Part shown: piece by piece, positions 1 to 64,000 of the stretch
How positions within the stretch are numbered: the stretch's first letter is position 1
Layout: each line of letters begins with the position of its first letter
Assembly (NCBI GenBank): GCA_001595385.3
Contig: LVEI03000001.1
Coordinates: 806,001 to 870,000 of the forward strand
Reading direction: 5' to 3'
From: Deltaproteobacteria bacterium GWC2_55_46
Lineage (GTDB): Bacteria > Desulfobacterota > GWC2-55-46
DNA length: 64,000 bases
The notes under the pieces: model-generated
Database searches by the model: none
Told to the model about the DNA's origin: nothing
Seen by the model: the letters and a program-made list of their open reading frames with translations, nothing else
Translations under genes and position numbers: made by a program

Positions 1-1041
1 GGAAGGGGCCAGAGGGAGCTCATCATAGGCGACCGTCAGACAGGAAAGACCACCGTCGCCATCGACACCATCATAAACCAGAAGGGGCAGAACGTATTCT
101 GCATATATGTCGCGATAGGGCAGAAGCAGTCCACCGTCGCGCAGATAGTCGAGAAGCTCAAGCAGTTCGGAGCCATGGAATATACGGTCGTGGTAGCCGC
201 CACCGCCAGCTCCCCTGCCCCGCTTCAGTTCATATCCCCGTACACGGGCTGCGCCATAGGCGAGTACTTCAGGGACAACGGCATGCACGCCCTGATAATA
301 TACGACGACCTCTCGAAGCACGCGGTCGCCTACAGGCAGCTCTCTTTGCTCCTGCGCAGGCCTCCGGGCAGAGAAGCCTACCCCGGCGACGTATTCTATC
401 TCCACTCAAGGCTCCTTGAGAGGGCCGCGAAGCTCTCGGATAAGCTCGGCGGCGGCTCGCTTACGGCACTGCCGGTCATCGAAACGCAGGCAGGCGACGT
501 CTCGGCCTATATCCCGACCAACGTCATATCGATCACCGACGGGCAGATATTCCTCGAGACCGACCTCTTCTACTCAGGCATAAGGCCGGCCATCAACGTC
601 GGCCTCTCGGTCTCCAGGGTCGGCGGCAGCGCCCAGATAAAGGCGATGAAGTCGGTTGCCGGCACCCTGAGGCTCGAGCTCGCGCAGTACAGGGAACTCG
701 CGGCCTTCGCGCAGTTCGGCAGCGACCTCGACGCCGCCACACAGAAGCAGCTCAACAGGGGATCCAAGCTCGTCGAGATATTGAAGCAGGGGCAGTACAA
801 GCCCCTTCCGATTGAAAAGCAGGTACTGATAATCTACGCCGCCACAAACGGCTACGTAGACGCCTATCCCAACTCGGCCCTCAAAAGGTACGAGGAAGAG
901 CTCATATCCTTTATCGAGAGCAGGCACGCGGACATCATAGAGGATATCCGCACCAAGAAGAACATAGATAACGAAGTAAAGGCGAAGCTCAACAAGGCGC
1001 TCGACGACCTGAAGGGCCTTTTTGTGGCAGTGGGCAAGTAA
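1..1041 (+). CDS. atpA: F1 ATP synthase subunit alpha (5' end cut by window edge)
   Basis: Non-catalytic nucleotide-binding subunit of the cytoplasmic F1 head of ATP synthase. The reading frame is open from base 1 and encodes about 346 residues, so roughly the first 150 residues of a normal ~500-residue subunit lie outside the window. The visible part opens with the P-loop GDRQTGKT (bases 28-51) and contains the alpha-subunit signature [11 protein letters not shown] (near base 587). An internal ATG at 175 is not the start, because alpha-subunit sequence precedes it without a stop. It is followed by atpG after 30 bases, in the usual alpha-gamma-beta-epsilon order, so it belongs to the atp operon. 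Confidence 0.97.
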
Positions 1042-1071
1042 TACAAAGACTATCACAGGGTGACCCAATAG

Positions 1072-1932
1072 ATGCCAAGCCTTAAGGACATAAAAAGAAG
1101 GATAAAGTCGGTCAAGAACACCCGGCAGATCACGAAGGCCATGAAGATGGTCTCCGCCGCCAAGCTCAAAAGGGCGCAGGACGAGATCGTGGCCGCGAGG
1201 CCCTATGCCGAAAAGATGCTCGAGCTCATAGGCTCGCTCGCCTCAAAGGCCTCATCCGACAGCCACCCCCTGCTTGAAGCGAGAGGCGGCAACAAGGTCG
1301 GCCTCATGCTCTTCACCTCCGACAGGGGCCTTTGCGGAAGCTTCAACTCCCAGCTCCTCCGGAACGCGGAGAGGTTCATGAGGGAGCGCCCTTCCGCGGA
1401 GATAAGCCTCTATCTCGTCGGCAGGCGCGGCGGAGAGTACTTCAAGAAGCGCGGCATCAAACTGATCAACTCCCGGAACATGGGCAACGCGAGGCCGAAC
1501 TACGGCTCGGCCGCCGAGATAGCCAATGATATCATCGGAGCTTACTTGAAGGGCGAGATCGACGAGGTCCATATCATATTCAGCGAGTTCAAGTCTGCCC
1601 TTACCCAGAAGCCGGTCCTCCAGCAGCTCCTGCCAGTTGTCGCTCCTCAGAACGAGGAGAAAAAGGAAGAGGGCGGCGATTACCTGTACGAGCCGGCTGA
1701 GGACGCGGTCCTTGCGAGCCTCCTGCCCAGGTACGTCGAGGTGCAGGCTTTCAGGGCGCTCCTTGAAACCTCGGCCAGCGAGCACGGTGCGAGGATGACG
1801 GCCATGGACTCGGCCTCAAAGAACGCCGGACAGATGATAAGCGGCTTGACCCTCGTCTACAACAGGCTCCGCCAGGCCGCTATAACCAAGGAGCTGATGG
1901 AGATCATCGGGGGCGCCGAGGCGCTCAAGTGA
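1072..1932 (+). CDS. atpG: F1 ATP synthase subunit gamma
   Basis: Central rotor shaft of F1, coupling proton flow through Fo to the catalytic beta subunits. The 286 residues match the family length. The N-terminus (MPSLKDIKRRI, then a KAMKMVSAAKL helix) and the C-terminal helix with NRLRQAAITKELMEI are the conserved coiled-coil shaft segments. The ATG at 1072 starts exactly where family members start. It lies 30 bases after atpA and 133 bases before atpD; that last gap is unusually long for this operon because it carries a repeat element. Confidence 0.97.
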   Translation: MPSLKDIKRRIKSVKNTRQITKAMKMVSAAKLKRAQDEIVAARPYAEKMLELIGSLASKASSDSHPLLEARGGNKVGLMLFTSDRGLCGSFNSQLLRNAERFMRERPSAEISLYLVGRRGGEYFKKRGIKLINSRNMGNARPNYGSAAEIANDIIGAYLKGEIDEVHIIFSEFKSALTQKPVLQQLLPVVAPQNEEKKEEGGDYLYEPAEDAVLASLLPRYVEVQAFRALLETSASEHGARMTAMDSASKNAGQMISGLTLVYNRLRQAAITKELMEIIGGAEALK

Positions 1933-1964
1933 TAGGCAGGCTGTAAAACGCTGATTTTTATTAA

Positions 1965-2030
1965 GGCTGATCAAAAAGCTCCATATGCGAGCGACGAAGA
2001 CAACGACGCAGATGGGCTTTTTCAGCAGCC
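1965..2030. repeat. Dispersed inverted-repeat element, copy 1 (short form)
   Basis: A 66-base element between atpG and atpD. The left end GGCTGATCAAAAAGCTC is an imperfect inverted match to the right end GGGCTTTTTCAGCAGCC. Its ends and the internal ATGC and ACGACGCAGATGG words match the longer copy at 34140-34259. It encodes nothing. It looks like a small non-autonomous (MITE-like) or REP-like repeat sitting inside an operon. Similar repeats are, from general recollection, common in deltaproteobacterial genomes. Confidence 0.7.
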
Positions 2031-2050
2031 GTAACTAACAGATTCCGTAA

Positions 2051-3487
<1,437 letters not shown>

Positions 3488-3509
3488 CCGAAGGGATAAG
3501 AGCTGATTT

Positions 3510-3923
3510 ATGTCAAACACCTTTTTACTTGAAATAGTAACACCCCAGAGGAGGCTCCTCTCCAAAGAGGTCGATGAGGTAACCGCCCCGGGACAGGCCG
3601 GGCAGTTTGGCGTGCTCGCAGGCCATACGCCCTTTTTAACAGTCCTCAAGCCCGGAGAAATAATATACAAGAGCGGTACTGATACGGCTCTTCTTGCCAT
3701 AAACCGAGGCTACGCCGAGGTATTGCCCGAGAAGACCACTATCCTGGTAGATGCAGCCACGGAAGAGCATGAGATAGACCTCGATGGCGTGAGGGCTGAA
3801 GCAAGGGAGGCTGAAGAGGCCTTGAAGACCCTCCATCAGGACGACTCGGCGCTGCCTAAGGCGCAGGACAGGCTCGATTACGCCCTGGCAAAGCTCAGGG
3901 TAAAAGAGGGGCTTAAGGACTAA
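3510..3923 (+). CDS. atpC: F1 ATP synthase subunit epsilon
   Basis: Rotor-associated subunit that links gamma to the c-ring and inhibits ATP hydrolysis. The 137 residues have the beta-sandwich N-domain with the family motif PGQAGQFGVLAGHTP (about residues 27-41) and a two-helix C-domain. It is the last gene of the atp operon: a strong intrinsic terminator follows 27 bases after the stop. Confidence 0.96.
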   Translation: MSNTFLLEIVTPQRRLLSKEVDEVTAPGQAGQFGVLAGHTPFLTVLKPGEIIYKSGTDTALLAINRGYAEVLPEKTTILVDAATEEHEIDLDGVRAEAREAEEALKTLHQDDSALPKAQDRLDYALAKLRVKEGLKD

Positions 3924-3950
3924 GCCGGCAGACCTTATGAAAAAACAGAA

Positions 3951-3978
3951 AGGCGGGGCAGATGCCCCGCCTTTTTTT
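3951..3978 (+). terminator. Intrinsic terminator of the atp operon
   Basis: Perfect GC-rich inverted repeat AGGCGGGGCA / TGCCCCGCCT (3951-3960 and 3963-3972) followed directly by a T run to 3978. It lies just after atpC and no minus-strand gene ends here, so it serves the atp operon. Confidence 0.92.
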
Positions 3979-4116
3979 ATCGGCTCAACCAATATTTTTT
4001 TCTCCCCTGCCCATTCACATAACCGCCGCTCGACAGGAGATCCCTCAATGACTTAATGCCAGCAAAACAAAGTCTTAGCTCACGCGGGTTGTGTTCCAGG
4101 CGACATTGGGGCTATA

Positions 4117-6345
4117 ATGACCTCCATGCGGATAACCAGAAGACTTATTGTGGCGCTGGTGATCGCGGTCACCGCCGTTTCAGGGATCGCGACATACCTG
4201 ACGGTCCAACAGGAACGCGACAGGCTCACCACAGACCTCGAGCACCGCGTATGGCTTCTCGCCGAGGGGCTCAAGGAATCTACAGGCCCCCTTATAGCAG
4301 AAGCTCCTTCCAAACGGCTCGACAGGATCGTTGAAAAGATAAGCGCCGGCAAACAGGTCGAAGGCATCGCTGTCTTCGACAACTCAGGCAAGCCTGTTTC
4401 ATTGTCAAAGGGCCTGGCCGGGAAGCTCCCTGATGATCTGAATTTCATACTGAAAGACCACGAGGGGGAGACTGGCAAGGGCACCTACGAAAAGGTAGAT
4501 TCCCTGCCGATGTATATCTATGCCCTTCCGACGACCATTGACGGGAATGTCAATACCGGCATGGTCGTCATATTCACCGACATCTCCTATATCGAAGAGC
4601 ATATATCGGGTATCTGGCGGAGGAATTTTATCAGGATACTCGCGAACGCGCTCATCATCTCTGTAATCACGCTTGTCATCGTACGCTGGAGCATCATCGG
4701 CCCCATCGCCCAGATGTCCGAATGGATAAAAAGCATGCACAGGGGAAAGGCCGACGGCCTGTTCAAGCTCCCTAAAGAGGGCATTTTCGAGCCGATATCC
4801 AAAGAGATATCGAGTATCGTAAAAAGCCTGGCAATAGCCCGCACGCAGGTCGAGGAGGAGGCGAGGCTCCGAAACCAGGCCGATTCCAAGTGGACGGCTG
4901 AACGGCTTAAGCTGCATGTGCGTGAGAAACTGCAGGACAGCAAACTTATAGTGGTCTCAAACCGGGAGCCCTACATGCACGTGCGGAGCGGCAAGCTCAT
5001 CGAGTGCCTCAGTCCGGCAAGCGGCCTCGTTACCGCGCTTGACCCGATATTAAAGGCATGCTCGGGGCTCTGGGTCGCGCATGGGTCCGGCAATGCCGAC
5101 AGAGAGACCGTGGATAACAAAGACATGGTGCTCGTGCCGCCTGACAACCCGCAGTATGTCCTCAAGAGGATCTGGCTCAGCCAGGAGGAAGAGGCAGGCT
5201 ATTATTACGGCCTTTCCAACGAGGGTCTGTGGCCGCTGTGCCACATAGCCCATACTCGCCCGACCTTCAGGATAGACGACTGGGCGCGCTATCAGGAGGT
5301 CAACTTAAGGTTCGCCAGGTCGCTTGACGACGAGATCGGGAAAGGGACTTACATATTCATCCAGGACTATCACTTCTCCATACTCCCGCGGCTTATCAAG
5401 CAGCGGCACCCTGACGCGAAGATCGCCCTTTTCTGGCATATACCCTGGCCCAATCCCGAAGCCTTCGGCATCTGCCCCTGGAAACGCGAGATACTCCACG
5501 GGATGCTCGGCGCGGACCTTATAGGGTTCCATACGCAGTATCACTGCAACAACTTTCTTGAAACTGTCGACAGGACGCTTGAATGCCGCACCAATTGGGA
5601 AAATTTTTCCACGACCAGGTCGGGGCACTCAACCATCGTCAAGCCCTTTCCCATAAGCGTCGATTTCAGCGGTCAGCCGCTCGGGCCAATAGGCCAGAGC
5701 AAGGAGGACCTGCTCAGGGAACTGGGGGTAAGAGCCTCTGTCTTCGGGATCGGCGTTGACCGCCTCGATTACACAAAGGGCATCATAGAAAGGCTCAGGG
5801 CCGTTGAGCGCTTCATTGAAAAAAACCCCGAATACCGCGAGGTATTCACATTCGTCCAGATAGGGGCTCCGAGCAGGGAGCACATAAAGAGCTATCACGA
5901 TTTCGTCGGGGAAGTGCTCTCAGAGGTAGACCGGATCAACTGGAAATTCCAGTCGGCCAACTGGAAGCCTATCGTATTCCTGAAGCGGCATTTCTCGCAC
6001 GCGGAGATCGAGCCGTTCTATCGCCACGCCGACCTGTGCATGGTAACGTCCCTCCATGACGGCATGAACCTCGTGGCCAAGGAGTTCATAGCTTCACGGG
6101 AGGACGAAAAAGGCGCGCTCATACTCAGCACTTTCGCTGGAGCCTCCCGTGAGCTCAGAGACGCCATCCTGGTAAACCCGTATGACATCGAGCAGATGGC
6201 CAACAGCATAAAGACAGCTCTCGAGATGGACTCATCAGAACAGATAGAGCGCATGAGGAAGATGCGGGAGATCGTGCGCGAAAACAATATTTACAGATGG
6301 GCGGCCAATATAATCACTGAACTCACCAACATACGCGCCAGCTGA
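4117..6345 (+). CDS. otsA: Membrane-anchored sensor-like trehalose-6-phosphate synthase (GT20)
   Basis: Predicted to join glucose from a nucleotide sugar to glucose-6-phosphate, giving trehalose-6-phosphate. At 742 residues it is far longer than plain OtsA (~460-500). Residues 10-28 and 171-190 are hydrophobic helices flanking a ~140-residue extracytoplasmic region that resembles a Cache-type sensor. A HAMP-like linker and coiled segment (~190-270) leads into the GT20 domain from ~276. The GT20 part has VSNREP, SPASGLVTALDP, GVDRLDYTKGI and HDGMNLVAKEF. OtsB overlaps its stop codon, which supports the trehalose role. An alternative start is the ATG at 4126. The sensor-type N-terminus suggests control by an envelope signal; that is inference. 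Confidence 0.85.
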   Translation: MTSMRITRRLIVALVIAVTAVSGIATYLTVQQERDRLTTDLEHRVWLLAEGLKESTGPLIAEAPSKRLDRIVEKISAGKQVEGIAVFDNSGKPVSLSKGLAGKLPDDLNFILKDHEGETGKGTYEKVDSLPMYIYALPTTIDGNVNTGMVVIFTDISYIEEHISGIWRRNFIRILANALIISVITLVIVRWSIIGPIAQMSEWIKSMHRGKADGLFKLPKEGIFEPISKEISSIVKSLAIARTQVEEEARLRNQADSKWTAERLKLHVREKLQDSKLIVVSNREPYMHVRSGKLIECLSPASGLVTALDPILKACSGLWVAHGSGNADRETVDNKDMVLVPPDNPQYVLKRIWLSQEEEAGYYYGLSNEGLWPLCHIAHTRPTFRIDDWARYQEVNLRFARSLDDEIGKGTYIFIQDYHFSILPRLIKQRHPDAKIALFWHIPWPNPEAFGICPWKREILHGMLGADLIGFHTQYHCNNFLETVDRTLECRTNWENFSTTRSGHSTIVKPFPISVDFSGQPLGPIGQSKEDLLRELGVRASVFGIGVDRLDYTKGIIERLRAVERFIEKNPEYREVFTFVQIGAPSREHIKSYHDFVGEVLSEVDRINWKFQSANWKPIVFLKRHFSHAEIEPFYRHADLCMVTSLHDGMNLVAKEFIASREDEKGALILSTFAGASRELRDAILVNPYDIEQMANSIKTALEMDSSEQIERMRKMREIVRENNIYRWAANIITELTNIRAS

Positions 6346-7073
6346 TGACAGGCTCAAGGACCAGGAAGATAATCTTCCTCGACTTTGACGGTACGCTTTC
6401 CCCGATTGTCGACGACCCATCCAGGGCCTTTATCAGGGATGAGAACGCGGCCTGGCTCCAAAAAGCCTCGAAGGACGGGAACCTCAAGCTGGCCATCGTC
6501 ACCGGCAGGTCGTTAAAGGACATACGCAGGCTGGTCGGTCTAACGGATATCATCTATGCCGCCAACCACGGCGCCGAGATATATTCCGGCGGCAAGATCC
6601 TGCTTAAGAAGGGCGAGGCATTTCGCCGGCCTCTCAGCCGTCTCGCAAAAGTGATGCGGGAGGCGCTTTCAGGAATACCAGGAATATATCTGGAGGACAA
6701 AGGCCTCTCGATAGCGGTGCACTTGAGGCGTGTGGAACGCAGCAACCACAGCAAAGCGAAGGAGATCGTTAAACAAGAGGCCGCCGCCGCGCTCGCGCGC
6801 CATGGGCTTAAAATTACTTACGGCAAAATGCTCGTCGAGATACGGCCTCATGCGCACTGGAACAAGGGGGACGCGGTGCTGTGGGTCTGGAAGAAACTTG
6901 CCCCGGACCACCTGCCGTTCTATGTTGGCGACGACACGACCGATGAAGACGCGTTCCAGGCGCTCCGGCCATATGGAATAACGATACGGATAAGAGACAA
7001 AAGAGGCTCTCACGCCGAATATTACGTCTCTTCTTTCAAACAGCTGATAGATTCCGGCCTTTTTGAATGCTGA
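6345..7073 (+). CDS. otsB: Trehalose-6-phosphate phosphatase (HAD family)
   Basis: Removes the phosphate from trehalose-6-phosphate in the cytoplasm. The 242-residue protein has the HAD nucleophile motif LDFDGTLSPI near residues 11-20, a VTGRS segment (motif II area) and the late acidic motif VGDDTTDEDAF. Its ATG overlaps the upstream TGA (TGATG at 6343-6347), so it is translationally coupled to the GT20 gene. An intrinsic terminator follows at 7124. Confidence 0.93.
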   Translation: MTGSRTRKIIFLDFDGTLSPIVDDPSRAFIRDENAAWLQKASKDGNLKLAIVTGRSLKDIRRLVGLTDIIYAANHGAEIYSGGKILLKKGEAFRRPLSRLAKVMREALSGIPGIYLEDKGLSIAVHLRRVERSNHSKAKEIVKQEAAAALARHGLKITYGKMLVEIRPHAHWNKGDAVLWVWKKLAPDHLPFYVGDDTTDEDAFQALRPYGITIRIRDKRGSHAEYYVSSFKQLIDSGLFEC

Positions 7074-7123
7074 ACACGCTGAAGCGTTGGCTGGTCAAGG
7101 CTAAAAGGTTCAAAGCTTCGATG

Positions 7124-7150
7124 AAGGCGGGGATGGGCCCCGCCTTTTTT
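7124..7150 (+). terminator. Intrinsic terminator after otsB
   Basis: Stem AAGGCGGGG / CCCCGCCTT (7124-7132 and 7138-7146) with a 5-base loop and a T run to 7150. It closes the otsAB transcript before the convergent gene that ends at 7206. Confidence 0.9.
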
Positions 7151-7205
7151 ATTACAAGTGTAAATTCTAACGGTTTTCTGAAAAACCCAGATTTTATTGA
7201 GGCCG

Positions 7206-9182
7206 TTACTGCGGCGGCCTTACCTTATTTGAAAGTATGAGGTCGTAGCTGAACTTCAGGTACTGCTGGAACTCTTCCATCAGGGCCTTTGACTCCGCTC
7301 CGTCCTTCAAGATATCCCTGGCAGGGTCAGCCTTGTAATCATACAGGCCCATCGGGGCATTCATGTCTGTTACGAGCATATACCGCCCGTTCACCCACAC
7401 GAACATGTCGCCGCGCGGAAGCAGCGCCCTCCTCTCGCCTTCCGCAAGCACGGATTTCCCCCATGACGTAAATGGCGCCGGGACCTTTAGCATGTCGAAG
7501 ACAGTGGGCAGTATGTCCACCTGGCTCGCTACTGCCTGGTCTACCGATGGCTTTACGCCCGGCCCGTAGAAAAGGCACGGTACGCGGTAGCCCTCGTAGA
7601 CGCTTTCCCGGGTAGAATGCCCCTCCGTATGGTCGCCGACTATCACAAAAATAGTGTTCTTGAAATAATCCGATCTTCTGGCCTTCTCGAAAAACTTCCT
7701 CAAGGCATGATCAGAGTATCTCATCGAGTTCAGAAAAGCGCTGTACTGCACTTCGCTTCCGAAGTGCTCGAACTCCTTTGATGGGAGCTTATATGGCGTG
7801 TGGGAACTGAGTGAGAAGATGGCCGCGAAGAATGGTTCCCGCGTTTTCGAGAACTCCTCATCGGCTTTCTGGAAGGTATACTCGTCGTATATGCCCCATG
7901 TGCCGTCGTCGCCTGAGTCGTCGAAGTCGTCCCTTGAGATGTGCCTCTGGAAGCCGAACCTCTTTACGAGCGAATCGAAGCCGAGAGAGCCGGGCCTTGC
8001 GCCGTGGACGAAGATGGTCTCATAGCCGTAGCGTTTAAGCGAGCTCACGGCAGGCTCAAGCCTGGTCTGGTAGAGGAGCCCTCCCTGGTCGAGAGACATC
8101 TTTTTCCAGGAAGGCAGAGAGCCCAGGGTGGCTGAAAGCCCCTCGTAAGACCTCTGGGCGTTGGCAAAGCAGTTATTGAGGAGCATCCCGTCTTTTGACA
8201 GGGAGCTGAAGAACGGGGCCGCCTCTACTTTGCCTCCGAGAGAGCCTATGAACTTGGCGCTCCAGCTCTCCATGACGAAGATGACGACGTTCATATTCTT
8301 TCTTTCGCCGTCAGGATAATTGAACTTCCTGAAGAGCGGATAGCCCTCTGCCGCGCCCTCTTTGGACCTGTCCACTATGAAGCCCTGTACGTCGGCCTCT
8401 TTCTCAAAGGACGTCCTTCTTAATATCTCCAGGTTCTTGTCCTCGTTGTTGTTATAGAGCGTATTAAAGGTGGAGTATATGCCGTTTAAGGCCAGCGTCC
8501 CGACCTCTATCCTGTCGCTTGAGAACGCGTTCTTGATGCTGAGCGGCTTCATCTGCACCCCGCCCCTCGCTAAGACAACCGTAAGGGCCGCTATGGCGAG
8601 GAAGACGCCGGCGTCAACTGCGATGGAGGCAAGGTAGCCTCCGGGGGCGGCAAGCGGCGACCTCTTTTTCTCCCTTGCCAGATAGATATAGACGGAGCCG
8701 AAGAGAACAATGAAGAGAACGAGGGCGATGAACTCCGGGACGTACCTCGCCAGCCCTATCTTTACTATGACGCCGGTGTCGCGCCAGGTATTCGACAGCT
8801 CGAAGGTGAGGTGCCTCTGCGCGAAAGAATAATACTGTATGTCTATGAAATTGTAGGCGAGCAACGCGGCGTACCAGGCCAGGAGCGTGGCTAAAAGCGC
8901 CCTTCTGAGAAGCCTGCTAAGAGAGATGCCAGGAAAAAAAAGGACGAGAAAGACAGGGGCGGACATGAGGGCCGCGGTAGAGAGGTCGAAGCGCATGCCC
9001 TGGACAAAGGCCCAGGCTATCGAGCTCGCGTCTATCCCGGAGTAGGTATCGTGATATTTTATGAAAAAATAGAGCCTGCCGGCGGATAAGGCTGCCGCGA
9101 AGAGGATAAGAGGTACGAAAAAGCCCTTAAACTTGAGTCTGGCGTGGGTCAGGCTGTCCCTGAACAATCTACCTATATTCAC
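7206..9182 (-). CDS. LTA synthase/phosphoglycerol-transferase-like sulfatase-fold membrane enzyme
   Basis: Alkaline-phosphatase-superfamily enzyme anchored in the inner membrane with its catalytic domain outside. The 658 residues comprise about five N-terminal membrane helices and a C-terminal sulfatase-type domain. Visible metal-site motifs are NVVIFVMESWS at the domain start and FVIVGDHTEGH near the end. The segment NAQRSYEGL is where LTA synthases carry their nucleophile, usually Thr; here Ser appears to fill that place. In Gram-negative relatives such enzymes move phosphoglycerol or phosphoethanolamine onto glycans or lipids; the substrate here is unknown. It stands alone between two terminators. 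Confidence 0.85.
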   Translation of the reverse strand: MNIGRLFRDSLTHARLKFKGFFVPLILFAAALSAGRLYFFIKYHDTYSGIDASSIAWAFVQGMRFDLSTAALMSAPVFLVLFFPGISLSRLLRRALLATLLAWYAALLAYNFIDIQYYSFAQRHLTFELSNTWRDTGVIVKIGLARYVPEFIALVLFIVLFGSVYIYLAREKKRSPLAAPGGYLASIAVDAGVFLAIAALTVVLARGGVQMKPLSIKNAFSSDRIEVGTLALNGIYSTFNTLYNNNEDKNLEILRRTSFEKEADVQGFIVDRSKEGAAEGYPLFRKFNYPDGERKNMNVVIFVMESWSAKFIGSLGGKVEAAPFFSSLSKDGMLLNNCFANAQRSYEGLSATLGSLPSWKKMSLDQGGLLYQTRLEPAVSSLKRYGYETIFVHGARPGSLGFDSLVKRFGFQRHISRDDFDDSGDDGTWGIYDEYTFQKADEEFSKTREPFFAAIFSLSSHTPYKLPSKEFEHFGSEVQYSAFLNSMRYSDHALRKFFEKARRSDYFKNTIFVIVGDHTEGHSTRESVYEGYRVPCLFYGPGVKPSVDQAVASQVDILPTVFDMLKVPAPFTSWGKSVLAEGERRALLPRGDMFVWVNGRYMLVTDMNAPMGLYDYKADPARDILKDGAESKALMEEFQQYLKFSYDLILSNKVRPPQ

Positions 9183-9213
9183 AGTCTACCGTAGAATGAG
9201 AGGTCAATGGTGT

Positions 9214-9241
9214 AAAATAAAAAACCGGCTTACATGGCCGG
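9214..9241 (-). terminator. Intrinsic terminator of the chemoreceptor-cytochrome operon (minus strand)
   Basis: Read on the minus strand: CCGGC (9241-9237), a 7-base loop, GCCGG (9229-9225), then a T-rich run down to about 9214. It lies about 65 bases beyond the stop of the gene ending at 9306. The short stem makes it moderate in strength. Confidence 0.7.
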
Positions 9242-9305
9242 AAGGCTCTGCCGAGTGTATCAGAATACTGTATTATAAAAGAATGCAAGAGGAAAGTCTA
9301 AGATT

Positions 9306-9875
9306 TTAAAACGGGGCCTTTTTTGGTGTTATGGTAAGCTTCGCCTTCCCGTCCTTTATGGAGACCTTGAGATCGATTTCGCTTGTCTTGTATTGCTCTT
9401 CTATCTTTTTCCTGTACTGCTCTACCGTCTTCTTGAGCCCTTCGAACGTGATGCCGTCCGTAGGCTCATGGCATTCCTTCCTCGCCTCGACATACCTCCT
9501 GTAGACATCCTCGAATGCGCCCCCGTTGGCCTCCCTCGGCCTCTCAGGGGCGGGTGGTACGGAAGGCCTCTGCGCGGCAACACCGTTACCGCTCAAGCCT
9601 TCAGCCTTCCTCACATAGGTGCCTTCATCTATGGCGCGGAGCACCCTGCCCCAGTACTGCTTGTAAGAGTTGTACTTGGAGACGACCGCGTTGAGCCTGA
9701 ACTTTAAGGCGGTGTTGTTTATGGTCCTGTTGCTGAGCGAAAGTATGGCCTTGTCGACCTCGTCACGGATCTGCGCGGGCTCCCGCTTCAATACCCTGGC
9801 AAAGTACTGCTCGTACTCGACCTTGAGCCGGGCAACCTTCGAATCCAGTACGTCTATGTCCTCTCTGTCACCCAT
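9306..9875 (-). CDS. MXAN_5187 C-terminal-domain-like protein
   Basis: A 189-residue soluble protein of unknown function. The first ~90 residues are helical and resemble, from recollection, the MXAN_5187 C-terminal domain of myxobacteria and relatives (REPAQIRDEV, NTALKFRLNAVVSKYNSY, YWGRVLRAIDEGTY). A Pro/Ala-rich linker (PSVPPAPERPRE) leads to a second part with one histidine and a Lys-rich C-terminus (ITPKKAP). It starts 16 bases after the cytochrome gene stop, so it is the third gene of the chemoreceptor operon. No catalytic motif is visible. Confidence 0.6.
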   Translation of the reverse strand: MGDREDIDVLDSKVARLKVEYEQYFARVLKREPAQIRDEVDKAILSLSNRTINNTALKFRLNAVVSKYNSYKQYWGRVLRAIDEGTYVRKAEGLSGNGVAAQRPSVPPAPERPREANGGAFEDVYRRYVEARKECHEPTDGITFEGLKKTVEQYRKKIEEQYKTSEIDLKVSIKDGKAKLTITPKKAPF

Positions 9876-9891
9876 CTGCCCTGAAGACCTG

Positions 9892-10899
9892 TCAGTTCTG
9901 GAGCTTTACGGCCTCGATATCTGCCTCCCGCGCGCCGAGCCCTACGGAAACAGGCAATGATACGTAGTGCTTTCTTTTATCCGTACCATAGTCGTGTATT
10001 GCCAACCCTATTGTGACCACGTCCCCTTCCGAGAGCGCTACGTTATATCTGCCAGCGCTCCCGAGCTTTATCTTGAAGACCGCGATATACTTACCCGAAG
10101 ACCATGACCCTGCGCCCTCGAAGCCGGGCTTCTCGTCCCATACCCTGTCGTCAAAGACCCTTCCGTCTTCAGACGACACCCTTCCGCCCTCGAACTGGAT
10201 CGATTTAAGGTCGATAATACCGTCCCTGGACCTTAAATCCGCGTCCGCCCTCCTCTCGGACCAGGAGCTTTTGGCGTAATAGGCGTAAAGACGCGCTTCG
10301 TCCCTGCCCTTATACACACGCCCGATATCGCCGCTTGATGGGGCCTGCGGCATCGTGCTCAGGTCGTTATGGCATGTAATGAAGCAGCCGTAGTTGCGGA
10401 AAGCCTGCTCTGACTTGTTCATCTGTATGGAGACCCTGTCAGGGGTGTTGCCCTTCTGGCTCCAGGAAGCCCCTTTTGAGTCCCAGCTGAACCTCAGGTA
10501 GAGGTAATCGTTATCGTAAGCCGCCTGCGCCTCGGTTGTGATGACGCCCTTTTTGCCCGGCAGCGGTTCCGGCTCGAAGGGCTTGTGAGACCTCTTCATC
10601 CTGATGGCGCCCGAGGCGATCTCATCGGCCTTGAGGTCAAGCCCACCGTCCATTTCAAGATGGCAATGGCCGCAGTTCTTCTTGCCTTTTTTTATCTCCC
10701 TGGCTCCCAGCTTGTGGTCATCGCTATTGAGGAATTCCCACGAGCTCACGCCCGGATAAAAGAGGTATATATTCGAGGACCTGACCTTTGACCAGTTTAT
10801 CTCCGCCGCGCGTGAATATTGAGGAAAGAAGAAAGTAACCAGTACCAGAAAAGGCAATACTATGCTGAAAGCCCCCATCCGCCGCCTCCGTTCTGTCAT
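9892..10899 (-). CDS. Exported c-type cytochrome with ethylbenzene-dehydrogenase-type haem domain
   Basis: A 335-residue periplasmic protein. A signal peptide ends near residue 32 (SRAA). CGHCH at 76-80 is a covalent haem c site. The rest resembles the EB_dh (ethylbenzene dehydrogenase gamma / DMSO reductase-related) beta-sandwich, including a CFITCH sequence (172-177, a C-x3-CH spacing). Its ATG overlaps the chemoreceptor stop (ATGA, 10896-10899), so the two are translationally coupled. A partner role for the haem-containing chemoreceptor is plausible but inferred. Confidence 0.75.
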
Positions 10900-13091
10900 G
10901 CCTTGAAGTTTGCCACAGTGCTCTTGAGGGCGTCTGCCTGCCTGTTCATCTCGCCTACCGTCCTCTCGAGCCTTGCCGCGAGCGCCGCGTTGTCCTCAGC
11001 GGCCTTCTTGACCGTATTTACCGCGTTCACTATCCTTTTGGAGAAGACCATCTGCTCGGATGTCGCGTCGGCCACCCTTGATATCTTCTCTATCACCTTG
11101 AATATGGCCTCGGCGACCCTCCTGGTCTCACGCCCCTGCTCCATGGTAGATGATTTCACCCGTTCCATGAACTCACGCATCTGCGCGGTGTCCTTCAAGA
11201 TCTCCTTGGCGGCGTGCGACTGCTCCCCTGAGGCGTTCTTTATGTCGGAGACCATGTGGCTCATCACCTGGACGGCGCTGGCGATCTGGCCGGCGCCCTT
11301 GGTCTGCTCGGCAGTCGCCTTCTCGATGAGCTTCGCCATCTCGAAGGAGCTGCGTGAAGAGTCCAGTATCTTTATGAGCGCCTCCTGGGCGTTCCTTGAA
11401 AGGGCCACGCCGTCCTCGACCTTCTCAGAGCTCCTCTTCATCGACTCTACCGAGATAGCCACCTCGCTCTGGACCTGGCTTATGAGCTCAGCTATCTCCT
11501 TTGTCGAAGAGGTCGTCTTCGTCGCCAGGTCCTTCACCTGCCTCGCAACTACCGCGAACCCTTTCCCGTGCTCACCGGCCTGCGCCGCCAGTATCGTGGC
11601 GTTGAGCGCCAGGAGGTGGGTCGTATCGGCTATGTCGTTTATGACGATCAAGACCTTGCCTATCTCTTTCGACCTCTCGCCGAGGCGGTTTATCACCAGC
11701 GCGGTCGAGGCCACCTCCTCGCTTACCTTCTCTATCCCCTCCCTGGTCTTGACGACCGAGGCCATGCCGAGGTCCTCGGCGTCCACCCTGACCTTCTCGG
11801 CAAGCTCGGCCTGGCTCCTGGAGTAGGTCTCCACCTCCTTGACCTTCTCGCCGATATCAATGATCGAAGAGACGACGTCCTCGCTATTCCTGAAAAGCTC
11901 GTCGACGTGCGAGGCGACCTGGTTTATTGATACGGCTATCTCGTTTATGGAAGAGTTAGTCGATGAGGCCGCGATAAAGAGCTTCTCTATATTGACCTTC
12001 ACATCGTCGACAGAGCCGGACATGGTGCGCACGGACTCGGAGACCTCGCTTGACGAGCCGCGGAGCGCCTCGGCCTCCTCCGCGACCATCTTTATCGACG
12101 CGTCCATCTCCTGTATGGACCCGGATGTGTCTTCCGCGGCCTGCATCTGGGTCTTTACCGCCTCGATTATCTCCCTTGACGAAGACTCTATCTGGGTGGA
12201 CGCGGCCGACACCTCTCTCGATATGCCGAAGATGTCCCTGACCATCGTCTGCATGCCGTCGACGAACTTGTTGAACCACCTGCCAAGGAGGCCTATCTCG
12301 TCATTCGAGCTTATCTCGAGCCTCTTGGTGAGGTCTCCCTTGCCCTCGGCTATGGCCTTTAGCATCACGACCGCCCTGTCGATCGGGCGGGTTATGACGC
12401 CGGAGACAAGAAGCCCCAGGAGGATCGTCATCGCGCTCAAGGTGGCGAGCCCGTAGAATATCCATTTATTCCTCGACCCGGCCAGGAGGTCGTACATCTC
12501 TTCAAGGGAGGTCGTTATCATGAGCGCGCCCCTTGCGGCCTCCTCGTGCTCATGGCAGGAGGAGCATTTCGGCCTGTACTCTATCGGCACTACGTAAGTA
12601 AAAAGTTTCCGGTCCCCTTCGCTCTCGGTATAATAGACCGCTTCCTTCTGCCCGCGGTTAAAGGCCTGGAGCGCCTTCTTGAACTCCGGGTTTTGTATGC
12701 CCTTGGCGACGTTGTTGAGCTTGTTAGGGTGGTCGGCGAGCCACTCCGGCTTTATCTCGCCGAACTCGGTCTTGACGGCGTCCAGGGTCTTGTGGTCCTG
12801 GAAGGCCTCCTCGACCCCGTTCGACCTTATGAGCTGGACCCGCTCAACCCCCTTTATGGTCTTGAGGCCTTCGATGAGGAAGCGGGACATGTCAGCGCGC
12901 TCATCGAGCATGTCCTTGTAGATAGTATGGAGGATGGGCTGGGCCATGAGCGCGCTCGCCTTCAGGCGCTCCCTCAAAAGGCTCTTCTCCTCCTCCTTTA
13001 TGACCAGGAGTATGAGCACCCCGAAGGCGACGAGCGCAAGCCCGATCGTCAGGTTGAGTATTTTGGATTTCAAGCCCTGCCGGAACATCAC
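10896..13091 (-). CDS. Methyl-accepting chemotaxis protein with a haem-c periplasmic sensor domain
   Basis: A 731-residue chemoreceptor. TM1 is at about 12-30 and TM2 at about 210-232; between them lies a ~180-residue periplasmic domain ending in CSSCH (176-180), a haem c attachment motif, in a DUF3365/Tll0287-like context. HAMP follows at about 232-285 ([13 protein letters not shown]), then a long coiled-coil signalling domain. The hairpin tip reads [24 protein letters not shown], a variant in which ILAAQ replaces the more common IEAAR. It is predicted to sense redox state or a gas at the periplasmic face and signal to CheA/CheW. It is the first gene of an operon with a cytochrome. Confidence 0.9.
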
Positions 13092-13350
13092 GTATTACCC
13101 CGTGAGAATATGAACGCAAGCCAAAACAAGACAGGTAGCTTAAGCGGATGGCGAATGGAGGAAAAGGGCGTAGTCCGGAAAATTCTTAAAGGCCCGCGTC
13201 TTGAAAGGCATTATATTACTTTCAATTCCGGAATACCATTAAATAGAGCTTTCCCCGCATCAGGAAATGCCGGTCAATTCCGGCCAGCAGTCCCGCCATC
13301 AGGCTGCGTCTTTACATATCGGATAAGGGAAGGGATTTCTTTAAGCCTGT
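13092..13350. other. Non-coding gap upstream of the chemoreceptor operon
   Basis: About 260 bases between the chemoreceptor start and the terminator at 13351. It should hold the minus-strand promoter of the chemoreceptor operon. A TATAAT hexamer on the minus strand (13210-13215) is a possible -10, but its -35 is poor. A palindrome ATTCCGGAAT lies near 13224-13233. I see no convincing gene or RNA; the open frames here run on from antisense shadows of the chemoreceptor. Confidence 0.4.
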
Positions 13351-13383
13351 AAAAAACCGCCCGCCCGGGGTACGGGCGGGCGG
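13351..13383 (-). terminator. Intrinsic terminator of the coiled-coil lipoprotein gene (minus strand)
   Basis: Perfect 11-bp inverted repeat CCGCCCGCCCG / CGGGCGGGCGG (13357-13367 and 13373-13383) with a 5-base loop. On the minus strand it is followed by six Ts (13356-13351). It lies just beyond the stop of the gene ending at 13409. Confidence 0.93.
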
Positions 13384-13408
13384 AGCGGATACCGTCTCTA
13401 AGAGGCAC

Positions 13409-13690
13409 TTACCTCTTTGACTTCTTCTTGGCCGGCTTGGCCTTGGCCTTTAATACCTCAAGCTCCTGCTTGGTAGCGTCAAGCTCGGAGGTTATCGTGG
13501 TTATGCGTGTCTTGGCCTCTTCAAGCTCGGTCTGAATAGTGGCCATCTGTGTCTGCAGCGCCGTCTTCTCGCCCGTAAGAGCCGTTATCTGCGCCTTGAG
13601 CTCCTCATTTTCCTTCTTGATCTTCTGGCCGCAACCCGCTGTCGCAAGAAGCACCACAAACGCAAGACCCAATAAACCAGCTTTTCTCAT
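13409..13690 (-). CDS. Small coiled-coil lipoprotein (Lpp-like)
   Basis: A 93-residue secreted lipoprotein. A signal peptide ends in a lipobox, ATAGC, with the lipidated Cys at residue 20. The mature protein is one uninterrupted coiled coil with regular heptads (about residues 25-80) and a Lys-rich tail, much like Braun's lipoprotein in plan, though not clearly homologous. The basic C-terminus could contact peptidoglycan; this is inference. It is monocistronic, with its own strong terminator, and its abundance may be high. Its leader (13691-13800) has two short GC hairpins. Confidence 0.8.
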   Translation of the reverse strand: MRKAGLLGLAFVVLLATAGCGQKIKKENEELKAQITALTGEKTALQTQMATIQTELEEAKTRITTITSELDATKQELEVLKAKAKPAKKKSKR

Positions 13691-13892
13691 ATTTCTTTAA
13701 CCTCTCCTGCTTTTTATTTATGGCAACCCGGCCAAGGCCGGAGATAACCCGTAACGGGTGACAGATTGAACGGATTTGGCAGATTGTACGAAAAGGCGGA
13801 GAGCGTGTCAAGCGGCAAAAAAGGCGGGAGAAAAACGCTTTAATATGGTATCGTTAGGCCATCCCCGGCCTCAAGAAAGCCCGGTGAAGCTA

Positions 13893-13920
13893 TTGACTAA
13901 GCTTCCAGTGCTATGATAAA
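13893..13920 (+). promoter_or_regulatory. Candidate sigma-70 promoter of the trp operon
   Basis: TTGACT (13893-13898), a 16-base spacer and GATAAA (13915-13920), only a dozen bases before the trpE start at 13932. There is too little room for a trp leader peptide and attenuator between promoter and gene, so control would have to come from feedback on TrpE or a repressor. Confidence 0.45.
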
Positions 13921-13931
13921 GTAGGTAGCTT

Positions 13932-15416
13932 ATGAGAAGGCCCAGCCACTGCCCTTCCCTCGATGTCTTCAAGGAATTAGCCAAAACGAGCAATATGGTG
14001 CCCGTCTGGAGGGATATCCTCGCTGACACCGACACCCCTGTCTCCGCTTTCATGAAGATAGATACCGGAGGCGACTCCTTCCTCCTTGAAAGCGTGGAGG
14101 GCGGTGAGAAATGGGGGAGGTACAGCATCCTCGGCTCTGCCCCGAAGATGGTCTTAAGGAGCCTCGGAAACCGTGTCGAGGTAGTACAGGCCAATGGCAA
14201 AAGGGTCATAGAGGGCAACCCCCTTGATATCATCCAGTCGATCATCTCCGGCTTCTCCCCGGCTACAGTTGAGGGCGCGCCCAGGTTTTCAGGCGGGGCC
14301 ATAGGCTACATGAGCTATGACATCGTCCGCCACATAGAGAACCTGCCTGACTCATCCCCCAGGGAGCTCGGGCTCGACGACATATACCTCATCTTTACAG
14401 ACACGTTCCTCGTATTCGACAACGTCGAGCACAGGATAAAGATAGTGTCAAACGCCTATATCAACGAAGGCGACGACGTCGACGAGGCCTACGCAAGCTC
14501 ACTTCGGAAGATCGACGCCATCGTGGAGCAGCTCAGGAAAAGGACCCCGGAAAGGGGCGGACAAACACCCGGCGGCACAGTAGAGATATCCTCGAACTTC
14601 AGAAGAGAGGACTTCCTCAGGGCCGTTGAGCGCGTAAAGGAATACATAGTCGAAGGGGACATATTCCAGGCGGTCATCTCCCAGAGGTTTTCGGCCTCTC
14701 TCACCGTAGACCCTTTCGACATATACAGGGCCTTGCGTGTCATAAACCCCTCCCCCTACATGTTCTTCCTCAAGCTCGGGGAGGCAACCCTCGTCGGCTC
14801 CTCGCCGGAGATACTTGTGCGGGTCGAAGGGGAGAGCGTGAACGTGAAGCCGATAGCCGGCACGAGGAAAAGGGGCAGGGACGAGGCGGAGGACCTCTCG
14901 CTTGAAAAGGACCTCCTGGCCGACCCGAAGGAACTCTCAGAGCATATAATGCTCGTGGACCTCGGCAGGAACGACGTCGGAAGGGTCGCGAGGGCCGGCA
15001 CCGTCGAAGTCGACGAGCTCATGGCTATAGAGCGCTATTCCCATGTCATGCACATAGTCTCTAACGTAAAGGGTACTCTCAAAAAGGGGCTCGACTCATT
15101 CGACGCCCTCAAGGCCTGCTTCCCGGCGGGCACGCTCACCGGCGCGCCGAAGGTAAGGGCCATGGAGATAATAGAAGAGCTCGAGCCCTCCAAGCGCGAG
15201 GTCTACGGCGGGTGCGTTGGCTATCTCGGCTTTTCAGGCAACATGGACATGTGCATAGCCATACGGACCATGGTCATCGCCGGCGGACGCATACACATAC
15301 AGGCCGGGGCCGGCATCGTTGCCGACTCGGTCCCGGAAAAAGAGTTCGAGGAGACTGAGAACAAGGCAAGGGGCATGCTAAAAGCCGTAGAGATGGCGAC
15401 GGAAGGGCTTTTCTGA
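13932..15416 (+). CDS. trpE: Anthranilate synthase component I
   Basis: Makes anthranilate from chorismate with ammonia delivered by TrpG, the first step to tryptophan. The 494-residue length is normal. The N-terminal part carries the LLES motif ([17 protein letters not shown]) that binds the feedback inhibitor tryptophan. The C-terminal chorismate-binding domain has [25 protein letters not shown] and [16 protein letters not shown]. It heads a compact trpEGDCFBA-accD-folC run and is followed by trpG after one base. Confidence 0.97.
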
Positions 15417-15417
15417 A

Positions 15418-16002
15418 ATGATACTGATGATAGACAACTACGACTCCTTTACCTTCAACCTCGTCCAGTACTTCATGGAATTGGGGCAGGACGTGCTGGT
15501 CAAAAGGAACGACGCCATAACGACAAAAGAGATAGAGAAGCTTTCCCCGGCGGCGATAGTCATCTCGCCGGGGCCGTGCGACCCGCCAAAGGCAGGGATA
15601 TCGGTCGAGGCCATAAAGGCATTCGCCGGAAAGATCCCCCTTCTCGGCGTCTGCCTCGGGCACCAGTCCATCGGCTACGCCTTCGGGGGAGAGGTCGTAA
15701 AGGCAAAGCGCCTCATGCACGGCAAGACCTCGATGATATACCACGACGGCAGGACGATATTCGAAGGGATAGAGAACCCGTTCGAGGCCAACCGCTACCA
15801 CTCCCTCATAGTTAAAAAGGACAGCCTGCCGAATTGCCTTGAGATAAGCGCGTGGACGGAGATGGACGAGATCATGGGGCTCCGCCACAGGAGCCTTCCC
15901 ATAGAGGGCGTCCAGTTCCATCCTGAATCGATCCTTACAAGGGCGGGCAAGGAGATCTTGAGGAACTTCATTCAAAAATACGCCGTAGCGAGGCAAGCGT
16001 GA
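15418..16002 (+). CDS. trpG: Anthranilate synthase component II (glutamine amidotransferase)
   Basis: Hydrolyses glutamine and passes ammonia to TrpE. The 194-residue class I amidotransferase has the nucleophile Cys79 in [10 protein letters not shown] and the His-Glu pair in VQFHPESI near the C-terminus. The N-terminal [14 protein letters not shown] is typical. It begins one base after the trpE stop and overlaps trpD by four bases. Confidence 0.97.
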
Positions 16003-17006
16003 TAAAGGACGCCCTCGGAAGGCTGATCAAAGGCTCAGACTTGAGCGAACCCGAGATGTCCGGCGTCATGAACGAGATAATGACCGGCGGGGCAAGCCCA
16101 GCTCAGATAGGCGCGTTCCTTGCCGCCCTCAGGATGAAGGGCGAGACGGTCGCGGAGATAACCGGCGCGGCCAGGGTAATGCGCGCTAAGGCTACGAAGG
16201 TAGCGGCCCCCGAAGGGGTCGTGGATACCTGCGGCACCGGCGGGGACGAGTCGATGACCTTCAACATATCTACTGCCGCCGCCTTTGTCGCCTCAGGCGC
16301 GGGCCTTACGGTAGCAAAACATGGCAACAGGTCGGTATCATCGAAGAGCGGCAGCGCTGACGTGCTCCGCGCCCTCGGCGTGAACATCGAGGCCGAGGTC
16401 TCCAGGGTGGAGGAGTGCGTAAGGGAGGCTGGCATCGGCTTTCTCTTCGCGCCCATGCTCCACGGGGCCATGAAGTACGCGGCCCCGGTAAGGAGAGAGA
16501 TCGGCATACGGAGCATCTTCAACATACTCGGCCCGCTGACCAACCCGGCTGGCGCAAAAAGGCAGGTCATAGGCGTCTACGATCCGGCCCTAACCGATAT
16601 CCTCGCGAAGGTCCTTCATAACCTCGGCTCTGCCCACGCCTTCGTGGTAAGGGGCGAGGACGGGCTCGACGAGATCTCCCTTGCCGCTGAGACCAGGGTC
16701 ACGGAGCTTAAAGACGGCTCGATAAGGACATACCATGTAAAGCCTGAGGACTTCGGCTTCACAAGGTGCTCATCCATTGACCTTCTGGGCGGCGGCCCTG
16801 ACGAGAACGCCGAAATAATACTCGGTGTGCTAAGCGGCGCCAAGGGCCCGGCGAGGGACGTTGTGATACTTAACGCGGCAGCAGCTATAACTGCTGGAGG
16901 CGCCTCATCGAGCCTTGAGGAGGGCATCGCCATCGCAAGGGGCGCGATAGACTCCGGAGAATCTTTAGACAAGCTTGAGAAGCTCAAGGAAATATCAAAC
17001 AGATGA
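15999..17006 (+). CDS. trpD: Anthranilate phosphoribosyltransferase
   Basis: Transfers the phosphoribosyl group of PRPP to anthranilate. The 335-residue protein has the family motifs DTCGTGGD (glycine-rich PRPP site), [14 protein letters not shown] and [17 protein letters not shown]. It starts with GTG at 15999, overlapping the trpG stop as GTGA, which implies coupled translation. Its end overlaps trpC by four bases (ATGA). Confidence 0.97.
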
Positions 17007-17830
17007 TACTCGACGAGATACTTGAGAATAAAAGAGTTGAGCTGGAGGAGACAAAGGCGCGCTTCCACATTCAGGGGATTATGGAGAAGCTTTCAATGGT
17101 CCCGAGGCCAAAGGACTTTGAAAGGGCTGTCGCCTACAGGGGCGGGGCCGACCGCATAAGGATAATCGCCGAGATAAAGCGGGCGTCTCCGTCAAAGGGC
17201 ATGATAAGGGAGTACTTCGTGCCAGCCGAGATAGCCCGTGGCTATATCGAGGGCGGGGCCGCGGCCATCTCCGTCATAACCGAGGAGAAGTACTTCAAGG
17301 GCAAGCTCGACTACCTGCTCGCGCTAAGGGGCAACATCAGGCTCCCGATACTCAGGAAGGACTTCATATTCGACGATTATCAGGTCTATGAATCGAGGGT
17401 ATCTGGAGCTGACGCGCTCCTCCTCATCGCGGCTGCCCTTGATAAGGAGCGGCTTAAAAGCCTGATCGAGCTTACCCAATCGCTTGGCATGTCGGCCCTC
17501 GTCGAGGTCCATGACGAAAAGGAGCTCGAGGACGCGCTTTCAGCCGGGGCAAAGATAATAGGGGTCAACAACAGGGACCTCAAGACCTTCAAGACGGATA
17601 TCGAGACAACGATAAGGCTCGCCCCCTATGTGCCGAAAGACAGGGTCCTCGTGAGCGAAAGCGGCATCAACACGCACGAGGACATATTGAAGCTCAAGGA
17701 GTGGGGCGTAGAGGCCTTCCTCATCGGCGAGGCGCTCATGAGGGAAGAGAACTTCAGAAAAAAACTCAAGGAACTCAGAGGTGTCATACAACCAAACCAG
17801 GGTCAAGATCTGCGGCATAACAAACCTTGA
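17003..17830 (+). CDS. trpC: Indole-3-glycerol phosphate synthase
   Basis: Closes the indole ring: CdRP to indole-3-glycerol phosphate. The 275-residue (beta/alpha)8 barrel has EIKRASPSKGMI near residue 55 with the catalytic Lys, LRKDFIFDDYQ and GVNNRDLKTF. The ATG overlaps the trpD stop. The C-terminus runs about 50 bases past the trpF start and ends in a short polar tail ([11 protein letters not shown]) after the usual family end, as if its stop was lost and a later one is used. Confidence 0.96.
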   Translation: MILDEILENKRVELEETKARFHIQGIMEKLSMVPRPKDFERAVAYRGGADRIRIIAEIKRASPSKGMIREYFVPAEIARGYIEGGAAAISVITEEKYFKGKLDYLLALRGNIRLPILRKDFIFDDYQVYESRVSGADALLLIAAALDKERLKSLIELTQSLGMSALVEVHDEKELEDALSAGAKIIGVNNRDLKTFKTDIETTIRLAPYVPKDRVLVSESGINTHEDILKLKEWGVEAFLIGEALMREENFRKKLKELRGVIQPNQGQDLRHNKP

Positions 17831-18401
17831 GGACGCGCTCAAGGCTACTGAGCTGGGGGCGGACGCCCTCGGCTTCATATTCTACAGGAAGAGCCCCAGG
17901 TACATAAGCCCGAAGACGGCGGGGCTCATCATAAGGGAGCTGCCGCCCTTCATAACTCCTGTAGGCGTATTCGTGGACGAGGAGCTTCATAAGGTGGCCT
18001 CGACCGCCGCGGAGACAGGCATCCGCTCGGTACAGCTCCACGGGAGCGAGCCGCCCGAGTACTGCGAGCAGCTCGGCCTCAAGGCCATAAAGGCCATCCG
18101 CGTCAAGGACAGGGCTGACATAAACAGGCTCAAGTCCTATAACGTCTCGGCCTATCTCCTCGATACCTTCAAGGAAGGCGTCCAGGGCGGCACAGGAGAG
18201 ACTTTCGACTGGGAGATAGCTATAGAGGCAAAGGCCCTTGGGAGGGTGATACTCTCCGGCGGGCTAAACCCTGAAAACGTAAGAGAGGCCCTGGAGAAGG
18301 TCCGGCCGTACGCCGTTGACGCAAGCTCCGGGCTTGAGGAGAGGCCCGGCAAAAAGGACCACGCAAGGCTTGAGAAATTCATGGAGCAGATAAGGAAATG
18401 A
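17781..18401 (+). CDS. trpF: Phosphoribosylanthranilate isomerase
   Basis: Converts phosphoribosylanthranilate to CdRP. The 206-residue TIM barrel begins with [12 protein letters not shown], carrying the catalytic Cys, and ends with [10 protein letters not shown] and VDASSGLEE. The best start is GTG at 17781 ([12 protein letters not shown]), which lies 50 bases inside trpC. No start codon after the trpC stop would keep the catalytic N-terminus, so the overlap is real. It overlaps trpB by four bases. Confidence 0.95.
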
Positions 18402-19624
18402 AAAAACAACAGTCGCGCCCTTCCCATAAAAAGGTAAAGACACCCGACAGGCTCGGCCACTTCGGCATATACGGCGGCAGGTATATATCCGAGACCCTGA
18501 TGCCGGCGGTAATAGAGCTGGAAGAGGCATATCTCAAGTGGAAGGGCGACCCAGAGTTTAAAAAAGAATTCGCCTATTACCTTAATGAGTACGTCGGCAG
18601 GCCCACCCCGCTTTACTTCGCCGAGAGGCTCACAAAAAAAATGGGCGGCGCGGACATATTCCTTAAAAGGGAAGACCTCTGCCACACCGGGGCGCACAAG
18701 ATAAACAACACGATAGGGCAGGTACTCCTTGCCAATAGGATGGGCAAGAAGAGAGTGATCGCCGAGACCGGGGCCGGCCAGCACGGTGTCGCCGCGGCTA
18801 CAGTCGCGGCCATGTTCGGCCTCGAGTGCGAGATATACATGGGAGAGGACGACATAAAAAGGCAGCTCCCGAACGTATTCAGGATGAAGCTCCTCGGTGC
18901 GAAGGTAAACCCTGTTACCTCAGGGAGCAGGACGTTGAAGGACGCGATGAACGAGGCCTTGAGGGACTGGGTCACGAACGTATACAACACCTTCTATATC
19001 ATAGGGACCGTGGCTGGCCCGCACCCGTACCCCATGCTCGTCAGGGATTTTCAATCGATAATCGGCGCGGAGGCGAGAAGGCAGATGCTGGGGCTTAGAG
19101 GCTCTCTCCCAGACCTCCTTGTAGCCTGCGTTGGCGGCGGCTCGAACGCCATGGGCCTCTTCCATGCCTTCCTCGATGACAAAAAGGTAAAGATGACAGG
19201 GGTCGAGGCCGCCGGAGAGGGCCTTAAGACCGGCAGGCACGCGGCCTCGATAAACGGAGGCAGCGTCGGCGTGCTGCACGGCAACAAGACATACCTGTTG
19301 CATGACAAGTACGGCCAGATAATAGACACCCACTCCATCTCAGCAGGGCTCGACTACCCGGGCGTAGGCCCGGAGCACGCCTACCTTCACGACACCGGCA
19401 GGGTGGAGTATACTACCATTACGGACAAAGAGGCCCTCGATGGGTTCAAGGCATTGACCCTTTCGGAGGGCATAATACCGGCCCTTGAAAGCTCACACGC
19501 CGTGGCCCACGCGATGAAGGCCGCCAGAGACATGAAGAAGGGCGCGAGCATGATAGTGTGCCTCTCCGGCAGGGGAGACAAGGACCTCAATACAGTCTCA
19601 AAGGCTTTTAATTTCGAGATCTGA
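18398..19624 (+). CDS. trpB: Tryptophan synthase beta chain
   Basis: PLP enzyme joining indole to serine. The 408 residues match TrpB1-type enzymes. The PLP lysine is K101 in HTGAHKINN, and the phosphate-binding loop is in [20 protein letters not shown] and the C-terminal HAVAHA segment are present. The start overlaps the trpF stop (ATGA at 18398). trpA follows 12 bases later. Confidence 0.97.
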
Positions 19625-19636
19625 CAGGGAAAGCAG

Positions 19637-20446
19637 ATGACCTCCAACAAAGAAAAAAGGATAGAATCGCTCTTCGCGCGGCTCAAGGCCGAAAAGAAGA
19701 AGGCCCTTATCACCTTCATAACCGCCGGGGACCCTGACCTGCCGACATCCGGGAAGATAATCCGTGAGCTTGAAAAGTCCGGGGCAGACCTTATCGAGCT
19801 CGGCATTCCGTTCTCAGACCCGATGGCAGACGGCCCGACGATACAGGCATCTTCAGAGAGGGCGCTTAAAAAAAACGTCCACCTCCCCGACGTCCTCACC
19901 CTCGTAAGAAATATACGGCAAAGAAGCGAAGTCCCCATCGTGCTATTCGGCTACTACAACCCGGTATTTACCTACGGGCTTAAAAAGTTCGCCAGGGACG
20001 TAAAGGCCGCGGGCGCGGACGGCGTCCTCATAGTCGACCTTCCGGCCGAGGAGGCTGACGAGCTTAAAAGCGAGCTGGACAGGAACTCCATAGACCTCAT
20101 ATTCCTCCTCACGCCTACAAGCGACGAGAAAAGGATCAAGCTTGCCGCTCAAAAGGCCTCAGGGTTCATCTACTTCGTTAGCGTTACGGGGGTGACCGGC
20201 GCGCGCAAATCAGTATCGGCCGACATACCGAGGTACGTAAAACGCGTGAAAAAATTCACAGACCTGCCGATAGGCGTGGGCTTCGGCATCTCCACCGCTA
20301 CGCAGGCTAAAGAAGTGGTAAAAAGCGCTGACGCCGCTGTCGTCGGCAGCGCCATAGTCAACATAATAGCCAGGAACGCGGGCTCGAAGATCTTAAGCGA
20401 GACGGGCTCATTCGTCTCGTCTTTAAAGCGCGGCATAGGCAGGTAA
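19637..20446 (+). CDS. trpA: Tryptophan synthase alpha chain
   Basis: Splits indole-3-glycerol phosphate and channels indole to TrpB. The 269-residue TIM barrel has ELGIPFSDPMADGPTIQ with the catalytic Glu, and YFVSVTGVTGAR and VGFGIST for phosphate binding. It is the last trp gene; accD follows 12 bases later without a visible terminator, so the transcript probably continues. Confidence 0.97.
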   Translation: MTSNKEKRIESLFARLKAEKKKALITFITAGDPDLPTSGKIIRELEKSGADLIELGIPFSDPMADGPTIQASSERALKKNVHLPDVLTLVRNIRQRSEVPIVLFGYYNPVFTYGLKKFARDVKAAGADGVLIVDLPAEEADELKSELDRNSIDLIFLLTPTSDEKRIKLAAQKASGFIYFVSVTGVTGARKSVSADIPRYVKRVKKFTDLPIGVGFGISTATQAKEVVKSADAAVVGSAIVNIIARNAGSKILSETGSFVSSLKRGIGR

Positions 20447-20458
20447 TCGAGAGGGGAT

Positions 20459-21310
20459 ATGATCTGGTTCAAGAAAGACCTCTTCACCAACGGAGAGGAA
20501 AGCAAGAGCGTAAAGGTCCCGTATGGCCTCTGGGTCAAGTGCGACCACTGCGGCGAGATAATCTACAAGAAAGAGGTCGAACGGAACCTGGACGTCTGCC
20601 CGAAGTGCGACTACCACTTCCGCATCTCCGCGAGGGCCAGGATAGAGATAACCTTCGACGAGGGGACCTTCAGGGAATTCGACGAGCGTATGGAGCCGGT
20701 AGACGCCCTTGAGTTCCGCGACCTCAAAAAGTACAAGGACAGGATCAAGGCCTCTCAGAAGGAAACGGGCCTCAAGGACGCCATGATCACAGGCGAAGGG
20801 CTCATAGGCGGGCAGAAGGCCTCAGCAGCCGTATTCGAGTTCTCGTTCATGGGCGGCTCCATGGGCTCTGTAGTGGGCGAGAAGATAACCCGCGCGATAG
20901 AGCGCGGGATAGAATCAGGCTCTGGCGTGGTCATCTTCTCATCCTCCGGAGGAGCGAGGATGCAGGAATCGATACTGTCGCTTATGCAGATGGCCAAGAC
21001 CTCCGCGGCTTTAGCGAAGCTCCGGGAGGCGTGCCTCCCGTACATATCCGTCCTTACAGATCCCACGATGGGAGGGGTCTCAGCGAGCTTTGCCATGCTC
21101 GGAGACGTAATCATAGCAGAGCCAAGAGCGCTTGTCGGTTTCGCCGGGCCCAGGGTCATAGCCGAGACCATACGGCAGAAGCTCCCGGAGGGCTTCCAGA
21201 GGGCAGAGTACCTCCTTGACCACGGCATGCTCGACATGATCGTCGAAAGGAAGCTCATGAAAGAGACCATCTCGAAGCTCCTTTCCATGCTCAATCCGCG
21301 CTGCCGTTAA
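20459..21310 (+). CDS. accD: Acetyl-CoA carboxylase carboxyltransferase subunit beta
   Basis: Part of the carboxyltransferase that makes malonyl-CoA for fatty acid synthesis. The 283-residue protein has the four-cysteine zinc finger C28, C31, C47, C50 and a crotonase-fold core with [11 protein letters not shown] and [12 protein letters not shown]. The trpBA-accD-folC neighbourhood is widely conserved. The stop is followed by the folC ATG after a single base. Confidence 0.97.
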
Positions 21311-21311
21311 A

Positions 21312-22592
21312 ATGCCCTCAACTGGCCCCACCATTAAAATGCTGCTCGGCCTCGAAAGGCACGGCATAAAGCCGGGCCTCGCGAGAATATCAGAGCTTCT
21401 GTCGCTTATCGACGACCCTCACAAGGCATATCCTGCAGTCCACGTGGCAGGCACGAACGGCAAGGGTTCTACCTCCGCCATCGTGGCCTCGGTCCTCCGC
21501 GAGGCGGGCTTGAAGACCGGCCTTTACACCTCCCCTCACCTCTCAAGGTTCAACGAAAGGATACAGGTATCAGGAAGGCTCGTATCCGAAAAAGAGCTTG
21601 CCCTGGCCGCCCGCGTTATAAAACGGGCTTCCCGAAGGATGTCAAAAGAGGCCTCACCCCTCACATTCTTCGAGTTCACAACGGCGATGGCCTTCCTCCA
21701 TTTCAAACTCAGGCAGGCCGACATAGCCGTAATTGAAACGGGCATGGGCGGCAGGTTCGACGCGACGAACGTAGTCGTCCCCGAGGTCTCTGTCATCACC
21801 AATATAAATATCGAGCATACCAGATACCTCGGGAAGGGATTGAAGGACATAGCCCGTGAAAAGGCTGGCATCATAAAGCCAGGAAGGCCGGTCATAACAG
21901 GCGAAGATAAGGCTGCCGCCCTTTCTGTCATACGCGGGAAGGCACAAGAGTCCTCATCCGCCCTCTATGGGCTTGGCAGAGACTTCTCCTCAACCGGGGA
22001 GCCGGCCTCTTTCGATTATTCGGGCTTAAACTTAAAGCTCCGCGGCCTGAAGCTAAAGCTCCTCGGCCAGCACCAGATCAAGAACGCCGCCCTGGCCCTC
22101 GCGGCAATCGAAGTCCTTAAAAAAAGGGGCTTCAATATACCTGTAGCGGCGATAAGGGCAGGGCTCAGGAAGGCCCTCTGGCCGGGAAGGCTCGAAGTCA
22201 TATCAAGGCGCCCCCTCGTGGTCGTCGACGGCGCGCACAACCCGGCTGCCGCGGCCGTCTTAGCCGATGCCCTCAAGGGACTCAAGTGGAAGAGGCTCAT
22301 AGTCGTTGCCGGCATAATGGCCGACAAGGACGTGGACGGGGTCTTGAAGGCCATTCTGCCGCTTGCGGACGAGGTCATAGCGACAAGCCCCGGAAATGAA
22401 CGGACCCTGCCTGCCACAGAGCTCGCCAAAAAGATAAAGCGGCTCGGCAAGCCCGCAATCGAGCGTCCGCGCGTAAAGGACGCGTGCGTTGAAGCGTTGA
22501 AGATGGCCCGCCCCGGCGACTGCGTCTGCGCTACCGGATCTCTTTTCACCGTCGCTGAAGCGCGTGTTTTCCTCAGGCGCTCTCTCATTTAA
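21312..22592 (+). CDS. folC: Folylpolyglutamate synthase / dihydrofolate synthase
   Basis: Mur-ligase-fold enzyme adding glutamate to dihydropteroate or folates. The 426-residue protein has the P-loop GTNGKGST (47-54), the SPHLSRFNERIQV folate-site segment, ETGMGGRFDATN and the C-domain motif DGAHNPAA. It starts one base after accD. lptD follows after a gap of under 100 bases. Confidence 0.95.
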   Translation: MPSTGPTIKMLLGLERHGIKPGLARISELLSLIDDPHKAYPAVHVAGTNGKGSTSAIVASVLREAGLKTGLYTSPHLSRFNERIQVSGRLVSEKELALAARVIKRASRRMSKEASPLTFFEFTTAMAFLHFKLRQADIAVIETGMGGRFDATNVVVPEVSVITNINIEHTRYLGKGLKDIAREKAGIIKPGRPVITGEDKAAALSVIRGKAQESSSALYGLGRDFSSTGEPASFDYSGLNLKLRGLKLKLLGQHQIKNAALALAAIEVLKKRGFNIPVAAIRAGLRKALWPGRLEVISRRPLVVVDGAHNPAAAAVLADALKGLKWKRLIVVAGIMADKDVDGVLKAILPLADEVIATSPGNERTLPATELAKKIKRLGKPAIERPRVKDACVEALKMARPGDCVCATGSLFTVAEARVFLRRSLI

Positions 22593-22675
22593 CCCACCTT
22601 TGGCTTGTAAAATACCCCCCTTATGTGCTAACGTTTCGAACTTACCCGCATTACACTCTCCAAGGCAAAAAAACA

Positions 22676-24835
22676 GTGGCGCCCGTAAGAAAACCCTTGA
22701 TCATAATAATCTTACTGCCGCTCCTCTTTATCCTCACATGGGGCGCCCGGGCCGAAGAGGCTCCCACCGGAGACCTCTTCAACAAAGAGACCCCTGTAGA
22801 GGTCACCGCCGACACGATAACCTATGACAAGACTACCGATACATACCACGCTACCGGAAAGGTGGAGATGGTCCAGGAAGGTACGAGGCTCCTGGCGGAC
22901 GAGGCCATACTCGACATGGCCGCCGGGGTAGCGACCGCATCCGGCGACGTGCGCGTAACAGACGAGGGCGGCGGCGAGCTCTCTGGCAAGAGCCTGCAGT
23001 TCAACATGAAGGACAAGACAGCCGTCCTTGTAAACGGCAGGCTCTATTACCGGGAGGGCAACATCCACCTGACGGCCGACACGATTCAGAAGACAGGGCC
23101 GGAATCATACTTCGCCAGGCGCATCACGTACACGACCTGCGACTGCCCCCCTGAGGATGAGCCGGCCTGGAGCTTTGCCGCCACCTCTGCCAACGTGACC
23201 GTCGGTGAGTTCCTTACGGGCTGGAACGCAAGGTTCTACATAAAAGGCGTGCCTGTCCTCTATTCGCCTTTCATCTCGATCCCCATAAAACGCGAACGGC
23301 AGAGCGGGTTCCTGCAGCCCAGGCCCGGCTACTCGAGGCTAAGGGGCTTTGTGCTTGAGACGTCCTTCTTCTGGGCCATAGCCAGAAACCAGGATGCCAC
23401 ATTCTACCTCGACATAGAGACAGAGCGCGGGGCAGGCAAAGGCATTGAGTACAGGTACGCGCGTTCGAGGAACAGCGCAGGGGAGGTCTTTTTCTACCAG
23501 TTCCAGGAGCAGAGCATAGAGCGCATAAGGGAGTTCAGGGACGGCGTCGACAACCTCTCAAGGCCTGAAGAGGCGACGAACAGCAGGTGGAGGTTCAATC
23601 TCCGGCACAGCGAGCTCCTCGCGGGTAACGTGAACATAAGGGCTAACATAAACCTGGTGAGCGACGACGAGTACTTCATCGACTTCGGAAAGGGCACTGA
23701 TGAGAGGTCGCTCGAATCGATAGAAAGCAACGTCTCGATAAGCAAGAACTGGTCGAGCTACAGCCTCGTCGGCCAGTTCAGGGTATTCAACAACCTCCTT
23801 GACGCCGATGACGATGAAACGCTCCAGAGGCTCCCGGAGATAACCCTTACCGGGACGGACAGCAAGATCTACAATACCCCTGTTTACCTGTCAAGCCAAT
23901 CCTCTTTCGTGAACTTCTGGAGGGATGCCGGGACCAGGGGACAGCGCTTAGACATACGCCCAAGGCTGTCGCTGCCGATGAGCCCGGGGGGATATTTCGA
24001 CTTTATCCCTTCGGTCGGGCCGAAGGCTACGTTCTGGTATATCGACGGGGACCCTGAGAAAAGCTACTTTGACAGATTTATCTATGACGTAACCGCCGAC
24101 CTTACGACGACGTTTGTGCGGATATACAGGACGGACCTTCCGCGGCTCAAGTCCCTGAGGCATACCATAAGGCCGAAAGTGACCTACACCTATGTGCCGG
24201 AGGCGGTCCAGGACGACCTCCCCAGCTTCGACGCCGTTGACAGGGTCGCCCCCATGAACAGCATGACCTATTCGATCAACTCTACCCTTACCGGCAAGCT
24301 CTTTGACGGCGATACGCCAGGCTATTTCGACTACCTCTACCTGGACTTGAGCCAGACCTACAACTTCTACGAGGCCCAGAGGGAGCTCACCTCCGCCACT
24401 GATGAAAGGAAGCCCTTCTCCGAGATAACCGGCGAGGTCATCATAAGGCCGGGCCCGCTGGTGACGGCCACCGCGAAAGGCAAATTCGATATATACGAGA
24501 ACCGCTTCAACACCTATGACATCTCGCTCGCGGCGGCGGATAGCAGGGGAGACACCCTGAATATCTCGCACAGGTTCGTAAGGGACGGATCCAATTACCT
24601 TGAAGCATTCCTGAGGGGGCGCGTATCGAAAAGCGTTGACCTCACCTACTTCAAGAGGTACTCGTTCGACGAGTACAGGTCCCTTGAGACCTCCTACGGC
24701 ATCGACTACACGCACCAGTGCTGGAGCGCTACTGTCACATACACGGAGCGCCTCGAAGAAAAGATCGCCTACCTTACCTTCAACCTGCTGGGCCTCGGCA
24801 AGGTGGCCGGCATACAGGGCAGGATCGAGCAGTAA
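22676..24835 (+). CDS. lptD: LPS assembly outer-membrane protein LptD
   Basis: Inserts lipopolysaccharide into the outer leaflet, with LptE. With the GTG start at 22676 the protein is 719 residues and opens with a good signal peptide (hydrophobic IIIILLPLLFIL, cleavage near GARA-EE). An N-terminal OstA/LptA-like beta-jellyroll (VEVTADTITYDKTTDTYHATGKVEM) leads to a long beta-barrel starting near KRERQSGFLQPRPGYS. It ends close to the usual length. A GTG at 22625 in the same frame is possible but would place 17 residues before the signal peptide and lacks a ribosome site; AAGG precedes 22676. Its presence shows the cell makes LPS. Confidence 0.93.
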   Translation: MAPVRKPLIIIILLPLLFILTWGARAEEAPTGDLFNKETPVEVTADTITYDKTTDTYHATGKVEMVQEGTRLLADEAILDMAAGVATASGDVRVTDEGGGELSGKSLQFNMKDKTAVLVNGRLYYREGNIHLTADTIQKTGPESYFARRITYTTCDCPPEDEPAWSFAATSANVTVGEFLTGWNARFYIKGVPVLYSPFISIPIKRERQSGFLQPRPGYSRLRGFVLETSFFWAIARNQDATFYLDIETERGAGKGIEYRYARSRNSAGEVFFYQFQEQSIERIREFRDGVDNLSRPEEATNSRWRFNLRHSELLAGNVNIRANINLVSDDEYFIDFGKGTDERSLESIESNVSISKNWSSYSLVGQFRVFNNLLDADDDETLQRLPEITLTGTDSKIYNTPVYLSSQSSFVNFWRDAGTRGQRLDIRPRLSLPMSPGGYFDFIPSVGPKATFWYIDGDPEKSYFDRFIYDVTADLTTTFVRIYRTDLPRLKSLRHTIRPKVTYTYVPEAVQDDLPSFDAVDRVAPMNSMTYSINSTLTGKLFDGDTPGYFDYLYLDLSQTYNFYEAQRELTSATDERKPFSEITGEVIIRPGPLVTATAKGKFDIYENRFNTYDISLAAADSRGDTLNISHRFVRDGSNYLEAFLRGRVSKSVDLTYFKRYSFDEYRSLETSYGIDYTHQCWSATVTYTERLEEKIAYLTFNLLGLGKVAGIQGRIEQ

Positions 24836-24915
24836 CAGGGAGAACCCATTGACACCCGGCGGCTTATTGGGTTAAACTGGACATTACGCTTGAAACCCGT
24901 AAATTCCTTATAAAA

Positions 24916-25611
24916 ATGGTCTACATGCCCGATGTGCAAGACAAAAAAACAGCCGCAGGGAAAGAGCCCGTCGAGATAGCCTGCGTCGAGTGCGACACCA
25001 AATTCAGGCTCTGGGTCCCGGGAGAAATGCTCCCTGAATGGAAGAAGGGCGTGAGGATAAATTGCGTCAGATGCGGCGCGCAATACCTCGTTAAAAAGGT
25101 GGCCGACGGCTTCGACATAACCCCGGTGGCAACGCCCGCGCCCCCGGAAAGAGTTAAGGTGAGGCACGAGGAATACGAGGAGGCCCGCCCGGCCAAGGGC
25201 CCTGACTCATCCAGCGAATCCGTGCTCATCGTCGAGGACGACCGCCTTTCAAGGGAGATGGTCGCGGCCTCTCTTTCCGAACTTGGCTTCAGGACGGTCC
25301 CGGCCAAGAACGCGGCAGAGGCCTTGAAGGCCGCCAAGGCTCAAGTGGTAAGCCTCATAGTCACCGACCTTTATCTGAAGAACCCGGCTGACCCGGCCTC
25401 AAACATGGACGGAGAAGAGCTTCTCCAGAAGATGCGCTCAACCGGCTTTGAGATGCCTGCGATAGTGACTACAGGGAAGGATATCATAGACGACCTGGTG
25501 CTCGACCCCAAATGGTTCGAACTCAAGGTCAAGGGCTTCATCCAGAAGGGCAACCCGTTCTGGGTTGAGGAGTTGAAGCTCAAGGTGAAAGAGGTTCTCT
25601 ACAAAGGTTAA
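24916..25611 (+). CDS. Zinc-ribbon response regulator (receiver-only output)
   Basis: A 231-residue cytoplasmic protein with an N-terminal zinc ribbon of the MJ0042/PilZ-associated kind (CVEC at 23-26, CVRC at 50-53) and a C-terminal receiver domain from about residue 102. The receiver has the acidic pair E107/D108-D109, the phospho-acceptor D151 in IVTDLYL and a late conserved Lys (GFIQKGNPF). There is no DNA-binding or enzymatic output domain, so it probably acts by protein contact. No histidine kinase lies nearby. The ATG at 24925 is an alternative start. Confidence 0.85.
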   Translation: MVYMPDVQDKKTAAGKEPVEIACVECDTKFRLWVPGEMLPEWKKGVRINCVRCGAQYLVKKVADGFDITPVATPAPPERVKVRHEEYEEARPAKGPDSSSESVLIVEDDRLSREMVAASLSELGFRTVPAKNAAEALKAAKAQVVSLIVTDLYLKNPADPASNMDGEELLQKMRSTGFEMPAIVTTGKDIIDDLVLDPKWFELKVKGFIQKGNPFWVEELKLKVKEVLYKG

Positions 25612-25633
25612 CGCACCTATGGCTAAAAACATA

Positions 25634-25667
25634 AAGCCCTGCCGCTAATTCACGGCAGGGCTTTTTT
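25634..25667. terminator. Bidirectional intrinsic terminator
   Basis: Perfect 11-bp stem AAGCCCTGCCG / CGGCAGGGCTT (25634-25644 and 25653-25663) with a T run on the plus strand to 25667 and a weaker T-rich stretch on the minus strand. It sits between the convergent response regulator and folE2 genes and can serve both. Confidence 0.88.
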
Positions 25668-25678
25668 ATTCAGGCCGT

Positions 25679-26461
25679 TCAAAGAGTCTGCTCAAGGAAC
25701 GCATACGCGCTGTGGTTGTGTATCGATTCCCAGTTCTCGGCCTCGACCCTCAACCACTTGAGCTTCTTTATCCTGCCGAGGTTTATGGCCACTTCCCTGA
25801 CCATGTCCTCGACGAACATCGGGTTGTCATAGGCCCTTTCGGTGACGTACTTCTCGTCAACCCTTTTAAGGAGGGAATACACCGGGCTTGAGGCGGAGCT
25901 CTCGACGGCGGCTATCAGGTCCTCCAGCCAGACGAACCCCTTGAAGCGGACGCTTACCTTCACAACCCCCCTCTGGTTGTGCGCCCCCCTCTCGCTTATC
26001 TCCTTGGAGCAGGGGCATAGCGTGCAGACAGGCACCTCGACCTCGAGCATGAAGTCCTTTTCAGCCCCGAGCGTCCCCCTGTACCTGCACCTGTACTCCA
26101 TAAGCCCCTTTGAATCGGAGACCGGGGCGCTCTTCTCTACGAAATAGGGGAACTCCACCTCGAGGTGGGCGGTAGAGGATATGAGCCTCTTTTTCATCTT
26201 CTTGAGTATCTGCGGGAAGTTCCTGACCGAGAGCTCGCCCCTGTGCTCGTTCAGTATCTCTACGAACCTGGACATGTGCGTGCCCTTGAACTGGTGGGGC
26301 AGGTCGACGTACATGTTGATCGAGGCCACGGTGTGCTGAAACTTGTTCTTCCTGTCAAGCACCACTATGGGGTACCTGATATCCTTGACGCCCACCTTGT
26401 CGATGGGTATGCGCCTGTGATCGCGCTCTGACTGTACATCCTTGAGCTTCTTTTTTGGCAT
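25679..26461 (-). CDS. folE2: GTP cyclohydrolase IB (FolE2)
   Basis: Converts GTP to 7,8-dihydroneopterin triphosphate, the entry step to folate and queuosine. The 260-residue protein has the COG1469 motifs CPCSKEIS and GAHNQRG, and EVPVCTLC before them, in which Cys and His residues bind the metal. I place the start at 26461 (MPKKKLKDV), since AAGGGG lies 6 bases before it; an ATG at 26482 would overlap queD and has no ribosome site. Next to queD, it likely feeds queuosine precursor synthesis. Confidence 0.93.
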   Translation of the reverse strand: MPKKKLKDVQSERDHRRIPIDKVGVKDIRYPIVVLDRKNKFQHTVASINMYVDLPHQFKGTHMSRFVEILNEHRGELSVRNFPQILKKMKKRLISSTAHLEVEFPYFVEKSAPVSDSKGLMEYRCRYRGTLGAEKDFMLEVEVPVCTLCPCSKEISERGAHNQRGVVKVSVRFKGFVWLEDLIAAVESSASSPVYSLLKRVDEKYVTERAYDNPMFVEDMVREVAINLGRIKKLKWLRVEAENWESIHNHSAYAFLEQTL

Positions 26462-26474
26462 TATAACCCCTTGT

Positions 26475-26843
26475 CTATTCATAGTAAGCGGCGGCGGCCT
26501 TCTCCGATTCCCAGACCTTCACTCTGGAAACCTTCACGTTGCCGTCGTTCAACGACCTGGAAAGCTCGGTGTAGATATGCCTCGCGATGTTCTCGGCTGT
26601 GGCGTTCAGAACGTCGAAAGGCGGCAGCTCGTTCAGGTATCTGTGGTCCAGGGGGTCTATTATCGCCTTCGCCTTGCCCCTGAGCGACTTGAAATCGACT
26701 ACCATGCCGAGGCTGTCGAGCCCTTCGGCCCTCACATCTATTTCCACCTTCCAGTTATGGCCGTGGAGGTTCTCGCAGGCCCCCTGGTATCCCCTCAGGT
26801 TATGCGCGGATGAAAAATAAGTTATTATAGAAAGTTCGTACAT
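26475..26843 (-). CDS. queD: 6-carboxy-5,6,7,8-tetrahydropterin synthase
   Basis: Converts dihydroneopterin triphosphate to 6-carboxytetrahydropterin, the second step of queuosine synthesis. The 122-residue T-fold protein has zinc ligands H14, H27 and H29 (SSAHNL and ENLHGHNW) and the catalytic Cys23. It lies immediately upstream of folE2, whose product is its substrate source. No preQ1 riboswitch was recognised upstream. Confidence 0.93.
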   Translation of the reverse strand: MYELSIITYFSSAHNLRGYQGACENLHGHNWKVEIDVRAEGLDSLGMVVDFKSLRGKAKAIIDPLDHRYLNELPPFDVLNATAENIARHIYTELSRSLNDGNVKVSRVKVWESEKAAAAYYE

Positions 26844-27126
26844 CCCTACAGTTTACCATAGACCTTCGGTCCAAAATCAAGTGAAAATCCTATGTAGGCT
26901 CTTATCCCTTGACAGGTATATGCGTCAACGGATATCCTGAAGTGTGCGTTCCTTGCCCATAGGGCCTGGACCGTCCAATTATACCTCATTTTGTGAAACG
27001 GCAACCGCTAACAGAAGAATAGGCTGCCCCAAAATAGCATTATAACGGTAAGCGCTGCTTATCTTGTATATACCGATACGGTTCATCGGCAACAATGCCA
27101 GCCATAAAATTCAAACAGGACCAGTC

Positions 27127-27939
27127 ATGAAAAAAACATTGTGCTTCCTTGCGGTATTGCTTTCTTTAGCCTTTGCCTGGGCGCAGGGTGTGAACGCGGA
27201 GGGTACTCCGAAAGCGGAGTCGAATAAAAAAACGGCGGTCAAGAAGGCGGCTACCCCGGCCAGGACGGTATTCGACCTGGGCCACGGCGAGATATTCTCG
27301 CCAACAAAAGAAGGCGACCTTAATTACACCTCTTTTTACCGGATGGCAGATGAGGCTGGCGGGAAGGCCGGAGTAAACGAAGGGCCGATCACTACAAAAG
27401 CTCTCAAGGGCGTCAAGACCTATATCGTGGCCGGCCCCTCCATGGGCTTCACCGAGCCTGAGGGCGCGGCCCTTAAGAAGTTCGTAAACGGCGGCGGCAA
27501 CCTCCTGGTGCTCCTCCACATCTCGCCTCCTGTGGCGGCGCTTACCGGACAGTTCGGGATAATCGTCTCCAACTTCGTCATCTGCGAAAAGGAAGGGCTG
27601 ATCGACGGCCATTCCCAGGACTTTAACGTTACAAGGTTCGCGGAGCACCCCGTCACATCAGGCCTGCAAAAGGTGGCTGTATACGGTACCTGGGGGCTCA
27701 TGGCCGACCAGGGCGCCATCGTCGTAGCCTCCACATCAGATCAGGCGTGGATGGACACCGACAGGAACAGGACGTTCACTGAGAACGAGCCGGTCGAGAA
27801 GGTCGGGATAATAGCCGTGCGTGAGGCCGGCAAAGGCAAGGTGGTGGTCGTGGCCGACGATGCCCCGTTCGCCAACAAGTTCATCGGCGAGGCCGACAAC
27901 ACCAGGCTTGCCGGGAACATACTGAAGTGGTTCAGATAA
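27127..27939 (+). CDS. Exported DUF4350 / GATase-like domain protein
   Basis: A 270-residue secreted protein of unknown function. The start at 27127 gives a signal peptide (KKTLCFLAVLLSLAFAWAQG) and follows AGGA; an ATG at 27064 in frame would put 21 hydrophilic residues before it. The mature part (from FDLGHGEIFSP) resembles class I glutamine-amidotransferase-like DUF4350 domains, with KFVNGGGNLLVLL, AEHPVTSGL and GKGKVVVVADDAPF. No catalytic Cys-His pair of an active amidotransferase is evident, so it is probably a binding domain. ResB follows 7 bases later. Confidence 0.7.
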   Translation: MKKTLCFLAVLLSLAFAWAQGVNAEGTPKAESNKKTAVKKAATPARTVFDLGHGEIFSPTKEGDLNYTSFYRMADEAGGKAGVNEGPITTKALKGVKTYIVAGPSMGFTEPEGAALKKFVNGGGNLLVLLHISPPVAALTGQFGIIVSNFVICEKEGLIDGHSQDFNVTRFAEHPVTSGLQKVAVYGTWGLMADQGAIVVASTSDQAWMDTDRNRTFTENEPVEKVGIIAVREAGKGKVVVVADDAPFANKFIGEADNTRLAGNILKWFR

Positions 27940-27946
27940 TAACGGC

Positions 27947-29002
27947 ATGAGAAACGTCTGGAGGTTTTTCTCCTCCTTATACCTGACCATAACGCTCGCG
28001 GTGCTTATCTGCGGTGTCTCTGCATGGGGATCGATGGTCTCCATGCAGAACCCGCGCTTTTTCAGGGCGTTCGACCAGGAGGTGCTCTTTCCCCTCATCT
28101 ACTCCCTGGGCACAGGGTACTTAAAGCTTACGCTATGGGTATATCTGCTCATGGTCCTGATGGCGCTCTTTGCCATAAACACCGCCGTCTGCACCATTGA
28201 CAAGGTCTGGTCGATAGCCGCCAGCAGGAAGCCCTGGCAGTCGTTCTTCCCCCATATCGTCCACATTGGCTTTCTCATAGCGCTTCTTGGGCACCTCATC
28301 GGAAGCATTTGGGGCTTCAGGAGCTACGGCAATCTTCTCTACAAGGGGGAATCTATCCCCGTGCCGAACCAGCCTGGCCTTCATGTCCGCCTCGACGGCG
28401 TCGATATGAGGACCTCGCAAGACGGCGAGATCGAGTACCTCAAGACGGGGCTCACGCTCTTAAAAGATGACAAAAGCGTGGCCGTCGCCGGGGAGGCCGG
28501 CATAAACAGCCCCCTTATATACAAGGGCATAGCCTTCTACCATCTGGACCAGGGCGAGAGCCCGACCGGATTGGTCCTTGATATCGATGGCAGCTCAGTA
28601 GAGGTCAAATTGGACGGCGCCTTCACCGCCCCGGACGGAAGCCACTTCCGGCTCGGCGTCCTTTACCCGGATTTCGCTATCGACGGGTCCGGGCGCCCCT
28701 ACAGCAGGACCGGCGAGTTCGCCAACCCGCACATAGAGGTAATATCCGGCGACGGAAAGGCGTCTTTCCTCGATGTCTCGGCCCCCGGAAGCCGTCTAAG
28801 GCACGGCGGGCACGCTATAACGCTTACCGATTACGTCTACAGCCCTTACGTAGTGCTTACAATCAACAAAGACCCAGGTATCACCTACATCATAATAGGC
28901 TCAATAGTGCTTGTGGCGGGCATGGCGCTGCTCCTGTTTTTCAGGGGTGAGCGCGCCGAGCTTGTCCGCCAGAGGCCGGGGCCGCCGGAGAGCGCGACTT
29001 GA
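27947..29002 (+). CDS. resB: ResB-like cytochrome c biogenesis protein
   Basis: A 351-residue membrane protein of the ResB/Ccs1 family, which with ResC/CcsA delivers haem to periplasmic apocytochromes (System II). Hydrophobic helices lie at about 8-28, 58-80 and 100-125, with a large periplasmic region (about 130-315) and a final helix near 310-335. SIWGFRSYGNLLYKG and PLIYKGIAFYH are family-like. No ResC partner is in the window. The many c-type cytochromes nearby fit the role. The next gene starts in its stop codon. Confidence 0.8.
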   Translation: MRNVWRFFSSLYLTITLAVLICGVSAWGSMVSMQNPRFFRAFDQEVLFPLIYSLGTGYLKLTLWVYLLMVLMALFAINTAVCTIDKVWSIAASRKPWQSFFPHIVHIGFLIALLGHLIGSIWGFRSYGNLLYKGESIPVPNQPGLHVRLDGVDMRTSQDGEIEYLKTGLTLLKDDKSVAVAGEAGINSPLIYKGIAFYHLDQGESPTGLVLDIDGSSVEVKLDGAFTAPDGSHFRLGVLYPDFAIDGSGRPYSRTGEFANPHIEVISGDGKASFLDVSAPGSRLRHGGHAITLTDYVYSPYVVLTINKDPGITYIIIGSIVLVAGMALLLFFRGERAELVRQRPGPPESAT

Positions 29003-30015
29003 TACAGGAATTATTGATACTTGCCTTCTGGCTGATCGTCATAATAGCCGCCAGCGAAATATTCACAAACGCGATCGAGTCCCTCGGCGCGAAGCTCAAG
29101 TTCTCAGAGGGGGTCACCGGGAGCATATTCGCGGCGGTCGGGACCGCTTTGCCAGAGACCATGGTGCCGCTCGTGGCCATATTCGGCGGCAACGGAGCCA
29201 AAGTAAGCGAGGAGGTCGGCGTAGGGGCGATACTCGGTGCGCCCTTCATGCTCTCCACCCTTGCCATGTTCCTCATAGGGGCCGCGATCTGGCAGTTCCA
29301 GGGAAAGAGGAAGAAGACGCACCTTACGCCGGAGCGCGGAGGCTTCAGGCGCGATATCGAGTTCTTTCTCTTCGCCTTCACGCTGGCCTTTCTCGTAGCC
29401 TTCACGCCGCAGGAGTACAGGCTCATAAGGGTCTTCGTGGCCATAATCCTCGTCCTCGCCTATTTTTATTACGTCCTTGAGACAGTAAAGGCCAGCGCGG
29501 CGCTTGTAAAGGAAGGGCACGGCACTGAAGAGTCGAAGTCGCTCTACCTCGGCGTGATATTCAAGGACCACATGGCCATCGTCGTAGTCCAGCTCATCGT
29601 CGCGCTCGGGCTCATAATCGTCGGGGCCAAAGGGTTTGTCCACGGGGTAGAGTCCCTCGCTGATATACTCGACATCCCGGTAATAGCCCTCGCGCTCCTC
29701 ATAGTGCCGGTTGCTACCGAACTCCCGGAGAAGATAAACAGCATACTCTGGATCCGGAAGGGCAAGGACACCATGGCAGTAGGCAACATCACGGGCGCCA
29801 TGGTCTTCCAGGGAAGCCTCCTTCCGGCGATAGGCATATTCCTGACCCCGTGGACCGTGAACGTCACGGTCGTGGCGAGCAGCGTCGTCACGATAATCGC
29901 CGGGATCTGGCTCTACTTCATCGCCATGAGGATAACGAAGATCACCCCGTGGTTCTTCATCGTAAACGGCATCCTCTACGCTACCTTCGTCTACATAGCG
30001 CTGACGCTCTCATGA
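28999..30015 (+). CDS. Sodium/calcium exchanger-family antiporter
   Basis: A 338-residue membrane protein with about ten helices in two halves, as in the CaCA (YrbG/CaxA) family. The two alpha-repeats are visible: GTALPETMVPL near residues 50-60 and VPVATELPEKINSI near 234-247, each with the conserved Glu. It probably exports Ca2+ or another cation in exchange for Na+ or H+. The start is TTG at 28999, overlapping the resB stop as TTGA. The following prenyltransferase overlaps its own stop. Confidence 0.85.
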   Translation: MIQELLILAFWLIVIIAASEIFTNAIESLGAKLKFSEGVTGSIFAAVGTALPETMVPLVAIFGGNGAKVSEEVGVGAILGAPFMLSTLAMFLIGAAIWQFQGKRKKTHLTPERGGFRRDIEFFLFAFTLAFLVAFTPQEYRLIRVFVAIILVLAYFYYVLETVKASAALVKEGHGTEESKSLYLGVIFKDHMAIVVVQLIVALGLIIVGAKGFVHGVESLADILDIPVIALALLIVPVATELPEKINSILWIRKGKDTMAVGNITGAMVFQGSLLPAIGIFLTPWTVNVTVVASSVVTIIAGIWLYFIAMRITKITPWFFIVNGILYATFVYIALTLS

Positions 30016-30914
30016 AAACGCCCGCAAGGCTTTTCATGGCCACAAGGCCACAGTTCCTCCCGGCCGTAGCCGTTGCCGTTGGCCTCGGCGCCTCTGTAGC
30101 CTGGCGGGAGAGCGGGTCGTTTAACGCCTTCACCTTCTCGGTATCGATGGTCGCAGCCCTCCTCTACCACGCCGGGATGAACGTCTTGAATGACTACTAC
30201 GACTTCAAAAACGGCACGGACAGCATTAACAAAAGCGCCTTGTCGCCCTTTACCGGCGGGAGCAGGTTCATACAAACAGGGCTCATGACCCCATCCGGAA
30301 CGTTCGCCCTCGGCGCGGCCCTTATCGCGGCTGGGTCGATTGCCGGCATCTACCTTGCTCTTACGACAAGCCCGTTGCTCTTTGCCATAGGTTTTTTAGG
30401 GCTCCTCTCAGGGTATTTCTACTCAGCCCCTCCGGTATTCCTTGTTGGCAGGGGGCTCGGTGAGATAACCGTCGGAGTAACCTTCGGCCTCCTCACGGTG
30501 CTCGGGGCCTACCTAGTGCAGACGGGTACGATAAGCCTCTTTCCGGTATTCGCCTCCCTCCCCCTCTCCTTCCTCATAGCGGGCCTTCTTTACGTAAACG
30601 AGTTCCCGGACTTCGAGGCAGACAGGAGCGCCGGCAAGAGGACACTCGTGGTGCGCCTCGGCCCGGAGCGCGCCAGGTACGGGCTCATTTTTATCCTGAT
30701 ACTTACTTACTCGTCGCTTGTTGCCGGGGTCATTCTCGGCTTCCTGCCTAAAGCGTCTCTCATCGTAGTGCTGACCGCCTTTATCTCTATCCCGGGGGCC
30801 CTCTGCCTTATACGGAATTACAATGGCGGGCCAGCCCTCATACCAGCCATAAAGGCAGTGATCCTCACCCACCTCGCCACAGGCCTCATCCAGATAATCG
30901 CGGACCTCATCTAA
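30012..30914 (+). CDS. menA: UbiA-family prenyltransferase (MenA-like)
   Basis: A 300-residue, roughly nine-helix membrane enzyme. The first Asp motif is NDYYDFKNGTD (about residues 60-70) and the second is DFEADRSAGKRTL (about 199-211), the pair that binds the prenyl diphosphate. The spacing and N-terminal RPQFLPA fit 1,4-dihydroxy-2-naphthoate prenyltransferase of menaquinone synthesis, though another UbiA substrate cannot be excluded. The start at 30012 overlaps the antiporter stop (ATGA). A longer in-frame extension back to 29850 is antiporter sequence read out of frame. Confidence 0.8.
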   Translation: MKTPARLFMATRPQFLPAVAVAVGLGASVAWRESGSFNAFTFSVSMVAALLYHAGMNVLNDYYDFKNGTDSINKSALSPFTGGSRFIQTGLMTPSGTFALGAALIAAGSIAGIYLALTTSPLLFAIGFLGLLSGYFYSAPPVFLVGRGLGEITVGVTFGLLTVLGAYLVQTGTISLFPVFASLPLSFLIAGLLYVNEFPDFEADRSAGKRTLVVRLGPERARYGLIFILILTYSSLVAGVILGFLPKASLIVVLTAFISIPGALCLIRNYNGGPALIPAIKAVILTHLATGLIQIIADLI

Positions 30915-31007
30915 AGTCCAGCCACTTGACTACTGAAGCGGCGTACCTATCATTTATTTGTTAAACACAGGCGGCCTTTCATGCCGATTGACGAAAGGAG
31001 GACGGAT

Positions 31008-31085
31008 ATGACGCTTGAGAAGTGGATTTGGAGATATCGCTTCAGGACAATACCCTTACGCTCAAGGGCGCGCGCCGGGCTCTTG
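31008..31085 (+). pseudogene. Remnant of an Hsp20 (small heat-shock protein) gene
   Basis: A strong ribosome site (AAAGGAGGA, 30994-31002) precedes ATG at 31008 and the peptide MTLEKW, which resembles the start of many Hsp20 proteins. In the next frame, from 31022, the DNA encodes VDLEISLQDNTLTLKGARR, a close look-alike of the Hsp20 alpha-crystallin strand motif (DIEI-EDNTLTLKGER type). About 50 codons that should separate the two are missing and the frame is shifted, so this looks like an internally deleted, dead gene. The identification rests on one short motif. Confidence 0.45.
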
Positions 31086-31098
31086 ACTATTCCGTCCA

Positions 31099-31497
31099 TC
31101 AATTCGGACTTAAGCCATTGTTGTTGACGAGGTCCAGTGGCGTGGTTGTCCAGACGTCTATGCCGAGCTCACCTGAGACCCTCAGCACCCTGTCAAGGAA
31201 CCGCCTGTCCCCTTCCCTTTCCATTATCAGAAGTATGCCCGGGCTACGCCCTGTCATGGACGAATAGTACAGGGCCTGCCCTATCGCCTCGGCCCATTTG
31301 GGAGCGAAATCGACCTCGACCGCGTGGGTATCGGTAAGGCAGTCGACACGCGTCCTGTCAGGCAGAACGGCCTCAGCCACCCCGCCGGCGTTTTCGCACC
31401 AGCGGGCCTGGTACGCCCTTTCGTTATACTCTCTCGCGAGGCACGCGCCGGGTATAATAAAGAAGATTATCATCGTCAGGCTTAAAAACCTCATCAA
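31099..31497 (-). CDS. Small exported protein of unknown function
   Basis: A 132-residue protein with an N-terminal signal peptide (MIIFFIIPGACLA). The mature part has two cysteines (WCENAGG and DCLTDT) and the segment RVDCLTDTHAVEVDFAPKW followed by AIGQALYYS. I recall this as a widespread family of uncharacterised proteins. The D...E-x-D...K spacing and the Q-x3-Y element resemble PD-(D/E)XK nuclease-fold proteins, but no activity is claimed. It has no operon partner and ends beside the Hsp20 remnant. Confidence 0.65.
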   Translation of the reverse strand: MMRFLSLTMIIFFIIPGACLAREYNERAYQARWCENAGGVAEAVLPDRTRVDCLTDTHAVEVDFAPKWAEAIGQALYYSSMTGRSPGILLIMEREGDRRFLDRVLRVSGELGIDVWTTTPLDLVNNNGLSPN

Positions 31498-31671
31498 GCA
31501 ATCTTAACGCGGGTTTTCCATTTATCAACCGGACTTGCTTGCCGTGATAGAGGTTATGGGCTATATTCCTTTTGTGATTTGCAAGGTGAACGGCTGGATA
31601 TCATCACTCCGGCTGACAACACGGGTAAAGCTGTTATAGCGGCTAAATCGGAGCCCTGAAAGGAGTATCGG

Positions 31672-33039
31672 ATGCGGCGCGGTACTATAGCCGAAAGGCT
31701 TGTCGACTATGCCCTTGCTCTTAAGTACGAAGACCTGCCCGGAGAGGCGGTCCATGAGGCCAAAAGAAGGCTCGTCGACTCGTTCGCGTGCATGCTCGGG
31801 GGCTATGAGGCGCCGCCGGCAAAGGCTGCAATGAGAGCAGCGCCTGTGGTCACAAACGGCCTGGCCTCGACCATATTCGGCTCCCCCCTTCCTACCACCC
31901 CGGAGGCCGCGGCCTTCGCAAACGGCATACTTGTAAGATACCTCGACTTCAACGATACATACTTATCAAAGGAACCGGCGCACCCTTCCGACAATATCCC
32001 TGCCGCGCTCGCAGCGGCACAGGCGGCCAATGCGGGGGGCAAGGAGCTTATAACGGCGATAGTCGCCGCCTACGAGGTGCAGTGCAGGCTCTGCGACGCC
32101 GCAACGCTTCGCACCAGGGGATGGGACCACGTGGCCTACGGCGCCTTTTCAGCAACGGTCGCCGCATCGATGCTTTTGGGCCTTTCAAGGGACGAATTCA
32201 TAAACGCCATAAACATAGCGGGGACGGTCTCACCGGCGCTCAGGCAATCGAGGGCCGGCGAGCTTTCGATGTGGAAGGGGTGCGCCTTCGCCAATACGTC
32301 CAAAGACGCGCTGTTCGCGTCGATCATGGCGAAAAACGGCATAACCGGCCCGGCCCCGATATTCGAAGGCGAGTTCGGCTTCGAGAAGACCGTATCAGGC
32401 CCGCTTGGGCTGTCGGAAACCTTCGGCGGCGAAGGCGGGGAACGCTTCAAGATACTCGACACCTATATCAAGTTCTATCCGGCCGAGTACCATTCACAGA
32501 GCGCGATAGGTGCGGCTGTAGAGCTTGTGGCCGACATAGTTGACCCGAAGGAGATAGAATCTGTCGTGGTAAGTACCTTCGGGGCCGGCTTCGAGATAAT
32601 CGGCTCCGGGGATGAAAAATGGAGGCCCCGCACAAGGGAGACCGCAGACCACAGCCTGCCATTCCTCGTTGCAGCCGCCCTTCTTGACGGCAACGTGAAC
32701 CTCGCGACCTATTCAGACCGGATGGAAGACCCTGACCTCACTACACTCATCAAAAAGGTCAGGGTCGTGAAGGACGCTGAGCTTGACCGGATGTACCCCG
32801 GCGCGATACCGAACAGGGTAGAGGTCAAGCTCTCGTCAGGAGAGCTTCTGACAAGGGAGATGATATACCCGAAGGGCCATCCAAAAAACGCGATGACCGA
32901 CAGGGAGCTCGAAGAGAAGTTCAAAAACCTGGGCGGCTGGTATCTCGGGGACGGAATGGCTGAAAAGGCGCTATCAAAGTTATGGAAGGCAGAGGAGGCC
33001 AAAAGCGTAATGGAGCTGCTAAGGCTTTTCATGAGGTGA
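31672..33039 (+). CDS. MmgE/PrpD family protein
   Basis: A 455-residue cytoplasmic enzyme of the 2-methylcitrate dehydratase (PrpD) / MmgE superfamily. The N-terminal helical domain has RRLVDSFACMLGGYEAP, and the middle has the family segments VRYLDFNDTY and KGCAFANTSKDALFAS; the small C-terminal domain starts near residue 270. AAGGAG precedes the ATG. It is followed after 3 bases by a PrpB-like lyase, so the pair may act in the methylcitrate cycle. PrpC (methylcitrate synthase) is absent from the window, and the family has other substrates, so the exact reaction is uncertain. Confidence 0.85.
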   Translation: MRRGTIAERLVDYALALKYEDLPGEAVHEAKRRLVDSFACMLGGYEAPPAKAAMRAAPVVTNGLASTIFGSPLPTTPEAAAFANGILVRYLDFNDTYLSKEPAHPSDNIPAALAAAQAANAGGKELITAIVAAYEVQCRLCDAATLRTRGWDHVAYGAFSATVAASMLLGLSRDEFINAINIAGTVSPALRQSRAGELSMWKGCAFANTSKDALFASIMAKNGITGPAPIFEGEFGFEKTVSGPLGLSETFGGEGGERFKILDTYIKFYPAEYHSQSAIGAAVELVADIVDPKEIESVVVSTFGAGFEIIGSGDEKWRPRTRETADHSLPFLVAAALLDGNVNLATYSDRMEDPDLTTLIKKVRVVKDAELDRMYPGAIPNRVEVKLSSGELLTREMIYPKGHPKNAMTDRELEEKFKNLGGWYLGDGMAEKALSKLWKAEEAKSVMELLRLFMR

Positions 33040-33042
33040 GCT

Positions 33043-33879
33043 GTGGCCGAGAAAAACCTGCTCACTATAAAAACCAAACGTAAGGGCGCGCTCCCGATAC
33101 CCGGGGCCTTCAACGCGGCCTCTGCCATGCTCATCGAGAAGGCGGGCTTTGAGGCGGTATATATATCCGGGGCCGGGCTCTCGAACTCAAACGGCCTGCC
33201 TGACGCCGGTCTCCTTTCAAGGGAAGAGGTATTGCGCCTATCGTCATATATCTTAAAGGCGGTAAGCGTGCCTGCCGTCATCGACGCCGACACCGGCTTC
33301 GGCGGCCCTCAGGATGCGGCCCTTACAGTAAAGGCCTTTGAAGAGGCAGGCGCGTCGGCTATCCAGATAGAGGACCAGGAGTTCCCGAAAAGGTGCGGCC
33401 ACCTGCCCGGCAAGAGCGTAATACCAGCAGCCGAGTTCGCGGAGAAGGTCAGGGCGGCGGCTTCGGCGAGAAGCTCCAAAGACTTTCAGATAATCGCCAG
33501 GACAGACGCCAGGGGCGCTGGCACGCTCGATGAGGCCATACAGAGGGCGACCTTATACATCGAGGCAGGGGCTGACATAATATTCCCCGAGGCGCTTGAG
33601 ACAAGGGAGGAGTTCATCGAGTTCGCGCGGGCGGTGAAGGCCCCTCTCATGGCGAACATGACCGAGTTCGGGAAGAGCCCCTACTTGACTATGGATGATT
33701 GGAGCGAAATGGGTTATTCTTTTGTACTCTTCCCGATGACCGCCTTTAGAACAGGCATGAAGGCGATGGAAGAGGCCTTGAGCGAGCTTAAGGAGAAGGG
33801 CACTCAGAAAGGGCTGCTCAACAGGATGCAGACGCGGGAAGAGCTTTACAGGCTGATCAAGTACGACATCAATAAATAG
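33043..33879 (+). CDS. prpB: Methylisocitrate lyase-like (PrpB/PEP mutase family)
   Basis: A 278-residue (beta/alpha)8 enzyme of the isocitrate lyase superfamily, expected to cut 2-methylisocitrate to pyruvate and succinate. The catalytic KRCGH is at 116-120, with metal-site motifs DADTGFGG and IEDQ before it and the MANMTEFGKSP segment near the end. It starts with GTG at 33043, 3 bases after the PrpD-like gene. Both together suggest propionate or odd-chain carbon use. Confidence 0.88.
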   Translation: MAEKNLLTIKTKRKGALPIPGAFNAASAMLIEKAGFEAVYISGAGLSNSNGLPDAGLLSREEVLRLSSYILKAVSVPAVIDADTGFGGPQDAALTVKAFEEAGASAIQIEDQEFPKRCGHLPGKSVIPAAEFAEKVRAAASARSSKDFQIIARTDARGAGTLDEAIQRATLYIEAGADIIFPEALETREEFIEFARAVKAPLMANMTEFGKSPYLTMDDWSEMGYSFVLFPMTAFRTGMKAMEEALSELKEKGTQKGLLNRMQTREELYRLIKYDINK

Positions 33880-33884
33880 CGGAT

Positions 33885-34076
33885 ATGGACGAGAAGGCCG
33901 GGGAGAAAAACTGCTTCCACTGCAAGCACTTCTACATCACCTGGGACGAGTTCTTCCCGAAGGGATGCAAGGCCCTGGGCTTCAAGAGCCGGGAGGCGCC
34001 ATCGGCGGTGGTACAGAGGTCCTCTGGCATGGAATGCCAGATGTTCGAGCATAAAAAGGAACACGGGAAGGCGTAA
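33885..34076 (+). CDS. Small conserved Cys-rich protein
   Basis: A 63-residue protein with the pattern CFHCKHFYITWD - GCKALGFKSREAPS - SSGMECQMFE. Four cysteines in CxxC...C...C arrangement could bind zinc or an iron-sulphur cluster. I recall similar short proteins (CKHFYITW...GCRAYGF...CLMFE) in many deltaproteobacteria; their function is unknown to me. It starts 5 bases after the prpB-like stop, so it may be co-transcribed with it. Confidence 0.7.
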   Translation: MDEKAGEKNCFHCKHFYITWDEFFPKGCKALGFKSREAPSAVVQRSSGMECQMFEHKKEHGKA

Positions 34077-34139
34077 GGCTGGCTAACCTGTATACTCATT
34101 AACAAGTTGCTGAAGAACTCAAAATCACGATCACGTTCA

Positions 34140-34259
34140 GGCTGGTCAAAAAGGTCAAGATGCAGGGAGTCGAAACAGGAGGAATGCGGCGTACCTGGAT
34201 GGTACGCCGCAGTGACGAATTTTGATGACGACACAGCAGATTGGCCTTTTTCAACAGCC
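34140..34259. repeat. Dispersed inverted-repeat element, copy 2 (long form)
   Basis: A 120-base element with ends GGCTGGTCAAAAAGG and CCTTTTTCAACAGCC, nearly perfect inverted repeats. The middle contains a perfect 10-bp hairpin GCGGCGTACC / GGTACGCCGC (34186-34195 and 34201-34210). The ends and the ATGC and ACGAC...CAGCAGATTGGC words are shared with the copy at 1965-2030. Its right end lies just upstream of the tldD ribosome site. Confidence 0.75.
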
Positions 34260-34272
34260 TGTCAGGAGGAGC

Positions 34273-35664
34273 ATGGGACTGATAGAGAACTTCGACCCCT
34301 TCAAGGTATTAAAGGCGGCTCTTAAAAAAGGCGGCGAATACGCCGACATCTATCTTGAGGACACGGCCAACGCCTCGATAGTGGCGGAGGAAAAAAGGAT
34401 AGAGAAGGTCATAACAGGCAGGGACAGGGGCTGCGGCATCCGGGTCATAGCAGGGCTCAAGACCTACTTCGCCTATACCAACGACGTCTCCGAGAAAGGG
34501 CTCATCGAGGCGGCCTCCGCTGTCGCCCATGGCGTGCGGGATGGCAAGGAAGCCGGCGCAATAAACCTCAAGAAAAAAGAGACAGCCCCGGGCTTCGACA
34601 TAAAGAGGCTCCCGTACATGGGCGTGCTTGAAGAGAAGGTCGGGCTCGTGAACAGGGCCGCGGACGCTGCCTGGAAGTTCGACAAGAGGATAAGGCAGGT
34701 CAGGGTCGTCTACGGCGACGGGTGGCGGAGGATGGCCGTCGTAAACTCCCTTGGCGAGTGGATAGAAGAGGACCGGAACGCGCTCCTCTTCCTCTGCAAC
34801 GCCATCTCCGCCGAGGGGGACGTCATCCAGACCGGCTATGAGCCGCTCGGAGGCATAATGGGCCTTGAGGCATTCGATGAGACCCCTCCTGAGGCGATAG
34901 CGGAGACAGCGGCCAGAAGGGCGATAATGATGCTCGGCGCGAGGAGGGCGCCCGGCGGAAAGATGGCGGTAGTGCTCTCGAGCGAGGCTGGCGGCACCAT
35001 GGTGCACGAGGCCGTAGGCCACGGCCTTGAGGCCGACCTCGCCCTCCAGAACCTATCCGTATATTCCGGAAAGATAGGCCAGAAGGTCGCGAATGAGAAG
35101 ATAACCGTACTGGACGACTCGACGCTGCCTTACAGGAGGGGCTCTTTCTTCTTTGACGACGAAGGGACGCCCGCGGAGAAGACTGTGCTTATAGAGAACG
35201 GGGTCTTGAAGACCTACATGTGCGACAGGCTCAACGCGATGAAGTCAGGCTTTAAGTCCACAGGCAACGGCCGGAGGGAGTCATACCAGCACAGGCCGAT
35301 ACCGAGGATGACGAACACGATCATAGCGCCCGGCACCGAGGACCCGGATACGATAGTAAGGTCGCTGGACAAAGGCCTTTTCGTCAAGAAGATGGGCGGC
35401 GGCCAGGTAAATACCGTGAACGGGGACTTCGTCTTCGAGGTGACAGAGGGCTATATGATTGAGAAGGGCAAGATAGGCGAGCCTGTAAGGGGGGCTACCC
35501 TTACAGGAAACGGCCCTGACGTCCTCATGAACATAGACATGCTCGGGCGAGATCTGGGCTTCGGCATAGGCACCTGCGGCAAGGACAGCCAGGGAGTACC
35601 CGTATCAGATGCCCAGCCGACGCTCCGGATACCGGAGATAACCGTGGGGGGAAAGGCGAAGTAG
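34273..35664 (+). CDS. tldD: TldD family metalloprotease
   Basis: Zinc-dependent peptidase subunit that with TldE/PmbA trims modified peptides and unfolded proteins. The 463-residue protein has the HExxxH site HEAVGH (from residue 245) followed by GLEADL, and the conserved GTPAEKTVLIENGVLKTYM and SGFKSTGNGRRESY blocks. I choose ATG 34273, preceded by AGGAGG (34264-34269). An in-frame ATG at 34222 lies inside the repeat element and would add 17 residues translated from it. No TldE partner is in the window. Confidence 0.9.
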   Translation: MGLIENFDPFKVLKAALKKGGEYADIYLEDTANASIVAEEKRIEKVITGRDRGCGIRVIAGLKTYFAYTNDVSEKGLIEAASAVAHGVRDGKEAGAINLKKKETAPGFDIKRLPYMGVLEEKVGLVNRAADAAWKFDKRIRQVRVVYGDGWRRMAVVNSLGEWIEEDRNALLFLCNAISAEGDVIQTGYEPLGGIMGLEAFDETPPEAIAETAARRAIMMLGARRAPGGKMAVVLSSEAGGTMVHEAVGHGLEADLALQNLSVYSGKIGQKVANEKITVLDDSTLPYRRGSFFFDDEGTPAEKTVLIENGVLKTYMCDRLNAMKSGFKSTGNGRRESYQHRPIPRMTNTIIAPGTEDPDTIVRSLDKGLFVKKMGGGQVNTVNGDFVFEVTEGYMIEKGKIGEPVRGATLTGNGPDVLMNIDMLGRDLGFGIGTCGKDSQGVPVSDAQPTLRIPEITVGGKAK

Positions 35665-36030
35665 CGGAGTGTTTTTGTACTTAAAACAACTTCGGGCATA
35701 AGACGTAAGCGAGCATAGGGCTGGGGGAGGGGCGCGCGAGCCTTATGCCAAGAAAAGCGCGGCAGCGCGCAAAAGGCCTTTCTACAAAAGACTGCAAAAG
35801 GAAAATAAAAAAAACTGGAAAAAAATTCTGACTTACAAATATTCGCCTGATTACAACAGCATCTCTATTGCCGAAAAACCCAAAGCCTGTGAAGGCATAA
35901 ACCTGTTCATCCTGGGAACAGGAATCGGCTGCAAGCTTTAGACTCACCGGAAGAACTGTAAATTTTAAATCCCCCCCACATCCTTGACACCCCCTTCCAC
36001 ATAACTTAAAATGAGCGAAGACATGTTCCC
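35665..36030. other. Non-coding, AT-richer gap upstream of cstA
   Basis: About 365 bases. The stretch 35780-35950 is clearly more AT-rich than its neighbours and full of A runs. Only short open frames are present (for example ATG 35745 to 35831 on the plus strand, and an 88-codon minus frame 35681-35947), none with a ribosome site or recognisable protein. It ends with a good cstA promoter. It may be a decayed gene or a long untranslated leader. Confidence 0.4.
35984..36012 (+). promoter_or_regulatory. Sigma-70 promoter of cstA
   Basis: TTGACA (35984-35989), a 17-base spacer and TAAAAT (36007-36012): a near-consensus promoter 18 bases before the cstA ATG. The expected transcription start is only about 10 bases before the gene, so the leader is very short. 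Confidence 0.7.
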
Positions 36031-37938
36031 ATGAAATTATCCAGCGTGATCATAGCGATATTCGCGCTCCTTTTCGCAGTCTCATTCGGCGTCGTTGTGC
36101 GCGTCATAAACCCGTCCGAGAACGTCAACGCCCTCTGGCTCGTGGTCTCGGCCGCGTGCTTCTTCATCATAGTCTACCGCCTTTACGGGTCGTTCATCGC
36201 GGCAAAGATACTCGCCCTCGACGACAGACGCGTAACCCCCGCCATAAGGCTCAACGACGGCAGGGACTACCACCCGACGCATACCCTTGTGCTCTTCGGC
36301 CATCACTTCGCGGCCATAGCCGGGGCTGGCCCGCTCATAGGCCCGGTGCTCGCGGCCCAGTTCGGCTATCTCCCCGGCTTCCTGTGGATACTTATCGGCG
36401 CGGCCTTCGGCGGGGCGGTGCATGACATGATAATACTCTTCGCGTCTGTCCGCAGGAACGGATGCTCTCTTGCGCAGATGGCCAGGAACGAGGTCGGCCC
36501 TGTTGCCGGCTTTACCGCCGCGCTCGCCATCCTCTTTATCATCATAGTCGCGATGGCAGGCCTGGGGCTCGCGGTGGTAAACGCCCTGTACAAAAGCCCC
36601 TGGGGCGCCTTCACCATATTCATGACCATACCCATAGCCCTCCTCATGGGTGTCTACCTCTACAGGCTCAGGCCCGGCAAGGTCGCCGAGGTGAGCGTCA
36701 TAGGTGTTGTGCTCCTTTTGGCGGCGGTGCTCGGCGGAAGGTACATACAGGGAAGCATGCTGGAGCCGGTATTCAGCCATGACAAAGGCTTTCTCATCTG
36801 GGCGCTGGCCATATACGGCTTTCTCGCCTCTGTCCTTCCTGTCTGGCTTCTGCTCGCTCCAAGGGACTATCTTTCGACATACTTGAAGATCGGGACGGTC
36901 CTCATCCTTGCCGGAGGGGTCATAATACTCGCCCCTGACATAAAGATGCCAGCCGTCACCAGGTTCGTCGACGGCGGCGGCCCGATAATCCCGGGCACAG
37001 TATTCCCGTTCATGTTCATAACGATAGCCTGCGGGGCCATCTCCGGCTTCCATTCGCTCATATCGTCAGGCACTACGCCAAAGATGATAGAGCGGGAGAG
37101 CGATATCCGCGCGATAGGCTTCGGCGCCATGCTCTGCGAGGGCTTTGTGGCGGTAATAGCCATCATTGCCGCTACGGTCCTCATACCGGGAGATTACTTC
37201 GCCATAAACACGACTCTTTCCGCAGACGCCCTGTCAGCCATGGGCTTCGCGCCTGAGAGGATATCCGAGCTATCCTCCACCGTAGGCGTTGACGTCTCCG
37301 GGAGACCTGGCGGAGCGGTTTCTCTTGCGGTAGGCATGGCCTCGATTTTCAGCGCCCTGCCCGGCATGACCGGGCTCATGCCCTACTGGTACAACTTCGC
37401 CCTCATGTTCGAGGCCCTTTTTATCCTCACGACCGTCGATGCCGGGACAAGGGTGGCGAGGTTCATCCTCCAGGAGTTCGGCGGCCGCTTCTACAGGCCG
37501 ATCGGGCGGACCGATTGGATGCCGGGGGTGATACTTACGAGCGCGCTTGTAGTGGCGGCCTGGGGCTACCTCATAAGCTCCGGGAGCGTGTCGACCATCT
37601 GGCCCATGTTCGGGGTGGCAAACCAGCTGCTGGCGGCCCTCGCCCTGAGCGTTGGCACGACGATACTCCTTAAGATGGGCAAGGCACGGTACGTCTGGAT
37701 AACCCTTGTGCCGATGGCGTTCATGGTAGTGATGACAATTGTCGCCGCATGGAAGCTTTTCTGGATATTCACGGCAAAGGCCGCCGCGTCCGTTGACCCG
37801 TCCCAGGCCTTCACGTTCAGGCTGGATTCCATACTTGTCGCTGTCATGGCCGCCCTCGCGGTAATAGCCGTCCTCGATTCAGCCATAAAATGGCGGGGCC
37901 TCATCTCAAAAGACCTCCCGGTCGCCGAAGCCGAATAG
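36031..37938 (+). CDS. cstA: CstA-family peptide/pyruvate transporter
   Basis: A 635-residue inner-membrane carrier with about 16 helices, of the carbon-starvation CstA family that imports peptides or pyruvate. Recognisable blocks are TPAIRLNDGRDYHPTHTLVLFGHHFAAIAGAGPLIGPV written here in parts: NDGRDYHPT near residue 73, GHHFAAIAGAGP near 90, and SGTTPKM and VDAGTRVARF further on. It follows a near-consensus promoter. It is separate from the phosphoribosyltransferase gene downstream, which has its own promoter. Confidence 0.93.
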   Translation: MKLSSVIIAIFALLFAVSFGVVVRVINPSENVNALWLVVSAACFFIIVYRLYGSFIAAKILALDDRRVTPAIRLNDGRDYHPTHTLVLFGHHFAAIAGAGPLIGPVLAAQFGYLPGFLWILIGAAFGGAVHDMIILFASVRRNGCSLAQMARNEVGPVAGFTAALAILFIIIVAMAGLGLAVVNALYKSPWGAFTIFMTIPIALLMGVYLYRLRPGKVAEVSVIGVVLLLAAVLGGRYIQGSMLEPVFSHDKGFLIWALAIYGFLASVLPVWLLLAPRDYLSTYLKIGTVLILAGGVIILAPDIKMPAVTRFVDGGGPIIPGTVFPFMFITIACGAISGFHSLISSGTTPKMIERESDIRAIGFGAMLCEGFVAVIAIIAATVLIPGDYFAINTTLSADALSAMGFAPERISELSSTVGVDVSGRPGGAVSLAVGMASIFSALPGMTGLMPYWYNFALMFEALFILTTVDAGTRVARFILQEFGGRFYRPIGRTDWMPGVILTSALVVAAWGYLISSGSVSTIWPMFGVANQLLAALALSVGTTILLKMGKARYVWITLVPMAFMVVMTIVAAWKLFWIFTAKAAASVDPSQAFTFRLDSILVAVMAALAVIAVLDSAIKWRGLISKDLPVAEAE

Positions 37939-37997
37939 CAAAACCGCATAAAATCCCCTTGTTGAAAAGCTCACACGCACGTTCCGGCTGCGGATTC

Positions 37998-38025
37998 TTG
38001 ACAAAGAGACGGCAGAAGATATGCT
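37998..38025 (+). promoter_or_regulatory. Candidate sigma-70 promoter of the phosphoribosyltransferase gene
   Basis: TTGACA (37998-38003), a 16-base spacer and TATGCT (38020-38025). The AGGAGG ribosome site at 38032-38037 begins just where transcription would start, so the leader would be very short. Confidence 0.4.
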
Positions 38026-38042
38026 TTAGGCAGGAGGCCATA

Positions 38043-38714
38043 ATGGATAAGTCCGCGCCTTACACGGATAGGCTTGCCGCGGGCAGGGCACTTGCGGAAA
38101 GGCTTAAAAAGCACTCTGGCGACCGCCCGGTCATAGTCGGCCTCCCCAGGGGTGGCGTTGTAGTCGCGGCCGAGATCGCCCGCGTATTGAAGGCCGATCT
38201 CGATGTGATACTCGCCGGAAAACTGAGGGCGCCATATAACCCTGAACTGGCCATAGGCGCTGTAACTGAAGAGGGGCAGGTCTATATAAACAACCTCGCC
38301 ATAAGGAGCCTCCATATAAAGGAAAGCTATATAGAAGAAGAGCAGAGGTCCAGGCTCAACGCTATGAGGGAGCGCCTCAGCCTCTACAGGCTGGTCAAAG
38401 GCAAGGTGCCTCTCAAGGGAAGGACGGTTATCATCGTCGACGACGGCCTGGCCACGGGCTCCACGATGATATCAGCCATACAGGCCGCGCACGCCTCAGG
38501 GGCGAAAAAGATAATCGTAGCCGTACCAGGGGGGCCAGCCGACACGGTCGAGCGCATAGAGAACATGGACGAGGTCTCGGAGGTCATCTGCCCCCTCATA
38601 CCGGACCTCTTCTTCGCGGTAAGCCAGCTCTATTACGACTTCCAGCAGGTCGAGGACATCGAAGTCATCGAGATATTGAGGGCCTCTGTGGAGGAAGAGC
38701 GAAAACGCGCCTGA
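38043..38714 (+). CDS. Type I phosphoribosyltransferase-fold protein
   Basis: A 223-residue cytoplasmic protein with the PRPP-binding motif VIIVDDGLATGST (129-141) and the N-terminal VGLPRGGVVVAAEIA loop. It belongs to the PRT proteins of the COG1926 kind, often of unknown substrate. A Met at 38043 after AGGAGG (38032-38037) is the start; the open frame reaches back to 37890 inside cstA without meaning. No purine or pyrimidine genes are adjacent, so the role is open. Confidence 0.85.
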   Translation: MDKSAPYTDRLAAGRALAERLKKHSGDRPVIVGLPRGGVVVAAEIARVLKADLDVILAGKLRAPYNPELAIGAVTEEGQVYINNLAIRSLHIKESYIEEEQRSRLNAMRERLSLYRLVKGKVPLKGRTVIIVDDGLATGSTMISAIQAAHASGAKKIIVAVPGGPADTVERIENMDEVSEVICPLIPDLFFAVSQLYYDFQQVEDIEVIEILRASVEEERKRA

Positions 38715-38733
38715 AGCCCTTTCAGGCCTTTAT
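38709..38733. terminator. Hairpin between convergent genes, probable terminator
   Basis: GCCTGAA (38709-38715), loop GCCCT, TTCAGGC (38721-38727), then CTTTAT. The stem includes the stop codon of the phosphoribosyltransferase gene. It lies between it and the convergent PilZ gene. The T run is weak. Confidence 0.5.
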
Positions 38734-39431
38734 ATGATGGTCTGTATATAGCTTTCTATCGACTCCCTGTCATCCTGCGGCATATCCGTAAAGACGAGCG
38801 CCATCCCTGGATGTGAAACAAGCCTTTTAAAGGGGTCACGTGGATTGGATATGATGCTCAACTCCCTGTTCACCTGAATATTGTAGATGACCCTCGCCCC
38901 TGTCGAGAGCTCTTTTTGCGTGCCTGGAATGGAGAAGCTCAGAGCGCATGCCGAGTTTACGGCAAGCGGGTTGAGGCTCATGACGAATATGCCGTCCCTG
39001 CTCAACATGGAGGCGAACGACTTCATTATCTTCTGGCCTGAGACAAGCGTTACCGGTATGCTGACGGGCACCCTCGGGTTCCTCTTGAGCATCTTGTCGT
39101 AGAAAAGAGCCTTGTTGAGCAGGAATACTATGTCCTCGGGCGGTGTCTCCGGCGTGATGACCCCTATGAGCCCTGCCTCCTTTAAGCCCTGAACGTCCTC
39201 CTGCGAAAGCGCCATGGCCGTATAGATGAGAAAGGGCCTTGCAGCCCCCAACTCTATTTCCTTGAGGCCGTCCATGCTCGCCACCCCTATTATCGGCAGG
39301 CTCTCCGGCTCAGAAGGAAGCCCCGTGCCCTGCCCTTTCTCCCGCAGAGCGAATCCGCATTCCTTAATAGCCTCTCTTAACCCGGCTGAAAAAGCATCCG
39401 TTGAGCCTGCGAGCACGACACAATATGACAT
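38730..39431 (-). CDS. PilZ-domain protein with degenerate receiver-like N-terminus
   Basis: A 233-residue protein. Residues 1-115 look like a receiver fold without the usual phospho-Asp, and the C-terminal ~110 residues look like a PilZ domain: RNPRVPVSIPVTL gives the RxxxR-type motif (R-N-P-R), SRDGIFV the second loop, and PGMALVFTDMPQDDRESIESYI the typical end. PilZ domains bind c-di-GMP; here the second motif is weak, so binding is uncertain. It lies 4 bases after the MinD-like gene and probably acts with it. Confidence 0.75.
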   Translation of the reverse strand: MSYCVVLAGSTDAFSAGLREAIKECGFALREKGQGTGLPSEPESLPIIGVASMDGLKEIELGAARPFLIYTAMALSQEDVQGLKEAGLIGVITPETPPEDIVFLLNKALFYDKMLKRNPRVPVSIPVTLVSGQKIMKSFASMLSRDGIFVMSLNPLAVNSACALSFSIPGTQKELSTGARVIYNIQVNRELSIISNPRDPFKRLVSHPGMALVFTDMPQDDRESIESYIQTII

Positions 39432-39435
39432 CGTC

Positions 39436-40683
39436 TTAACCCTGAATAGTTATTCTGTTCATCTTTACAGCCGCTATCGCGGCCTTGTGCTGCCGGGTAG
39501 CGAACTCTCTGAACCCCATGCCGGCCGCCCCTTCACCGGCATCCTTCCATCGGGTCCTCTTTGAGAAAAAGATCCTGCCGCCCTGATATATGACCGTCTC
39601 TATGAAAGGGTCGCCCCCGCCCTGGGCCTCTGTCTGCACATGGAAGACAGTACCAGAGTGGCTCACGTTATCGTTGAAGCCGAAGACCTCCTGCTCCGCT
39701 TGCGCTTCGGTCTTCTCGGAGAGCGAGCCTGCATCTTCCGGCTCGTTCACCGCCGCCTTAGAGGTACCACCTGAAAGGCCCTCAAGCCTGAACAGGTTCT
39801 GCACAATCGACTCTACATCCGAGTGCGCGTCAGAGGCGGATGGATCGAGCATGAACGGGCACATCTTGCGGGCAGCCGCCTTGACCGAAGGCCTTGAGAA
39901 GAGCGCCCCCAGGAAATCCGTCTCCAGGCCCAGAAACGTCTTGGCCGCGCCCTTGAAGGCGTCTACCACCTTGAGGTCGTCCTTCGACTGAGCCATGTTG
40001 AGAAGGAGCCTGGGCCTGAACCCCTTTATCTCTGAGACGGCTCTGGCCGCGGCATCCCGGTCATAAGCGGCTATCCTCTCGCATAGGTCTGAAAATGATT
40101 TGACGGCGCGCTCGCTCCTTACGTCGGTTGCTTCCTTTACGAGCTCGGTGAGACGCGGGTCATCTGAAAAGAGCCTCTGCAGCCTCCTGTACACGAAGCT
40201 CTTGAGGAATATGTAGGCGTTCTGGATGGCGGCGGGCTCAGGCACCAGGACCACTATGCCTTCGTTCGAGAGCGCGAAAAAATCAAGGACGTTGTAGGAA
40301 GAACCGGCGCCAAGGTCAACGATAATATACTCCGCGCCAAGGTTCCTGATGCCTTTTATGAGCTTCTGTTTTTGCGCGTAGGCCGGGTTCGCTATCCCCA
40401 GGAACTCGCCTGCCCCGCATATGAGCTTCAGGTTGGGCAGAGGGGTCGCTACCGCGGCCTCCCCGAGGTCTTTTATACGGCCCTTGAGAAAATCATCCAG
40501 ACCGGCAGGAGGGTATCTGACGCCGAAATAGGTATGAAGGTTCGCTCCGCCCAGGTCCGCGTCGACAAGGATGACCTCCTTGCCGGCCCTGGCAAGGGCG
40601 CAACCTATATTGGCGGTCATGACGCTTTTTCCTATGCCGCCTTTACCCCCGCCCACAGACCATATGGCCTTGTTTGACGCCAT
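39436..40683 (-). CDS. MinD/FlhG-like ATPase with a C-terminal extension
   Basis: A 415-residue protein. Residues 1-290 form a MinD/ParA-type ATPase with the deviant P-loop GGKGGIGKS (12-20), VDADLGGANLHTYFG and VDLGAGSSYNVLDFF, closest to the FlhG/FleN-type ATPases. After an acidic linker, residues ~335-405 form a second small domain (FHVQTEAQGGGDPFIETVIYQGG and RIFFSKRTRW in adjoining positions) like the FHVQTED-type modules seen in deltaproteobacterial PilZ/TPR proteins. It probably controls the number or place of a polar structure; the PilZ partner follows. Confidence 0.8.
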   Translation of the reverse strand: MASNKAIWSVGGGKGGIGKSVMTANIGCALARAGKEVILVDADLGGANLHTYFGVRYPPAGLDDFLKGRIKDLGEAAVATPLPNLKLICGAGEFLGIANPAYAQKQKLIKGIRNLGAEYIIVDLGAGSSYNVLDFFALSNEGIVVLVPEPAAIQNAYIFLKSFVYRRLQRLFSDDPRLTELVKEATDVRSERAVKSFSDLCERIAAYDRDAAARAVSEIKGFRPRLLLNMAQSKDDLKVVDAFKGAAKTFLGLETDFLGALFSRPSVKAAARKMCPFMLDPSASDAHSDVESIVQNLFRLEGLSGGTSKAAVNEPEDAGSLSEKTEAQAEQEVFGFNDNVSHSGTVFHVQTEAQGGGDPFIETVIYQGGRIFFSKRTRWKDAGEGAAGMGFREFATRQHKAAIAAVKMNRITIQG

Positions 40684-40855
40684 GAGCCCTAAAATATACC
40701 CTTTAGGCGTGAATTGTCAATAATATTGAAGCTCCTGCAGGAAGCTGCGGAAGTCTTCGGCATGGAAGGAAAAAACTGTTACGATTCGATAACTTTACCA
40801 CGAAGTCGACCGCGGGTGCGCTCGCGATCATATTGAAGGCCAGCGGCTTAAAACC

Positions 40856-40884
40856 TTGACAAGCACGCGGACTGTATAGTAAAA
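40856..40884 (+). promoter_or_regulatory. Candidate promoter of the triheme cytochrome gene
   Basis: TTGACA (40856-40861) with possible -10 elements TATAGT (40875-40880, spacer only 13) or GTAAAA (40879-40884, spacer 17). The region 40862-40920 is AT-rich. The choice of -10 is uncertain. Confidence 0.4.
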
Positions 40885-40939
40885 AGATATATGGTCCGGA
40901 AAATATAAAAAATGCAACCGCCCCAAGAAGGTATCCCGA

Positions 40940-41563
40940 TTGAAGCCCCTTCCCCGACCCCAGAGCCTCCTCGCCATGCTGACATTCACGGCCATCTCCA
41001 TACTGTTGCTTGGCTGCGGAGAGTCGCTGGAGGTCCTCGTAAATCCCAACGCGCCTCAGAAGAAAGTTGAAGAGTTCAAAAACTCTGATGATTACTATGA
41101 CAAGTTCTTCAATGAGATCAAACACAGGGCTTCCATCAAGGAAGGCACTTCGGAGATCCTTGCCCTTGACGTCATGCCCAAGGACCCTTCAGGGAACGTA
41201 AACTGGACAGCCGCGGTCGTAGGCGGCTATATAGACCCCAGGGGGGCCATATACGAAGAGGAAGCGGCTGACGAACCGCCCTTTAACCTCAACATATTTA
41301 TGGAAGCCAAGGTCCCGCTCATGTCCAACGTCATATTCCCCCACTCCGTGCATACATACTGGTTGAGCTGCAACAACTGCCACCCCAAGATATTCATACC
41401 CGAGGCGGGGGCCAACCCTATCACCATGGACGAGATATTCCAGGGGCAGTGGTGCGGAAGGTGCCACGGCAAGGTGGCTTTTACATTCTGGCCCCGTGAC
41501 AACTGCGTAAGATGCCACGCGATCCTCAAAGGACAGTCCCTTGAGAAAGAGCGGTGGAGGTAA
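40940..41563 (+). CDS. Triheme c7-type cytochrome lipoprotein
   Basis: A 207-residue lipoprotein with lipobox LLGC (Cys26). The N-terminal ~110 residues are haem-free. The C-terminal part has three haem sites CNNCH (144-148), CGRCH (172-176) and CVRCH (189-193), with an FPHSVH segment before the first that can give a distal His, as in c7 triheme domains. It would be anchored to a membrane facing the periplasm or the outside. It starts with TTG at 40940 after AAGAAGG. It opens the envelope redox region. Confidence 0.85.
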   Translation: MKPLPRPQSLLAMLTFTAISILLLGCGESLEVLVNPNAPQKKVEEFKNSDDYYDKFFNEIKHRASIKEGTSEILALDVMPKDPSGNVNWTAAVVGGYIDPRGAIYEEEAADEPPFNLNIFMEAKVPLMSNVIFPHSVHTYWLSCNNCHPKIFIPEAGANPITMDEIFQGQWCGRCHGKVAFTFWPRDNCVRCHAILKGQSLEKERWR

Positions 41564-41616
41564 TCGGTCCTGAAGATCCCTGAAAACACGCGCTCAGGTG
41601 ATGACGCAATCAGGTC

Positions 41617-41646
41617 TTGACTTAGCCGGATTCAGCGTTGTAATAT
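41617..41646 (+). promoter_or_regulatory. Candidate sigma-70 promoter of the NHL-propeller gene
   Basis: TTGACT (41617-41622), an 18-base spacer and TAATAT (41641-41646), about 80 bases before the gene start at 41728. Confidence 0.5.
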
Positions 41647-41727
41647 TTTAAATGGCAATCAGACCCACCGGCTTATAGTTTCAGCTCCAGCGGGAGCACA
41701 TCTCCTGAAACAAACGAGGAAATCAAG

Positions 41728-42768
41728 ATGAGTAAATTTCTAAAAAGGCTTTTGTTGGTCTTTGCCGTCCCGGCTGTCCTTTTCGGGTGCGCCGCCCCGC
41801 CTCTGCCGGACGTAGCATGGCCGGAACCACCTGACCAGCCCAGGATAAAATTTGTACGGGCGCTTCGCGGCAGCGCGGATTTCTCATCGGGCGGGGTTGC
41901 GGTCGATATACTGCTCGGGTCCGGGCAAGGGAATAACCTTAAAAAGCCCATGGGCGTTCACGCGGATAAGAACGGGAAAGTATACGTGACCGACACCGCG
42001 GCCGCCGACGTCTTCGTATTCGACACCAAGAACTCGAAGATGACCACACTTGTCGAGATGGGGGCAAGGGGATTCTTCAAGCCCATAAGCGTCACCACGG
42101 ACAACAAGGGCAGGATCTTCGTAACCGACTCTCAGGTAGACAAGGTAGCCGTACTTGATCAAACGGGCAAGATGATCCAGAACCTTCAGCCCGCAGAGCC
42201 TTTCCAGCAGCCTACCGGGGTGGTGGCGGATGACGCCAACAACAGGCTCTATGTGACCGATACGCATTCTCATGACATAAGAGTCTTTGAGCTTGACACG
42301 CTGAAGCCGTTAAAAACGATAGGCAAACGGGGCAAGGAAGAGGGCGAATTCAACTTCCCCTCTCATATCAGCGTGGACAATAAAGGGAACCTTTATGTAG
42401 TCGACACCATGAACGGCAGGCTGCAGGTCTTCGACGTTGACGGCAAGTTCATCAGGGCCTTCGGCCAGTTCGGTGACTCCGCAGGCATGTTCGCCAGGCC
42501 AAAGGGCGTAGGGGTCGACAGCGAGGGGCATATATTCATAGTGGACGCGGCCTTCAACAACGTCCAGATATTCGATATCGAAGGGCAGATACTCATGTCC
42601 TTCTCCTCCTATGGCGCCGACAGAGGACAGTTGATTCTGCCTGCCGGCCTCTCTATCGATAATGAAGACTATATATACGTAGTTGACTCCTGGAACAGAA
42701 GGGTCAATGTGTACGAATATGTCGGCGAGAAATCAAAGGCCAGGGAGGCCTCCAAGGCAAAAAAATAA
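41728..42768 (+). CDS. NHL-repeat six-bladed beta-propeller lipoprotein
   Basis: A 346-residue lipoprotein with lipobox VLFGC (Cys21). About six repeats of the NHL type follow, each with the pattern P-x-GV-x-VD-x-x-G-x-(I/L)-(Y/F)-V-x-D (for example PTGVVADDANNRLYVTD and PKGVGVDSEGHIFIVD). Such propellers bind proteins or glycans. A terminator follows directly. Its setting between cytochrome genes is common in cytochrome-rich deltaproteobacteria, from recollection, but its function is not known. Confidence 0.88.
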   Translation: MSKFLKRLLLVFAVPAVLFGCAAPPLPDVAWPEPPDQPRIKFVRALRGSADFSSGGVAVDILLGSGQGNNLKKPMGVHADKNGKVYVTDTAAADVFVFDTKNSKMTTLVEMGARGFFKPISVTTDNKGRIFVTDSQVDKVAVLDQTGKMIQNLQPAEPFQQPTGVVADDANNRLYVTDTHSHDIRVFELDTLKPLKTIGKRGKEEGEFNFPSHISVDNKGNLYVVDTMNGRLQVFDVDGKFIRAFGQFGDSAGMFARPKGVGVDSEGHIFIVDAAFNNVQIFDIEGQILMSFSSYGADRGQLILPAGLSIDNEDYIYVVDSWNRRVNVYEYVGEKSKAREASKAKK

Positions 42769-43139
42769 TGACGGGCTTTTAATCAAAAAAGCCGCTCCGC
42801 AGGGGGCGGCTTTTTTTATTCCAGGGGAATAGAGCCCGTTTGCGCAGACCAGAGACGATTCTTCATGGGTGCCCTGGGAGTCCTCCAGCGACTACGGCAG
42901 GCGGATCGCTCACGAGGACTGAGTCGCCAGCGTCCCACCTTGCCTACTATTAAAATTTTTTAATAATCGTATAATCGATGTTTTAAGCAATAAGGGGTAA
43001 AATAGCCTCGCTTTTCAACACAACTCAGGGGGCGCGGGCATGCCTTCAAATAGCACCTGAAAAGACAGGAATTTAGTTTTTTTCTTCAGCGACTTTATAT
43101 TATAATGCAACTTAACAAAAACCGGAGGTCTAAGAAACC
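42769..43139. other. Gap with terminator and structured sequence upstream of the PPIase operon
   Basis: About 370 bases. It contains the terminator at 42789-42817, a GC-rich stretch with nested inverted repeats (42879-42927), an AT-rich tract with ATTAAAA/TTTTAAT symmetry (42949-42965), and close to the gene a TATAAT hexamer (43101-43106) that is a fair -10 for the PPIase gene. CGGAGG lies at about 43123-43128. No gene is visible. Confidence 0.45.
42789..42817 (+). terminator. Intrinsic terminator after the NHL-propeller gene
   Basis: AAGCCGCTCC (42789-42798), a GCAG loop and GGGGCGGCTT (42803-42812), with one G-T pair, then a T run to 42817. Confidence 0.92.
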
Positions 43140-44135
43140 ATGCGCCTATCAAAGGTGTTTTTCATAACGTCGATCTTTGCGGCATTTTTATCTTTTTCCA
43201 GCGCCAAAGCTACTGAGCCGAGCGATACCGACGTGATCGTGAAGGTAAACGGCCATGAGATCACCAGGGAAAATATCGACTCGACTATCAACATGATGCT
43301 TCCGCTGGTAACCTATCACCAGACGATACCAGACGCGAAATACGATGAGATACGGCAGAAGGCCATACACACGCTGATAGACAACGAGCTTATCTACGAA
43401 TACGCCATCGCGAACAAGCTTGATAAAGTCGACAAAAAAGAGGTCGATAAGCAATTAAAGGAGATCAGGAAAAAACTCCCGCCTGGCGAGACCCTTCAAA
43501 AGGTGCTCAAAAGAAGCAATCTGACTCTGGATGAGCTCAAGAACACGTTCAAGAAAAACACGGTCATAACCAAGATCCGGAAGTCAAAGGCCGAGGAGTT
43601 CAAGAAAAACGCGGAGACAACGGTAACAGAGCAGTTCATGAAGGACTATTACAACAACAACCTCAATAAATTCAAGGAACCCGAGCGCGTGCACCTGAGT
43701 TCCATACTTATCAAGGCTGACCCGTCAGGCGGACAGAAGGTCTGGAATGAATCGAAGAAAAAAGCCGATGGGATCCTTGAGCTTGTGAAATCAGGCCAGG
43801 ACTTTGCCAAGCTGGCGCAAGAGCACTCGGAAGACCCTACCGCAAAGGATGGCGGCGACATGGGCTGGGCCCATGTCGGCAGCATTTCAGAGGAGATAGG
43901 GGCGGCCATAGAGGGCGTGAATACCGGAGAGGTCGTAGGGCCTGTGATGGACATGTACGGGTATCATCTGGTCAAGATCGAGGAAAGAGTACCCTCCACC
44001 CAGAAAGCGTTTGAGTCCCTTAACATTGATAAGCTAAAGACGGAGCTCATTGAAAAAGAGAAGAAAGAAGCCATGAAAAAGTGGCTGAAAGGCCTCAACG
44101 ATTCCGCCAAGGTCGAATACCTTGAGCAGAAGTAA
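43140..44135 (+). CDS. Exported parvulin-type peptidyl-prolyl isomerase (PpiC/SurA-like)
   Basis: A 331-residue periplasmic chaperone. A signal peptide ends near residue 24 (AKAT). An N-terminal SurA-like helical region (about 30-170) is followed by one parvulin domain (about 175-285) with RVHLSSILIKA, FAKLAQEHSEDPTAKDGGDMGWA and GPVMDMYGYHLVKIEER. No Cys lipobox, so it is soluble or anchored by the signal. It opens the operon that carries the cytochrome and FGE-like genes, and may help fold those proteins. Confidence 0.9.
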   Translation: MRLSKVFFITSIFAAFLSFSSAKATEPSDTDVIVKVNGHEITRENIDSTINMMLPLVTYHQTIPDAKYDEIRQKAIHTLIDNELIYEYAIANKLDKVDKKEVDKQLKEIRKKLPPGETLQKVLKRSNLTLDELKNTFKKNTVITKIRKSKAEEFKKNAETTVTEQFMKDYYNNNLNKFKEPERVHLSSILIKADPSGGQKVWNESKKKADGILELVKSGQDFAKLAQEHSEDPTAKDGGDMGWAHVGSISEEIGAAIEGVNTGEVVGPVMDMYGYHLVKIEERVPSTQKAFESLNIDKLKTELIEKEKKEAMKKWLKGLNDSAKVEYLEQK

Positions 44136-44166
44136 TATCAAAACATCCAAAGGCTAGAGAGCGCGT

Positions 44167-44688
44167 ATGAGAATGAGAACGATAAACAGTAAAAAACCGG
44201 CTGGCATCTGGCTTGCCGCCCTGTTCCTCCCTTTGGTAGCGGCCGTGACGTTCGGGTGCTCGGGAGGTGACACCGGCTCGAAGCCTGAATCCTTAAACGC
44301 GAAAACGACAGCGTCAAAGCCTGAAAAAATCGACCTGGAGCAGGGCAAGGAGATCTACTTCAAGTACTGCCATTTCTGCCACGGCCAGAAAGGGTACGGG
44401 GACGGTCCGGTTGGGATCGCTTTATCACCGCACCCTGCCAACTTCGTTGAGGACAGGAAGAGGATGGACAAAACGGACGAGGAGATGTTCCGGTCGATTA
44501 CCGCCGGCATACACAAGGACATAGGCGGAGAGGCCATGTCGATGCCAAGGTGGCAGGAGATACTCACGGACGCCGAACGCTGGAACGTGCTGGCTTACAT
44601 AAGATTCCTTGAACAGGAGGGCCTGAAGGCCGCAGAGGCAAAAGAACTTACGCCCTCAGGACGGACGGGAAAAACTGATGCGCGATAG
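44167..44688 (+). CDS. Monohaem class I cytochrome c lipoprotein
   Basis: A 173-residue lipoprotein with lipobox TFGC (Cys31). The cytochrome domain starts near residue 57 (DLEQGKEIYFKYCHFCHG) with the haem site CHFCH at 68-72; M in MSMPRWQ (about 122-126) is the likely sixth ligand. It follows the PPIase gene by 31 bases and overlaps the next gene by 11 bases. It probably shuttles electrons at the membrane surface to the dihaem-FGE protein encoded next. Confidence 0.88.
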   Translation: MRMRTINSKKPAGIWLAALFLPLVAAVTFGCSGGDTGSKPESLNAKTTASKPEKIDLEQGKEIYFKYCHFCHGQKGYGDGPVGIALSPHPANFVEDRKRMDKTDEEMFRSITAGIHKDIGGEAMSMPRWQEILTDAERWNVLAYIRFLEQEGLKAAEAKELTPSGRTGKTDAR

Positions 44689-45691
44689 TCATAAGGTAAT
44701 ATCTACAGCCTTGTTCTCCCTGTGCCTAATGGCCGGCGTGAACTCATATGCCAACCAGAGCCAGGAATACGACCCCGTAACCGGCGAACCTGACTGTACC
44801 AAATGCCATACCTCCGACAGGAGATACTCGATCGACTACACCAGGGACGATACCTGCGTGGGATGCCATGGCCCCGGCTTGAGCGAAAATTATATTGACA
44901 TAAATGAACGGTACGGCTCGCCCCATGCCACTGCCGAGATGGAACGGTACGCCAGGGCGGAGAAGGCCTCTGCCAAGGACAAAAAATCATCGAGGCCGAC
45001 GAAGGGCCCAAAAGATATGGTGCTTGTGCCTGCGGGTGAGTTTACCATGGGCGCGAACGACTGGTGGCCCAAGAGTCAGCCAGCTCACAAGCTGAACATG
45101 GATTCATTCTACATAGACATATACGAGGTCACAAACAAAAGATACATGGTCTTTGTCGACGCAACCGGACGCCCGGCCCCAAGCCACTGGACAGGCGGGC
45201 GCATCCCTGAGGGCAAGGAAAACCACCCGGTAATATACGTGACCTGGGCCGATGCCGACGCCTTCTGCAAGTGGGAGGGCAAGAGGCTTCCCACGGAGCA
45301 GGAATGGGAAAAAGCCGCCAGGGGTACCGATGCAAGGACCTTCCCGTGGGGGACTAAATTTGACAAGAACAAGGGCAACACCCCCCAGTACGGCAACGAA
45401 GACACCATGCCGGTCGGAAGCTTTGAGAACGGCAAGAGCCCTTACGGCATCTACGACATGGCGGGAAACGCCTTCGAATGGACGGACAACTGGTTCAAGC
45501 CTTACGCCGGGAACACCCACCATGACGAGAACTACGGCGAGAAGTACAAGGTGCTCAAAGGCGGGTCCTGGTACGACTGTACGTACTACAAGTGCGGCAT
45601 AAGCGCCCCCGCGTTCAACAGGATATTCTTCCATCCCCTGACGAAGAACAACAACTTCGGCTTCAGGTGCGCCAAAGGCGCGAAGGAATGA
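44678..45691 (+). CDS. Dihaem cytochrome fused to a formylglycine-generating-enzyme (SUMF1) domain
   Basis: A 337-residue exported protein. After a signal peptide (cleavage near residue 25) come two haem sites, CTKCH (40-44) and CVGCH (60-64), then a charged linker and an FGE-sulfatase domain (about 113-335: MVLVPAGEFTMG, RLPTEQEWEKAARG, YGIYDMAGNAFEW, LKGGSWYD). Two cysteines, C301 and C306 (C-x4-C), lie after KGGSW, at about one residue's shift from the catalytic pair of true FGEs. I therefore cannot call it an active sulfatase activator, but the pair is notable. The ATG at 44678 overlaps the upstream cytochrome gene. Confidence 0.85.
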   Translation: MRDSHKVISTALFSLCLMAGVNSYANQSQEYDPVTGEPDCTKCHTSDRRYSIDYTRDDTCVGCHGPGLSENYIDINERYGSPHATAEMERYARAEKASAKDKKSSRPTKGPKDMVLVPAGEFTMGANDWWPKSQPAHKLNMDSFYIDIYEVTNKRYMVFVDATGRPAPSHWTGGRIPEGKENHPVIYVTWADADAFCKWEGKRLPTEQEWEKAARGTDARTFPWGTKFDKNKGNTPQYGNEDTMPVGSFENGKSPYGIYDMAGNAFEWTDNWFKPYAGNTHHDENYGEKYKVLKGGSWYDCTYYKCGISAPAFNRIFFHPLTKNNNFGFRCAKGAKE

Positions 45692-45697
45692 TCCGGG

Positions 45698-47281
45698 ATG
45701 GAAGGGCCTGAACTCAAGCGGCAAGTGTCCGCAAGCAGATACCTGGTTTTCACCGCCTTTATATGCGGCGCGATAGTAATGGTCCTGGAGCTACTTGGCT
45801 CGAGGATCATAGGGCCTCCATTCGGCGTAAGCCTTTTCGTGTGGACGTCGCTCATAACCGTCACGCTCGTCTCGCTCGCCCTCGGGTACTGGTTCGGAGG
45901 AAAGCTCGCGGACAGGAAGACGAGCCATACAGCGCTCTTCACGGCCATACTCCTCGCTGGCCTCTTCGTGCTCTCTATTCCGCTCACAAAGGGCGTTGTC
46001 ATAGACAATGCCCTCATCCTGGGTCTCAGGGCAGGGTCGCTTGCAAGCTCCGCGGCCCTTTTCGGGCCTCCCCTTTTCCTGCTCGGGATGGTGAGCCCCT
46101 TTACAGTCAAGCTATATATGGACGATGGAATGGGGGTCGGCAGGACCGTCGGCTGGCTCTACGCTGTCTCCACCTTCGGCAGCTTTCTGGGCACGGTCCT
46201 CACAGGCTTTATCCTGATACCGAGCCTCGGCGTAAACAACATCATCTACCTCTCGGCCCTGGTCCTCGTCGCTTTATCCGCGGGGTACTGGGTGTTTTTC
46301 AGGAAGAAAGCCCTGGCTGCCGCGCTCATAGCGCTCCCGGTCCTGTTCTTCCTCGCGCCTGAGGAACTTCCTTCCGTTGTGAGGCCCGACGGCACAAAGG
46401 TATCGATTATCTCAGCCAGGGACAGCGCCTACGGGCAGATAAAGATAGTCGATTACTCCTACGGCGGAGTGACATTAAGGGAATTCCTCCTTGAGAATAT
46501 GATCCAGGGTGCCATCGATGTCAACACTGGCCTTTCGATATCAAAGTACACATATTACTCCGAGCAGATAGCGATGGGGTACAAGCCTGACTCAAGGCGC
46601 GCCCTTGTCATAGGCCTCGGCAGCGGGATAGTCCCGAAGAGATTCGCCTCGCACGGCATAAAGACGGACGTGGTGGAGATTGACCCGGGCGTGGTGGACG
46701 CGGCTGCAAAATACTTTTCTTACGACCCCTTAACGCATGACACCTACATAGAGGACGGAAGATATTTTCTCAAGTCTCCCGGGGACGACTACGACATCAT
46801 CTTTCTCGACGCCTTCTCCGGAGACACCCCGCCAAGCCACCTCGTGAGCGTCGAGGCGTTCGAGCTTATGAAAAAAAGGCTCTCCCGTGACGGCATCCTC
46901 ATCATGAACTTTATCGGCGAGAACCGGGCCAGCAACCCGATAGTGCCCTCTATGGTCCAGAATACCCTTAAAAGGGTATTCCGTCACGTGGACATATATA
47001 CCTCGCCCGGTTATTTTTCCGAGACGCCTCATGTGCTGAACATGATATTCGTGGCTTTCGATGACGAAAGGGCCGTTAATACCGGCTTTCTCCCGGACAA
47101 CGTTTATCCGCCGATCGTACAGGACCTCAAGGGCCTTTACTCCAGGAAGGTATCGCTTAAACAGGCGGATCTTGTTTTTACCGACGATTACAACCCTATC
47201 GACTTCTACGACATCGAGACAAGGGAGCTCTTCAGGAAAACCGTTATATCGAACACCGACAGGGCGATATTCATTTATTGA
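45698..47281 (+). CDS. Membrane-fused spermidine synthase-like protein
   Basis: A 527-residue protein. About six to seven membrane helices (residues 10-225) are followed by a spermidine-synthase-type methyltransferase-fold domain from ~230. The domain has ALVIGLGSGIVPKRF, VVEIDPGVVDAA and LDAFSGDTPPSHL; the last holds the Asp of the catalytic motif. The true substrate of this fused family is unclear: it may aminopropylate an envelope molecule instead of making free spermidine. It lies 6 bases after the dihaem-FGE gene and so belongs to the same operon. Confidence 0.85.
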   Translation: MEGPELKRQVSASRYLVFTAFICGAIVMVLELLGSRIIGPPFGVSLFVWTSLITVTLVSLALGYWFGGKLADRKTSHTALFTAILLAGLFVLSIPLTKGVVIDNALILGLRAGSLASSAALFGPPLFLLGMVSPFTVKLYMDDGMGVGRTVGWLYAVSTFGSFLGTVLTGFILIPSLGVNNIIYLSALVLVALSAGYWVFFRKKALAAALIALPVLFFLAPEELPSVVRPDGTKVSIISARDSAYGQIKIVDYSYGGVTLREFLLENMIQGAIDVNTGLSISKYTYYSEQIAMGYKPDSRRALVIGLGSGIVPKRFASHGIKTDVVEIDPGVVDAAAKYFSYDPLTHDTYIEDGRYFLKSPGDDYDIIFLDAFSGDTPPSHLVSVEAFELMKKRLSRDGILIMNFIGENRASNPIVPSMVQNTLKRVFRHVDIYTSPGYFSETPHVLNMIFVAFDDERAVNTGFLPDNVYPPIVQDLKGLYSRKVSLKQADLVFTDDYNPIDFYDIETRELFRKTVISNTDRAIFIY

Positions 47282-47355
47282 CCACGGGATATCCGGGGTA
47301 AAAGTTTTTTTTCGGAAGGGCTTGCCCTATCCATCCAAGCCAGGAGGTTATTGAA

Positions 47356-48147
47356 ATGCTTACCGCCGCATACAGATGCCTTGCGCTTCTTTCAGCGCTC
47401 GCCATATTCACGGGGTGCAGCTCCTCTGCCCCGGAAAACATGGTCCAAGTGCCTAAAGGGGAGTTCATCATGGGGAGCAACGAGGTAGATAAGGAGGCCA
47501 AGGCCATTCAGTACGGCGATAAAAGGCCATGGTACGCCAATGAAGGGCCTGAGAGGAAGGTACAACTCAAGGAATTCCATATAGACAGGACAGAGGTCAC
47601 CAACCTCCAGTATAAGGAGTTCGTTCAAAAGACAGGACGGCCCCAGCCGCCTCACTGGGCCGGCGGGACATATCCGGCAGGCCTGGACGAGCACCCTGCC
47701 GTACTCGTAAGCTGGGCTGATGCCGATGAGTACTGCAAGTGGAAGGGCAAGAGGCTTCCGACAGAGGCCGAGTGGGAAAAGGCCGCGCGCGGCACGGATG
47801 GCAGGAGGTTCCCGTGGGGAGCGGACTTCGATACAAAGAAAGTAAACACGCTCGGCGAGTACAATGGCACGCTTCCGGTAGGCACGCTCAAGGACGGCGC
47901 AAGCCCATACGGCGCCATGGACATGTCCGGCAACGCTCAGGAGTGGACGGCGGACTGGTACCTCCCCTATCCCGGCAATGACTTCAACGACAAGGATTAC
48001 GGCGAGAGATACAAAGTGGTAAGGGGCGGCGGCTGGGGAGGCATGGGCCACTACAGCCTGCAGGTCTACGTAAGGTCGGCCTTCAGGAACGCTGCCCCTC
48101 CGCAGGAACGCTTCGACGATGTGGGCTTCAGGTGCGCCTGGCCGTAA
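47356..48147 (+). CDS. FGE-like (SUMF1-domain) lipoprotein
   Basis: A 263-residue lipoprotein with lipobox FTGC (Cys21). The rest is an FGE-sulfatase domain (MVQVPKGEFIMGS, KGKRLPTEAEWEKAARG, YGAMDMSGNAQEW, VVRGGGWGG). It is a paralogue of the domain at 44678-45691 but has no cysteines after RGGGW, so it lacks the FGE catalytic pair and is probably a binding or structural domain. It follows the spermidine-synthase-like gene by 74 bases, with an AGGAGG-type site before its ATG. Confidence 0.85.
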   Translation: MLTAAYRCLALLSALAIFTGCSSSAPENMVQVPKGEFIMGSNEVDKEAKAIQYGDKRPWYANEGPERKVQLKEFHIDRTEVTNLQYKEFVQKTGRPQPPHWAGGTYPAGLDEHPAVLVSWADADEYCKWKGKRLPTEAEWEKAARGTDGRRFPWGADFDTKKVNTLGEYNGTLPVGTLKDGASPYGAMDMSGNAQEWTADWYLPYPGNDFNDKDYGERYKVVRGGGWGGMGHYSLQVYVRSAFRNAAPPQERFDDVGFRCAWP

Positions 48148-48220
48148 CAGCGCGCGTTGCTTCTGAAAAACCTCATCCCGGCGTTATTGCAGCTCTTCCG
48201 ATGGAAAGGACCGTCTTTTG

Positions 48221-50155
48221 ATGTCTCGCAGCGGCAAGCAGACAATATGCGCGATTCTGCTTGTAATATCAGGCGCCCTTCTGCCTGACACGGCATTTTG
48301 CGTTGAAGAGGACCTCTATATCTACAGGCTCCTTTTCGGAGGCGTCCAATTCACTTTTGAGAAGATAACGACCGATGAGAACGGCCACGAGCAGGAACGT
48401 TCCCAATTCCGGCAGGCCTACTACCTTGATACGCTTGGGCCTATTTACTCCCGCTTCCTGGCCACCTATAACGCCGGCATCAGGTTCGTCAACTCCAGCA
48501 CCGGTTCGGGGTCGTCAGGCTCCGATACGGAAACCGATTCCATTTATTATTATCTCACGACCAACCTGCTTCCGAAATCATCGATCCCCCTTACCCTGTC
48601 GGCTTCCCGCAGCGCTTCCACCACCGAATACGGGACCGGCAACTCCGAGATCACCACTAACCATTACGCGCTGCAGTGGTATCTGGGACTCAGGACCTTG
48701 CCCAAGACCGCTATCTTCATAGAAAAGACCGATACCGAGACCGACAACACAAGCCAGAACACAATGAACTACAGATTAAACATGGAGAAAAGGGTAGGCA
48801 AGTCCTCAAATGCCCTCTATTATACCCTGTCGGAGTCCGACAGCTCTGGCGGCAGTTCCAGCACCAACTCCTCGATAAACTTCATCAACGGCACAAGGCT
48901 TTCGAAGGACACCTCGATAAACTTCGGGTTTTCAAGGGGAAATAGCGAAACGGATTCCGCTGGCACGGCGACCAGCACCGACGTCCAGGGATTGAATATC
49001 AATCTCTATTCCTCCCCCAGCCGGGAGTTCGCCCAGACGCACAGTTACACGTACTTCAACAGCGATACCGGAGAGAGTACGGACACAGGACAGACCTACA
49101 ACGGATCCATGAGCTACAGGTTCTCCGGCGCGCTGACATCCAGCATGGCCCTTTCTGTTACCGAGGCCGTCTCTGAAAACCCGACCATAACGACTGAAAG
49201 CACCTCTTTTGCCTACAATGCCGGCATGAGCTACGCCATAAACAGGAACATGTCCCTCTCCCAGACCATCGCCTACAGCTCTTACGATAGCACCTCAAGC
49301 GACACCAATGAAGCGTTCAGCGAACAGACCTCGATAGGGTACCACACCGACTATCTTGGCTGGGCAGACCTCTCCACCAGTTACGGCCTGGGCTACAGCT
49401 ACCAGCGATACAACGAAAACCCGACCCTTACAGGTCTTGCGCAGAACTTCTCGCTATCGCTCAGCAGTATTGACGTGACCCAATACGCTCTGTTCAACGC
49501 CAACTTCAATCTGCGCGACACTTCCAACAGCTCCGGTAGCTGGGAGAGCTATAGGTCCTACGACTTCAACGCGCTCAGCAGGAAATGGAAAAAATATGTT
49601 GGGCTCGCAGCTACTTACCACAATGAGACCGAGAGCCACGAGTTCTCCCTCCTGGGGAGGGAGAGCGAAAGTTTCAGATTCACCGCCAACTCCAACTATT
49701 TCCAGAACACCACACTGGCATTCTCTTCTGATTACAGCAGCACAACCAACAGCGTAAGCGGCACCTCCGACATAATACGCAACGACTTCAGCGCGACACA
49801 CAACCGGACCGTCAAGGGTGGCCCCCTGAGTCTTTTTCTCAGGTGGTCCACTGTCGATCAGTCGTTCAATGGCGGGACGGACTCCACCCTGATCACAGCC
49901 TACGGCGCGACATATGGCAGGAGGGTCTTGCGGAATGCGTCCTGGGTTATCGCGGCGAACAGGACGAATACCACATACAAGAACACCTCCAGCCATGTCA
50001 CCTCTGTATCCAATGCTTTAAACTTTGCCCTGAGGAGCTGGTTATTATCGCTCCGACACAACTACAGCATGACCAAAGACCAGACAAGAGACCAGGTCGA
50101 GAACAGATATTACATGCAGATCTCAAGAAACTTCGCGAGTATGCTTCCTTTTTAG
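48221..50155 (+). CDS. Ser/Thr/Asn-rich outer-membrane beta-barrel protein
   Basis: A 644-residue exported protein I do not recognise by family. A signal peptide (ICAILLVISGALLPDTAFC) precedes a mature part of alternating polar and aromatic residues with many short strands separated by Ser/Thr/Gly-rich turns (for example NSSTGSGSSGSDTETD). The last residue is Phe (FASMLPF), as in proteins folded by the Bam machine. I estimate more than 20 strands. It could be the porin of an electron conduit or an attachment barrel. A TTG at 48218 directly before the ATG is a less likely start. A TPR gene follows after 6 bases. Confidence 0.7.
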   Translation: MSRSGKQTICAILLVISGALLPDTAFCVEEDLYIYRLLFGGVQFTFEKITTDENGHEQERSQFRQAYYLDTLGPIYSRFLATYNAGIRFVNSSTGSGSSGSDTETDSIYYYLTTNLLPKSSIPLTLSASRSASTTEYGTGNSEITTNHYALQWYLGLRTLPKTAIFIEKTDTETDNTSQNTMNYRLNMEKRVGKSSNALYYTLSESDSSGGSSSTNSSINFINGTRLSKDTSINFGFSRGNSETDSAGTATSTDVQGLNINLYSSPSREFAQTHSYTYFNSDTGESTDTGQTYNGSMSYRFSGALTSSMALSVTEAVSENPTITTESTSFAYNAGMSYAINRNMSLSQTIAYSSYDSTSSDTNEAFSEQTSIGYHTDYLGWADLSTSYGLGYSYQRYNENPTLTGLAQNFSLSLSSIDVTQYALFNANFNLRDTSNSSGSWESYRSYDFNALSRKWKKYVGLAATYHNETESHEFSLLGRESESFRFTANSNYFQNTTLAFSSDYSSTTNSVSGTSDIIRNDFSATHNRTVKGGPLSLFLRWSTVDQSFNGGTDSTLITAYGATYGRRVLRNASWVIAANRTNTTYKNTSSHVTSVSNALNFALRSWLLSLRHNYSMTKDQTRDQVENRYYMQISRNFASMLPF

Positions 50156-50161
50156 CCGGCC

Positions 50162-50971
50162 ATGAAAAACAACTCAGCGGCTGTAGCCGCAACATCACTT
50201 GTCTTGCTCGCGGTAGTAATCGCCTATTCCTTTGCCGCGCACTCCAGGAACTTCGTCTGGTCTGACCCTCTGACCATGTGGCGTGACACGGTGACGAAAT
50301 CACCGATGAAGGGCAGGGCCCATTACAATTACGCGACAGTGCTTGTCGGCGCCGGGCAGTTTGAGAAGGCGCTTGAAGAGAACCTGAAGGCCGTGGAGAT
50401 AACCCCCGGGTACGCGAGGGCGCACTTCAATATCGGAGCTATCCTCCATGTCTGGGGACGCAATGACGAGGCCGCCGCCAGATATAAACTGGCGATAGAG
50501 CTTAAACCCGATCTGGCGGAGGCGCACCTCAACCTCGGTTTCATATATTATACGAAGGGCCTTCTTAAAGAGGCCATGTCGGAGTACGCTCTTGCGGCCA
50601 GGCTCAAGCCCACAAACCCGAAGGTATACGTCAACATGGGGAATATCTACAGGGACACGGGGATGCCGGAGAAGGCCCTTGCCGAATACAGCAAGGCATT
50701 GTCATATGACCCGGCTAACGTACAGGCTATCATGAATATCGGCGGTATACTTATTAAGACGGGCAGGGCCATGGAGGCTCTGCAGGAGTTCCGGCAGGCT
50801 ATCGCATTGGACCCCGGGCTTGCTGAAGCGCATTATATGCTGGGGGGAGCCCTTATCGCGCTCGGAAGGACTAAAGAGGCCAGGGCAGAGCTTGAGGCTG
50901 CGATGATGCTGGACCCGGGGCACGAAGGCGCGCGCGAGGCCTTTATAAGGCTTAATAACGGTAAGTATTAG
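50162..50971 (+). CDS. Membrane-anchored TPR protein
   Basis: A 269-residue protein with one N-terminal membrane helix (about 6-26) and then five to six TPR units (from residue ~50; AHYNYATVLVGAGQFEKALEE begins the first in its pattern). Its stretch SRNFVWSDPLTMWRDTVTKSP after the helix matches ARNNVWQNGMTLYEDAVLKSP in the TMTC-like protein encoded at 51948-53801. It thus looks like the last helix plus TPR part of such a protein, without the catalytic membrane part. It begins 6 bases after the barrel gene; its stop overlaps that of the convergent HEAT-repeat gene. Confidence 0.82.
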   Translation: MKNNSAAVAATSLVLLAVVIAYSFAAHSRNFVWSDPLTMWRDTVTKSPMKGRAHYNYATVLVGAGQFEKALEENLKAVEITPGYARAHFNIGAILHVWGRNDEAAARYKLAIELKPDLAEAHLNLGFIYYTKGLLKEAMSEYALAARLKPTNPKVYVNMGNIYRDTGMPEKALAEYSKALSYDPANVQAIMNIGGILIKTGRAMEALQEFRQAIALDPGLAEAHYMLGGALIALGRTKEARAELEAAMMLDPGHEGAREAFIRLNNGKY

Positions 50972-51759
50972 GAACGGATCTTCCGCAGGGCGTTCTGCGC
51001 CTCTTCCCTGACAGGTTCGAACGGGTAATCAGCGAACGCCTGAATAAAGCCCTCGAAGCCCTTCGCCTTGCCCTTGAGCGAGGAGGCCACCTTAAGCAGC
51101 TCTATGACCGACCTGGAGTCCTTCCTGTCGCCAGCGTTCATCAGCGCGTCGAATATCCTCATGACATCGGCCTGGACCATGTCATCACCGGCGGCGGCGA
51201 GCGCCTCAGCCGCGGAAGCCATCGCTTCCCCATCCCCTGAGCCGATTACATTCAACAGCGCCTCAACGCCTTTCCTGCCGGCGTTGGCCAGGGCCTGCGC
51301 GGATGTGAGCCTGTAGAACGGCTCCCGCTGCTCAAGCATCTGTTTTTTGACTATTTCAACGCCATCGGTGAAACCCTGGACGAGCGCGGTCGCCGACGCT
51401 TTCCGTACATGATATATCTCGTTATCGAGGTGCTCCATAAGCTTTTCTTTCGCGTCATGTGTCTTGAACCTGGCGAGCTCCTGGGCGGCCATTATTGAAA
51501 CATCCTCGTCCTTATGGGTAAGGGCGTCGGTGATGATATTAAAGAAGGCCTTGTTCCTGGCCAGGGCTATCGTGTGGACGATAGTCTTGGCGAAGACCCC
51601 CTGAGGAGGATCATCGATCAAAAGGGTCAGCTCATTTGAGGTCCCTGCCTGGTCTTCCTTCGCCAGGTGATTGAGGAGCATCGCCCCTTCCTCCCTTGTG
51701 ACGGTCCCGGCCATCACCTTGGAGAACATGGTGGTCAGCTTGTCTTTTATCGAGCTCAT
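50968..51759 (-). CDS. HEAT-repeat protein
   Basis: A 263-residue soluble protein of helical repeats (about six to seven HEAT or PBS-lyase-like units: VSIMAAQELARFKTHDAKEKLMEH, YHVRKASATALVQGF and similar in their spacing). Such proteins are scaffolds. I choose ATG 51759 (MSSIKDKLTT); the open frame runs to a GTG at 51801, adding a basic stretch (RRNRQTR) and no domain. Its stop overlaps the stop of the convergent TPR gene (50968-50971). Upstream on the same strand is the TMTC-like gene. Confidence 0.8.
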   Translation of the reverse strand: MSSIKDKLTTMFSKVMAGTVTREEGAMLLNHLAKEDQAGTSNELTLLIDDPPQGVFAKTIVHTIALARNKAFFNIITDALTHKDEDVSIMAAQELARFKTHDAKEKLMEHLDNEIYHVRKASATALVQGFTDGVEIVKKQMLEQREPFYRLTSAQALANAGRKGVEALLNVIGSGDGEAMASAAEALAAAGDDMVQADVMRIFDALMNAGDRKDSRSVIELLKVASSLKGKAKGFEGFIQAFADYPFEPVREEAQNALRKIRS

Positions 51760-51947
51760 CCGAGTCTGTCTGTTCCTTCTGCTTTCATTAAGGGGCCGCA
51801 CCCTTCCGGGCTCAGGCGATACTACGTTTCGAGATCGTATGGCAGCATGCCCCAGAGAAGTTAAGCTCTTGGATTATAACATAAAAGCCGCAGGGGACAA
51901 CAAGATTATCAAATGCCGGCAGAGCCCGTCTTCCAAGCCCCCGAGCT

Positions 51948-53801
51948 TCATCTCTCATCTTTTTCGAGCCTTGGGACAGACGCCGCCAGGTCAGGCCGTA
52001 GAGCAACCGCCCTGTTGTAAGCGGCCCTGGCCCTTTCCTGGTCTCCTGTCTTCGAGTAGAGCTTGCCAAGGTTTACAAGGGCGTCCCAGCTCGCCGGATT
52101 GAGCTTGAGAACAGAGTCAAGAAGATATTCGGCGGACCCGAAGTCCCCTTTTTCCATAAAGGCGAGCGCCAGGTTATACATGGCGTTCTCATTGTCCTTT
52201 TGCGCCCGGATAGCCTTTACATAATATTCTATCGCCTTGTCCAATTCCTTCCCCTCGTGGTGCATGGTGCCGAGGTTATAGAGCGCGGCCGCGTTCGCGG
52301 GGTTTATCCTGACGGTCTCGCTGAAATGATATACGGCCTTATCCCGCTCTCCCCTTCCCATATAGATCATACCCAGGTTGAGATGCGCCTTTTCCGCCTG
52401 AGGATTGAGCTTCAAATCCTCGTTGTACTGCTCTATCGCCTTGTCTATCTTCCCGCCCCTGTGATACGCCCACGCGAGGTTATACCTTACCCGCTCCTTT
52501 GCCGGGCTCTTCAAGACAGCGTCCTCGTAGAGCGTCATCCCGTTCTGCCAGACGTTATTGCGCGCGTAGGCGGCCGTGCCCAGAGGCAGGACCATGAGCG
52601 CAAAGGCGGCAGCTACGGCCTTCCACGGCCCACCGAGGCCCGCCTTGCCCCATACAAAAAAAAGGCCCGCGCTTGCCGACAACGCAACACCAACGCTTGG
52701 CAGATAGAGCCTGTGCTCGAATATAAGGTCCTTTATCGGGACTATGGACGACTCCACGGAGATGGTGATGAAAAACCAGAGCCCCCCGGCCGATATAAGG
52801 GCCAGGTATCCGCTCCCTCCCCTCAAGAACCTGATAAAGAGATAGACCGCTCCGATGAAAAGGGAGGATATGAAGATGAATGAAGCGAAGACCTCTGGCG
52901 CGAAGAAAGAACTGAACATGGGATAATCATAATCAATCGTCTGATCGACGGGCAGCACAAGCAGGCGCAAATAGGTGACTATCACCCTGAACTGGGTCAC
53001 GAGGTAGTCGTGCCTGGAGATATTCTGCAGGTCCCGTATCTGAGCGCCGATCAGATTACCCCCGACGCCATCCACGCCCATTGGGCCAAAGATCATATAC
53101 GGGATGACCGCCATGGCAAGGAGTATTGGCGTAAGCTTTAACAGCCTCCTTCCAGGCCGCCCCCTGAACAAGGCCAGCTCTATCATAAGGAGCGTAAAGG
53201 GGAGCGTGAAGCTTATCTCCTTTGTCATCTGGGCGGCCCAGACGGAGATGAGCCCGGCAAGGTACAGGACGGCCCTCGTCCTGGCCTCAGAAAGCCTCCA
53301 TTTGAGGTAAAAAACGATACCGAGAAGATAAAAAAACGTGGCGAGAGAGGCGAACCTCTGCGAGATATAGGCCACCGCCTCTGTCTGCACCGGATGGACT
53401 ATGAACAGGAGCGCGGCAAGCGCCGCTATCTGGAAAGAGGGCAGGCCCTTTTCAGAAAGCCTCGGGGTCCTCGTCAGCAACCCGGAGAAGAAAAATACAA
53501 GGATGCCATTAGCTATATGAATGGCGATGTTCACGGCATGGTAGCCTCTAACGTCCATGCCGTTGGCAAAGAAGTTAAGGGCGAAGGTAATGTATGTGAA
53601 GTACCTTGTGCCGCCGGGAGGCCAGAAGCTCTCTGGCCTGTACGCGCTGCTGTAGTCTACTACGTACAGATAATCATCGAACTGGAAAGTAGCGGTGAAG
53701 GTATTAGAGTAAACGGCAACGGCCAGGAGGGCGATGAAAAACAAGACCGCCGCTACGGAAAGTCTTTTATGCCCCGACAGGAAGTTGTCTAAACCAGACA
53801 T
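51948..53801 (-). CDS. Multipass membrane protein with C-terminal TPRs (TMTC/GT-C-like)
   Basis: A 617-residue protein. Residues ~15-420 hold about ten to eleven membrane helices; the first periplasmic loop has FDD (41-43), the acidic pair typical of GT-C glycosyltransferases that use lipid-linked sugars. Four to five TPR units follow (about 440-605). The plan matches TMTC-type O-mannosyltransferases. With the Ser/Thr-rich beta-barrel nearby, it could glycosylate that or other envelope proteins; this is inference. An overlapping plus-strand open frame at 52200 is an antisense shadow. Confidence 0.82.
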   Translation of the reverse strand: MSGLDNFLSGHKRLSVAAVLFFIALLAVAVYSNTFTATFQFDDYLYVVDYSSAYRPESFWPPGGTRYFTYITFALNFFANGMDVRGYHAVNIAIHIANGILVFFFSGLLTRTPRLSEKGLPSFQIAALAALLFIVHPVQTEAVAYISQRFASLATFFYLLGIVFYLKWRLSEARTRAVLYLAGLISVWAAQMTKEISFTLPFTLLMIELALFRGRPGRRLLKLTPILLAMAVIPYMIFGPMGVDGVGGNLIGAQIRDLQNISRHDYLVTQFRVIVTYLRLLVLPVDQTIDYDYPMFSSFFAPEVFASFIFISSLFIGAVYLFIRFLRGGSGYLALISAGGLWFFITISVESSIVPIKDLIFEHRLYLPSVGVALSASAGLFFVWGKAGLGGPWKAVAAAFALMVLPLGTAAYARNNVWQNGMTLYEDAVLKSPAKERVRYNLAWAYHRGGKIDKAIEQYNEDLKLNPQAEKAHLNLGMIYMGRGERDKAVYHFSETVRINPANAAALYNLGTMHHEGKELDKAIEYYVKAIRAQKDNENAMYNLALAFMEKGDFGSAEYLLDSVLKLNPASWDALVNLGKLYSKTGDQERARAAYNRAVALRPDLAASVPRLEKDER

Positions 53802-53830
53802 AGAGATTGGGTCCCCTGGAAAATTGCGTT

Positions 53831-53860
53831 ATTTTACCCTAATTTACATAAATGGCACAA
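53831..53860 (-). promoter_or_regulatory. Candidate sigma-70 promoter of the TMTC-like gene (minus strand)
   Basis: On the minus strand TTGTGC (53860-53855), an 18-base spacer and TAAAAT (53836-53831), about 30 bases before the gene start at 53801. Confidence 0.45.
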
Positions 53861-53955
53861 GGGTTTATGTTGTGACTTACGACCTTGATTAGGCTGATGT
53901 TTATTGATAAGCTAAGGTTTGGCGGACTGAAACCCCGATTTTAAAAAGGTCGTAA

Positions 53956-56667
53956 ATGGCTGGTTACAGCGGCAGCAGACTTGAGATCCTTGACCGTCTC
54001 CTCGCGCTTGGGGCGGAGGTGCCGGAGGGCAGGCTTTGGACCCTTGACCCCAAGAGCCTTAGGTTCAAACACGGCGAGACGCTTGCCGAGCTCAAGGTCC
54101 CATACCACATGGGGGGAGAGGACGAAAAGTGCGTTGAAGAGGCGGTCCTCGGCCTCGTCTCGGTCCTTTCAAAGCGGTACGACCCTAAAAAAGAGGGGGC
54201 TGAGTCCGCTGTCCATCTGCCAATAGGCCTCCTCAAGGAAAAGACATTCCGGACAGACCTCTTCATCTCAGATTCCCTCGAAAAAGATACGGCCACCTTT
54301 GCCCTCTCGGGCGTGCCGTACATCGACAGCGCGATACTCTCCAACTGGCTTGGTTCCGAAGGCCACGGACGCAGGCTCGTTAAGTGGGTCCACGAGTACT
54401 TCGGGAAGATGATGAAGGAAGAGGCCCGGACCGACGTGGATGAAAGGACAGCCTACCTTGCCCTCCTTGCCGTCATAAACACGGTAAGGAAAAAAAAGGA
54501 GAAGGCCAAGGGGTTCAGGATAAAGGGCCTTTCCTACGAAAGGCTCGACCTTATAACAGGCCTTGTGATCTTCCTGACCTTGAGGACGTCCCTTTCCTGG
54601 TTCTTCAAAAAGCTTAAAACAAGCGGGGCATCATCTTACAACCCGGCTGCGGAATTATTACTTTCGTCGGCACTGGTCCCCAAGTCCTTTCTCGCCATAC
54701 CCGCAAGCCTTGTGTCAACTACGCTCAACCCGTACGGGATAAGCGCCGAGGCCTTCGACGCGCTCGGAGGCGTACTCCCGGCCATATACGACGCCGCCTC
54801 CGCAGAGGAACTGCTCTCAAGGAGCGTCCGAGCCGTCGGCGGCAACAATGAGGTCAACGAGGTCGTACAGGCCCAGGCCAACATAAACAGGTTCAGACAG
54901 GAGTCCCTGGCATACCTTTCGGAGATCGACCAGCCGGGATCTGACGCGCAGTCGACCCTCTATGAGCTCTACAACGAAGACAGGCTCATAAAGAACTTCC
55001 TCTCAGACCACAAGTCCATTGCGAACCTCTCAGCCGCGCTCGAAGAGGTGAGAAAGAACCATGTGAAAGACCAGCACAGGGCTGAGAAGCTCGAATCGTT
55101 CCTCGACTTCCTTGCCGGCTTCAGGAAATCGGTCTTCGGCAGCTTCTTCAAGGGGCCCAGGAAGGCCGAAGAGATAACCGGCGTCATACAGGGCTATTAC
55201 GCCTGCGCGCTCGACAACCACGTTGAGCGCAACGCTGGCCCCATGCGTACCTGCCTTGCCGACAGGCGGGAAGAGTACAAGCACAACCTGCTGGTCGATG
55301 AGTACAACAGGGGACGCCTGTACAGGTTCTCAACCGATGACAGGCCTGCCCTCAAGACCCTCGCGGTCGAGGAGGAAGGGCAGCTCTTCATCGATATGAA
55401 GGACTTCTCCCGGAAGACCTTGAACGTCAAGGAAATAGCGATGGCGGATTTCATGCGGGAGCATTTTTACACCCCGATCCTTAACGCCGCGAGCCGCTAC
55501 GCCGTTGGCACGGGCGTGACAGCCAACGAGCGCGGCATAAGGCTTACGAACCTCCCCGGCGACGCGGCCATCTTCTCCGGCGGCGTGACGAACCTGGTGG
55601 CGCTCGCAAAGGACATACAGCAGATAATACGGGGCTACCGCGAGGAGCTATTGAAAAGGCTGCCCCCTAAAAGGGATGACGAGGTACTCGAAGAGGTCCA
55701 CAGGAGATTCGCGGCAAGGAAAGACGCGCTCAGGCAGAAGAGGGCTGAACTGAATGAGTCGATGGCCAGAAACGAGGCTGGTATCGAGACCAGGCTCGTG
55801 GCTCTCGGTGAAGAGGAGCACAGGCTCGAGAACACTTACAGAGAGGAGCTTGAGGCCGCGATAAAGGGAGAGCTTGAGGCCGGGCTTTACATCGCGTACG
55901 GTGCCAAGGCTGAGAACATGGTCATCGAGACAAGGGAAGATTTCTCCGGGCCGGTAAGCGTATCGATAGGCGGAAAGATAAACGAGGCCTCAAGAGGCAC
56001 CTTCAGGAACCCGCTGGTGAGGGCAAAGCTCGAAAGGTCGCTTGAGAACGAAAAGAGCCGCCGCAGGAACAAGGCCATACGCTACCCGTTCGACGTTTAC
56101 ATAGACAGGGTATTCTCGATAAAAGTCCCGACCGAGCTCGACAGCGCCTTTGAGAAGCTTTTGACCTCGCACAGGGAGACAAACGTAAAGGCCATGTCCC
56201 AGGTGGTGGCCAACGAGTTCCTTGGCGACATCAACAGGATAATCTCAGGGGAGCCGTTCTCGAACCTCCGCGTCATATCGGCCACTACCGACATATACAA
56301 CAAGGGAGAGGTCTTAAGCATAAACGCCCTTGAGGCCTATATGAAAGAGGGCCGGGGATTGAAATGGTTCTTCAGAAAAACAGTCCGGACAAGCGAGCTC
56401 TGCCCTTCCATACAGGAAGAGTTCTTCATCCCGTTCGACCCGCTGGACCTCTGGTTCAGCCTCGACCCGGTGAAGGGGGTAGACCGGGTCGAGGCATTCT
56501 GCAAGGTCGGCGAGGTGATATTCAAGGGCTTCGAGGCAACGACACCGATGGTCGTCTATGAGATCATCAACCCTGAGGGGGATTTCTTCAAGGCGCTGGT
56601 AAAGAACCACTTCCAGCAATGGCTGGATGAGTCAAAGGCCGAGCAGCGACTTACAGAGAAGGCCTGA
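53956..56667 (+). CDS. Large protein with a class III nucleotide-cyclase-like core
   Basis: A 903-residue cytoplasmic protein I do not recognise as a named family. Residues ~474-565 resemble a class III adenylate/guanylate cyclase: QLFIDMKDFSRKT holds D480, the position of the first metal Asp, and TNLPGDAAIFSGG holds D536, the position of the second. A charged coiled coil follows (about 570-655: HRRFAARKDALRQKRAELNE-like). The N-terminal ~470 residues are mainly helical without clear motifs, and the C-terminal 250 residues are unassigned. No transporter or kinase gene is adjacent. A purely structural, degenerate cyclase fold is the main alternative. Confidence 0.6.
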   Translation: MAGYSGSRLEILDRLLALGAEVPEGRLWTLDPKSLRFKHGETLAELKVPYHMGGEDEKCVEEAVLGLVSVLSKRYDPKKEGAESAVHLPIGLLKEKTFRTDLFISDSLEKDTATFALSGVPYIDSAILSNWLGSEGHGRRLVKWVHEYFGKMMKEEARTDVDERTAYLALLAVINTVRKKKEKAKGFRIKGLSYERLDLITGLVIFLTLRTSLSWFFKKLKTSGASSYNPAAELLLSSALVPKSFLAIPASLVSTTLNPYGISAEAFDALGGVLPAIYDAASAEELLSRSVRAVGGNNEVNEVVQAQANINRFRQESLAYLSEIDQPGSDAQSTLYELYNEDRLIKNFLSDHKSIANLSAALEEVRKNHVKDQHRAEKLESFLDFLAGFRKSVFGSFFKGPRKAEEITGVIQGYYACALDNHVERNAGPMRTCLADRREEYKHNLLVDEYNRGRLYRFSTDDRPALKTLAVEEEGQLFIDMKDFSRKTLNVKEIAMADFMREHFYTPILNAASRYAVGTGVTANERGIRLTNLPGDAAIFSGGVTNLVALAKDIQQIIRGYREELLKRLPPKRDDEVLEEVHRRFAARKDALRQKRAELNESMARNEAGIETRLVALGEEEHRLENTYREELEAAIKGELEAGLYIAYGAKAENMVIETREDFSGPVSVSIGGKINEASRGTFRNPLVRAKLERSLENEKSRRRNKAIRYPFDVYIDRVFSIKVPTELDSAFEKLLTSHRETNVKAMSQVVANEFLGDINRIISGEPFSNLRVISATTDIYNKGEVLSINALEAYMKEGRGLKWFFRKTVRTSELCPSIQEEFFIPFDPLDLWFSLDPVKGVDRVEAFCKVGEVIFKGFEATTPMVVYEIINPEGDFFKALVKNHFQQWLDESKAEQRLTEKA

Positions 56668-56726
56668 ACGACCTTCATCCCTGGCTTGTTGCCGAAGAAT
56701 TTGTTCGGGCTGCCAATAGCCCTTTC

Positions 56727-57536
56727 CTATTTCGTAAGCGCCTCATTCATGCTCCCCGTCCTGTATCCCTCAAGGTCAAGGGCAACGTAGATAAACCCTA
56801 TCTCCTTAAATCCCTGGACCACCTTTTTTCTCAAGCCTTCGTCAAGGAATAGCTTAAGGGCGCCCTCCTCGACCTCTATCCTGACTATATCGTCATGATA
56901 GCGGACCCTGAACTGCCTGAACCCGAGCGACCTTAAAAACTCCTCTCCCAGCGCTACCTTCTTTAGCCTCGGCTCGGTTATCCGCGTGCCGTATGGGAAG
57001 CGGGAAGAGAGGCAGGCGAAGCTCGGCTTGTCCCATGTCGGGAGGCCAAGCTCCCTGCTGAGCAGTCTTATCTCCTGCTTGGTGAGCCCGGCTTCCTGAA
57101 GCGGGCTCCTTACGCCCACCTCCTTCGCGGCGGTCCGGCCTGGCCTGAAATCATTCAAGTCGTCGGAGTTCGACCCGTCGGCAACGCACTTAAAGCCAAG
57201 GGCGTCGGCCTCATTGCGGGAGATGCTGAAGAGCTCGCTTTTACAGTAATAGCACCTCTTCTCCGTGTTCTCGGCGAAGTTCGGGATCTCAAGCTCATTT
57301 GATTCGATTATGATGTGCCTCGCCCCGATGAGCTTCGTAAGGCGGCAGGCCTCGTTGAACTCGCCTTCAGGGTACGTGGGGGATGTCGCGGTAATGGCAG
57401 CGGCCTTCTCCCCGAGCGTGGCGGCAGCGACCTTAAGAAGGAACGTGGAATCCACGCCTCCTGAAAAAGCGACAAGGACGGAGCCCATCTCTTTCAAAAT
57501 GGATCTGAGCCTTTCCAGCTTGGAGAACGCGGTCAT
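56727..57536 (-). CDS. larE: LarE-family ATP-dependent sulfur transferase
   Basis: PP-loop ATPase of the LarE family, which activates a pyridinium dinucleotide and adds sulphur to it during nickel-pincer cofactor synthesis. The 269-residue protein has SGGVDS (25-30), RCYYCKSELF (95-104) and PSFACLSSR with C175, which aligns with the sacrificial Cys of LarE. The start at 57536 (MTAFSKLERL) leaves 35 bases after the upstream gene; the ATG at 57578 would overlap it. No larA, larB or larC is in the window, so the target may differ. Confidence 0.85.
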   Translation of the reverse strand: MTAFSKLERLRSILKEMGSVLVAFSGGVDSTFLLKVAAATLGEKAAAITATSPTYPEGEFNEACRLTKLIGARHIIIESNELEIPNFAENTEKRCYYCKSELFSISRNEADALGFKCVADGSNSDDLNDFRPGRTAAKEVGVRSPLQEAGLTKQEIRLLSRELGLPTWDKPSFACLSSRFPYGTRITEPRLKKVALGEEFLRSLGFRQFRVRYHDDIVRIEVEEGALKLFLDEGLRKKVVQGFKEIGFIYVALDLEGYRTGSMNEALTK

Positions 57537-57571
57537 CTCGTCTCCACCGTGGCTTATGGCCGCAGGGCCGT

Positions 57572-58585
57572 TCAGCATACCCTTGTTTCCTCTATGGCAG
57601 CTTCGGAAGCTGGCCCGTCCACCTCGAAATCGGTCGAAACCCCTCCACGGGATGCCCTGAGCGTCCTTTGTGGGCCGGCCTTCTCAAGGGCGTACTTTAT
57701 TATGAGGCTCCCGGCAAAGTCCCGCGCCTCGATCTCTTCTGTGCCCGAGATGACAGCGGCCGGGCCAGGAAATCCGCAGGGCTCCACAAGGGTGTCTCCT
57801 TCCTGCAGCATGGAACGCAGCTTGGTATTGTCGGCGTCGTTCCTGCCGAGTATTATCTTCGCCCCCTTGTACCTGAAGTGCCTGCCTGTCTTGAGGAGGG
57901 CCAGGTCCTTTTTGGTAACGTCCTCCTTATTCGTAAGGAGGTCCCTTACCTTTAGCGAAAATATCTTGTCGGTCAGGAGGCACCCGCCGGATGGGCATGG
58001 GTAATCGTTTATGTCGAGCTCCTCGGCCAGGTCTATCTGCTGTCTTCTTGACCTGCCGAGCACATCAAGGAGCCGTTCCCTGTCTACAAGCCCCTCCTTC
58101 TCAGGTATTGTTGGTTCGAGCTGCTTCGCGCTGAGAGGACGGAGGATAAGCCCTGCGAGCCCGGTCTCTCTTTCTATCACCCTGAAGGCATCTTTCCTCT
58201 GGCTCATGGGCCTCTGCCCAAGCACCTCTCCGGTGATGATGAAAGAGGCGCCTATCTCGCGCATGTACTCCTTTGCCTGCATGAACATGTAGACCCTGCA
58301 GTCCACGCACGGGTTCATTCCTTTCCCGTAGCCGTGTTTCGGGTTCCTGACTATCTCGATATAGTCCATGCCCTTCGCGAGCACTTTAATGGGAATGCCA
58401 AACTCTTCGGCAACCCTTTTCGACTCGCTACGGCACCCGCCGCCGTCCTTTCCACCGTGATTGCAGGTGCAGAAACTGGAAGTGAAGTTCAGGGCATGGA
58501 CCTCTATGCCCTGCTCGATCATGAGCTTTACGGCAAGGGTGGAGTCCAGCCCGCCTGAAAGAAGAGCTACCGCCTTTATAGACAC
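57572..58585 (-). CDS. ThiI/MnmA-like PP-loop tRNA thiolation-type protein
   Basis: A 337-residue PP-loop ATPase (SGGLDS at 10-15) with Cys-rich segments FCTCNHGGKDGGGC and NPCVDCR, and GCLLTDKIF in the centre. It resembles proteins labelled as 2-thiouridylase-like or ThiI-domain proteins, but not MnmA itself. The start at 58585 is GTG after AAGGAG (58597-58592); a GTG at 58603 is weaker. It lies directly upstream of larE, making a pair of sulphur-handling PP-loop enzymes. Substrate unknown. Confidence 0.75.
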   Translation of the reverse strand: MSIKAVALLSGGLDSTLAVKLMIEQGIEVHALNFTSSFCTCNHGGKDGGGCRSESKRVAEEFGIPIKVLAKGMDYIEIVRNPKHGYGKGMNPCVDCRVYMFMQAKEYMREIGASFIITGEVLGQRPMSQRKDAFRVIERETGLAGLILRPLSAKQLEPTIPEKEGLVDRERLLDVLGRSRRQQIDLAEELDINDYPCPSGGCLLTDKIFSLKVRDLLTNKEDVTKKDLALLKTGRHFRYKGAKIILGRNDADNTKLRSMLQEGDTLVEPCGFPGPAAVISGTEEIEARDFAGSLIIKYALEKAGPQRTLRASRGGVSTDFEVDGPASEAAIEETRVC

Positions 58586-58626
58586 AAAAAAACTCCTTCT
58601 CACAAGGGGCCGGTCACATAAACCCC

Positions 58627-58654
58627 TTGTATTTTAGTGAAATATAATTATACT
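58627..58654 (+). promoter_or_regulatory. Candidate sigma-70 promoter for the permease gene
   Basis: TTGTAT (58627-58632), a 16-base spacer and TATACT (58649-58654) in the divergent gap between the PP-loop gene and the AI-2E family permease. Confidence 0.5.
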
Positions 58655-58699
58655 GGGAAGGTGCGGTGAAATCAAAAAGATTCTGCCCGCCTTTTGCCA

Positions 58700-59758
58700 A
58701 TGAAATGGGAATACCTCTTAATCCTTCTGCTCACGTCTGTAATCGGCTACCTGATCTACCTGGTCCTGGCGCCGTTTTTCGTCCCCGTATTCTGGGCCAT
58801 AATCCTCGTCATACTCTTCCATCCTTATTATGAATGGCTCACAAGGAAGTTCGGGGGGCGCGCCTCGCTCGCTTCTTTTGCCGCGTGCTCGAGCATTGCC
58901 CTGTTCCTTATCCTGCCGCTGGCCATCCTTGGGGCTGCGCTCGCGAATGAGCTGTTGAACCTCTATGCCTGGGCCGAGAAGTATCTCGCGGAGATATCTA
59001 CCCGCGCCCACCAGTCCCCTGTTTTTTTCTACCACTGGGCCGAGAAGTACCTTGGCGACTACATAGACGTAAATGCCTTGAACCTCCGGGGCATCCTCGC
59101 GAGCGTGGTAAGGGACGTAACCGGATACATCGGGCTGGGGCTCCGTGAATTCGTAAAAAGCTTCGCGGAACTGGTGGTAAACCTTTTCCTCGCCTTCTTC
59201 TCCATGTTCTTCCTCTTTAAAGACGGCGGCAAACTCTTCAACCTCGTAAAGGACCTCATCCCGGTATCCCAGCGGCATAAGGAAGAGATAGCCGAGAGGA
59301 ACAAGGGGGTCATATACGCGACCATCTACGGGGGCGTCCTCGTCGGGGCGATCCAGGCCATCCTCGGCGGCATGGCATTCTGGTTCCTGGGCATACCGGC
59401 GGCGCTGGTGCTGACCTTCGTCATGTTCTTCGCGACCTTTCTTCCGAGCGTTGGCGCCTCTTTGGTATGGGGGCCCGTGGCGGCCTATCTATTGATAACC
59501 GGCGAGTACGTCTGGGGCATCGGCCTTGTCGTCTGGGGCATATTCATTATAGGCCTCATCGACAACGTCCTGAGGCCCTGGTTCGTAAGCGGAAGGACCA
59601 ACCTTCACCCGCTCCTTCTCTTCTTCAGCATACTCGGCGCAGTCAACGCCTTCGGGATCATAGGCATCATCGCCGGCCCGCTCATCCTATCGATATGCCA
59701 GGCGATGATAGAGTTCTACCGCGAATATGTGACGGAAAAAAATACCTGGGCAGGTTGA
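58700..59758 (+). CDS. AI-2E family transporter (PerM-like permease)
   Basis: A 352-residue membrane protein with about eight helices, in the AI-2E exporter/PerM family; members move varied substrates. Characteristic parts are the first helix pair (LLILLLTSVIGYLIYLVLAPF), the FFSMFFLFKDGG segment near residue 170, the PAALVLTFVMFFATFLP stretch, and GRTNLHPLLLFFSILGAVNAFGIIGIIAGP near the end. The start is ATG 58700; a TTG at 58694 is less likely. An M50 protease gene follows after 2 bases. Confidence 0.85.
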   Translation: MKWEYLLILLLTSVIGYLIYLVLAPFFVPVFWAIILVILFHPYYEWLTRKFGGRASLASFAACSSIALFLILPLAILGAALANELLNLYAWAEKYLAEISTRAHQSPVFFYHWAEKYLGDYIDVNALNLRGILASVVRDVTGYIGLGLREFVKSFAELVVNLFLAFFSMFFLFKDGGKLFNLVKDLIPVSQRHKEEIAERNKGVIYATIYGGVLVGAIQAILGGMAFWFLGIPAALVLTFVMFFATFLPSVGASLVWGPVAAYLLITGEYVWGIGLVVWGIFIIGLIDNVLRPWFVSGRTNLHPLLLFFSILGAVNAFGIIGIIAGPLILSICQAMIEFYREYVTEKNTWAG

Positions 59759-59760
59759 TT

Positions 59761-60636
59761 ATGGCCGGGGCGAATGAATATACATACGAGCGCGAGCGGC
59801 CCAAGGTCGTCCTGCCGCTCGCGCTCTTCCTGGCGACAGTTTTAACCACCGTCGCCTCCGGGGCCATGCAGCAGGGGGCGGATATCTTATCCGACCCGCA
59901 TGAACTCGTAAAAGGCATCCCGTTTTCGGTCTCGCTCCTTCTGATACTCGGCATACATGAGCTCGGCCACTACGTTACCTCAAGGAGGCACGGTGTGGCG
60001 ACCACGCTCCCCATCTTCATACCCGGCCCGCCGTTCCCTCCGATGATAGGGACCTTCGGCGCTGTAATAAGGATAAAATCCCCCATCACGACAAGGGCCG
60101 CGCTCGTCGATATAGGCGCCTCAGGGCCGCTTGCCGGGTTTGTGGTGGCCCTCTTCGTCACCTTCTGGGGGCTGGAGCACTCTACCGTCGTTCCCAGGGG
60201 CATGGCCGAAGGCTCGCTCGGCCTGGGCTCGTCTCTGTCATTCAAGCTGCTTTCATACCTGGCGGTAGGCCCGGTCCCTGATACACACGACATATTGCTC
60301 AACCCTGTCGCCTTTGCCGGATGGATCGGCATGTTCGTAACGGCCATGAACCTGCTGCCCATAGGGCAGCTCGACGGGGGGCACCTGGTATATGCCCTTT
60401 TAGGCCCCAGGCACAGGGTAGTATCTATCGGCATGATAGCCATTCTTGCCATACTCGGCTTTTGGGCCTGGCCGGGCTGGTTCGTGTGGGCCGCGCTGAT
60501 ATCGATAATCGGCATGCGCCACCCTCCGGTCGAGGACCAGCATATCCCGATGGACCCGCGGAGAAGGCTCATTGCCATCGCTACAATAGCCGTATTTGTA
60601 TTGACTTTCATCCCGTCACCGTTTTATATTGTTTGA
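59761..60636 (+). CDS. Site-2 protease-like M50 membrane metallopeptidase
   Basis: A 291-residue intramembrane zinc protease. The HExxH site HELGH is at 66-70, and the second ligand motif NLLPIGQLDGGH is near residues 197-208. The surrounding helices and the GPPFPPMIGTFGAVIRI segment fit the plant EGY1-like or DUF-type M50 subgroup. The start at 59761 follows the permease stop by two bases; the open frame that reaches to 59467 is in the permease gene. Next comes a cytochrome-b5-like gene two bases after its stop. Confidence 0.9.
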   Translation: MAGANEYTYERERPKVVLPLALFLATVLTTVASGAMQQGADILSDPHELVKGIPFSVSLLLILGIHELGHYVTSRRHGVATTLPIFIPGPPFPPMIGTFGAVIRIKSPITTRAALVDIGASGPLAGFVVALFVTFWGLEHSTVVPRGMAEGSLGLGSSLSFKLLSYLAVGPVPDTHDILLNPVAFAGWIGMFVTAMNLLPIGQLDGGHLVYALLGPRHRVVSIGMIAILAILGFWAWPGWFVWAALISIIGMRHPPVEDQHIPMDPRRRLIAIATIAVFVLTFIPSPFYIV

Positions 60637-60638
60637 CC

Positions 60639-60872
60639 ATGAAGATATTTAACGAAGCGGAACTCAAGAAGTACGACGGGAGCGATCCCGCGAACCCCAT
60701 ATACATAGCTTACAATGGCAAGGTCTACGACGTGACCACGAACCCGCTCTTCATCGACGGCATGCACTTCGAGCATTACGCGGGGGCGGACCTGACCGAT
60801 TTCATGGCCGATGCCCCGCACGGGGACGAGGTGATGGGAGAGTTCACCCCCATCGGAGAGTTCAAGAAATAA
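60639..60872 (+). CDS. Cytochrome b5-like haem-binding protein
   Basis: A 77-residue soluble protein with the cytochrome b5 fold: FNEAELKKYDGSDPANPIYIA at the start, then YNGKVYDVTTNPLF, GMHFEHYAGADLTD and APHGDEVM. The histidines in MHFEHYAG and APHG are the likely haem ligands, as in small bacterial b5-like proteins. The ATG at 60639 lies two bases after the M50 gene. A longer open frame begins at 60321 inside that gene but is not coding. Electron partner unknown. Confidence 0.85.
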   Translation: MKIFNEAELKKYDGSDPANPIYIAYNGKVYDVTTNPLFIDGMHFEHYAGADLTDFMADAPHGDEVMGEFTPIGEFKK

Positions 60873-60920
60873 CCGCGCCAGCCCTCCTTGCTTTTTTCTA
60901 TTTAAGGGCAAATTGAACAG

Positions 60921-61682
60921 ATGAGACTTGTAATACTCGGCTGCGGCACCTCTACCGGGGTGCCGGTCATAGGCTGCCACTGCGAGGTCTGCGCCTCCGC
61001 CAACCCGCTCAACAAGCGCACACGGTCGTCCCTCCTTGTACAGGTCAATGGAAAGAACATCCTCATAGACACATCTACGGACTTAAGGTCACAGTCTCTT
61101 GCCAACGGGGTCGAGAGTATCGACGCGGTCCTCTATACCCACCCGCACGCCGACCATATCCACGGCATAGACGAACTCCGGGCCTTTAACCTTGCCGCCG
61201 GGGGCGCGGCAATACCGTGCTTCGGCGGCGAGCATACCATAGAGCGCATAAGGACCATGTTCGATTATATCTTCAGGGAAGACGGCAGGGACGGCTGGAA
61301 GCCGAACCTCACGACAAATATAATCAGGTCGCCTTTTGACCTCTTCGGTGAAAAGATTGTGCCGGTCGAGGTAATGCACGGGCAGACGGCCATATACGGG
61401 TACAGGATAGGGGATATGGCCTACATCACCGACTGCAGCGCCATACCTGAGGGGACGCTTCCCGTGCTCAGGGGAGTAAAGATACTCATATTGGGGGCGT
61501 TAAGGCAAAAGCCCCACCCGACTCACTTCTCGATCACTGAAGCGATAGCGGCATCGCAGGCTATCAGCGCGCATAGGACGGTCTTCACGCACCTGAGCCA
61601 TAACGTCGATTACGCCAGGGACAACCCGGCCCTGCCCCCTGGTATCGAATTCGCCTTTGACGGGATGGCCCTCGAGGTCTGA
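60921..61682 (+). CDS. MBL-fold metallohydrolase (PhnP-like)
   Basis: A 253-residue metallo-beta-lactamase-fold hydrolase. The metal motif is THPHADHIHGIDE (about residues 73-85), and the N-terminal GCGTSTGVPVIGCHCEVC segment has the Cys group of PhnP-like phosphodiesterases. The late THLSHNVDY and DGMALEV strands complete the fold. Probably a phosphodiesterase on cyclic nucleotides or similar esters; no phosphonate genes are adjacent. Confidence 0.85.
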   Translation: MRLVILGCGTSTGVPVIGCHCEVCASANPLNKRTRSSLLVQVNGKNILIDTSTDLRSQSLANGVESIDAVLYTHPHADHIHGIDELRAFNLAAGGAAIPCFGGEHTIERIRTMFDYIFREDGRDGWKPNLTTNIIRSPFDLFGEKIVPVEVMHGQTAIYGYRIGDMAYITDCSAIPEGTLPVLRGVKILILGALRQKPHPTHFSITEAIAASQAISAHRTVFTHLSHNVDYARDNPALPPGIEFAFDGMALEV

Positions 61683-61703
61683 CCTCTTATCTGCGCATTA
61701 TCA

Positions 61704-61737
61704 CCTTAGCAGGCTGTTGAAAAACAGCCTGCTAAGG
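61704..61737. repeat. Perfect 15-bp inverted repeat within the third element
   Basis: CCTTAGCAGGCTGTT (61704-61718), loop GAAA, AACAGCCTGCTAAGG (61723-61737). It is the most stable hairpin in this gap and ends 80 bases before the convergent gene stop. There is no T run, so it is not a classical terminator, but it may protect or stop transcripts coming from the MBL gene. A second hairpin (GGCAATCC / GGATTGCC) follows at 61736-61757. Confidence 0.8.
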
Positions 61738-61819
61738 CAATCCATGGACGGATTGCCAGATTGCGAGACTTGAAAAGCCGGGCAATTTGTAAGATTTGGA
61801 CTTTTTCAATATCCTGTTA
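61707..61819. repeat. Dispersed inverted-repeat element, copy 3
   Basis: A 113-base element bounded by TTAGCAGGCTGTTGAAAAA and CTTTTTCAATATCCTGTTA, which match as inverted repeats in 15 of 18 positions. The ends resemble those of the copies at 1965 and 34140, with different middle sequence. Its right end supplies the stop codon of the minus-strand gene ending at 61817. Confidence 0.6.
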
Positions 61820-62173
61820 GATGGAAAGACCGTACATCGCCCTGTTCTCCTTCAGATAGAACGCCCCTTTTACGATCCTGTATATCACCCAGACCGCGTC
61901 TGCCAGTAAAATAAAATATCCGATCAGAAGAAGGTAGGTCAGGGCCCCTGTAACAGCCCAGAGGAGGCTCAGCCAGAAGGTCCTTTTCTGCCACCTGAAG
62001 TGCGACTCTATCCAGGTGCCTTTAACGTCGGCGTCCTTCACGTAGTTGACTATGACAGCGGCTATGTAAGTTATGCCTATGAAGAGGCCTACGGCCTGAA
62101 GGGCGTAGACCACGGCCGCTATCTTCTTGCCCGTGAGGGCGGTCCCAAAGGCCTCATCCATGGTCCTTGGCAT
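61817..62173 (-). CDS. DUF4870-like small membrane protein
   Basis: A 118-residue protein with about three membrane helices and the recognisable family segments VVYALQAVGLFIGITYIAAVIVNYVKDAD and GTWIESHFRWQKRTFW (read as parts of one domain), of the DUF4870/Tic20-like group. Function unknown. The TAA stop (61819-61817) comes from the right end of the repeat element, so the C-terminus may have been altered by it. Confidence 0.75.
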   Translation of the reverse strand: MPRTMDEAFGTALTGKKIAAVVYALQAVGLFIGITYIAAVIVNYVKDADVKGTWIESHFRWQKRTFWLSLLWAVTGALTYLLLIGYFILLADAVWVIYRIVKGAFYLKENRAMYGLSI

Positions 62174-62359
62174 GGGAAACTCTCTTTTTGGCGGCTTCTA
62201 TAGAAATGTAATTAATACAGGTTTAATATAATCAAACTCTTCCAGGAAACTACTAAATACCCCTAAAAAATCGTTTTTTTCATGCCATGCTTTAATTATA
62301 GCCCGGAATGAGTGTAGCGGATTTGAGATGAAAAAATCGGATAGAGGGCGGAAACGAAT

Positions 62360-63199
62360 TCAGTTGAGCTTCACACCGCAGAACTTGCAATAAAGGGCGT
62401 CCGTATCATGGCCTTCGGCGGCGCATGAGGGGCAGACCTGGGTGGACTTCCTGGAGGACGCGGCCTGCTGGACCATCTCTACGGTAACGATGCCTGTCGG
62501 GACAGCTATTATGCCGTAGCCCAGTATCATTATGACAGAGGCAAGGCCCATGCCCAGCGTGGTCTTCGGGGCGATGTCGCCGTAGCCCACGGTCGTAAGC
62601 GTCACTATCGCCCAGTATATGCTTCTAGGTATGCTGGTGAAGCCGTTCTCCCCTTTCTCGACCAGGTACATGAGTGAGCCGAGCACCACAACCGCGGTCA
62701 TGACCGTGGCAAGGAATATCGATATCTTCTTTCGGCTTGCCTTGAGGGCCTGGACTATGTACATGCCCTCGTCAAGGTACTCGAAGAGCTTGAAGGTACG
62801 GAATATGCGGAGCACTCGGAGGACGCGCACCACGAGGAGATACCTGCCTCCGGGCACGAAGAGGTCAATATATGTGGGGATTATTGCGAGGAGGTCTATT
62901 ACTCCGAGGAAGCTCGTGGCGTACTTCAAGGGCCTCGCGACGCACATGAGCCTCAAGGCGTACTCTATTGTGAAGAGGATGGTGAAGAACCACTCGGCGG
63001 CGTAGAGAAAACCGCCGTACCCGTCCGCTATCCATGTGACGCTGTCGAGCATCACGCACAGGACGGAGAGGAGTATGGAGGATATGAGTAGCGCGTCGAA
63101 GAGCTTGCCCGCGGGCGTGTCAGCCTCGTAGATTATCCGGTGGAGACTTGCCCTCCAGCCGACGAAGACGCTCTTACCGGCCAATTCATTACCGTTCAT
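62360..63199 (-). CDS. Voltage-gated potassium channel with a C-terminal zinc ribbon
   Basis: A 279-residue six-helix channel subunit. S4 has the arginine repeat RVLRVLRIFRTFKLF (about 125-139), and the pore filter is TTVGYGD (202-208), so it conducts K+. The C-terminal tail carries a zinc ribbon: C256, C259, C271, C274 (CPSC...CKFC). The family is Kv-like prokaryotic channels; the ribbon is an unusual addition. The next gene upstream encodes a small protein with a second zinc ribbon, starting one base beyond. Confidence 0.9.
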   Translation of the reverse strand: MNGNELAGKSVFVGWRASLHRIIYEADTPAGKLFDALLISSILLSVLCVMLDSVTWIADGYGGFLYAAEWFFTILFTIEYALRLMCVARPLKYATSFLGVIDLLAIIPTYIDLFVPGGRYLLVVRVLRVLRIFRTFKLFEYLDEGMYIVQALKASRKKISIFLATVMTAVVVLGSLMYLVEKGENGFTSIPRSIYWAIVTLTTVGYGDIAPKTTLGMGLASVIMILGYGIIAVPTGIVTVEMVQQAASSRKSTQVCPSCAAEGHDTDALYCKFCGVKLN

Positions 63200-63200
63200 G

Positions 63201-63467
63201 TCAGAAGTCTATAAATTCGTGGCCGCACCTTGGGCAGTGCGAGGCCTTAACGCTGACCTTTCTCCTGCAGAAGCCGCAGGTCTTATAACCCCAGCCCCTC
63301 ATAGGATTGCCCATGCCTATAAGTAGCGCGTGCGGCATCGCGATCACGAATGCCAGCGCGCCATAAACCCACCATCTCAAAAAACTCCGCCCCTTTCTTG
63401 AGGCGATGAACGCGGGCATGAGCCCGAGAGAGACCGACAATATGATCAAAAGCAAGAGGTCCTGCAT
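63201..63467 (-). CDS. Small membrane protein with a C-terminal zinc ribbon
   Basis: An 88-residue protein with two membrane helices (about 4-20 and 33-50) and a four-cysteine ribbon CGFC ... CPRC (about 64-83). It is separated from the K+ channel gene by one base, and both carry ribbons. Function unknown; a small accessory subunit of the channel is possible. Confidence 0.7.
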   Translation of the reverse strand: MQDLLLLIILSVSLGLMPAFIASRKGRSFLRWWVYGALAFVIAMPHALLIGMGNPMRGWGYKTCGFCRRKVSVKASHCPRCGHEFIDF

Positions 63468-63504
63468 ATCTCTATCCTGCCTTTCCCGTGAGCCGGGCCG
63501 TCAT

Positions 63505-64000
63505 TCAGATATCTTCCTCGGGGCCGACGCCAAGCTCCAGCATCTTTATCTCAGGCAGCGTCGTGCCTATGATCCCCTGCATATCCCCGTACATGCCGGC
63601 TGTGTTGTTAAGGACCCTTTCCAGCTGTTTTTCCCTTCTGGCCCATATCTTGAGCATGGCCCTCTTTTCGGCCTCGAGGTCCTCCCTCAACGCGCTGAAG
63701 GACTCGACTATGCCTTCGATGCGCTGTCTGAACTCCTGGCCGGAAAGGTAATTATATATGGACTCCATCTTCTCGTTTTTGCCGACAGCCGATAGCCTGG
63801 AGATAGCGAGGTCGATAAGCCCTGCCCTCAGGGCCTCGGCGAGACTTCCGGCAAGCGAAGCGCCAGTTACCCATACGCCCTCAAACTGCGCGAAGGCCGC
63901 GACACCCCTGGGGAGCGCCTCTGATACAAGGACCGCGACCTCCGCCTTCATCTCCCGCTGGTCGTCCTTGAGCTTTGAGACCCATTCGTCACTCCAGGCC
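63505..64000 (-). CDS. DUF2130 protein (5' end cut by window edge)
   Basis: The last ~165 residues of a DUF2130 protein: AVLVSEALPRGV, ALRAGLIDLAISRLSAVGKNEKMESIYNYLSG, FRQRIEGIVESF, WARREKQLERVLNNTAGMYGDMQGI. The frame stays open to base 64000 (WSDEWVSKLKDDQRE before the ATG at 63951), so the window edge removes the N-terminal part, which is normally a long coiled coil. Function unknown; some members sit near DNA-repair or restriction genes. Confidence 0.8.
   Translation of the reverse strand, partial: AWSDEWVSKLKDDQREMKAEVAVLVSEALPRGVAAFAQFEGVWVTGASLAGSLAEALRAGLIDLAISRLSAVGKNEKMESIYNYLSGQEFRQRIEGIVESFSALREDLEAEKRAMLKIWARREKQLERVLNNTAGMYGDMQGIIGTTLPEIKMLELGVGPEEDI

Follow-up and report, generated by a model that had tools for sequence, protein, structure and literature searches.

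A trehalose-6-phosphate synthase joined by a divergent HAMP linker to a predicted kinase-like transmembrane sensor

The stretch of DNA analysed here (64,000 nucleotides from Deltaproteobacteria bacterium GWC2_55_46, hereafter the window) contains an open reading frame encoding 742 residues, in which a trehalose-6-phosphate synthase (TPS) follows what looked like a membrane receptor, and this raised the question of whether trehalose synthesis could be switched directly from outside the cell. The true start of the protein may be the ATG at position 4126 (M4), three codons downstream, because its relatives begin there. Kyte-Doolittle hydropathy averaged over 19 residues peaked at residues 10 (2.37) and 171 (2.52), and no value above 1.34 was found outside these two transmembrane (TM) regions; assuming the usual topology, the approximately 135 residues between them (about 30-165) would be extracytoplasmic, in agreement with the first-pass annotation, which had described two membrane helices enclosing about 140 such residues. 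The complete GT20 domain that it had also described was recovered by the Pfam profile Glyco_transf_20, with profile positions 2-472 of 473 covered (E-value 5.4e-118) and a score of 395 bits against a curated cut-off of 32.5, as expected of a full-length member. GT20 stands where a histidine kinase would carry its output, and no HisKA or HATPase_c domain was found by Pfam in the window protein. The features described below are collected in Table 1.

Table 1. Positions of the predicted features; numbers refer to the window, except in the last row, where they refer to the loci named.
Feature	Position	Strand	Evidence or remarks
Terminator-like hairpin, near-perfect inverted repeat, between atpC and the TPS-otsB unit	3949..3974	.	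Assigned to the - strand by the scan, though a T run follows the + copy as well
Sensor-fused trehalose-6-phosphate synthase, 742 aa	4117..6345	+	Open reading frame; GT20; full-length homologues; start possibly 4126
TM1, about residues 10-30	4144..4206	+	Hydropathy; model helix 2-60
Cache (PAS-like) sensor, extracytoplasmic, about residues 31-165	4207..4611	+	AlphaFold2 secondary structure; Foldseek/VIA; Pfam sCache_3_2 in relatives; PDB profile match 5is1
TM2, about residues 167-191	4615..4689	+	Hydropathy; model helix 157-208
Divergent HAMP: AS1 192-208 with P196, connector 209-224, AS2 and coiled coil 225-256	4690..4884	+	Alignment to authentic kinase HAMPs; spacing and conservation; model
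Helix about 259-272 with invariant W259 (motif WTxERL), preceding GT20	4891..4932	+	Spacing; soluble relatives
GT20 catalytic domain, residues 276-737, OtsA catalytic residues conserved	4942..6327	+	Pfam; alignment with E. coli OtsA
otsB-type trehalose-6-phosphate phosphatase	6345..7073	+	Pfam Trehalose_PPase 3.4e-44; overlaps the TPS stop codon, TGATG at 6343-6347
Terminator-like hairpin after otsB	7123..7147	+	Hairpin scan
MscS-DUF5752 fusions	L006:2267-3646, L010:2272-3654, L022:8054-9448, L033:8003-9391, L047:8021-9427		

The profile searches for Cache and HAMP domains that had been proposed at first pass came back empty for the window protein alone, neither the region between the TMs nor the linker (about residues 192-256) giving a Pfam match even at E ≤ 1, and were informative for its relatives. 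Among 58 family N-termini, sCache_3_2 was matched by 19 (best E-value 1.3e-8) and HAMP by 14 (best 3.5e-5). The NCBIfam WalK kinase model was matched by 43 of these 58 (best 1e-13) and weakly by residues 13-250 of the window protein, over the WalK sensor half (6.5e-5), and WalK ectodomains were returned by a PDB profile search. In the AlphaFold2 model of the N-terminus the segment between the two TMs presented the arrangement of an sCache domain, a long N-terminal helix (3-61) followed by a PAS-like antiparallel sheet with five strands within residues 83-155. The ectodomain was poorly conserved (about 25% identity across the family), so that no single ligand is implied.

A profile HMM built from the 58 N-termini found open frames of the same phylum with E-values down to 5e-33, and these frames encode conventional histidine kinases in which HAMP, HisKA, and HATPase domains are unmistakable (L112, L116, L119, and others, whose HAMPs scored 31-57 bits). 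Because the profile aligned to these Cache-HAMP kinases almost without gaps, from TM1 through Cache and TM2 to HAMP, the N-terminal half is, as judged from sequence, homologous to the sensor half of histidine kinases; no separate kinase sharing this N-terminus was found in the window's genome. The AlphaFold2 model of the full protein had a mean pLDDT of 88 (88.7 for the N-terminus), the runs being single-chain and therefore uninformative on dimers. A continuous helix (157-208) carried TM2 into AS1 and was followed by a 16-residue connector, a helix at 225-256, and a further helix (261-272) leading into GT20. The best Foldseek match of the N-terminal model was the WalK model 9a5d (2.6e-10), with a VIA-align Z of 16.3 over 273 residues; since 9a5d is itself an integrative/predicted model, ectodomain crystal structures are the firmer evidence, and the sensor domains of CitA, WalK, and DcuS gave Z values of 13-14. 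Topology, Cache fold, and TM2-HAMP continuity are the same as in WalK/YycG-type histidine kinases (TM-Cache-TM-HAMP-...-HisKA-HATPase), from which the window protein differs in having a biosynthetic GT20 enzyme instead of a HisKA/HATPase output, and in the absence of the DExG glutamate from its HAMP.

The linker, which the first-pass annotation had called HAMP-like, is a divergent HAMP, homologous to canonical ones and failing one of their defining motifs. An AS1 proline, a glycine position 14 residues further on, a connector of variable length, and a heptad-patterned AS2 were all found directly after TM2, whereas the DExG glutamate at the start of AS2, and any Pfam score in the protein itself, were missing. 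P196 and E230 were invariant in 58 of 58 aligned N-termini, and P196 was kept in all 93 main-clade relatives, with a P196-G210 spacing of 14 in 93/93 and the glycine itself in 76/93. Connector length ranged from 14 to 19 in these 93 sequences, while the geometry coupling AS2 to GT20 was rigid (E230-W259 spacing of 29 in 85/93, W259-R283 spacing of 24 in all). Heptad-like hydrophobic residues (227-231-234-238-241-245) ran on from the HAMP towards GT20. In the near-gapless kinase register the position of the canonical DExG glutamate (223) was occupied by L, I, V, or F, the preceding Asp being present in 47/93, and E230 is a family-specific invariant residue distinct from that glutamate. E230, being invariant, was first considered as the DExG glutamate, in a register with a connector six residues longer; this was abandoned because the almost gapless alignment to kinases with certain HAMPs puts 223 at that position and because AS2 begins at 225 in the model. 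Several soluble relatives start at or just before W259; thus the helix at about 259-272 is part of the enzyme, which places the fusion joint immediately ahead of that helix. The first-pass annotation had named a linker with no HAMP match, together with an N-terminus that is only a membrane anchor, as counting against its reading, and the window sequence taken literally has no such match; the kinase profile match, the Pfam HAMP and sCache matches of relatives, and the WalK-like model reversed that outcome.

More than 80 homologues at 46-57% identity were full length including the N-terminus (genome scan and phylum search), which together with the invariance of P196 and E230 indicates that the fused architecture lies far beyond chance. 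In a tree of the GT20 domain alone (83 rows) every fused protein fell in one clade (SH-aLRT 95) inside the soluble enzymes, so that a single change is needed; this points to one origin of the fusion on the sampled tree, a claim limited by soluble outgroups drawn only from the window's phylum and E. coli. Predicted sensor-fused TPSs occur in a dozen or more phyla, as tallied from record titles that are mostly those of MAGs and of which the tree holds a sample: besides the window's own phylum, Acidobacteriota, Elusimicrobiota, Omnitrophota, Nitrospirota, Bacteroidota, Methylomirabilota, Rokubacteria, Myxococcota, Verrucomicrobiota, Gemmatimonadota, Edwardsbacteria, and Daviesbacteria. In two congeners (G197 and G283) the TPS is a distant, soluble one (39-40% identity), so that horizontal acquisition or differential retention of the window gene is probable. 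Relatives on plasmids were soluble only, and none of them covered 80% of the query. One genome, G278, encodes both a sensor-fused and a soluble TPS (L093 and L126), and another, G090, has a fused copy of full length together with fragments of a second one (contigs C55 and C66).

A second, sister clade of fused proteins was found in the window's phylum (L097-L110, namely L097, L099, L100, and L102-L110), with an N-terminus homologous to that of the main clade (hhalign 99.8%). Its members keep the TMs and the sensor region, have lost the HAMP proline P196 and have a shortened linker; no HAMP match was found among them. A heptad-sized deletion in this clade appeared in one alignment and was absent from another, and is not claimed.

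The window protein is probably a transmembrane receptor enzyme of the one-component kind, with a compatible-solute enzyme as its output domain. In such a protein the Cache domain would perceive a ligand or a physical change outside the membrane and move TM2; TM2 and the coiled coil of the divergent HAMP, presumably dimeric, would relay the conformational change as the HAMP bundle repacks; the coiled coil, together with the helix that leads into GT20, could then alter TPS activity, raising or lowering trehalose-6-phosphate synthesis, and co-translated OtsB would convert the product to trehalose. Dimerisation, the switching of activity, and its direction are what we infer from the architecture, from which a direct switching of trehalose synthesis by an external signal, as the first-pass annotation had proposed, would follow naturally. 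Receptor enzymes linked through HAMP include adenylate cyclases, diguanylate cyclases, and RsbU-type phosphatases, in which a membrane sensor is likewise coupled to a catalytic output; in these known cases the output either produces a second messenger or modifies proteins, whereas that of the window protein would make a stress metabolite. Plant TPS1 has an autoregulatory, cytosolic N-terminal extension; it is also a TPS preceded by a regulatory region, but its extension is unrelated and has neither sensor nor HAMP.

The strongest competitor, which we regard as unlikely, is that the N-terminal half, though kept from a receptor, serves only as a membrane anchor or dimerisation device and positions the TPS there, close to channels or exporters for instance, with no signalling. 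The sister clade shows that a fusion can persist without HAMP proline or HAMP match while TMs and sensor region are kept, so simple anchoring is possible, and the weak conservation of the sensor domain points in the same direction. A mere anchor, however, would need neither a complete Cache fold nor P196 in 93/93 relatives, E230 in all sequences, and a fixed spacing between AS2 and GT20; moreover, at least one genome (G278) encodes a soluble TPS as well, which suggests a specialised role for the fused enzyme.

The receptor-enzyme reading also supposes that the GT20 domain makes trehalose-6-phosphate, which is the best inference for its function. The nearest solved structures to the window protein were mycobacterial and fungal trehalose-6-phosphate synthases. 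At about 34% identity to E. coli OtsA (MG1655 sequence), the GT20 domain had the same residue as OtsA at every position checked in the UDP-glucose (donor) and glucose-6-phosphate (acceptor) sites (R10, G23, Y77, W86, D131, H155, R263, K268, R301, D362, and E370, E. coli Met1 numbering), and these positions were invariant in 69 of 69 relatives. Like the E. coli and mycobacterial OtsA, the window protein thus has a complete GT-B GT20 enzyme, the active-site residues checked, and an otsB partner, the difference being that classical OtsA is soluble and the enzyme here is preceded by 270 residues of membrane receptor. By the NCBIfam equivalog criterion for OtsA (TIGR02400; 429.8 bits vs. a cut-off of 564.85) the protein would be placed in a divergent GT20 subfamily, and it also scored below the cut-offs of the bifunctional TPS (496.4 vs. 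634) and PRK10117 TPS (272.6 vs. 759) models. These low scores would suit a regulated GT20 enzyme with another sugar-phosphate product, such as glucosylglycerol phosphate; we consider this improbable, given that the glucosylglycerol-phosphate synthase model scored 302.9 (cut-off 569), less than the OtsA and bifunctional TPS models did, that all the OtsA residues checked are conserved, and that a trehalose-phosphatase gene overlaps the window gene and OtsB adjoins about half of the related loci. Support for trehalose-6-phosphate as the product comes in particular from that overlap. The window gene is the sole GT20 gene in its genome. Least probable is that the linker is an ordinary TM-proximal coiled coil whose likeness to HAMP arose by convergence and not by homology, which would account for the absent Pfam match and DExG glutamate in the window protein but not for the almost gapless alignment of kinases with certain HAMPs through TM2 and linker, nor for the direct HAMP matches of 14/58 relatives.

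Within the receptor-enzyme reading, osmolarity is a doubtful candidate for the signal, and osmolarity or desiccation together remain speculative; the guess about osmolarity arises from the known role of trehalose and from MscS-type channels beside related loci. Among 80 loci outside the window's genome, OtsB was found in 42, a TreT-type trehalose synthase in 40, DUF5752 in 30, and MscS-type channels in 10, some of them fused to DUF5752. The MscS baseline (63 matches in about 120 Mb from 39 genomes of the window's phylum) gave an expectation well under one in the flanks; the association with fused-TPS loci is suggestive only, as the loci are not independent and the baseline comes from another phylum. 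No MscS-type channel lies beside the window gene. Near sensor-fused TPS and TreT there are fusion proteins of about 460 aa in which an MscS beta-domain is linked to DUF5752 (Table 1). No literature on DUF5752 was found in the open-access library searched; it may be a regulatory or enzyme subunit of the trehalose pathway. In the window's genome the DUF5752-TreT and MscS genes are located elsewhere, and the presence of the DUF5752-TreT pair (G000:C1:1407006-1408156) means that this organism may have two trehalose routes.

To our knowledge, compatible-solute synthesis is controlled by transcription or through cytosolic enzymes, and little is known in bacteria of its post-translational gating by outside conditions. 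No relevant study of a HAMP- or sensor-fused TPS was found in the open-access literature searched; both modules are known, and it is the predicted combination of a HAMP-coupled receptor with a compatible-solute output that was not encountered there, although databases may already list the architecture without any study of it. Whether these proteins form a widespread class of one-component receptors, in which a compatible-solute enzyme has replaced the histidine-kinase output and trehalose synthesis would be set by external stress at the post-translational level, without an intervening kinase, second messenger, or transcription factor, is in our judgement evenly balanced. If the fusion does switch, a single-protein path from sensing to protectant would exist in a dozen or more phyla, and anabolic enzymes would join the list of HAMP-coupled outputs. 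The protein would also offer a simple system for HAMP signalling that can be assayed by UDP release, with a natural comparison set made up of the canonical fusion, the HAMP-less fusion, and the soluble enzyme.

In the window, the sensor-fused TPS and otsB genes are predicted to form a two-gene unit, set apart by hairpins from atpC and from the downstream DNA. A search for RNA regulatory elements around this unit gave no Rfam match; a sigma-70 promoter scan gave two matches (1.7 expected), neither of them upstream of the TPS gene, and is uninformative. Convergent with otsB is a gene for a 658-aa membrane protein of sulfatase fold, LTA-synthase-like (7206-9182, - strand). Further on (9892-13091, - strand), a chemoreceptor whose class 40H-like sensor contains a CSSCH haem-type motif adjoins an ethylbenzene-dehydrogenase-type haem protein with CGHCH, the two being possibly a haem-based redox sensing pair.
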